This document shows positions 1 to 20,804 of a DNA stretch of 20,804 bases, piece after piece. The translations under genes were made by a program, and so were the position numbers. Every line of letters begins with the position of its first letter. Positions within the stretch are counted from its first letter, which is position 1. The DNA is from a virus. Location of the stretch: the IMG/VR virus record IMGVR_UViG_3300017746_000213, positions 1 through 20,804 of that record. The stretch is one strand, 5' to 3'. The notes under the pieces are model-generated. The model had not been told where the DNA came from. It did no database searches and saw nothing but the letters and a program-made list of their open reading frames with translations.

Positions 1-786
1 ATTGATGACAAACTAAGTAGATGGAGTGAAGGTGTTAATGAGCACGGACTAGCAATTATATCTGCATCTTTTTCTGTAAAAAGCGATGAAAAAGAAGGTG
101 ATAAAATTATTTTAAAAAGGAAAAATAAGCGAGACAGTATTGGTTATTATTCTCCTGACGGAAGAGCGATTAGAAAAGCTCTTTTGGCAAAAACGCCTAA
201 GGAAGCTTTAGAGATACTTGTTGAACTTAAATTGGCTGGTGCTACATATGTCTTTAACGAAAATGATTGTTATATTCTTGAAGGAGGATTTACTGTAAGA
301 AAAGATGACGCTACTTTAGAAAATCCAAGAGAGTACAAATATGTCATTAACAAAATTTCAAAAGAAGAGGAATGCTCGTGTAGAACAAATCACGGCGTTA
401 TAATAAAAGAACTTGGGTATCATAAAAACCCAACCGATGAGCGTTTGATTAAAGCCCGTGAGAGTAGCGAAAAACGTCTAGAATACGCAAGAAAGTTTGC
501 CAGCGTTGATCTCGAAGAGCCAGGAGAACTCATTGATCAAATTGCAAAATGTCCTAATAAAGACGTTTTTATGAATCCAATGAGAACAGGCAATATTAAA
601 AAAGGTGAGATGGTGACAACTGGACAATTGTTAATTGTGCCAAAGGAAAGAACACTTCACTATCGGCCAATATACTCTTCAGTTTCTTTTGATTACAACC
701 GCTTAAGTGGTCCTGAATCAAAAACCTTTTTTGAAATTATTTCTTCACGTAAGCTCTTATCCTTTAAAGAGTTTACGCATAAATAA
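1..786 (+). CDS. Ntn-hydrolase (C45 acyltransferase/choloylglycine hydrolase-like), 5' partial
   Basis: The reading frame is open from base 1, so the true start and the N-terminal catalytic residue lie outside the window; 261 residues are visible. The stretch NEHGLAIISASFSV at about residues 13-26, followed about 60 residues later by an AKTPKEALEIL helix and then by CRTNHGV, resembles the core of N-terminal-nucleophile amidohydrolases of the acyl-CoA:6-aminopenicillanate acyltransferase type. In that family an autoprocessed N-terminal Cys cleaves or transfers amide-linked acyl groups. A TTG at 184 is a possible internal start, but the protein homology-like pattern continues upstream of it, so I read the gene as truncated by the window edge. 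It ends 4 bases before the next gene. Substrate unknown; the family assignment is from pattern recognition only. Confidence 0.6.
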   Translation: MDDKLSRWSEGVNEHGLAIISASFSVKSDEKEGDKIILKRKNKRDSIGYYSPDGRAIRKALLAKTPKEALEILVELKLAGATYVFNENDCYILEGGFTVRKDDATLENPREYKYVINKISKEEECSCRTNHGVIIKELGYHKNPTDERLIKARESSEKRLEYARKFASVDLEEPGELIDQIAKCPNKDVFMNPMRTGNIKKGEMVTTGQLLIVPKERTLHYRPIYSSVSFDYNRLSGPESKTFFEIISSRKLLSFKEFTHK

Positions 787-790
787 TTTT

Positions 791-1204
791 ATGTGGATAT
801 ATAATGGAGAGGAATTTACCTCTGACATGATCGAATCATACCATGGATTTGTATATGAAGTTACCGATACTCATAATAAAATGAAGTATATTGGTAAGAA
901 AAAGTTTTGGTCTAAAGTTACAAGACCCCCGCTTAAAGGACGTAAAAACAAAAGAAGGTCAATAAAGGAGTCTGATTGGCAAATGTATTACGGTTCAAAC
1001 GAAGAAGTAAAAACGTTGGTAGAAGAGTTTGGGCCTAGCAGATTTAAAAGAACTATACTAAAATTGTGTGTTTCTCCAGGACAAATGACATATTTTGAAA
1101 TGAAAGAGCAGATCGATAGAGAAGTGCTTTTTAAGCCAGAAGAGTATTACAATGCCTTTATTGGCGGCAAAATCCATCGAAATCATGTATTAAAGAAAAA
1201 ATAG
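791..1204 (+). CDS. GIY-YIG nuclease, Seg-like
   Basis: A 137-residue protein. GFVYEV followed by MKYIGKKKFW (about residues 18-39) is the two-strand GIY-YIG signature, with conserved basic residues and a YYGS segment after it and a candidate catalytic Glu in the TYFEMKEQ helix. Family members cut DNA, often as homing endonucleases; T4-type marine phages carry similar proteins named Seg-like. The frame can be extended upstream to a GTG at 707, but that would overlap the previous gene by 80 bases; the ATG at 791, four bases after the previous stop, is the better start. It may act as a standalone homing or repair nuclease; no interrupted gene is seen beside it. Confidence 0.75.
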   Translation: MWIYNGEEFTSDMIESYHGFVYEVTDTHNKMKYIGKKKFWSKVTRPPLKGRKNKRRSIKESDWQMYYGSNEEVKTLVEEFGPSRFKRTILKLCVSPGQMTYFEMKEQIDREVLFKPEEYYNAFIGGKIHRNHVLKKK

Positions 1205-1206
1205 TA

Positions 1207-1235
1207 TTTACAATTGGTGATTTTTGTGATATAAT
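1207..1235 (+). promoter_or_regulatory. sigma70-type promoter for RNase H gene
   Basis: TTTACA at 1207-1212 and TATAAT at 1230-1235 with a 17-base spacer. It starts just after the stop of the GIY-YIG gene and lies 20 bases upstream of the RNase H ATG. Confidence 0.8.
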
Positions 1236-1255
1236 ACTATCATACCAAAAATATT

Positions 1256-2125
1256 ATGATTATTGTAGATTACAGCGGAATAGCCATTGCGTCCATTTTT
1301 TCACAAGACCGGCCTGAAGAAATTCAAGAAAGTCTTATTAGACATATGATTCTTAATTCTCTTAGACGATACAATGTTAAGTTTAGAAAAGAATATGGTC
1401 AAATGGTAATTGCGTGTGACAGCTCGTCCTGGCGTAAAGAAACATACCCGCAATATAAAGCGAAGCGCAAAACTAACAGAGATGAATCCCCACTGGATTG
1501 GGGACATTTCTTTACGCTAATTAATGGTGTACGAGACGAAATCAAAGAACGCACACACTATCCCGTGGTTCAGGCAGATAGAGCAGAAGCCGATGATGTC
1601 ATCGCAACACTGGTTGAATCAACACAGGAGTTTGGCAAATCAGAGCCTGTTATGATTGTGTCCTCAGATAAAGATTTTTTACAACTTCAGCGTTATTCTA
1701 ATGTTAAACAATTTAGCCCAATGAAACGTGATTTCGCTAATGTGGATGATCCTGCATTTTACAAATTCGATCACGTGTGTCGTGGTGACAGCAGTGATGG
1801 TGTTCCAAATGTTTTAAGTGTAGATGACACTTTTACAGAAGGAATTCGACAAAAACCAATGCGTGCCAAAAAAATTCAAGAGTGGTATACTGCTAAAAAT
1901 GATTCTGAACTAATGGAAATGATGGGTCAGGAAACATACCGCAACTACTGCCGTAATAAATCTGTCATCGATTTAGACTGTATTCCTGAAGATATTGTAC
2001 AAGATATCGATGATAAATATAATTTGCAGACGAAAAAAGATAAGGGAAATGTTCTGCCTTACCTTATTGAAAAACGTTGTAACATGTTGATCAGTTCAGT
2101 CGCAGACTTTTTCCCAACAACCTAA
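1256..2125 (+). CDS. rnh: T4 RNase H-type 5'-3' exonuclease (FEN family)
   Basis: A 289-residue protein, close to the 305 of T4 RNase H. Acidic metal-binding residues of the FEN/5' nuclease fold are in order: Asp5 (MIIVDYSG), Asp55 (ACDSS), Glu111 with Asp113/Asp114 (AEADD), Asp138/Asp140 (SSDKD) and Asp178/Asp181 (RGDSSDGVPN, the helix-hairpin start). Known family members remove RNA primers and flaps during lagging-strand replication, working beside the replisome. The start ATG at 1256 is preceded by ATATT and no Shine-Dalgarno. It has its own host-type promoter and is followed after 8 bases by a DUF6433-like gene, with which it is probably co-transcribed. A confident assignment to the T4-type RNase H rather than to DNA polymerase I-linked exonucleases, because of the length and phage context. 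Confidence 0.9.
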   Translation: MIIVDYSGIAIASIFSQDRPEEIQESLIRHMILNSLRRYNVKFRKEYGQMVIACDSSSWRKETYPQYKAKRKTNRDESPLDWGHFFTLINGVRDEIKERTHYPVVQADRAEADDVIATLVESTQEFGKSEPVMIVSSDKDFLQLQRYSNVKQFSPMKRDFANVDDPAFYKFDHVCRGDSSDGVPNVLSVDDTFTEGIRQKPMRAKKIQEWYTAKNDSELMEMMGQETYRNYCRNKSVIDLDCIPEDIVQDIDDKYNLQTKKDKGNVLPYLIEKRCNMLISSVADFFPTT

Positions 2126-2133
2126 TTATTATT

Positions 2134-2556
2134 ATGCAAAAATATATTTATGAAATATTCGAAGAAACGTGCAAACTAGATAATCGTGATGATCGTATTG
2201 CGTACTTAAAAGAAAACGCGTTTAAACAAGTAAAGACTGTATTACAGCTTTGTTATAATGACAAAATTGAATTAGATCTTCCTTACGGCCGACCTCCGTT
2301 TGAAGTATGTCCAGATGGTCGTGAACCTTCTCCATTGGCCAACGTCTTTAGCTCTATTGGAGTTTGTGTTAAAGATAATGGTGTGCCACGTGTAAGAAAG
2401 GAAAAGATCTTTATTGGTATTCTTGAACAATTGTGCGAAAAAGATGCTCATATTCTTTGCGCCGCGAAGGATGGTACTATTACAACTTTGCAGAACAAAA
2501 CATACTCTAAAATGACAAAAAGTCTTGTAGAAGCGTGTTTCCCTGAGATTTTGTAG
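2134..2556 (+). CDS. conserved T4-type phage protein, DUF6433-like
   Basis: A 140-residue soluble protein with a helical N-terminus (YIYEIFEETCKLDNRDDRIAYLKEN) followed by a segment recalling the DUF6433 pattern: aromatic/hydrophobic LCYNDKIELDLPYGRPPFEV and then PSPLANVF. Proteins of this pattern are common next to replication genes in T4-like cyanophages and pelagiphages and have no established function. The C-terminal half (KEKIFIGILEQLCEKDAHILCAA) resembles the usual helical body. It lies 8 bases behind the RNase H gene and has no promoter of its own, so it is probably in the same transcript. The family name is recalled from pattern, not searched. Confidence 0.7.
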   Translation: MQKYIYEIFEETCKLDNRDDRIAYLKENAFKQVKTVLQLCYNDKIELDLPYGRPPFEVCPDGREPSPLANVFSSIGVCVKDNGVPRVRKEKIFIGILEQLCEKDAHILCAAKDGTITTLQNKTYSKMTKSLVEACFPEIL

Positions 2557-2585
2557 TGTACAATAGTCTCATAATGTGTTAGTAT
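2557..2585 (+). promoter_or_regulatory. sigma70-type promoter, weaker match
   Basis: TGTACA at 2557-2562 and TAGTAT at 2580-2585, 17-base spacer. The -10 box ends only 9 bases before the ATG at 2595, so the transcript would have a leader of about 3 bases. Confidence 0.55.
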
Positions 2586-2594
2586 ATCTACATA

Positions 2595-3140
2595 ATGAAT
2601 GTATTTGTTCTAGATAATAACCCTACAAGCGCAGCTCAACAGCACTGCGACAAACATGTCGTAAAAATGATTATTGAGTCTGCTCAAATGTTATCAACTG
2701 CTCATCGTATGTGCGATGGAAACCCAGAACGTAGACCATCAAGTTCAGGAAAAACTATGCAGCAGTATTACGTTTTGCCTGATGAACGCGAAAATATTCT
2801 TTACAAAGCAGTTCACAAATATCACCCATGCACAGTATGGACAATGGAAACCATTCAAAACTATCGATGGCATTGGCAGTTATTCAATGCTCTTTGCGAC
2901 GAGTATAAGTACAGATATGGCAGAGTTCACAAGACTGATGAATTACTTCGCGATGAACTTTACTGGGGGCCGGCAAACATTGCTGATTCTAAAAAAACAA
3001 AATTTCCATTAGCTATGAAATCAAACCCCGAATGTATGTTCGATGATCCTGTCAAATCATATCGAGCATTTTATAAAACAAAACAAGACAGATTTAAAAT
3101 GGTGTGGACAAAACGCGAAACACCAAACTGGTTTAAATAA
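2595..3140 (+). CDS. conserved phage protein of unknown function (FVLD...CDKHVVKM family)
   Basis: A 181-residue protein beginning MNVFVLDNNPTSAAQQHCDKHVVKMIIESAQMLSTAHR-type sequence (given here in pieces: FVLDNNP, CDKHVVKM, AQMLSTAHR). His and Cys residues in the first 40 residues, then HKYHPCTVWTMET and PLAMKSNPECMFDDPVKSYRAFY near the end, form a pattern I remember from many marine phage and some bacterial genomes, where it is annotated as hypothetical. The conserved Cys/His/Lys set suggests an enzyme or metal-binding protein, but I cannot assign a reaction. It has its own promoter and is followed after 2 bases by the zinc-ribbon gene. I see no signal peptide or membrane segment. Confidence 0.75.
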   Translation: MNVFVLDNNPTSAAQQHCDKHVVKMIIESAQMLSTAHRMCDGNPERRPSSSGKTMQQYYVLPDERENILYKAVHKYHPCTVWTMETIQNYRWHWQLFNALCDEYKYRYGRVHKTDELLRDELYWGPANIADSKKTKFPLAMKSNPECMFDDPVKSYRAFYKTKQDRFKMVWTKRETPNWFK

Positions 3141-3142
3141 TT

Positions 3143-3397
3143 ATGACATACGATTACATATGCGATAAATGCAAGAACAGATGGGAAGAGTCTCATCCTA
3201 TGAAAGACCGCAATATCCCAGTGGGAAAAAAATCTCCGTGTTGCGAAGATGGCGTTGTTAAAATGGCTATCACCGCTCCAGGTTTAAACTTTGAAGGAGC
3301 GATTTCGCCAATACGAAGAGCGGGGACTGGCTGGAATGACGTCCTAAAAGGAATTAAAAAAGCATCAGGAAATGATAGCACAATCGATCACTACTAG
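3143..3397 (+). CDS. FmdB-type zinc ribbon protein
   Basis: An 84-residue protein. MTYDYICDKCKNRWEE at the N-terminus and SPCCEDG about 20 residues later supply two Cys pairs (CDKC and CC), the layout of the FmdB/CxxC_CxxC zinc ribbon. The C-terminal part has a basic/Gly segment (RRAGTGWNDVLKGIKKASG) of the kind seen in phage members. Zinc ribbons of this kind are usually regulatory or nucleic-acid binding; the function in phage is not established. The second pair is adjacent (CC) rather than CxxC, a common variant. It sits 2 bases after the preceding stop and 1 base before the next ATG, in a tightly packed operon. Confidence 0.75.
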   Translation: MTYDYICDKCKNRWEESHPMKDRNIPVGKKSPCCEDGVVKMAITAPGLNFEGAISPIRRAGTGWNDVLKGIKKASGNDSTIDHY

Positions 3398-3398
3398 A

Positions 3399-3650
3399 AT
3401 GAAAATTACAACACAACAAACACTGCCAGTCGAAGTCACACTCAACGACGATCAACAAAGAAACGTCACAGCCACCTTTTTAGAAAAGGTGCTCAATTGG
3501 AATCGTGATTACTTTATTGAAGATAAGCTAGTAAAAAATACTAAAACTTATTACACAAGCCATTCGTGGAAAACAGTGGAGACCGTACGAAAAGCTACCT
3601 CTGAAGACAACTTTGCGTTTAAAGTTTTTCAACAAATCTACAACAGATAA
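3399..3650 (+). CDS. hypothetical protein
   Basis: An 83-residue protein starting MKITTQQTLPVEVTL. The frame extends upstream to 3372, which would overlap the zinc-ribbon gene by 26 bases; the ATG at 3399, just after that stop, is preferred. The composition is mixed alpha/beta with an aromatic/basic middle (NWNRDYFIEDKLVKNTKTYYTSHSWKT broken into NWNRDYF and YYTSHSW). I do not recognise it. Because it lies 3 bases ahead of phoH in the same operon, it may be connected with DNA metabolism, but that is only positional. Confidence 0.65.
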   Translation: MKITTQQTLPVEVTLNDDQQRNVTATFLEKVLNWNRDYFIEDKLVKNTKTYYTSHSWKTVETVRKATSEDNFAFKVFQQIYNR

Positions 3651-3653
3651 TCC

Positions 3654-4397
3654 GTGCCTAGAAAAAGTACTAAAAAGAACGATAATATTATTGTTCCTCA
3701 GGTAGACATGCTATCTGAGTATTCAAATAATATGCGTGATATTAGGCCTATCACTGATTCTCAAATCGAAGCTTATGAACAATGGGACAAAGGTAGAAAC
3801 CTAATTTTGTCAGGAGCGGCTGGATCTGGTAAAACCTTTATTGCCTTATATCTAGCTCTTCAAGAGCTTATTAAAAATCGTAAAAAACGATTGGTCATAT
3901 TAAGATCTGTTGTACCAACACGTGATATTGGATTTTTGCCAGGAACACAGGAAGAAAAAGAAGCAGCATATTTAACACCTTACATTGGTGTTATTAGTGA
4001 GATCTTTAAAAACAACCCCACACTTTTTACCTCGTTTCTCAAAAATGGAACGATTGAATTTCTCACAACATCTTACATTCGAGGAATAACTTTAAAGGAC
4101 GCAATCGTAGTAGTTGACGAATTTCAAAATTGTAACTTTCATGAATTAGATTCTATAATTACAAGGATTGGTAAAGGCTCTCGTGTGATTTTTTCTGGTG
4201 ATTATTATCAGTCGGATTTTACAAATAGAAAAGAAAAAGAAGGAATTGGTGAGTTTTTAAAAATTATTGAATCGCTAAAGCACTTTAAAAAAATAGAATT
4301 TACTTGGAAAGATTGTGTGAGGTCAGGAATGGTTCGCGACTATCTTATGACAAAAGAAAAAATGATTGAAAATAACGCAATCAACATCCCTAAATAA
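3654..4397 (+). CDS. phoH: PhoH-like ATPase
   Basis: A 247-residue P-loop ATPase starting at GTG 3654, three bases behind the previous stop. Walker A is GAAGSGKT (residues 54-61), Walker B VVVDEFQN (152-159), and SGDYYQSD (181-188) fits the sensor/motif III region of the superfamily-1-like PhoH domain. The length matches the single-domain PhoH proteins common in marine T4-type phages. The family is linked to phosphate starvation in bacteria by name and to RNA/nucleotide metabolism by fold; the phage role is not settled. It overlaps the following nuclease gene by 1 base (TAATG), consistent with translational coupling. Confidence 0.9.
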   Translation: MPRKSTKKNDNIIVPQVDMLSEYSNNMRDIRPITDSQIEAYEQWDKGRNLILSGAAGSGKTFIALYLALQELIKNRKKRLVILRSVVPTRDIGFLPGTQEEKEAAYLTPYIGVISEIFKNNPTLFTSFLKNGTIEFLTTSYIRGITLKDAIVVVDEFQNCNFHELDSIITRIGKGSRVIFSGDYYQSDFTNRKEKEGIGEFLKIIESLKHFKKIEFTWKDCVRSGMVRDYLMTKEKMIENNAINIPK

Positions 4398-5077
4398 TGA
4401 ACAAGACATTTGAACACGCTGATATTCAGCTTAAATATGATGAGCTATCGGCTAAAACTGAAAAGTCTGGCCGCGTATATACTACACCAAGCGGAAGCAA
4501 ATATCCTTCAGTGACTACTGTATTAGGATATCGCGACAGGTGGAAATGGGCCAAATGGCGCAAGTCGATTGGCGAAAAGGAAGCAAACCGCATTACACGT
4601 CATGCCACAACACGAGGAACTTCCGTTCACAATATTGCTGAACGCTACATTAATAACGAAGAAAATTTTATCAAAACTGATAATGACAAAATGCCTCATA
4701 TTCAGTTTGGGTGGAAGACTCTTAAAAGTGTTATTGACGATCGAATCGGTAAGGTGTATATGCAGGAATGTACGCTCTACTCTGACGATTTAAAAATTGC
4801 AGGCCGCGTTGATTGCATTGCTGAATTTAATGGTGAACCAGCCATTATTGATTTTAAAACTTCTGGTAGAGTAAAAGCAGAAAAGGAAATTAGCACGTAT
4901 TTTATGCAAGAGTGCGCTTATGCAATTATGTTTAAAGAACATACTGGTATCGACATTAAAAAACTAATTACTATTATGGTAGTAGACGGTGATCCTAAAC
5001 CAATTGTGTTTGAGCAGTCTGTTGACGATTGGGAAGATAAGTTGAGAAAAGAAATTGACTATTACTATAGCCAGTAA
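4397..5077 (+). CDS. PD-(D/E)XK exonuclease (RecB/Cas4-like)
   Basis: A 226-residue nuclease. The PD-(D/E)XK core is visible as GRVDCIAEFNG (Asp139) followed by IIDFKTSG (Asp152, Lys154), with MQECAYA (Gln171, motif of the RecB group with the Tyr) and an N-terminal RGTSVHNIAERY helix typical of phage exonucleases of this type. These enzymes degrade DNA ends and take part in recombination or host DNA breakdown. The start overlaps the phoH stop by 1 base; the next gene follows after 6 bases. The order phoH-nuclease-HAD suggests one operon for DNA turnover. Confidence 0.85.
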   Translation: MNKTFEHADIQLKYDELSAKTEKSGRVYTTPSGSKYPSVTTVLGYRDRWKWAKWRKSIGEKEANRITRHATTRGTSVHNIAERYINNEENFIKTDNDKMPHIQFGWKTLKSVIDDRIGKVYMQECTLYSDDLKIAGRVDCIAEFNGEPAIIDFKTSGRVKAEKEISTYFMQECAYAIMFKEHTGIDIKKLITIMVVDGDPKPIVFEQSVDDWEDKLRKEIDYYYSQ

Positions 5078-5083
5078 ATTGTT

Positions 5084-5656
5084 ATGATTATTTTAACGGA
5101 TTGCGATGGTGTCCTTCTTTCATGGGTACATTCATTTGAATGGTGGATGAAGAGGAAAGGTTATAAGCCTTGCGCAGTTTCGTACAATGTATCAGAACAA
5201 TACGGTATCACTGAAAAGCACGCTGCAGATCTTGTAGAAGTTTTTTGCGAATCTGCTGCAATTGGATATTTACCTCCTTTAAAAGATGCGATTAAATATG
5301 TGCGGAAGCTTCATGAGGAGCAGGGTGCAGTTTTCCATTGTATCACTTCGATTGGTGTTGACCCGTATGCAGTAAAACTCCGTGAACAAAATCTTAATAG
5401 GGTATTCGGAGAAACTGTTTTTGAAAGAATCCATTGCTTACCCTGTGGTGCAGACAAAACTGAAGCACTAAAAAGGTATGAAGGATCTGATTTTGTATGG
5501 GTTGAAGATAAATTGGAAAACGCAAATCTAGGAGCTAAAATGGGTTTAAGATCGTTTTTAATAAACCATACATATAATGAAATGGGTGTTGTGCATGATA
5601 ATGTTACTAGAGTCAACAATTGGAAAGAAATTTGTGAGCATATCGCCGACTGTTAA
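5084..5656 (+). CDS. HAD-superfamily hydrolase
   Basis: A 190-residue HAD phosphatase. The nucleophile motif is TDCDGVLL (Asp6, Asp8), the Ser/Thr of motif II is in HCITSIG (Thr88), Lys125 is a candidate motif III lysine (GADKTEAL), and the motif IV acids are Glu141/Asp142 in VWVEDKLENANLGAKMG. The small cap insert after motif I (about residues 15-65) is helical. Members in phages act as nucleotidases or end-processing phosphatases; the substrate here is unknown. It ends 8 bases before a strong promoter for the next small gene. Confidence 0.8.
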   Translation: MIILTDCDGVLLSWVHSFEWWMKRKGYKPCAVSYNVSEQYGITEKHAADLVEVFCESAAIGYLPPLKDAIKYVRKLHEEQGAVFHCITSIGVDPYAVKLREQNLNRVFGETVFERIHCLPCGADKTEALKRYEGSDFVWVEDKLENANLGAKMGLRSFLINHTYNEMGVVHDNVTRVNNWKEICEHIADC

Positions 5657-5664
5657 AAAAGTTA

Positions 5665-5693
5665 TTTACATTTTATCTGTTTTATGTTATAAT
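5665..5693 (+). promoter_or_regulatory. sigma70-type promoter before small membrane protein and tRNA
   Basis: TTTACA at 5665-5670 and TATAAT at 5688-5693 with a 17-base spacer. It would transcribe the 39-residue protein and the tRNA. Confidence 0.8.
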
Positions 5694-5718
5694 ATAGACA
5701 TAACAAACCAAAATCTAC

Positions 5719-5838
5719 ATGAATACAGAAAAGTTTATGAAAGTATTGCTCGTGATTGCCCTAATATTAATCGCGATTGCCCTCTCCGGAGATGTGTTAC
5801 ATTCTCTTGTTGAACTAATGTTCGATAGTGGACTTTAA
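5719..5838 (+). CDS. 39-residue single-span membrane protein
   Basis: ATG at 5719 to TAA at 5836-5838. The protein begins MNTEKFMKVLLVIALILI and continues AIALSGDVLHSLVELM, giving one strongly hydrophobic helix (about residues 8-23) after a basic N-terminus. The strong promoter 25 bases upstream and the tRNA 5 bases downstream support it as a real gene. Function unknown; tiny early membrane proteins of phages often act on host envelope processes, but nothing in the sequence shows which. Confidence 0.6.
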   Translation: MNTEKFMKVLLVIALILIAIALSGDVLHSLVELMFDSGL

Positions 5839-5843
5839 AAGAT

Positions 5844-5916
5844 GGGGGTGTAGCTTAACGGTGAAAGCAGTCGACTCATAATCGATTGAGTGTGGGTTCG
5901 ATTCCCTCCACCCCTA
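5844..5916 (+). tRNA. tRNA with CAT anticodon (Met or Ile2)
   Basis: A complete 73-base cloverleaf. Acceptor stem GGGGGTG pairs with CACCCCT (one G-T at the end), discriminator A. D stem is GCTT/AAGC, anticodon stem GTCGA/TCGAT (one G-T), loop CTCATAA with anticodon CAT. T arm is GTGGG TTCGATT CCCTC with one T-T mismatch. No CCA is encoded. G1-T72 argues against an initiator tRNA, which normally has an unpaired 1-72. It is either elongator Met or an Ile2 tRNA whose C34 would be modified to lysidine by the host. Confidence 0.9.
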
Positions 5917-5927
5917 CTTAAAAAAAA

Positions 5928-5935
5928 TATAAATA
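5928..5935 (+). promoter_or_regulatory. T4-type late promoter
   Basis: TATAAATA, an exact match to the T4 late box recognised by a gp55-type sigma factor, six bases before the ATG at 5942. Confidence 0.75.
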
Positions 5936-5941
5936 AATTAA

Positions 5942-7111
5942 ATGAAAGCGATAGATCAGATCAGTAAAATAATCGATAACCTTCAAGATTCTATTCAAGA
6001 ATTAGAAGCGTTAAAAACCGATTTACCAAAAGAAACGCAAAAACCCGTTGAAAAACCTACCCAGGGTTTTTTTTCTCGTGGCTTAACCAAATCTTGGCCA
6101 AAATTCAAATATCTCTCAGGGGAAATAGTGGGAAATCTGACGAAGACTCGGACAATGGCGTTGGATGACTTTAACGTCATTCACTCACTTGGTTATAAGT
6201 CTGACATGCATATTAAAACTGATACGCTTTTAGACAAAATTATTCGTGAGATGCCAGGTCATAAAGGCTTTATTGGAACAGTAGAAGCTTCAGACGGAAA
6301 CACGTATTTTATGCCTGCATATTCTTCTTCTATTGCAAAATTAGAAAGGCGGACTGGTAAACTAACACTTGAAAAAAAGTTCACGTCAACTCCTCAAGTT
6401 CGATCTGGTGCTGAAGGAAGCAATGGTGTCATTTATATGCCATCTTATACTAGAACATTAAAGATATTTACTTACGACACTAAAACCGGACAGACAGGTT
6501 CATTTACTCCTGAAAAACCCAAACGCAGCGGGATTGGTGGTTGCAACCATATTTGGGGTGCAGCTACAGATAAAAAGGGAGAGATTTATATGCCTCAAGT
6601 TCTAGGTTCTAGCGTTGCTAAGATTGATAAGAATGGTGTTTTTAAATACCTTGAAGGTGCGGCCGCTACTTCTGGTGTTTTCGGATGGACTCACAAATAC
6701 ATCGGAGCAATTTATGTAGAAGATGTTGATAAGGTTTTTTGTTTACCTCGCCAAGGGAAAAAGATTTTAATTATTAACTGTGTTGACGACACATACGAAG
6801 AAATTGACCTTCCGGCAGATTACTTGAAGGTGGCAAACAAGAACAAAAACTTCCACGGATTTCTAGGTCCTGATGGCTGGGTTTATAGCGCGTTTTGGGC
6901 CGACACAAAGTGCTTTAGAATTAACCCGTATACGAATGAAATTCAGTGGAAAGATTATGAATATGAATTTATGGACGGTAAAGGAACAGTAAAGGAAGGA
7001 TCAGGAATCATGAGTCTTGGAACTGGATATTCAACAGCCGCATTAGTTAAAGATAAAAGTGTATACCTCGGCCTAGCCGGTACATCACGAGCTATTAAGC
7101 TCGAGTTTTAA
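5942..7111 (+). CDS. beta-propeller-like late protein, possible virion or tail component
   Basis: A 389-residue protein behind a late promoter. Residues 1-30 form a likely coiled coil (heptad-like IDQISKIIDNLQDSIQELEALK), then a Gly/Pro/Lys linker, then from about residue 110 repeated blades with a shared core: GNTYFMPAYSSSIAKL, GVIYMPSYTRTLKIF, GEIYMPQVLGSSVAKI, GAIYVEDVDKVFCL, GWVYSAFWADTKCFRI, KSVYLGLAGTSRAIKL. Six repeats of about 45-55 residues suggest a six-bladed propeller ending exactly at the stop. No signal peptide. The N-terminal coiled coil could trimerise or attach it to the virion, and the propeller could bind a receptor or glycan; this is inference. Three small genes follow closely. 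Confidence 0.7.
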   Translation: MKAIDQISKIIDNLQDSIQELEALKTDLPKETQKPVEKPTQGFFSRGLTKSWPKFKYLSGEIVGNLTKTRTMALDDFNVIHSLGYKSDMHIKTDTLLDKIIREMPGHKGFIGTVEASDGNTYFMPAYSSSIAKLERRTGKLTLEKKFTSTPQVRSGAEGSNGVIYMPSYTRTLKIFTYDTKTGQTGSFTPEKPKRSGIGGCNHIWGAATDKKGEIYMPQVLGSSVAKIDKNGVFKYLEGAAATSGVFGWTHKYIGAIYVEDVDKVFCLPRQGKKILIINCVDDTYEEIDLPADYLKVANKNKNFHGFLGPDGWVYSAFWADTKCFRINPYTNEIQWKDYEYEFMDGKGTVKEGSGIMSLGTGYSTAALVKDKSVYLGLAGTSRAIKLEF

Positions 7112-7114
7112 AAA

Positions 7115-7327
7115 ATGAAATCATTTAAGCAAGTTCACTTAATAGCAAAAAACCGGAGTTTTAGCTACGAGCAAATCGCTAATACTCCTGAATTTAACGA
7201 GGAAGCCGCAGCTTTAAAATATTGGAAATACAATAAAGAGGCAATACAAGATTCTAACTTTTACTCTGATCCTATTGTTCTTATCCGAAGAGAAATTCAT
7301 ACTGTAATCTCAAAAGAGCTTGGTTAA
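7115..7327 (+). CDS. hypothetical protein
   Basis: A 70-residue soluble protein (MKSFKQVHLIAKNRSFSYEQ...) starting 3 bases behind the propeller gene and ending immediately before the next ATG. Mostly helical by eye, with a SFSYEQIANTPEFNEEAAALKYW segment resembling a small helical domain. I do not recognise it. Its tight spacing places it in the late unit of the propeller protein. Confidence 0.6.
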   Translation: MKSFKQVHLIAKNRSFSYEQIANTPEFNEEAAALKYWKYNKEAIQDSNFYSDPIVLIRREIHTVISKELG

Positions 7328-7486
7328 ATGAACAAATTATGGAGAATATGGTGTAAAACTATGGGAGAAAAAGTAAGCTCAGATTCACGAGAAGCTGACA
7401 TCGCCGCTCTTATTAGAACCTTTTGGTGGTTTGTACATATCACAACATGCGGTTTTATTATCGCGAATACAATTAGACACTGGTAA
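7328..7486 (+). CDS. small membrane protein conserved in marine T4-type phages
   Basis: 52 residues, starting directly after the previous stop. The pattern MNKLWRIWCKTMGEK, then READIAALIRTFWWFV, a hydrophobic span ITTCGFIIANTI and the ending RHW matches a small protein that I remember as widespread in T4-like cyanophages, where it is hypothetical. One or two membrane-associated helices (about 26-47) and a Trp-rich amphipathic N-terminus. The function is unknown; a membrane location is likely. Confidence 0.75.
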   Translation: MNKLWRIWCKTMGEKVSSDSREADIAALIRTFWWFVHITTCGFIIANTIRHW

Positions 7487-7489
7487 GTT

Positions 7490-7639
7490 ATGTTTGAAAA
7501 TTTTCACTTAGACGACTTAGGTCGCATCACATACAGAATTGTCCGAAGATTCGGATATACTGAAGAATGGTGGTTTGAATACGACGAAAAAGGCAATAAA
7601 AATTGCACGAAGTACATTAAAGAGGAAAAACCTTTTTAA
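7490..7639 (+). CDS. 49-residue hypothetical protein
   Basis: ATG at 7490, three bases after the previous stop; the sequence begins MFENFHLDDLGRITYRIVRR and ends KYIKEEKPF. Small, soluble, aromatic-rich (EEWWFEYDEKG). Real because of its tight spacing and lack of a better frame, but unrecognised. The stop is followed at once by the long hairpin element. Confidence 0.55.
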   Translation: MFENFHLDDLGRITYRIVRRFGYTEEWWFEYDEKGNKNCTKYIKEEKPF

Positions 7640-7931
7640 ATCTTCATAACTGATTGGTAATCAATTGGTTATCTTGAAAACTTGCACGGCCGTCTCTAAC
7701 TTGCTGATTACCAATCAGTTAATCATAAAGAGTTGATAATCAATAGCTTATGAAGATTTTGGGCAAATCGACGAAAATTGACGAAAAAAAGTGAAAAAAA
7801 GTTTCTGGCACAACTGATTGGTAATCAGCAAGTTACGCGGATTTGCGGAAAAAAATGAAAAAAAGATTAAAAAGGCTATTTACATTTCTGTGAAAATAGG
7901 CTAGAATATATACATAATCAAGCCAGAAACT
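7640..7931 (+). repeat. long hairpin/promoter element, copy A (gene-free stretch)
   Basis: A 292-base gap with no gene. Arms AACTGATTGGTAATCA (7648-7663) and TGATTACCAATCAGTT (7705-7720) are perfectly complementary over 16 bases with a 41-base loop. An outer helix ATCTTCATAA (7640-7649) / TTATGAAGAT (7748-7757) encloses it. A third motif copy at 7812-7835 is the exact reverse complement of 7697-7720 over 24 bases. Then come A-rich spacers and a promoter. The same arrangement recurs at 15500-15785, sharing among other things a loop segment TTATCTTGAAAACTTGCACGG (minus one base) and GAAAAAAAGTTTCTGGCAC. Confidence 0.85.
7879..7907 (+). promoter_or_regulatory. sigma70-type promoter at end of element A
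   Basis: TTTACA at 7879-7884 and TAGAAT at 7902-7907, 17-base spacer. CTATTT (7876-7881) and AAATAG (7894-7899) form a dyad across the spacer that also occurs in the copy at 15729, a possible operator. The leader contains the shared AATCAAGC.AGAA motif. Confidence 0.8.
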
Positions 7932-8426
7932 ATGAAATCAACTCGCATCAAAAACATCAGTCTTATCCGCAATCTCATTTCATCCTCTTTCAAAGGCGAT
8001 GTTCCACGCAAAAAAATTATTGCGCTGGCAACTAGTAATGGTCTTGAGGGAAAGGACACTTGGCCGCTTCTCAAACCAGTATCAAAGGGTAGCGAACGCG
8101 GCACATACAATGTAGACAAAATGCTCGATATCGCGAAAAATATCATTTGGAGTGGAAAACAGGTAAAGGTGATTAAAAACACTCCGCCCGTAAAAGTGTT
8201 GGCGGTGAATGTTCCAAAAACAAATGCTGAAATCGTTACAGAAAAGTTAACTAAGAATGACTCTGTAAACGAAATCAACGCCATGTTTGATCAAATTCTT
8301 GAAGAAGAATCAATCGTCGATTCTGTTTCTCAACCTAAAGGTAAATGTTATGGCTACGAGCCTATCGCACCTAACGAAGACGATATCGCTGATGAGCTTA
8401 GCCTCATGGGCGTAGAAATTGCCTAA
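7932..8426 (+). CDS. hypothetical early protein
   Basis: A 164-residue soluble protein, basic at the N-terminus (MKSTRIKNISLIRNLISSSFKGDVPRK in part) and acidic at the C-terminus (PNEDDIADELSLMGVEIA). The first 80 residues could hold a helical DNA-binding-like domain (VPRKKIIALATSNGLEGKDTWPLL), but no clear helix-turn-helix can be named. It is transcribed from the strong promoter just upstream, with a predicted leader of about 18 bases. Unrecognised. Confidence 0.65.
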   Translation: MKSTRIKNISLIRNLISSSFKGDVPRKKIIALATSNGLEGKDTWPLLKPVSKGSERGTYNVDKMLDIAKNIIWSGKQVKVIKNTPPVKVLAVNVPKTNAEIVTEKLTKNDSVNEINAMFDQILEEESIVDSVSQPKGKCYGYEPIAPNEDDIADELSLMGVEIA

Positions 8427-8447
8427 CACTTTAAACACCAATATATT

Positions 8448-8663
8448 ATGAAAGAAATGAGTAAATGTTACAAGTTGATTAAGCACTATGGAGTGGATCA
8501 TAGTGAGAGCGTGGTAGCGGTATCACATAAAATGGAAAAGCTTCACAAGGCTTTAAAGGTACTTAATGTTAAAGGATGGGAGGTCTTATCTGAAGATCAA
8601 CTCGAATGGGCACACCAGCGAGAAGGCAACTACTTCGCAGTTGTTCCAGTCACTTACCTCTAA
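8448..8663 (+). CDS. hypothetical protein
   Basis: A 71-residue protein starting in the ATATTATG context typical of this phage. Sequence MKEMSKCYKLIKHYGVDHSE, then a helix HKMEKLHKALKVLN and a beta-like end NYFAVVPVTYL. It sits 21 bases behind the previous gene and 1 base ahead of the next, so probably the second gene of the unit from the promoter at 7879. Unrecognised. Confidence 0.6.
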   Translation: MKEMSKCYKLIKHYGVDHSESVVAVSHKMEKLHKALKVLNVKGWEVLSEDQLEWAHQREGNYFAVVPVTYL

Positions 8664-8664
8664 T

Positions 8665-8955
8665 ATGAAAAAAGATAGAAACATCTATAGAGTACAAAAA
8701 GGTGAAAACTATTCACTCTATACAAAGAACGGTAAAAAGCACAACCTCAACGGGCCTGCTTTAACGATAGAAAGTGATGAGTATTACTACGTCAAAGGTG
8801 AGCGCTATACTTGGTCTCAATGGACTGATTATGTTGCTCTTTATGCATCATACGAAGAAAGTCCGGACATAGAGAGAGAATGCTTTGTGAAAGCATCCAA
8901 TTCTCCTGATGGGATATATGTTGAGATTAATACTAAAATCTGTAATACAGATTAA
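8665..8955 (+). CDS. small protein with MORN-like NGPA/YYVKG motif
   Basis: A 96-residue protein. The open frame runs back to 8566, but that would overlap the previous gene by 98 bases; the ATG at 8665 directly after the previous stop is chosen. KKHNLNGPALTIESDEYYYVKGERYTWSQW (here spanning residues about 25-54, key groups NGPA, YYVKG and WSQW) resembles the phage MORN-like pattern in which an NGPA turn is followed by a Tyr-rich strand and an (N/K)Gxx(Y/H)xxxxW element. Function unknown. Confidence 0.6.
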   Translation: MKKDRNIYRVQKGENYSLYTKNGKKHNLNGPALTIESDEYYYVKGERYTWSQWTDYVALYASYEESPDIERECFVKASNSPDGIYVEINTKICNTD

Positions 8956-9022
8956 AAAGCTTTACACTGCGCAAAAAATGTGTTAGAATATATTCAGAAT
9001 CAAGCTAGAACTACCATATGAC
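8954..9022 (+). repeat. 69-bp perfect promoter repeat, copy 1
   Basis: Identical over 69 bases to 9883-9951. It includes the A-tract, both promoter boxes, the leader and the first five bases of the coding sequence (ATGAC). The two genes behind the copies then diverge. Confidence 0.95.
8961..8989 (+). promoter_or_regulatory. sigma70-type promoter
   Basis: TTTACA at 8961-8966 and TAGAAT at 8984-8989, 17-base spacer, inside the 69-bp repeat. Leader has the AATCAAGC.AGAACTA motif. Confidence 0.8.
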
Positions 9023-9218
9023 TAAAGAAAAAATGATTAAAAACTACATTGAATCAGGCGAGCATGTGTTTATCGCACTTACACCGACCATTGGTGAGGT
9101 CTTCTCTGCAGAAGGTGTTATCAGGCGGTTGGACGCGAATGGATATTTTCAACTTGAATTTATGAAATCAATTAACGGTTTTCATATTAGCCAAGTTGAA
9201 AGTATTACAACGGATTAA
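9018..9218 (+). CDS. hypothetical early protein
   Basis: A 66-residue protein (MTKEKMIKNYIESGEHVFIA...). The C-terminal part, FSAEGVIRRLDANGYFQLEF, looks like a small beta-barrel/SH3-like fold by alternation, but no family is recognised. It is alone behind its promoter and followed by the structured-RNA region. Confidence 0.6.
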   Translation: MTKEKMIKNYIESGEHVFIALTPTIGEVFSAEGVIRRLDANGYFQLEFMKSINGFHISQVESITTD

Positions 9219-9373
9219 AATTTTTCACCTAATGATGGTGCGTCAAGTGAGTATAAACACGGTTAAGCGAATAGAATAAGACGTTAAATAATGAACTATC
9301 GTGGGAGTAAGGGTGCCCTCAGAGAAAGACCCTAATCTTTAAGGAACTATAGTATAATATAGAAACAAAATAT
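9219..9373 (+). other. gene-free leader region of the structured RNA
   Basis: No gene is visible. There are short possible pairings: CGTC (9241-9244) with GACG (9280-9283), GTG with CAC around 9248-9260, AGGGT (9310-9314) with ACCCT (9329-9333), and ACTAT (9296-9300) with ATAGT (9349-9353). GAACTAT occurs twice (9294 and 9344). TATAAT at 9353-9358 could be a -10 box, but no -35 is seen at 16-18 bases. GTGGGAGTA at 9301-9309 recurs at 9538-9546. Confidence 0.4.
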
Positions 9374-9475
9374 GGCCCGGTCATCTAACTGGGAAAGACC
9401 TTCTTGGTAGCAAAGCTACCGCTCGGCGACGGCTGAGCAAGAGAGGGAATGCAGGTTCAATACCTGCTCGGGCCT
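9374..9475 (+). ncRNA. tRNA-like RNA with anticodon loop replaced by two hairpins
   Basis: Acceptor stem GGCCCGG (9374-9380) pairs with TCGGGCC (9468-9474), discriminator T. T arm GCAGG TTCAATA CCTGC (9451-9467) is canonical. D arm TCT/AGA (9384-9386, 9396-9398) has a GG-containing loop. The anticodon stem TTCTT (9401-9405) / AAGAG (9439-9443) has the normal 5 pairs, but instead of a 7-base loop it holds hairpin GGTAGC-AAA-GCTACC (9406-9420) and hairpin GCTCGGC-GACG-GCTGAGC (9421-9438). No base is unpaired between the three helices. There is no anticodon, so it cannot decode normally. It could be a tRNA mimic, a decoy, a processing signal or an altered tRNA. Confidence 0.8.
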
Positions 9476-9476
9476 G

Positions 9477-9544
9477 CTCCTAGCAATTAACGAGGCGTCA
9501 AAATCTTCACGCCTACAACCCGAAAGGGAGAGGCTAGGTGGGAG
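9477..9544 (+). ncRNA. structured RNA domain next to the tRNA-like fold
   Basis: CCTAGC (9479-9484) pairs with GCTAGG (9533-9538), extended by two further pairs around one bulged T. Inside are hairpin AGGCGT (9493-9498) / ACGCCT (9509-9514) with a 10-base loop and CCC-GAAA-GGG (9519-9528), a GNRA tetraloop. It begins two bases after the tRNA-like domain and ends 30 bases before the next ATG. It may be the 3' half of one RNA or the 5' leader of the gene at 9574. Confidence 0.65.
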
Positions 9545-9573
9545 TATAAAAAATCATAATATCGCAACAAACA

Positions 9574-9882
9574 ATGTATAACACAGAAACTGTAGAGCAA
9601 TTAAACGATCAGGAAATCATCATAGCTCTTGAAGAAACGTCAGAATCTTTAGAAAATTTAGAGCTTGAGTTGATTAAACGCAATACTTTAAATGATAACA
9701 AAAGCGCTCGTAGAATGAATCAGGGGCATTATGTTAAAGACGCTTTTTTCTTTTTACAAGATTTACATGGGTCGCTAATTACCCACGAAGTAAGTGATTT
9801 TTCTGAAAACGATGTAAAATACGCACGACTTTTACTATCAGAACTTGATGATATCCGTCCTTCCCTTGAAAAATTAGTGTAA
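9574..9882 (+). CDS. hypothetical protein
   Basis: A 102-residue acidic, helical protein. MYNTETVEQLNDQEIIIALE leads into a coiled-coil-like stretch (SESLENLELELIKRNT), then KDAFFFLQDLHGSLITHEV. No membrane span or motif is recognised. It lies directly behind the structured RNA with no sigma70 box seen in between, so it may be read through from the RNA transcript. It ends one base before the second promoter repeat. Confidence 0.6.
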   Translation: MYNTETVEQLNDQEIIIALEETSESLENLELELIKRNTLNDNKSARRMNQGHYVKDAFFFLQDLHGSLITHEVSDFSENDVKYARLLLSELDDIRPSLEKLV

Positions 9883-9951
9883 AAAAAGCTTTACACTGCG
9901 CAAAAAATGTGTTAGAATATATTCAGAATCAAGCTAGAACTACCATATGAC
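9883..9951 (+). repeat. 69-bp perfect promoter repeat, copy 2
   Basis: Identical to 8954-9022; offset 929 bases. The difference after ATGAC is a C for T and then the genes diverge. Confidence 0.95.
9890..9918 (+). promoter_or_regulatory. sigma70-type promoter
   Basis: TTTACA at 9890-9895 and TAGAAT at 9913-9918, 17-base spacer, in the second 69-bp repeat. Confidence 0.8.
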
Positions 9952-10159
9952 CAAAGATATTGAAGAGCACCAAAAACTTATACAGCAAAAAATTGAAATT
10001 GCACAAAAAGTTTACGCGATTGTAAATTACAATCTTCCTCCTGAAGACGATGCTGGAACTATCCAAAACGTATTAAACCTTGTTGATGATCTCAGCGATT
10101 ACGCAAAACACTTAACAGAGATCGAAGCAAATATTGATCAGCGAATACTTTCTTTATAA
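9947..10159 (+). CDS. hypothetical small coiled-coil protein
   Basis: A 70-residue helical protein. Residues 1-25 (EEHQKLIQQKIEIAQKVYAI) and 40-65 (VLNLVDDLSDYAKHLTEIEAN) have heptad-like hydrophobic spacing with a PPEDD break between, suggesting a helical hairpin. First gene of an early unit running to about 11200. Unrecognised. Confidence 0.6.
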   Translation: MTKDIEEHQKLIQQKIEIAQKVYAIVNYNLPPEDDAGTIQNVLNLVDDLSDYAKHLTEIEANIDQRILSL

Positions 10160-10165
10160 AAAAAT

Positions 10166-10333
10166 ATGAAAACCAAAAACAGTAAAAGCGTGCGATATCG
10201 TGTATACGATAAACATGGCAGATACCATCATTCTTATGTCGAATATGTGCACGCTAAAGCGTGTGCTAAACATATCGGCGGGAAAGTTGCTGATATTGAA
10301 AATGACAAGTTTAACCCTAGTAAAGATAAATGA
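10166..10333 (+). CDS. 55-residue basic hypothetical protein
   Basis: ATG at 10166, stop TGA at 10331-10333. The sequence begins MKTKNSKSVRYRVYDKHGRY and has several His and Arg/Lys (HHSYVEYVHAKACAKHIGG). The stop overlaps the next ATG as ATGA, so the pair is probably translationally coupled. The basic, aromatic character would fit nucleic-acid binding, but no family is recognised. Confidence 0.55.
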   Translation: MKTKNSKSVRYRVYDKHGRYHHSYVEYVHAKACAKHIGGKVADIENDKFNPSKDK

Positions 10334-10569
10334 AATTTTGTGGATGTGGTAGTCCTATCGAAAAGGGCAGGCAGCTGCTTAACTTAAAGCTTTGTAAGTC
10401 CTGTGCCTTTTCATTACCAGACGAGCTACCAGTAAAAGGAAGAATGGTGTATAGCCATAAAACTGGCGGAGAAATTGAAATTATGAGCACCGAATCATTT
10501 GAAGCAAACCGAAAATATTTTGTTCCAAACGGCCCTAGAAGCTCTGTTAAAAATTTCATGAGAGGATAA
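10330..10569 (+). CDS. small Cys-rich protein, possible zinc ribbon
   Basis: A 79-residue protein. MKFCGCGSPIEKG and LKLCKSCAFSLPDE give two Cys pairs (CGC and CKSC) 17 residues apart, as in treble-clef or ribbon zinc sites. The remainder is basic with a GRMVYSHKTGGEIEI strand pair. Starts within the previous stop (ATGA). May bind nucleic acid or protein; no family is named. Confidence 0.6.
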   Translation: MKFCGCGSPIEKGRQLLNLKLCKSCAFSLPDELPVKGRMVYSHKTGGEIEIMSTESFEANRKYFVPNGPRSSVKNFMRG

Positions 10570-10582
10570 CTAAACATTAAGT

Positions 10583-10777
10583 ATGAACGAAATTAAACCA
10601 ACCTTCACCTTAGCTTACACTGGATCCACTCAGTATTGGACGCACGGCGACCATTCTGGAATGATCACCTTTCCGCAGGACGAGAAAGGTCCAATAGAAA
10701 TTGAATGGGATGGTGATTGTCCCGAAAACTGGGAGGATATTGAAGAATGCGTTGAGCGTGAAGCAAGGTGGATTTAA
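10583..10777 (+). CDS. hypothetical acidic protein
   Basis: A 64-residue acidic protein (MNEIKPTFTLAYTGSTQYW..., ending CVEREARWI). Trp and Asp/Glu-rich centre (IEIEWDGDCPENWEDIEECVE), with two Cys 9 residues apart. No known motif. Lies in the run of small genes behind the promoter at 9890. Confidence 0.55.
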   Translation: MNEIKPTFTLAYTGSTQYWTHGDHSGMITFPQDEKGPIEIEWDGDCPENWEDIEECVEREARWI

Positions 10778-10791
10778 ACCTAAATTATATT

Positions 10792-10956
10792 ATGGAAGAA
10801 TCGATTTTAGATTTAGAAAAAAAATGGATGTCTGCGTACGAGAAATACAGACGCGCGAAAGATGATTCTGATCAATCTACCATGGAAAAATGGTATAAAC
10901 AATTGACAGAAGTTGAAGCAAAGCTTCATAAACTAATGTACTCAGATAAACCTTAA
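10792..10956 (+). CDS. 54-residue helical hypothetical protein
   Basis: ATG at 10792 in the context ATATTATG; an in-frame ATG at 10768 would overlap the previous gene and is less likely. The protein (MEESILDLEKKWMSAYEKYR...) is one or two charged helices with heptad-like spacing. Unrecognised. Confidence 0.55.
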   Translation: MEESILDLEKKWMSAYEKYRRAKDDSDQSTMEKWYKQLTEVEAKLHKLMYSDKP

Positions 10957-10969
10957 ACTCAATTATATT

Positions 10970-11200
10970 ATGAATATTGCTGGAAACTTATATTTCCCAA
11001 AAATGGAACAAATCGTTGCTAATAACGAAAAGGTTTTTGTTACACTCAAATCTTTTTATGATGGAACTGAGCGATGGACCTTATGGTCTCAAGAGGAAAA
11101 ACCTAAAGAGCTTTCTTTTATGCAAAAAAAGAAAAAGCGTAAAAGCGATCCAGAAGGGATTATGGTGTACCTTTTAGAAAAAGCTCAATTTTCTATGTAA
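10970..11200 (+). CDS. hypothetical basic protein
   Basis: A 76-residue protein, ATG in the context ATATTATG. The middle has a strongly basic run (QKKKKRKSDPEG, about residues 52-63) after an aromatic part (SFYDGTERWTLWSQ). The basic run could bind nucleic acid; nothing else is recognised. Last gene before the promoter at 11227. Confidence 0.55.
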   Translation: MNIAGNLYFPKMEQIVANNEKVFVTLKSFYDGTERWTLWSQEEKPKELSFMQKKKKRKSDPEGIMVYLLEKAQFSM

Positions 11201-11226
11201 AAAATGCGTTATACGCAAAAATTATA

Positions 11227-11255
11227 TGTACAAAGTCTGTATTTTGTGTTAGAAT
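11227..11255 (+). promoter_or_regulatory. sigma70-type promoter
   Basis: TGTACA at 11227-11232 and TAGAAT at 11250-11255, 17-base spacer. The leader has AATCAAGCAAGACAG, a variant of the shared leader motif. Confidence 0.7.
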
Positions 11256-11279
11256 AGTACTACAATCAAGCAAGACAGT

Positions 11280-11447
11280 ATGCAGAAAACTAAAAAAACC
11301 GAAGACGAATCTATCACCCTATCCAAACAATTTAGAATCTTTTCTCAATTGGTTGCGCTTTTAGAAGAAGGCAGCAAAGAATATAGTGTGGATGAGCTCA
11401 GATTAGACCTCAACAAACTCGACGAAAAGCTTGAAAAGCTTGGATAA
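11280..11447 (+). CDS. 55-residue helical hypothetical protein
   Basis: ATG at 11280, TAA at 11445-11447. It begins MQKTKKTEDESITLSKQF and ends LDLNKLDEKLEKLG; helix IFSQLVALLEEGSKEYSVDEL between. Resembles a small helical regulatory protein. It is first behind its own promoter, 26 bases ahead of the DUF932-type gene. Unrecognised. Confidence 0.55.
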   Translation: MQKTKKTEDESITLSKQFRIFSQLVALLEEGSKEYSVDELRLDLNKLDEKLEKLG

Positions 11448-11473
11448 CAACAAAAAAGTAGAAAAAATATATT

Positions 11474-12304
11474 ATGGGATTCTTTAAAGAAATTGCAGGC
11501 CTCGAAGAAATTGAACAATTCGAAATCGAAAAAGTTGGTATTAAAGACGTAAATAACAGAGCGATTCCTGGTGTTTTCTCGGTTCAACGTACTGACACCG
11601 CACAACACTTAGGGGTTGTTAAGAAAAATTATCGTCCTATTCAAATGTCTGAAATGCTTGACATTATTGATACTGCATCAAAATCAGTAGGAAACATTTC
11701 ACACACTGGCTGGGCATCATCTCGCAATGGAAGCCGTATTGTTATTAAATCAAGGCTCGATGATGAAATCAATGTGGACGGAGACGTTGTTATTCCTCAC
11801 TTCTATTCTGTCATTGATAACAGTGGAATGGGCAGTAACAAAACTCTCCCTTCTACTCAGCGAATTGCTTGTGATAATGCTTTGCACCTCGTTAACGTTC
11901 ATGGAAATATGTACAATGCAACACACAATAGCACTTTTGATGAAAAGGTTTCCTCGTTGATTAACAAAATTACAGCGAATGTTGACATCACTAAAAACTT
12001 TACCAAGACTGTAGAGAAATTGAAGAATCAGAAATTTACATTTGATCAAATGGTCGAATTGGCTCAAATGCTTATTCCTCTTAAAAATGATGAGACTCAA
12101 AATCGTGCTAAAAAACGCGACAAACTTATCGGATTGTTTTCTACTGGAATGGGTAACGTCGCAGAAAGTAGATGGGACGCCCTTAACGCAGTGACCGAAT
12201 ACGAAACACACTCAGGCAAGCAATCACCTGAAAAGTTTTTGCGCTCTTTCGGTAAAAACACATTGTCACATAGAGCACACGCGCACCTTGCAGAATTCGC
12301 ATGA
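11474..12304 (+). CDS. DUF932-type phage/plasmid protein
   Basis: A 276-residue protein. The order RAIPGVFSVQRTDTAQHLGVV..YRPIQ (residues about 30-55), a core with ASSRNGSRIVIKSRL and HFYSVIDNSGMGSNKTLPSTQRIACDNALH, then a helical C-terminal half and the ending KQSPEKFLRSFGKNTLSHRAHAHL, matches the DUF932/TIGR03299 phage/plasmid-like family as I remember it (typical members are about 270-400 residues). Function is not established. The ATG context is ATATTATG. It ends in an ATGA overlap with a small membrane protein. Confidence 0.8.
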   Translation: MGFFKEIAGLEEIEQFEIEKVGIKDVNNRAIPGVFSVQRTDTAQHLGVVKKNYRPIQMSEMLDIIDTASKSVGNISHTGWASSRNGSRIVIKSRLDDEINVDGDVVIPHFYSVIDNSGMGSNKTLPSTQRIACDNALHLVNVHGNMYNATHNSTFDEKVSSLINKITANVDITKNFTKTVEKLKNQKFTFDQMVELAQMLIPLKNDETQNRAKKRDKLIGLFSTGMGNVAESRWDALNAVTEYETHSGKQSPEKFLRSFGKNTLSHRAHAHLAEFA

Positions 12305-12432
12305 AAGTAAAAGAAAAAATAAAAGACATTGTTACAACGGCTTTATACTATACTCTACTCGCCTGGTTCGCAGTAACAGTGGCAGTATTAGTGGCAGGAT
12401 TTGCTTGGGCTATATATACTTACACAAAATGA
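12301..12432 (+). CDS. 43-residue single-span membrane protein
   Basis: Starts inside the previous stop (ATGA) and ends in the same way inside the next start. The protein begins MKVKEKIKDIVTTALYYTLL and continues AWFAVTVAVLVAGFAWAIY: a basic N-terminus and one long membrane helix (about residues 11-39). The two coupled overlaps support it as real. Function unknown. Confidence 0.65.
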   Translation: MKVKEKIKDIVTTALYYTLLAWFAVTVAVLVAGFAWAIYTYTK

Positions 12433-12596
12433 AAAATAAACCATATCCACCTCGTAGAACACAAGAAGTTCAAGACGAAATTGACAAAAAGATTGCACAG
12501 TTCAAAAATAACTCAGCCGAATTTGCCAAACGGGAACCATTCCCGTTTGCTGGAGGGCCATCTTGGGCCTCACCGGCGCCTAGGATTGTTAAATAA
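12429..12596 (+). CDS. 55-residue Pro-rich hypothetical protein
   Basis: ATG at 12429 overlapping the previous stop. An open frame extends upstream to 12288, but that region codes the two preceding genes. The protein (MKNKPYPPRRTQEVQDEIDK..., later PFPFAGGPSWASPAPRIVK) is basic at the start and Pro/Gly-rich at the end. Unrecognised. Confidence 0.55.
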   Translation: MKNKPYPPRRTQEVQDEIDKKIAQFKNNSAEFAKREPFPFAGGPSWASPAPRIVK

Positions 12597-12601
12597 AACT
12601 A

Positions 12602-13447
12602 ATGAGAGTTCTCTGTAGAAGCCAGCACCTGCATCACCATAAAGCAATAGTCGCTTTTACTTATGGTTTAGAAAAATCTAGTAAAGTAGAGATTGATTAT
12701 TTCGATCACGACAATTTGCCCACGGGAAAATACGATTTTGCTATTTGTTGGGGTGCGAGAGCTATGAAGGAATTGAAAGCGTACACTAAAACTAAAAATT
12801 GTTTAGTGTTTGAAAACGCGTATTTAAATAATGTTCAGTCTCCACAAAAAGAGTGGGTATCTTTAGGCTGGAACGGTCTTAACGGTAGAGCAGATTTTTG
12901 TAACAAAAATTCTCCAGATGATCGTTGGAAAAAACATTTTAATGATGGTAGATTAAAGGAGTATACCGACGGTGATTATATTCTTATTCCTCTTCAGATT
13001 CAAGGAGATCAATCACTCAAATATATCGATTGGGGTGTCAATTATCAGACCATGTGTGAATCAATTAGAAAACACACAGATCTACCAATTGTAATTAGAG
13101 ACCATCCAACAAGGCCAAACACACAACCAAAAATAGAAGGAGTAAAGAATGTTAAATATGATGATTTCAAGTTACCTATTCAAACTGCAATTAGTGGAGC
13201 AAAATGCGTTGTTACCATTAATAGTAATGCTGGTGTTGATGCTGCCTTGGCTGGAAAGCCAGTTATTTCTCTGGATCAAGGTTCTATGGTCTGGAATATA
13301 TCAGTGCACGACTTTAAAAGTATAAATAGCCCTAAGTTTATCGATAGAACACAATGGTGTAACGATATTGCTTATGCACAATGGCATCCAAGTGAGTTAG
13401 AAAGTGGAAAAGCCTGGGATCATTTAAAAAGTAAGCTTAAACTTTAG
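12602..13447 (+). CDS. KpsS/Capsule_synth-like glycosyltransferase
   Basis: A 281-residue protein with a GT-B-like C-terminal half. ILIPLQIQGDQSL (residues 127-139) marks the start of the nucleotide-sugar-binding domain. LPIVIRDHPTRP (161-172) carries the RxHP-type motif, and CVVTINSNAGVDAALAGKPVISL (202-224, key NSNAGVDA) is the conserved Ser/Gly loop typical of the capsule/Kdo-transferase group. Those enzymes add sugars to lipid or polysaccharide acceptors; a phage copy could modify host surface glycans or, less likely, phage DNA. No signal peptide. It is followed by a promoter. An internal TATAAATA occurs at 13321. Confidence 0.65.
   Translation: MRVLCRSQHLHHHKAIVAFTYGLEKSSKVEIDYFDHDNLPTGKYDFAICWGARAMKELKAYTKTKNCLVFENAYLNNVQSPQKEWVSLGWNGLNGRADFCNKNSPDDRWKKHFNDGRLKEYTDGDYILIPLQIQGDQSLKYIDWGVNYQTMCESIRKHTDLPIVIRDHPTRPNTQPKIEGVKNVKYDDFKLPIQTAISGAKCVVTINSNAGVDAALAGKPVISLDQGSMVWNISVHDFKSINSPKFIDRTQWCNDIAYAQWHPSELESGKAWDHLKSKLKL
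13321..13328 (+). promoter_or_regulatory. possible intragenic late promoter
   Basis: TATAAATA inside the glycosyltransferase gene (coding Ser-Ile-Asn-Ser). An exact late box, but it may be chance; the next ATG is 157 bases downstream. Confidence 0.3.
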
Positions 13448-13449
13448 TA

Positions 13450-13478
13450 TTTACAAACCACAAAAAATACAGTATAAT
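13450..13478 (+). promoter_or_regulatory. sigma70-type promoter, probably leaderless transcript
   Basis: TTTACA at 13450-13455 and TATAAT at 13473-13478, 17-base spacer. The ATG at 13485 is 7 bases from the -10, where transcription would start. Confidence 0.8.
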
Positions 13479-13484
13479 ATCATC

Positions 13485-13745
13485 ATGAACACAGAAAAGG
13501 TAGTAATCGACACTCTCGGTAATAACAAATTCGTAATGCAAGATTATAAATACAATGACGAATCTGTTATATCGGCAAAGGCCGCATATCAACACTATTT
13601 GAACTGTGACCACAAGTTACTACCAATTCACTTTACTAAAAACGCACTCGATGAAATCCAAAACGCAATTGAAGATGAGCTCGTTAGACAAGAGGAATCT
13701 AGCGCGGCATCCTATGCCTCGACCAACGCTAAAATTTTCCGATAA
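13485..13745 (+). CDS. hypothetical early protein
   Basis: An 86-residue protein, MNTEKVVIDTLGNNKFVMQD at the start and a helical C-terminal half (LDEIQNAIEDELVRQEESSAASY). The promoter geometry puts the transcript start at the ATG itself. No motif recognised. Confidence 0.6.
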   Translation: MNTEKVVIDTLGNNKFVMQDYKYNDESVISAKAAYQHYLNCDHKLLPIHFTKNALDEIQNAIEDELVRQEESSAASYASTNAKIFR

Positions 13746-13765
13746 GAAAAAATTACGATCTAAAA

Positions 13766-13936
13766 ATGCGTGCCGTTCTAAAAAGAATCCAATATGAGGT
13801 TATTTTTGCCATACTAGTTGTCATAGGCATTCCAATATTTTTATTCATGACTTATTGGAATGTGACAATTGATATATTTAAAAAGGCACCTTCTGAACTT
13901 GAAAAAATCGTACGAAGTTATGTCTACGGAGATTAA
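13766..13936 (+). CDS. 56-residue single-span membrane protein
   Basis: ATG at 13766, TAA at 13934-13936. It begins MRAVLKRIQYEVIFAILVVI and continues GIPIFLFMTYW: basic N-terminus, one membrane helix (about residues 11-31), then a soluble amphipathic tail. It overlaps the next gene by 17 bases. Unrecognised. Confidence 0.6.
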   Translation: MRAVLKRIQYEVIFAILVVIGIPIFLFMTYWNVTIDIFKKAPSELEKIVRSYVYGD

Positions 13937-14366
13937 AATATTAAAGTCTGAATATCCATTAGAGTGGAATGGTTTTGAGGTCCGTGAACTTCCTGTAGAA
14001 GATATTTGGCAGTCCGTCCCTGTTGCTGAAAATATTGCTGGTAAACCATTTTATTCTAGAGTAAAGGCTGATATCAAAACAAACGGAATGCATTTTCCAA
14101 TTATGTGTGTTCATACAAATTATAGGACTCTTGAAGAAGCAAAGGAAAGGTGGAGTAAAAAAATAAATGAATTACCTTTTTGGCACAACACTTTGGGTAA
14201 ACATAAAAAAATGGTTTGGAGTGTGTGGGGTGGATCTAACCGTCTTGCCATAGCAAAAGATCTAGGTTATAGTCATATTGACGCAGCAGTCCTTCCGTCA
14301 ATTGGTAAGGCTATTAGTATGCAAAAATGGATGAGGAAACCCTTTGAAGATACTTATTATAAATAG
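13920..14366 (+). CDS. ParB-like domain protein
   Basis: A 148-residue protein (MSTEIKILKSEYPLEWNGFE...). An open frame extends back to 13869 but the ATG at 13920 is preferred, since upstream residues belong to the small membrane protein. The segment WSVWGGSNRLAIAKDLGYSHIDAAVLP (about residues 99-125, key GGSNRL..A..LGY..I) resembles the ParB/Srx nuclease-like core (G-x-R-x-x-A-x-x-x-G). Phage members are often near-terminase or modification-linked nucleases or CTPases; the exact role is unknown. It overlaps the preceding gene by 17 bases. Confidence 0.6.
   Translation: MSTEIKILKSEYPLEWNGFEVRELPVEDIWQSVPVAENIAGKPFYSRVKADIKTNGMHFPIMCVHTNYRTLEEAKERWSKKINELPFWHNTLGKHKKMVWSVWGGSNRLAIAKDLGYSHIDAAVLPSIGKAISMQKWMRKPFEDTYYK
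14358..14365 (+). promoter_or_regulatory. T4-type late promoter
   Basis: TATAAATA in the last codons of the ParB-like gene, 7 bases before the ATG at 14373. Confidence 0.65.
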
Positions 14367-14372
14367 AATATT

Positions 14373-14633
14373 ATGAGCGAACTATTTGATTTTGGATTTA
14401 CAGCTGTTGACGAAACTGAACTTAATTCTTACCAGAAAGCAGAAGCAAAGGTAGAAGAAACAGAAGCAGTAGCTGAAGCAACACAGAAAAAGATCGATGA
14501 TCTTTATAATGCTATACAGCCTCTTTTAAACAACCTTAAAGCGAACCCAGAAAAGGAGTATATCCTATGGCCTAATCGCTTAAAAAAGGTTGAAGAATTT
14601 GAAGAATTTCTTTACGACATTTATAAGTCGTAA
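14373..14633 (+). CDS. conserved marine T4-type phage protein
   Basis: An 86-residue acidic protein. The pattern FDFGFTAVDETELN at the start, a coiled-coil-like Ala/Glu region (KVEETEAVAEATQKKIDDLY) and LYNAIQPLLNNLKANPEKEYILWPNR (in part, about residues 48-70) match a short protein I remember from T4-like cyanophages and pelagiphages. No established function. It has a late box just upstream and ATATTATG start context. Confidence 0.75.
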   Translation: MSELFDFGFTAVDETELNSYQKAEAKVEETEAVAEATQKKIDDLYNAIQPLLNNLKANPEKEYILWPNRLKKVEEFEEFLYDIYKS

Positions 14634-14650
14634 AGCATTGAATAAAAAAA

Positions 14651-14658
14651 AATAAATA
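14651..14658 (+). promoter_or_regulatory. late promoter, AATAAATA variant
   Basis: AATAAATA in an A-rich run, matching NATAAATA of T4-type late boxes, 8 bases before the ATG at 14667. Confidence 0.55.
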
Positions 14659-14666
14659 TATATTAT

Positions 14667-15443
14667 ATGAAAAATAAAAAAACACTAAGTATCACCGCGC
14701 TTGTTATTGGTCTATTCGCCATTAGCATGCCTGCGGCGCAATCAGAAGAGACTCCTGAAATCGTTATTTGTGAGGCTACAAAATGTAGTAAAAGCGTCAT
14801 TTGCGACCTTGCTAATGGATTTGACCTGTTTCTTACTCAGCCAATCGGACTAGTTTCTGAAGTTGGTTTTTTCGAAGAAAGGATCGATGGAGGTCTATTT
14901 ACACATTCTGATGCTCTTTTTGTTAAAGCAAAAGGTACAGTCGGAACTGTGTATGGTAAGAATTTGGTAACATCTTTGGAGTTTGCAGATGGAAAAGAGG
15001 ATTCATTCTTCGGAGGATTTGTTGGTCTTGAAGACGATAACAAATATGTAGGAGCAAGGCTTGGAACTAATTATGCTGATGGAGACCTCAGTGGCGACAC
15101 TGATTTGGAACTTAATTTTGGCGTTGCATGGTTGCCACTACCATTGCTTAAAGGAGTTTATACAGGCGTTGATTTTGCTCTTGTTTCAGGAGGAGGCTAC
15201 GATGTTTCGTTAAATCTTACTCGTGATGTTGGAACGTTCTTTAATGTCGATGTTGCTGCTTTTGGAGAAGTAGGAAAAACGTGGGGATATACAGACAATT
15301 ACGAATATGTCCTTGGGGCTCTTCGAGGGTCATATAATCTTTATGGTGGAACCCTGTATGGTCAAGTTAGTACCGTAGACAACGAAGTTCAAACTGATGG
15401 ATTCGAAAGTGTATTCCAAGTTGGTTATACATTGTCGTTTTAA
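14667..15443 (+). CDS. exported outer-membrane beta-barrel protein, phage-encoded
   Basis: A 258-residue protein. Residues 1-26 are a signal peptide: basic MKNKK, hydrophobic core LSITALVIGLFAIS, then MPAAQS with probable cleavage after Ser26. The mature part has two short Cys-containing stretches (VICEATKCSKSVICDL, residues 33-48) followed by alternating beta strands rich in Gly/Phe/Tyr (FFGGFVGLEDDNKYVGARLG, YVLGALRGSYNLYGGTLYG). The C-terminus FQVGYTLSF ends in Phe with alternating aromatics, the usual barrel-assembly signal. No phage-structural family is recognised. It ends 24 bases before a terminator, with its own late box, so it is a single late transcript. A role in superinfection exclusion or host envelope change is a guess. 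Confidence 0.75.
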   Translation: MKNKKTLSITALVIGLFAISMPAAQSEETPEIVICEATKCSKSVICDLANGFDLFLTQPIGLVSEVGFFEERIDGGLFTHSDALFVKAKGTVGTVYGKNLVTSLEFADGKEDSFFGGFVGLEDDNKYVGARLGTNYADGDLSGDTDLELNFGVAWLPLPLLKGVYTGVDFALVSGGGYDVSLNLTRDVGTFFNVDVAAFGEVGKTWGYTDNYEYVLGALRGSYNLYGGTLYGQVSTVDNEVQTDGFESVFQVGYTLSF

Positions 15444-15467
15444 TTAGAAAATAGCATAAATCTATTG

Positions 15468-15498
15468 AAACCTCTACCTTTTTGGTAGAGGTTTTTTT
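15468..15498 (+). terminator. Rho-independent terminator
   Basis: AAACCTCTACC (15468-15478) pairs with GGTAGAGGTTT (15484-15494) around a 5-base T loop, followed by a T run. It terminates the outer-membrane protein transcript. Confidence 0.9.
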
Positions 15499-15499
15499 G

Positions 15500-15785
15500 T
15501 TTTTACATAACTCACTTGTAATCAACAGCTTATCTTGAAAACTTGCACGGACAGTTATAACTTGCTGATTACAAGTGAGTTATTCATAAAGTACTGGTAC
15601 TCAATAAGTTATGATGATTTTGGCCGTAAAAGCTAAAAACTAGCAAAAAAGGTGAAAAAAAGTTTCTGGCACAACTGATTGGTAATCAACAAGTTATGAA
15701 AAACCGCAAAAAAAGATTAAAAAAGCTATTTACATATCTATGAAAATAGGTTAGAATATATTCAGAATCAAGCTAGAACTACTAT
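15500..15785 (+). repeat. long hairpin/promoter element, copy B (gene-free stretch)
   Basis: No gene is seen between the terminator and 15786. Arms AACTCACTTGTAATCA (15509-15524) and TGATTACAAGTGAGTT (15566-15581) are perfectly complementary with a 41-base loop, the same loop length as copy A. Three positions differ from copy A and are compensated on the other arm. A motif copy of the type AACTGATTGGTAATCA lies downstream (15673-15688), as in copy A, and the element ends in the promoter at 15729. Confidence 0.85.
15729..15757 (+). promoter_or_regulatory. sigma70-type promoter at end of element B
   Basis: TTTACA at 15729-15734 and TAGAAT at 15752-15757, 17-base spacer; shares the CTATTT/AAATAG dyad and leader motif with 7879. 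Confidence 0.8.
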
Positions 15786-16268
15786 ATGACTACCACAACT
15801 ACAGAAAAATTCACCCAGGTTTTCACTCAAATCCACGAAAATTATGGTGCCCATGATTGGGATGGTAATGGCGAATGCCCTAATTATTGGAAAGCTAAAG
15901 GAGGCACAACGTACATCCTCGCGGAAGATGTTGATGTTTCCGCCTTTATCAAAGCTATTGAAAGCGAAGACGACTATTTCACGGAAAAAGTTAGACACCA
16001 GGAGGTTGTTGAAGACCCATACGAAAATGTTGAGTCTTGGGATCCACCAACATGGGTTACGGGTGCAAAAGATGGTTTCTTCCTTGATATCACACAAACA
16101 GCTGAAAACAGCTCTTTACACCCAAAAATTGCTGTGAAAAAAACTGTCACATGTCTTAGTTTTGAGGGTTATTTTAACCATCTTGACACAGTGTACACTA
16201 CTGTTGATGGCGAAATGCTTTCGTCGTCTAAAATCGAAGCTTGGCTTAAAGCAAATCCTTCTCGTTAA
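15786..16268 (+). CDS. hypothetical protein with CPNYWKxKGG motif
   Basis: A 160-residue soluble protein. After a Thr-rich start (MTTTTTEKFTQVFTQIHENY), the motif ECPNYWKAKGGTTYILAEDVD (about residues 30-50, in pieces CPNYW and KGGTTYIL) resembles a pattern seen in hypothetical proteins of marine phages. The rest alternates strands and acidic loops. Driven by the promoter at 15729 with a leader of about 21 bases. Function unknown. Confidence 0.6.
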   Translation: MTTTTTEKFTQVFTQIHENYGAHDWDGNGECPNYWKAKGGTTYILAEDVDVSAFIKAIESEDDYFTEKVRHQEVVEDPYENVESWDPPTWVTGAKDGFFLDITQTAENSSLHPKIAVKKTVTCLSFEGYFNHLDTVYTTVDGEMLSSSKIEAWLKANPSR

Positions 16269-16311
16269 TCAACCTAAACCGTAAAAAGTGTGTTTTTAGT
16301 GAAAAAAAAGC

Positions 16312-16340
16312 TTTACACAACGCATTTTTTATGTTAGAAT
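16312..16340 (+). promoter_or_regulatory. sigma70-type promoter
   Basis: TTTACA at 16312-16317 and TAGAAT at 16335-16340, 17-base spacer. The -10 region overlaps an upstream in-frame ATG at 16331, arguing for the ATG at 16370 as the true start of the next gene. Confidence 0.8.
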
Positions 16341-16369
16341 ATATTCAGAATCAAAAAGCAAACTATATT

Positions 16370-16762
16370 ATGAAAAAAGTAACACAATTCGATAAGTCGT
16401 CAGTAAAAGAAATTAGGGTAGCTATGGACGCAGCCCTTGCGAAAGTAGAAAAGCAGTATGGAATTAAGATTTCTGCAGGAAACGCCAGGTTCTCAGACGA
16501 TGAGGTTACCTTCCAGGTTAAAGCTAACGTCGTTGATACTGGCGGAAGCGTAAAGACGAAGGAGGCTAAAGCATGGGAAACGATTAAAGGAGCTCTTGGC
16601 CTAGATAGCTTATCGGTGGGAGATAAAGTTAAGGTTCAAGACAAGTTTTTCGTATTGAAAGGCTATAATAGCAGAGCTAGAAAATCGCCTATTAACATCG
16701 AAGATTCTAAAGGTAGAGCATACAAAATTTCTATTGAAACCTTGGTAAAATACAATATGTAA
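16370..16762 (+). CDS. conserved phage protein of unknown function, C-terminal SH3-like
   Basis: A 130-residue protein starting MKKVTQFDKSSVKEIRVAMD at ATG 16370 (ATATTATG context). The N-terminal half is a helix plus strands (AALAKVEKQYGIKISAGNARFSDDEVTFQVKANV, in part), and the C-terminal half VGDKVKVQDKFFVLKGYNSRARKSP..IEDSKGRAYKI looks like an SH3-like barrel. I remember the same layout in hypothetical proteins of unrelated phages and prophages. No function can be given. Four bases separate it from the next gene. Confidence 0.65.
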   Translation: MKKVTQFDKSSVKEIRVAMDAALAKVEKQYGIKISAGNARFSDDEVTFQVKANVVDTGGSVKTKEAKAWETIKGALGLDSLSVGDKVKVQDKFFVLKGYNSRARKSPINIEDSKGRAYKISIETLVKYNM

Positions 16763-16765
16763 ACG

Positions 16766-16996
16766 ATGAGAGAAACAGACCAAATTGCATACAGCGAAGT
16801 TACAAAATTCATTCACGATAGGATTAAACTATATTCGGAACTTAATAATAAGAATTACGAATTATCAATGTACGACGTTTTTGACGAAATTGCAGCTGAC
16901 CTTGAGCATCATTGGGAAGACAAAAACGATTCTTCTCAACAACCAAAAATAGTAAATCGGATCATATCAAAAATGTTTGGTCCACAATATAAATAA
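16766..16996 (+). CDS. hypothetical protein
   Basis: A 76-residue acidic helical protein (MRETDQIAYSEVTKFIHDRI..., ending FGPQYK), starting 4 bases behind its neighbour, in the same early transcript. The late box of the next gene overlaps its last codons. Unrecognised. Confidence 0.6.
   Translation: MRETDQIAYSEVTKFIHDRIKLYSELNNKNYELSMYDVFDEIAADLEHHWEDKNDSSQQPKIVNRIISKMFGPQYK
16988..16995 (+). promoter_or_regulatory. T4-type late promoter of the muramidase gene
   Basis: TATAAATA overlapping the end of the upstream gene, 9 bases before the ATG at 17005. Confidence 0.75.
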
Positions 16997-17004
16997 AAAA
17001 TATT

Positions 17005-17652
17005 ATGAGATTAGTGATTTTAAGCGGAGTACTAAGTGTTGTTTCGTTAACAATGTTTCTTAAAAGAGAAACTAAAATAATCGAGGTAGAGGTACCAAAA
17101 ATTGTTAAGGTGCCTGAGGTTCTTGAAGTAGTTAGGACTGAGATTATTATAAAATACGTAGACAGACCGGTTATTATTCGTACAGAGCCTATAGTTGTTA
17201 AACCAAATGTAAATTGGAATAATAAAATGCTCCGCGGAGTTAAATTTTTTGAAGGTTATAGTGGTGAAGCATATAAGTGTTCTGGAGGAGTTATGACAAT
17301 TGGATATGGTTGTACAGATAAATCTGTCGTTGAAAATGGGAAGATTAGCGAAAATGAAGCTGAAAGTCTTTTGCGTAAACACTTAAAAGAAGTTAGAAAA
17401 AGGGTAGAAGAAGCTGTCACTGTTAATCTTACTGACTATCAATTAAATGCTTTAACTTCGTTTGCCTTTAATTGTGGAATGAGCAACCTCAAGCGCTTGG
17501 TTGAAGGTGAAGGCCGCCTTAATGAGGGAAATTTCAAAAGTGTTGAAGAAAATTTGCCTAAATATCGTATGGCTGGAGGTAAAGTTCGTAAAGGTTTGGA
17601 GAAACGCAGAAAGTGGGAGTTATCTCTATGGAAAGGAAACCCAGACATTTAA
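17005..17652 (+). CDS. GH24 muramidase (T4 lysozyme type) with N-terminal anchor
   Basis: A 215-residue endolysin. Residues 3-19 (LVILSGVLSVVSLTMFL) form a hydrophobic signal or signal-arrest anchor. A Val/Pro-rich spacer (residues 25-68: EVEVPKIVKVPEV and similar) follows, then the lysozyme domain. The catalytic set is Glu83 (FFEGYSGE), Cys92 (YKCSGG) and Thr98 (MTIGYG), with the same 9- and 15-residue spacing as Glu11-Asp20-Thr26 of T4 lysozyme, so Asp is replaced by Cys. KLNDYQ-like helices (VNLTDYQLNALTSFAFNCGM) and the C-terminal RRKWELSLW complete the domain. It cuts peptidoglycan glycan strands in the periplasm. Late promoter; ATATTATG start context. Confidence 0.88.
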   Translation: MRLVILSGVLSVVSLTMFLKRETKIIEVEVPKIVKVPEVLEVVRTEIIIKYVDRPVIIRTEPIVVKPNVNWNNKMLRGVKFFEGYSGEAYKCSGGVMTIGYGCTDKSVVENGKISENEAESLLRKHLKEVRKRVEEAVTVNLTDYQLNALTSFAFNCGMSNLKRLVEGEGRLNEGNFKSVEENLPKYRMAGGKVRKGLEKRRKWELSLWKGNPDI

Positions 17653-17655
17653 ATA

Positions 17656-17663
17656 TATAAATA
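17656..17663 (+). promoter_or_regulatory. T4-type late promoter of the amidase gene
   Basis: TATAAATA just after the muramidase stop, 9 bases before the ATG at 17673. Confidence 0.75.
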
Positions 17664-17672
17664 AGATTGATT

Positions 17673-18308
17673 ATGAAATTTAAAGGAAAAGACAATGTCG
17701 TTAAAGAGGTCCAAGCTAAACTTGGTCTTAAGGCGGACGGAATCGATGGACCAAATACGTGGAAAATAATTTGGGAAAATTTGGTGCACGACGGAAAGGG
17801 AGCTCCAGAAAAACCTGAGCCACCCGTTGTTGATCTTAAAGATGATTACCCTGAAGTATATAAAGCAAGCCCAAACCAATCTGGAACTATAAAACCAAAG
17901 TTTGTGGTTTTACACCACAGCAGCGGAAGCCATGATGGTACAAGATCTTGGATTTTAAATAAAGCTTCACAAGTCAGTTATCACTATCTAATTGCAGCCG
18001 ATGGTTCTAGGACGCAATTTGTCTACGACACTAAAAAAGCATGGCATGCTGGACGATCAAAATGGAATGGGATTAGTGGTCTTAATAGTCATAGTGTAGG
18101 AATTTCTTTCTATGGAAATACTCATTCTAGGACACCTAGCGCGGCCGAGATTGACTCTGCTGCTAAAAAGTGCGTATACCTTATGGATAAATTTGGAATA
18201 GGTCTAGATGGCATTATAACACACAAAATGGTGGCACCAGGAAGAAAGGACGACCCATCTGAAGAAACTTACAATCTTGTGATTGCTAGAATCAAAGAAC
18301 TTACATAA
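17673..18308 (+). CDS. Amidase_2 N-acetylmuramoyl-L-alanine amidase with N-terminal PG-binding-like domain
   Basis: A 211-residue amidase. Residues 9-30 (VVKEVQAKLGLKADGIDG) resemble the repeat of a PG_binding_1 domain. The zinc amidase follows: VVLHHSSG (His81/His82), SYHYLIAADG (His104), AWHAG (125), and THKMVAPGRKDDP (His184, Lys192, Asp194), the metal and catalytic set of the T7 lysozyme/AmiD type. It cleaves the amide between MurNAc and the stem peptide. No signal peptide, so it depends on the holin for exit. The TTG at 17667 gives a two-residue longer reading; ATG 17673 is chosen. The presence of a second endolysin next to a muramidase is unusual. Confidence 0.88.
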   Translation: MKFKGKDNVVKEVQAKLGLKADGIDGPNTWKIIWENLVHDGKGAPEKPEPPVVDLKDDYPEVYKASPNQSGTIKPKFVVLHHSSGSHDGTRSWILNKASQVSYHYLIAADGSRTQFVYDTKKAWHAGRSKWNGISGLNSHSVGISFYGNTHSRTPSAAEIDSAAKKCVYLMDKFGIGLDGIITHKMVAPGRKDDPSEETYNLVIARIKELT

Positions 18309-18333
18309 AACGATTCATAATACTAGTAATAAA

Positions 18334-18369
18334 AAGGAGCCACTCTAAAAAGGGTGGCTCCTTGTTTTT
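18334..18369. terminator. bidirectional terminator between convergent genes
   Basis: AAGGAGCCACTCT (18334-18346) pairs with AGGGTGGCTCCTT (18351-18363) with one G-T, followed by a T run on + and preceded by an A run that serves as the T run on the - strand. It ends both the amidase and the spanin transcripts. Confidence 0.9.
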
Positions 18370-18381
18370 TATGTTTAAAGC

Positions 18382-18612
18382 TTATTGGTTAATAAGCATC
18401 TCTCTAAATGCATAGTCAGAGTGAAATACTTGACCTCGACCTTTTAAAGTTCCTTCTTGGAACTGGTATGTTTGACCTTCAATCAGACGAATCTGACTTG
18501 GATCGTACAGTGCCGAATTGTTTAATGTATCTCTGTTTTCTGACCAAGAGTCGCTTGATCCGCAACTTACTAGCAGCATCTGAAGAGGAAGCAGCAATAG
18601 AATCAATTTCAT
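18382..18612 (-). CDS. lipoprotein o-spanin candidate (Rz1-like)
   Basis: A 76-residue protein. MKLILLLLPLQMLLVSCGSS has a lipobox LVSC with the lipidated Cys at 17. The 59-residue mature tail is acidic/polar (SDSWSENRDTLNNSALYD...). Starts inside the 18479-18712 gene in another frame, the arrangement known for overlapping i-/o-spanin pairs, and extends past it. O-spanins sit in the outer membrane and bind the i-spanin C-terminus to fuse the membranes at lysis. Classical Rz1 is Pro-rich; this tail is not, so the assignment rests on the lipobox, size, overlap and lysis context. Confidence 0.7.
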   Translation of the reverse strand: MKLILLLLPLQMLLVSCGSSDSWSENRDTLNNSALYDPSQIRLIEGQTYQFQEGTLKGRGQVFHSDYAFREMLINQ

Positions 18613-18712
18613 CTTCTATATTATCTATATGAGTTTCACGCTTCCATTGTATGTGAGCAGCATACGCGTTTAACGCAGCTGTAGCAGCAGATAGTATGGC
18701 TTTTCCCCACAT
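18479..18712 (-). CDS. i-spanin candidate (Rz-like), overlapping
   Basis: A 77-residue protein. The weakly hydrophobic N-terminus MWGKAILSAATAALNAYAA is followed by a charged, coiled-coil-like helix (RETHIDNIEDEIDSIAASSSDAASKLRIKRLLVRKQRY, about residues 25-62). That layout, with the overlap by the lipoprotein gene in another frame, fits a small i-spanin, which spans the inner membrane and reaches across the periplasm. The hydrophobic segment is poor for a transmembrane helix, so a different role remains possible. It begins 18 bases behind the holin-like gene. Confidence 0.55.
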   Translation of the reverse strand: MWGKAILSAATAALNAYAAHIQWKRETHIDNIEDEIDSIAASSSDAASKLRIKRLLVRKQRYIKQFGTVRSKSDSSD

Positions 18713-18730
18713 GCAACAATAGTGCTTTAA

Positions 18731-18919
18731 TTATTTGTTTTTGTCCTTAGCCTTACCAATGTTAAGAGCAAGAAGGTCAATAACACCGTAAACTTTAGCC
18801 ATCAATGTTCCCTTTTTAGGTGTAGGCGTAAGAGCTGCGATAGAAGAAGCGAGCGCGATTGCAGCTGCTGCGACTCCGAACCATGGTTGGTCTTGTACGA
18901 ATTGAAGTATTAGTTCCAT
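18731..18919 (-). CDS. holin candidate
   Basis: A 62-residue protein, MELILQFVQDQPWFGVAAAA followed by IALASSIAALTPTPKKGTLMAKVYGVIDLLALNIGKAKDKNK in outline. One hydrophobic helix (about residues 12-30), a Pro/Lys turn and a second hydrophobic helix (39-54), then a basic tail (KAKDKNK), as in small phage holins. Holins make the inner-membrane holes that release the amidase. The late box on the minus strand at 18968 lies upstream, with a leader of about 43 bases. I recall similar proteins in marine phages annotated as holins. Confidence 0.65.
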   Translation of the reverse strand: MELILQFVQDQPWFGVAAAAIALASSIAALTPTPKKGTLMAKVYGVIDLLALNIGKAKDKNK

Positions 18920-18967
18920 ATCTTTATTTTCTGTTTATTGGATAGTTGACATAACCGTCCTTAATTC

Positions 18968-18975
18968 TATTTATA
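18968..18975 (-). promoter_or_regulatory. T4-type late promoter, minus strand
   Basis: TATTTATA on +, i.e. TATAAATA on -, upstream of the holin-spanin genes. Forms a divergent pair with the box at 19020. Confidence 0.7.
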
Positions 18976-19019
18976 CTTTAATTTTTTTTAACGTAATACT
19001 ATTTTAAAGCAACATATTT

Positions 19020-19027
19020 TATAAATA
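19020..19027 (+). promoter_or_regulatory. T4-type late promoter
   Basis: TATAAATA, 16 bases before the ATG at 19044. Confidence 0.75.
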
Positions 19028-19043
19028 GCCAATATACAAGCCT

Positions 19044-20348
19044 ATGGCTACCTTTATACCACAACCATCTGACGATGAAGATCGTCTAAAACTATCACTC
19101 GAACAAGCTAAAGATTTCGCTAATAGATTTTGTCAGCCTGAAGACAATGATTTAGTAGAAGACTTCGATGAGTCGGCTCGCGAGGCTGCGTGGCGTTTAC
19201 TTCAGGCACTAGAAGAGGTACAACACCAACAATGCGATGAAAATGTTTGCGAAAAGTGTAAAGAAATAGAAGAGGAAGAATCGATAGAAGAAATAGAAGA
19301 GGAAGAATCGATAGAACAAGTCAACGAAGATAATGGAGAGCCAAAAAAAGAAGTTAAGGGAGCTGAAACGACTGAAACTTCAACTATGGATAAACTAGGA
19401 GAGATTGCTGAAAAGAATAAAGACATCCTTGACAAAGCAGCTAAAACTACTGCAGCAGCAGCAGCCGCAGGAGCCACTACTCAAACAGCAAGCGCAGCAA
19501 CTGGGTTAAGCGCGTTTGTCAGCGAAACTGTTCAAAAAGTTGGCACGATTGGAGTGGCTGGCACAATGTCAATTGGTAGTGGTGCTTATTTTCAAGCAAA
19601 AACTAGTAAAGAAAAAGGAACTGAAATTGCTGTTGTTGCCGAGCAAGAGCATCAAATATTTTCTAGTTTAAACGACTTTACTGAATCAACCATTGGATTT
19701 CAACCGTTCGCTTCTGTAACAGACACTATTGTTGAATACGCTGAAGAAGGATATGGTGACGTTATAGGAACTTCTGAAGAAGGATACGAAGGTGATGGTG
19801 GTGAAGGTGATGGTGGTGAAGGTGATGGTGAAGGTGGCGATGGTGAAGGTGAAGGTGGCGATGGTGAAGGTGAAGGTGGCGATGGTGAAGAAAAACCAGA
19901 AGAAAATTCTGAAGAAGGCAATAACGAAGAAGCTACTAAACAAGAGGAGGAAACTGAAGAAACCGAAGAGGAAACTGAAGAAACCGAAGAGGAAACCGAA
20001 GAGGAAACTGAAGAGAAAGTAGACGAAGAGGAAACTGAAGAGAAAGTAGACGAAGAGGAAACTGAAGAAACCGAAGAGGAGAAGGCTGAAGAGGAAGAGG
20101 AATCTGAAGAGGAGCAAGAGGAGGAGGAATCTGAAGAGGAGCAAGAGGAGGAGGAATCTGAAGAGGAAGAGGAAGAGCAAGAGGAGGAGGAATCTGAAGA
20201 AAAAGGGGAGCCTGAAGAACAGTCTGAAGAGGGCGAAGAGAAAAAAACAGATATTGAGAATTCAGAAGAGACATTTGAACTAGAAGAAGATGATCAAGTC
20301 ACTCAAGTCCCTGATGTGATTAAACTCCCTAACATGATAAGAAAATAG
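19044..20348 (+). CDS. acidic low-complexity late protein
   Basis: A 434-residue protein. Residues 1-75 are soluble, with Cys64, Cys69 and Cys72 (CDENVCEKC) followed by IEEEESIEEIEEEESIE repeats. Residues 130-185 are Ala/Gly-rich and hydrophobic (KAAKTTAAAAAAGATTQTASA, then VGTIGVAGTMSIGSGAYF), possibly a membrane-inserting segment. From about 233 to 418 the chain is almost entirely Glu/Gly/Asp and Thr/Gln/Ser repeats. No signal peptide. The late promoter argues for a virion or assembly role. Repeats are seen at the DNA level (see tandem repeat entries). No family recognised; a chance pattern is unlikely given the single long open frame. Confidence 0.7.
   Translation: MATFIPQPSDDEDRLKLSLEQAKDFANRFCQPEDNDLVEDFDESAREAAWRLLQALEEVQHQQCDENVCEKCKEIEEEESIEEIEEEESIEQVNEDNGEPKKEVKGAETTETSTMDKLGEIAEKNKDILDKAAKTTAAAAAAGATTQTASAATGLSAFVSETVQKVGTIGVAGTMSIGSGAYFQAKTSKEKGTEIAVVAEQEHQIFSSLNDFTESTIGFQPFASVTDTIVEYAEEGYGDVIGTSEEGYEGDGGEGDGGEGDGEGGDGEGEGGDGEGEGGDGEEKPEENSEEGNNEEATKQEEETEETEEETEETEEETEEETEEKVDEEETEEKVDEEETEETEEEKAEEEEESEEEQEEEESEEEQEEEESEEEEEEQEEEESEEKGEPEEQSEEGEEKKTDIENSEETFELEEDDQVTQVPDVIKLPNMIRK
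19833..19888 (+). repeat. 21-bp tandem repeat (Gly-Gly-Asp-Gly-Glu-Gly-Glu)
   Basis: Unit GGTGGCGATGGTGAAGGTGA plus A, about 2.7 copies from 19833. Preceded by related GGTGATGGTGGTGAA units from about 19790. Confidence 0.85.
19947..20082 (+). repeat. 21-bp and related tandem repeats (Glu-Thr-Glu-Glu)
   Basis: GAGGAAACTGAAGAAACCGA plus A occurs at 19947 and 19968; variants with GAGAAAGTAGACGAA follow, repeated twice. Confidence 0.85.
20097..20200 (+). repeat. 27-bp tandem repeat (Glu/Ser/Gln)
   Basis: A 27-base unit beginning GAGGAATCTGAAGAGGAGCA occurs at 20097-20123 and 20124-20150, with a variant following. Confidence 0.85.
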
Positions 20349-20353
20349 TTACT

Positions 20354-20545
20354 ATGGAAGACTTATTTGATAAAATACTTGCTCCATATATGGGGTCAAT
20401 GCCCGAGTTTATTATTTCAATACTGGGTTTACTAGGAACGCTTTCCTACATTGTTCCGGCTGAAAGTAAACTTGGCAGAATACTTGGTAAACTCACAGGA
20501 AATCTAACTAAACTTAAAAACTTTATACTGAAAAAGAAGAAATGA
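20354..20545 (+). CDS. small membrane protein with basic tail
   Basis: A 63-residue protein (MEDLFDKILAPYMGSMPEFI...) with a hydrophobic helix (about residues 18-35, IISILGLLGTLSYIVP) and a Lys-rich tail ending KKKK. It starts 5 bases behind the acidic gene and ends in an ATGA overlap with the next. The tail could contact the acidic repeats of its neighbour, which is inference. Resembles a small holin or membrane anchor; unrecognised. Confidence 0.6.
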   Translation: MEDLFDKILAPYMGSMPEFIISILGLLGTLSYIVPAESKLGRILGKLTGNLTKLKNFILKKKK

Positions 20546-20804
20546 AGCGCACACTCATAACTTTACTTTCAATTATTTCCGTAGCTAAATCTGCTGTTAT
20601 AATCTCTACAGGAGGTGTAATACGTAAAATAGACCCAACAGGGAACCCTACTATTAACCCTGTAATTAATCCTGTAAGACCTACCTCGATTAGTAGTGAG
20701 AAAGTCGTAGAGACATCTGAAAGCGAAGATAAAAAAGAAGATTCAATTATTACTTGGGATGCAGAAGAAGAGGATATTTATGATATTTATGATGCTCCAA
20801 ATTG
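20542..20804 (+). CDS. exported protein, 3' partial
   Basis: ATG at 20542 overlaps the previous stop; the frame runs open past the window end (87 codons seen). MKRTLITLLSIISVAKSAVI looks like a signal peptide with cleavage after about residue 18 (AKSA). The mature start has NPTINPVINPVRP, a short NP(x) repeat, then an acidic segment (EDKKEDSIITWDAEEED). The third gene of the late unit. Function unknown. Confidence 0.65.
   Translation, partial: MKRTLITLLSIISVAKSAVIISTGGVIRKIDPTGNPTINPVINPVRPTSISSEKVVETSESEDKKEDSIITWDAEEEDIYDIYDAPN

Follow-up and report, generated by a model that had tools for sequence, protein, structure and literature searches.

Two copies of a long hairpin element lie in the window, the whole 20,804-nucleotide stretch of viral DNA analyzed here, and their arms differ in a matched manner. 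The locus therefore raises the question of whether the hairpin itself is what selection maintains, or whether the element has another function of which the hairpin is a consequence. The PhoH, exonuclease, and endolysin proteins of this 20.8-kb window gave phage-family matches, and its closest PhoH proteins in a phage collection, at about 50% identity, belong to cyanophages, which we take to be T4-like. Megablast of the window against phage GenBank records returned no match, and short matches in six phage GenBank records covered at most 12% of the element. Rfam searches of the window at gathering scores yielded a single match, a tRNA at 5844-5916. A coding reading of the copy 1 element was ruled out, since no open reading frame longer than 36 amino acids overlaps 7640-7878.

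A search for relatives recovered array elements in two further loci, L012, which is 96% identical to copy 1, and L178, which was located by pattern search. Copy 1 and L012 are not independent of each other. Two other loci, L007 (99.9% identity over 7.7 kb) and L088 (99.8% over 13 kb), come from one metagenome, are near-identical to the window, and do not count as independent sequences.

The first-pass annotation had described perfect 16-bp arms around a 41-base loop. The arms are indeed 100% complementary and the loop is 41 nucleotides long in both copies, but the arms measure 17 bp in copy 1 and 18 bp in copy 2; the DNA fold of copy 2 is the same 18-bp stem. Folded as single strands, copy 1, copy 2, and L178 had z values of -3.4 to -6.0. 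No perfect inverted repeat of at least 17 bp whose loop did not exceed 100 nucleotides arose in 100 dinucleotide shuffles of the window, the longest being 14 bp. Alignment of the two copies (77% identity over 231 nucleotides) bore out the three reported arm differences, G/C, T/C, and G/T, each of which is compensated on the opposite arm. When the promoter was included, identity in the alignment to 15506-15778 was 79%. The loop sequence TTATCTTGAAAACTTGCACGG was rejected as a conserved motif, given the different loop in L178. It was found in three stretches of viral contigs, from the L007/L088 metagenome and the L012 contig, and its 17-base core had a chance-like 14 matches in cellular genomes.

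The earlier reading had overlooked two further sites (c and d) in each element, an outer stem in copy 1, fixed spacings, and phased A-tracts (Table 1). Each element consists of four 25-bp near-palindromes, a to d, with the consensus TAANNNNTTGATNATCAANNNNTTA, which is the published IHF consensus on both strands, back to back. That consensus is printed as TAAnnnnTTGATW and WATCAAnnnnTTR in the relevant passages of PMC10380432. Sites were listed if they matched at least 12 of the 16 consensus positions. They are two-fold symmetric, and the four "free" gap bases are mildly biased (A at a frequency of 0.56 at +8).

Table 1. Coordinates of the two elements and neighboring features in the window, with positions of GTTCANNTGAAC in related loci
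Feature	Position	Strand	Remarks
Outer-stem segment, copy 1	7638-7759		7638-7646 and 7751-7759 can pair around the a/b hairpin
Copy 1 site a, center 7659	7647-7671	+	15/16 consensus; exact WATCAANNNNTTR at 7659-7671; left 17 bp are the 5' hairpin arm (7647-7663)
Copy 1 site b, center 7709	7697-7721	-	14/16 consensus; one mismatch to WATCAANNNNTTR; 7705-7721 is the 3' hairpin arm, perfect complement of 7647-7663
Copy 1 site c, center 7738	7726-7750	+	16/16 consensus; WATCAANNNNTTR on both strands
Copy 1 site d, center 7823	7811-7835	+	13/16 consensus; one mismatch to WATCAANNNNTTR; 7812-7835 is a perfect 24-nt complement of 7697-7720 (site b)
Copy 1 phased A-tracts, both sides of site d	7774-7873	+	Center spacings 11.5, 10, (55), 9, 10
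Copy 1 sigma-70-like promoter TTTACA-N17-TAGAAT	7879-7907	+	Consensus match
Gene 3' of copy 1	7932-8426	+	164 aa; no PHROG/Pfam match
Predicted intrinsic terminator of gene 5' of copy 2	15467-15495	+	12 pairs, T tail; consensus match only
Copy 2 site a, center 15520	15508-15532	+	13/16 consensus; exact WATCAANNNNTTR; arm 15507-15524
Copy 2 site b, center 15570	15558-15582	-	12/16 consensus; one mismatch to WATCAANNNNTTR; arm 15566-15583; pairs with site a
Copy 2 site c, center 15599	15587-15611	+	13/16 consensus; one mismatch to WATCAANNNNTTR
Copy 2 site d, center 15684	15672-15696	+	14/16 consensus; exact WATCAANNNNTTR
Copy 2 phased A-tracts, both sides of site d	15628-15724	+	Center spacings 7.5, 10.5, 10.5, (43), 10, 10.5
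Copy 2 sigma-70-like promoter TTTACA-N17-TAGAAT	15729-15757	+	Consensus match
Gene 3' of copy 2	15786-16268	+	160 aa; no PHROG/Pfam match
GTTCANNTGAAC in related loci	L008 14267, 14838; L013 10550, 11129; L016 9555; L018 13451, 14022; L021 17498, 18069		

All five exact WATCAANNNNTTR matches of the window fall inside the two arrays, which make up 1.8% of its length. Their total is ordinary (5 versus 2.33 expected; 9 of 100 shuffles reach 5), and it is their concentration in 1.8% of the window that is unusual. The stricter form TAAnnnnTTGATW occurred five times in the window and four times each in the examined sequence of L178 and L012, every one inside an array.

The arrangement of the sites is constant to the base pair. 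The spacings between site centers, 50, 29, and 85 bp, are identical in copy 1, copy 2, L012, and L178, with overlapping 12/16 matches in copy 1 and L012 excluded, and the four elements align without a gap over 122 columns. Between sites a and b, L178 has only 12 of 25 bases in common with either copy, despite the same spacing. The distance from the center of site d to the start of the -35 hexamer is 56 bp in copy 1, L012, and L178; copy 2 is 11 bp shorter here, at 45 bp. A-tracts fill the interval between sites c and d and that between site d and the promoter, with their centers mostly 9 to 11.5 bp apart. This phasing was equaled in 3, 20, 2, and 0 of 2,000 unit shuffles for copy 1, copy 2, L012, and L178, respectively. 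Four A-tracts follow site d in L178 and three in each of the other elements, and the center of the last one lies 7.5 to 8 bp before the -35 hexamer in all four (8 in copy 1, 7.5 in copy 2). Spacing that is exact to the base pair, together with a single length change close to a helical turn, argues for an architecture of double-stranded DNA. We are highly confident that the element is such an array of candidate protein-binding sites.

The similarity between the copies extends through TTTACA-N17-TAGAAT. A promoter-like sequence after each element, as proposed earlier, was thus found, while the attributes "early" and "host-type" are sequence-based suppositions. Simple scans of the window gave no excess of promoters (44 versus 39.6 expected from shuffles) or of terminators (7 versus 7.8). 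What lends the promoter credence nonetheless is that cassettes like it are repeated in front of several genes, both in the window and in its relatives. An array accompanies two of the nine promoter-like matches of this type in the window. Similar cassettes with a common downstream leader (ATATATTCAGAATCAA...) were noticed at 8961-8989, 9890-9918, 15729-15757, and 16312-16340, before several small genes. A sigma-54 promoter based on TGGCAC near site d was discarded, as the -24/-12 spacing did not fit on inspection.

The same setting was found in L178, where a homologue of gene 14667-15443 (68% identity over 258 amino acids) is followed by a terminator-like sequence, the array, the promoter, and a homologue of gene 7932 (34% over 143 amino acids). 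Gene 14667-15443 is without a PHROG or Pfam family match. At the place that corresponds to copy 1, L016 carries the same promoter type with a different palindrome, GTTCANNTGAAC, instead of the array. In L008, L013, L018, and L021, GTTCANNTGAAC and the same promoter type occur after homologues of gene 14667 and again before homologues of gene 7932. This palindrome, which is often followed by ACC and at times arranged in tandem, was present in 11 of 312 loci, and none was found in the examined sequence of the window, L012, and L178. Its further occurrences are in L019, L162, L185, L189, L258, and L288. The presence of either GTTCANNTGAAC or the array at like promoters suggests that the kind of site in this position is exchangeable. 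L017 and L019 have this promoter type with neither array nor GTTCANNTGAAC close by. Comparison with the array-free places in L016 and L021 showed that the borders of the element are not sharp.

Among the functions suggested for the element at first, an operator set is the one that these results support, with a site array placed before a promoter. On balance, we favor the reading that it consists of IHF-type sites arrayed in phase at phage promoters, probably bound by a host protein of the IHF/HU type. The element would act as double-stranded DNA, a regulatory array that precedes a phage promoter, with four sites that each present the exact IHF consensus or one mismatch to it, some of them on both strands. 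A host DNABII (IHF/HU-type) protein would bind these sites and, together with the intrinsic curvature of the A-tracts, could fold approximately 190 bp into a compact nucleoprotein structure. The folded structure may set the activity of the adjacent early promoter, either by activating it or by excluding other nucleoid proteins. We infer the protein, the direction of its effect, and the early use of the promoter from sequence. No HU/IHF gene (PF00216) was found in 30 phage records, mostly fragments, by a search whose control was positive in 9 of 14 genomes; this result and the spread of the sites over phages without similar flanks point to a host protein. The early promoter Pe of phage Mu is acted on by IHF, according to the passages of PMC3820752 that concern it. 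On this reading, the hairpin follows from the inverted orientation of two near-palindromes, sites a and b, and the matching arms, which are real, are probably a by-product of the site array.

Whether the a/b hairpin is functional in its own right, as an extruded cruciform, a single-stranded DNA hairpin, or RNA, with arms kept paired by selection, was assessed from the substitutions in copy 1, copy 2, L012, and L178. All four elements have perfect arms of 17 to 18 bp. Of the 18 pairs of the inner helix, 13 are invariant, 4 changed on both sides, and none changed on one side; the remaining pair, which closes the loop, is unpaired in three of the four sequences. When both stems were scored jointly, four of five covariation measures were reached by only 4 to 7 of 500 shuffles, and 150 of 500 reached the fifth (further pair types). 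These figures are not to be read as a probability because only four sequences in about three lineages contribute. These two-sided changes fit selection for pairing, as do the stability of the folds and one compensated outer-stem change in L012. The outer stem otherwise speaks against it: one of its nine pairs is invariant, three changed on one side, and five, including the two-sided one, are unpaired in at least one sequence, the stem being lost in copy 2 and L178. Inverted matching was also no better than direct matching in 38 clusters of sites outside open reading frames, where the match within elements was 3.68 (direct) versus 3.71 (inverted) of 8 free positions, and that between elements was 2.74 and 2.77. 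This comparison used all loci except L001-L006, L087, L089-L106, and L203, included those of two control scans, and covered sites of at least 13/16 (182 pairs in 44 clusters, of which the 38 lie outside open reading frames of at least 80 amino acids); most of the loci came from searches in which part of the site was fixed. Arms that changed without keeping their pairing, the observation named in advance as contrary to a selected hairpin, were found at the same promoter in L023 and L024, though these are distant relatives. Covariation had been taken as evidence for a hairpin under selection; the compensation is real, but selection for it finds little support. Template switching between inverted repeats makes or mends stems in single events and leaves the same compensation, as described in parts of PMC8794818, and the missing one-sided intermediates suit such events better than stepwise compensation. 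Since one-sided changes are absent, as fits template switching, the identity of the arms is probably mutational, and we infer that the identical arms in the window's lineage probably stem from template switching between the arms during replication. The position of the element upstream of the promoter, with copy 2 behind a predicted terminator, makes an RNA role unlikely. The RNA switch suggested at first was accordingly abandoned, and an RNA element was rejected on this position and on the lack of any Rfam family at gathering scores other than the tRNA. Taken with these points, a functional hairpin is improbable.

The sites could also be operators of a dedicated dimeric regulator of host or phage, distinct from DNABII proteins, which would act as a repressor or an activator of early genes. 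Asymmetry is usual for IHF sites. The two-fold symmetry seen here is compatible with a homodimeric regulator as well. At matching places, five relatives have the different palindrome GTTCANNTGAAC, a pattern unexpected of a universal host factor and expected if phage lineages swap regulators. Together with the scarcity of the strict palindrome among cellular genomes (3/80, 0/120, and 0/12), the symmetry and this exchange leave room for another dimeric regulator. However, the same core is found in phage contigs whose flanks are dissimilar, a few times next to promoter matches of the Bacteroidota type, so that a very widespread protein would be needed. The conserved blocks with their 4-base gap are, moreover, those of the IHF consensus, and no such regulator was recognized among 14 proteins of the window (two scans of 10 each, 6 in both). 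We consider a dedicated regulator unlikely. Iterated sites, an AT-rich neighborhood, and IHF-type sites are common in replication origins. The element has all three, and in a crAssphage one lone site of this kind precedes a RepL-like gene, an anecdotal case given the match of E = 3. An origin with iterons, also proposed at first, is very unlikely all the same: within this 20.8-kb fragment the GC skew keeps its sign across both elements and the elements hold no initiator boxes, the window's sole TTATNCACA being at 13372, outside both. In addition, the two copies are 7.9 kb apart with a promoter after each, and the site pair of L024 stands before a promoter-like sequence and tRNA genes. We give hardly any credence to a MITE-like mobile element with IHF sites that spreads a promoter cassette, comparable to Correia elements, which have inverted repeats and an IHF site in the portion of PMC2229807 that describes them. 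It would account for two copies in the window and none at the corresponding places of L016, L021, L008, L013, and L018. Against it, the site clusters in the window and L007-L087 are all before promoter-like sequences, only copy 1 and L012 have the full outer inverted repeat, and the gene order of L178 implies that segmental duplication could explain the two copies.

Sites of the IHF type in pairs were also found beyond the window's clade. Paired TTGATNATCAA occurred in 104 stretches of viral contigs versus 8 for a dinucleotide-matched control, and the flanks left free by this search again showed the TAA and TTA on the outside of the IHF consensus, four bases off. Eighty of the 104 stretches were analyzed, giving 87 pairs in 48 clusters. 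An inverted-pair scan of viral contigs gave 75 stretches versus 23 in its control; pairs with a flank of fewer than 14 bases were removed from this set. A spacing of 48 to 51 bp was seen in 16 of the 38 clusters outside open reading frames (binomial, 2e-5). The excess was weaker in the orientation-free set (13 of 48; 0.007). The peak in pair spacing across the wider family is thus a moderate one, with other pairs at 36 to 47 and 54 to 65 bp. In two loci, L023 and L024, the paired sites are exactly 57 bp apart, with the second center 19 bp from the -35 hexamer, and the pair spacing is 58 bp in L139 and 57 bp in L224. A promoter match within 160 bp accompanied 10 of 37 wider-family pairs (shuffle mean, 5.4; 4 of 200 shuffles had as many), and the link to promoters can therefore be called firm for two sets only, the window's clade and the group of L023, L024, L139, and L224. 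Some of these promoter matches are of the Bacteroidota type.

Weak matches were noted in crAss-like, Lak, and other phages and in a plasmid. Each of the five stretches examined held one site, one of them with a second, weaker site 267 bp away, and the plasmid matches had E values of at least 0.7. Position 317 of L308 (crAssphage BK010471.1) is a single 16/16 site in noncoding DNA, approximately 140 bp upstream of the RepL-like gene. In L024, the stretch 8654-9030 contains the 57-bp site pair, the promoter-like sequence, and then tRNA-Thr and tRNA-Arg genes. L069, another phage with a related PhoH gene, has four inverted AATCAATARCTTAGA-type sites before a promoter-like sequence at 2390-2550. 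We found no paper on the motif in the open PMC literature. It is possible, if still a tentative idea, that 25-bp palindromes with a double IHF consensus, set at fixed distances that relate to the helix and are often 48 to 51 bp, form a widespread class of phage control elements in diverse phages, probably with hosts of different phyla, and that in the window's lineage bending may also drive extrusion of the arms. If so, one conserved host bending protein would have been co-opted repeatedly in the same geometry.

IHF sites are part of the early control region of lambda pL. Another such region is that of Pe in phage Mu (PMC3820752). The element described here resembles these two regions in its IHF-consensus sites before a promoter of the sigma-70 type, presumably early here as well, and in the proposed bending architecture. 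Unlike them, it has four near-palindromic candidate sites at fixed spacing and phased A-tracts and belongs to a phage with T4-type genes. The Correia/NEMIS elements of Neisseria, which are MITEs, are likewise short repeats between genes that combine inverted repeats with an IHF site, and some of them contain putative promoters (PMC2229807). They have one site, in contrast to four here; the present copies have no terminal repeat in common, the array stands before promoter-like sequences in the window's clade, and there is no evidence of transposition. REP sequences are defined by a GTAG/CGTC tag beside a palindrome and by high copy number (in part after PMC3733652). Like REP/BIME sequences, the element is intergenic palindromic DNA able to form stem-loops; unlike them, its arms begin with TAAC and have no GTAG/CGTC tag, and it is AT-rich and present in two copies in the window with a consensus of protein sites. 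Iteron-type origins share with it the iterated sites and AT-rich DNA but differ in that the 20.8-kb fragment has no skew switch and no cluster of DnaA boxes.

If the reading as an array of IHF-type sites is right, it would provide a sequence-level geometry for the use that marine phages make of a host nucleoid protein at their promoters, and the pattern of palindromic double IHF sites, fixed spacing, and phased A-tracts could be searched for in any virome. The arms would also be a clear case in which compensatory changes need not imply a functional hairpin. Elsewhere in the window, gene 19044-20348 encodes long acidic low-complexity repeats at 19780-20250, consisting of Gly-Asp-Gly-Glu and Glu-rich runs.

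Follow-up and report, generated by a model that had tools for sequence, protein, structure and literature searches.

Several described RNAs resemble a transfer RNA in part. YrlA, a bacterial Y RNA (RF02553), is a non-coding RNA with a tRNA-like module, and tmRNA, including permuted tmRNA (RF04321), joins an anticodon-less tRNA head to another domain. The species 1 RNA of phage T4 (rnaC) is a small stable RNA encoded in a tRNA cluster with a canonical T arm at its end, and its record assigns no function to it. GOLLD and ROOL are structured phage RNAs found near tRNA genes that build multimers via symmetric kissing loops (PMC12286853).

Here, we analyzed a window that comprises a whole stretch of 20,804 nucleotides from an IMG/VR virus record (IMGVR_UViG_3300017746_000213). 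The original prediction placed in this window a tRNA-like RNA with two hairpins instead of an anticodon loop. This RNA and its relatives share with tRNA (RF00005) the acceptor, D, and T arms, U8, A14, G18G19, and a TTCRA T loop, but the 3′ end runs on into a conserved junction module and an insert replaces the anticodon loop. In contrast to these RNAs, T4 rnaC is unrelated in sequence and has neither the junction motif nor the GC linker that precedes it; rnaC and rnaD were rejected as family members since they lack the junction motif. Unlike tmRNA, the window has no tag reading frame and no tmRNA match with either ARAGORN or the Rfam covariance model, and most heads of the family are not of the tmRNA type. 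Relative to GOLLD and ROOL, the family RNA is far smaller and has another fold, and its oligomers are predicted; no GOLLD or ROOL covariance match was detected with Rfam in the window or its relatives. At E 10, the YrlA model did not match the window, and its matches elsewhere were all sub-threshold and lay over ordinary tRNAs.

Screening of the window and its relatives against Rfam 15 at gathering and permissive thresholds returned only tRNA on some heads, tRNAs, permuted tmRNA in one relative (L013), and chance matches. A description of such an RNA was not found in the open-licence literature, which is part of the whole literature. On present evidence, the RNA represents a new family.

Architecture of the tRNA-like head and the junction module

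The tRNA-like head (TL) occupies positions 9374–9475 of the plus strand, with the acceptor stem at 9374–9380/9468–9474, the D arm at 9383–9399, the T arm at 9451–9467, and a discriminator T at 9475. All three arms had been described as intact. This holds for the acceptor (GGCCCGG/TCGGGCC; 7 bp with one G-U) and for the T arm (GCAGG-TTCAATA-CCTGC), the loop of which is canonical, but not for the D stem, which has only three standard pairs and an A10-C25 mismatch. U8 is present, as are A14 and G18G19 in the D loop (AACTGGGAA), and the head has in this sense the body of a tRNA with its arms and elbow nucleotides. The two hairpins fill the anticodon arm as proposed (GGTAGC-AAA-GCTACC, 6 bp; GCTCGGC-GACG-GCTGAGC, 7 bp; both perfect or nearly so), and no anticodon loop occurs anywhere in the head. 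The 5-bp stem, 7-nt loop, and U33 of a tRNA anticodon arm accordingly have no counterpart in the window, which lacks the loop. Neither ARAGORN nor the Rfam tRNA model called the window head, and no tRNA covariance match to this copy was obtained at the Rfam gathering score or at E 10.

The fold of the window head is far more stable than that of shuffled sequence (z = –4.9; 0 of 200 shuffles). However, the 5-bp UUCUU/AAGAG stem that was originally drawn, without an unpaired base between helices, is not the best register: the minimum energy is –50.0 vs. –40.6 for the fold as earlier stated. The favored central stem is a 7-bp CCUUCUU/GAGAGGG helix (9399–9405/9441–9447) that leaves AA 9439–9440 unpaired 3′ of the second hairpin, and homologs keep this register (GACC-stem-GG-AAT-T arm). 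The 7-bp register is preferred because the minimum energy and the homolog pattern agree on it. The domain replacing the anticodon arm spans 9399–9447 (plus strand), with hairpin 1 at 9406–9420 and hairpin 2 at 9421–9438 enclosed by this stem, and is hypervariable.

The expectation of a stand-alone RNA of ~100 nt ending at 9475 was not upheld, since a GC linker (9476–9477, plus strand; seen as GC in 52 of 61 heads) joins the head to a conserved junction module, and the element extends to ~9545. The RNA is ~170 nt in length (~9365–9545), and the tRNA-like fold is its 5′ head. The lead to the junction was a weak match of window positions 9477–9537 to a big non-coding region of Tetrasphaera phage TJE1. 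The junction motif comprises AACGA-P3-TACAA-P4-AGAG closed by helix P1, which starts two or three bases (the GC linker) past the tRNA discriminator. In the window, the module spans 9479–9538 on the plus strand and is matched by the sequence model at E = 2e-12, with P1 at 9479–9484/9533–9538, P3 at 9494–9498/9509–9513, and P4 at 9519–9521/9526–9528. The invariant junction strands, also on the plus strand, are AACGA (9489–9493), TACAA (9514–9518), and AGAG (9529–9532), and AATT (9485–9488) stands in place of the usual P2 hairpin. A conserved 3′ tail, TGGGAGT (9539–9545, plus strand), forms the RNA end and is kept in all members of the window lineage. Positions 9374–9538 carry every element by which we define the TL-junction RNA family, namely a tRNA-like head, a GC linker, P1, and AACGA-P3-TACAA-P4-AGAG.

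A predicted promoter, AGGAACT-N4-TATAAT (9342–9358, plus strand), lies directly upstream of the head (~16 nt), and the same box precedes the head in those sister phages that keep it. Because of the positions of the box in the window and in sister phages, a discrete transcript covering ~9365 to 9545 is likely. In the window, the box has a single exact match, at 9344–9358, and occurs only before the tRNA-like RNA. Most genes of sister phages L003, L004, L007, L009, L012, L016, L021, and L027 carry it; it is found 5–7 nt before the ATG at dozens of sister-phage genes and often again directly behind the module. The placement of start codons 5–7 nt behind the box implies leaderless mRNAs in the sister phages.

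A second conserved structured RNA, denoted RNA1 (9241–9335, plus strand), lies beside the TL RNA yet is separable from it, being absent in L003 and L012. RNA1 was identified in 36 IMG/VR stretches, and none was found in a scan of bacterial genomes. Copies in the window, L004, and L014–L035, which represent at least two unrelated phage lineages, share a near-invariant 30-nt stretch (GTCAAGTGAGTATAAACACGGTTAAGCGAT), and alternative helices (AGGGT/ACCCT, GGCATA/TATGCC, and TAGCTA/TAGCTA) compensate around a loop able to pair as a pseudoknot. A two-piece tmRNA with RNA1 as its coding piece was rejected, since the RNA1 reading frames, compared by eye, are not conserved between lineages. Short tmRNA-type heads with a GGTTTCGAC core and the G3-U70 alanine mark were observed in L007 (position 10115), L010, L014, L016, L021, L039, and L108; these have no tag-coding or pseudoknot domain, and some encode CCA. 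They are located just upstream of RNA1 in L014 and L021 and directly before the junction module in L108. Elsewhere in the window, near-identical leader/promoter blocks (AAGCTTTACACTGCGCAAAAAATGTGTTAGAATATATTC...ACCATATGAC) at 8951–9017 and 9889–9946 lie ahead of two different small genes, and non-coding positions 7640–7830 contain repeats of CTGATTGGTAATCA in both orientations.

Distribution, conservation, and circular permutation

Successive junction-motif patterns matched 7, 11, and then 95 IMG/VR stretches, and almost all of these junction motifs sit directly 3′ of a T arm. Pattern matches in L075, L130, L131, and L136 were left out as chance matches lacking the fold. Using a simple tRNA-body finder, in which a score of ≥29 was counted as a head, a tRNA-like head was detected directly upstream of the junction at 63 of 79 loci vs. 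0.9% of random places. TTCRA is retained in these heads, as are the D-loop GG (59 of 61) and A14 (56 of 61), and their anticodon region is an insert with a median length of 71 nt. The acceptor, D, and T stems of family heads are paired in 98, 91, and 98% of cases, respectively, with double changes in 7 of 7 acceptor columns, 4 of 4 D stem columns, and 4 of 5 T stem columns; since the finder required most of the pairs in the acceptor and T stems and set no such condition on the D stem, the latter provides the less biased figure. P1 is represented by 28 distinct strand pairs that are 92% paired vs. 55 ± 4% in whole-strand shuffles, as counted by script in a register fixed by the junction, where pairing was not needed for inclusion. 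This fixed register was used instead of MAFFT alignments (A1 and A2), which place P1 wrongly owing to the variable lengths of P2 and P4. Pairing is also preserved in P2 and P4 despite changes in their sequence and length. Exactly one copy was present in 14 of the 15 phage records searched with the sequence model, including records of 340 and 459 kb.

In relatives, the acceptor, D, and T helices are maintained, with compensatory changes, and a normal anticodon arm is not, in agreement with the earlier view that the element is not the product of random decay. Failure of related sequences to keep the helices had been named at the outset as a sign against that view, which survived this comparison. 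These patterns of conservation support the interpretation of the element as a functional RNA that relies on tRNA mimicry. In two relatives (L088 and L089), the junction module follows a head whose anticodon arm has the usual length, and by inspection G replaces U33; these heads are probably non-decoding as well. Junction modules were also observed without a convincing tRNA head in L061 (8973), L064 (4498), and L073 (990). Here, the 5′ strand of P1 is inside the loop of a CCGCTG...CAGCGG hairpin, such that P1 would be a pseudoknot.

Among cultured phages, the sequence model also flagged Pseudomonas jumbo phage Psa21 and Erwinia phage pEa_SNUABM_4. The order in Psa21 is non-permuted (head, GC, P1, P2, P3, long P4, P1′) and is the same in Pseudomonas phage D6, where the head is annotated as ‘tRNA-OTHER.’ Three BLAST searches from cultured carriers yielded 24, 60, and 69 records, amounting to dozens of cultured phages. 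Hosts of cultured phages with this RNA include Erwinia, Serratia, Klebsiella, Salmonella, Pectobacterium, and Pseudomonas. Carriers include the T5-like phage KEY, the Felix-O1-like phage phiEa104 (labeled ‘tRNA-Undet’ in its record), Stephanstirmvirinae of Klebsiella and Citrobacter, Faunus of the Chaseviridae, and the jumbo phages CBB, Moabite, and 2050HW. Copies in cultured phages are either unannotated or labeled tRNA-Undet/OTHER.

Many cultured phages carry a circularly permuted RNA. In the 12 that were parsed, the head is internal, the order being P4(3′)-AGAG-P1(3′)-GGU-small hairpin-head-GC-P1(5′)-P2-P3-P4(5′). All 12 copies have a P1 of 8 bp and a TL T arm paired at 5 of 5 positions. 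The P4 strands are found at the outer ends of the permuted copies and compensate (GTTAAGA/TCTTAAC, TTCTGAGA/TCTCAGAA, and ATATAAGT/ACTTATAT). Because identical connections occur in two orders, standard and permuted, these sequences are strong evidence that the head and junction fold as one body.

The hypervariable hairpin domain and the putative role of the RNA

When the window is compared to a close relative (L006), flanking genes are 94–95% identical and the junction is 99% identical vs. 48% for the insert. Six-base palindromes were identified in hairpin loops of 21 of 39 distinct inserts, as compared to 7.1 ± 2.1 expected when loop letters were permuted (maximum of 14 in 2000 permutations), a count that is not fully independent because related inserts share ancestry. 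On a per-loop basis, 23 of 55 loops are palindromic vs. 7.1 ± 2.1. Permutation of loops is stricter than the whole-insert shuffle that preceded it. Most tellingly, one homologous loop, GCGC-NNNNNN-GCGT, reads ACCGGT, TCCGGA, TCGCGA, and TAGCTA in four relatives. In other relatives, two loops of one RNA are mutually complementary (UGGUCA/UGACCA in L099, UGAUUA/UAAUCA in L129, and, by inspection, UGACCU/AGGUCA in L066). For 17 of the 39 distinct inserts, loop pairing of either kind, homotypic or heterotypic, is absent from the minimum-energy folds used.

Since loop palindromes are far above chance, they suggest loop-loop pairing between RNA copies in relatives of the window phage, and symmetric kissing loops in GOLLD and OLE have been argued in the same way (PMC12286853). 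A palindromic loop was looked for in the window’s own insert and none was found; sister phage L004 has the palindromic loop GCTAGC where the window is shortened. The window copy is a variant with shrunken loops, for which the self-pairing step is not supported.

Together, the family’s features make it reasonably probable that the RNA docks to itself, does not decode, and owes its tRNA fold to the phage’s use of that fold in RNA processing and stability. The proposed RNA has three parts: a tRNA body without an anticodon, swappable hairpins in place of the anticodon arm, and the conserved junction module. The conserved RNA, its fold, its permutation, and the palindromic loops of relatives are read directly from the sequences. 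From them, we infer that the RNA would be transcribed on its own as a unit and that its tRNA body would serve tRNA-type 5′ processing and stability, and possibly dock to a tRNA-binding partner. The hairpin domain would then pair loop to loop with other copies, yielding dimers or larger assemblies through a pairing code that would be particular to each phage; any role in infection is likewise conjectural. We suggest more tentatively, and with less than even confidence, that the family may be a new class of small self-assembling phage RNA, in which a rigid body and junction with private palindromic sticky ends would form closed or chain multimers during infection that exclude the RNA of rivals. 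Protein binding would be equally plausible for an insert with two or three arms. A shared protein partner was sought by clustering the ORFs that surround the loci, which gave lineage-specific neighbors only, with none common to all lineages.

The retention of the elbow, acceptor, and T arm in an RNA with a remodeled anticodon region, the extreme turnover of inserts among close relatives, and the frequent location of the RNA among phage tRNA genes would also be compatible with a decoy or sink, i.e., a tRNA look-alike that occupies tRNA enzymes or anticodon-directed defense nucleases and changes its anticodon region in an arms race. We consider this reading, which is close to one raised in the original prediction, unlikely. 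A decoy for anticodon nucleases should retain the anticodon loop that is missing here, and a pure decoy would need neither an invariant junction module nor survival of permutation with an internal head; moreover, no CCA is encoded.

A role in ribosome rescue or trans-translation, whereby the family would use a tmRNA-type alanine head and feed on or block trans-translation, is quite improbable, even though L108 has a tmRNA-type head with the GGTTTCGAC core and G3-U70 in front of the same junction module, and short heads of this type occur separately in sister phages L007, L010, and L016. Most heads are of the tRNA type without an encoded CCA or tag, and the window itself, as noted above, has no tmRNA match. 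The next gene in the window begins 28 nt past the module, which might point to a cis element in which the head and junction govern processing or expression of that gene; this is highly improbable given that the genes downstream vary from relative to relative, often with a promoter of their own immediately past the module, and that the neighborhood is not conserved. Finally, a decayed or intron-bearing tRNA is scarcely credible: several relatives are called by ARAGORN as tRNAs carrying introns (15–71 nt) and some heads match the Rfam tRNA model with long insertions, but the helices covary, a single copy is kept per genome, the window has no anticodon loop at all once the insert is removed, and the intron-bearing reading was rejected since the anticodons that ARAGORN proposes are inconsistent even between close relatives.

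The conserved RNA described here is kept in single copy by unrelated phages of many hosts and thus probably has an important role. With this family, it becomes possible to test why phages encode stable RNAs that resemble tRNA, of which the T4 species 1 RNA is an old case, and a circularly permuted, tRNA-headed fold is added to these. Annotation would also gain, as some phage ‘tRNA-Undet’ genes encode this RNA. Moreover, the family suggests that multimers like those of GOLLD and ROOL may also be built by a small and tractable RNA.
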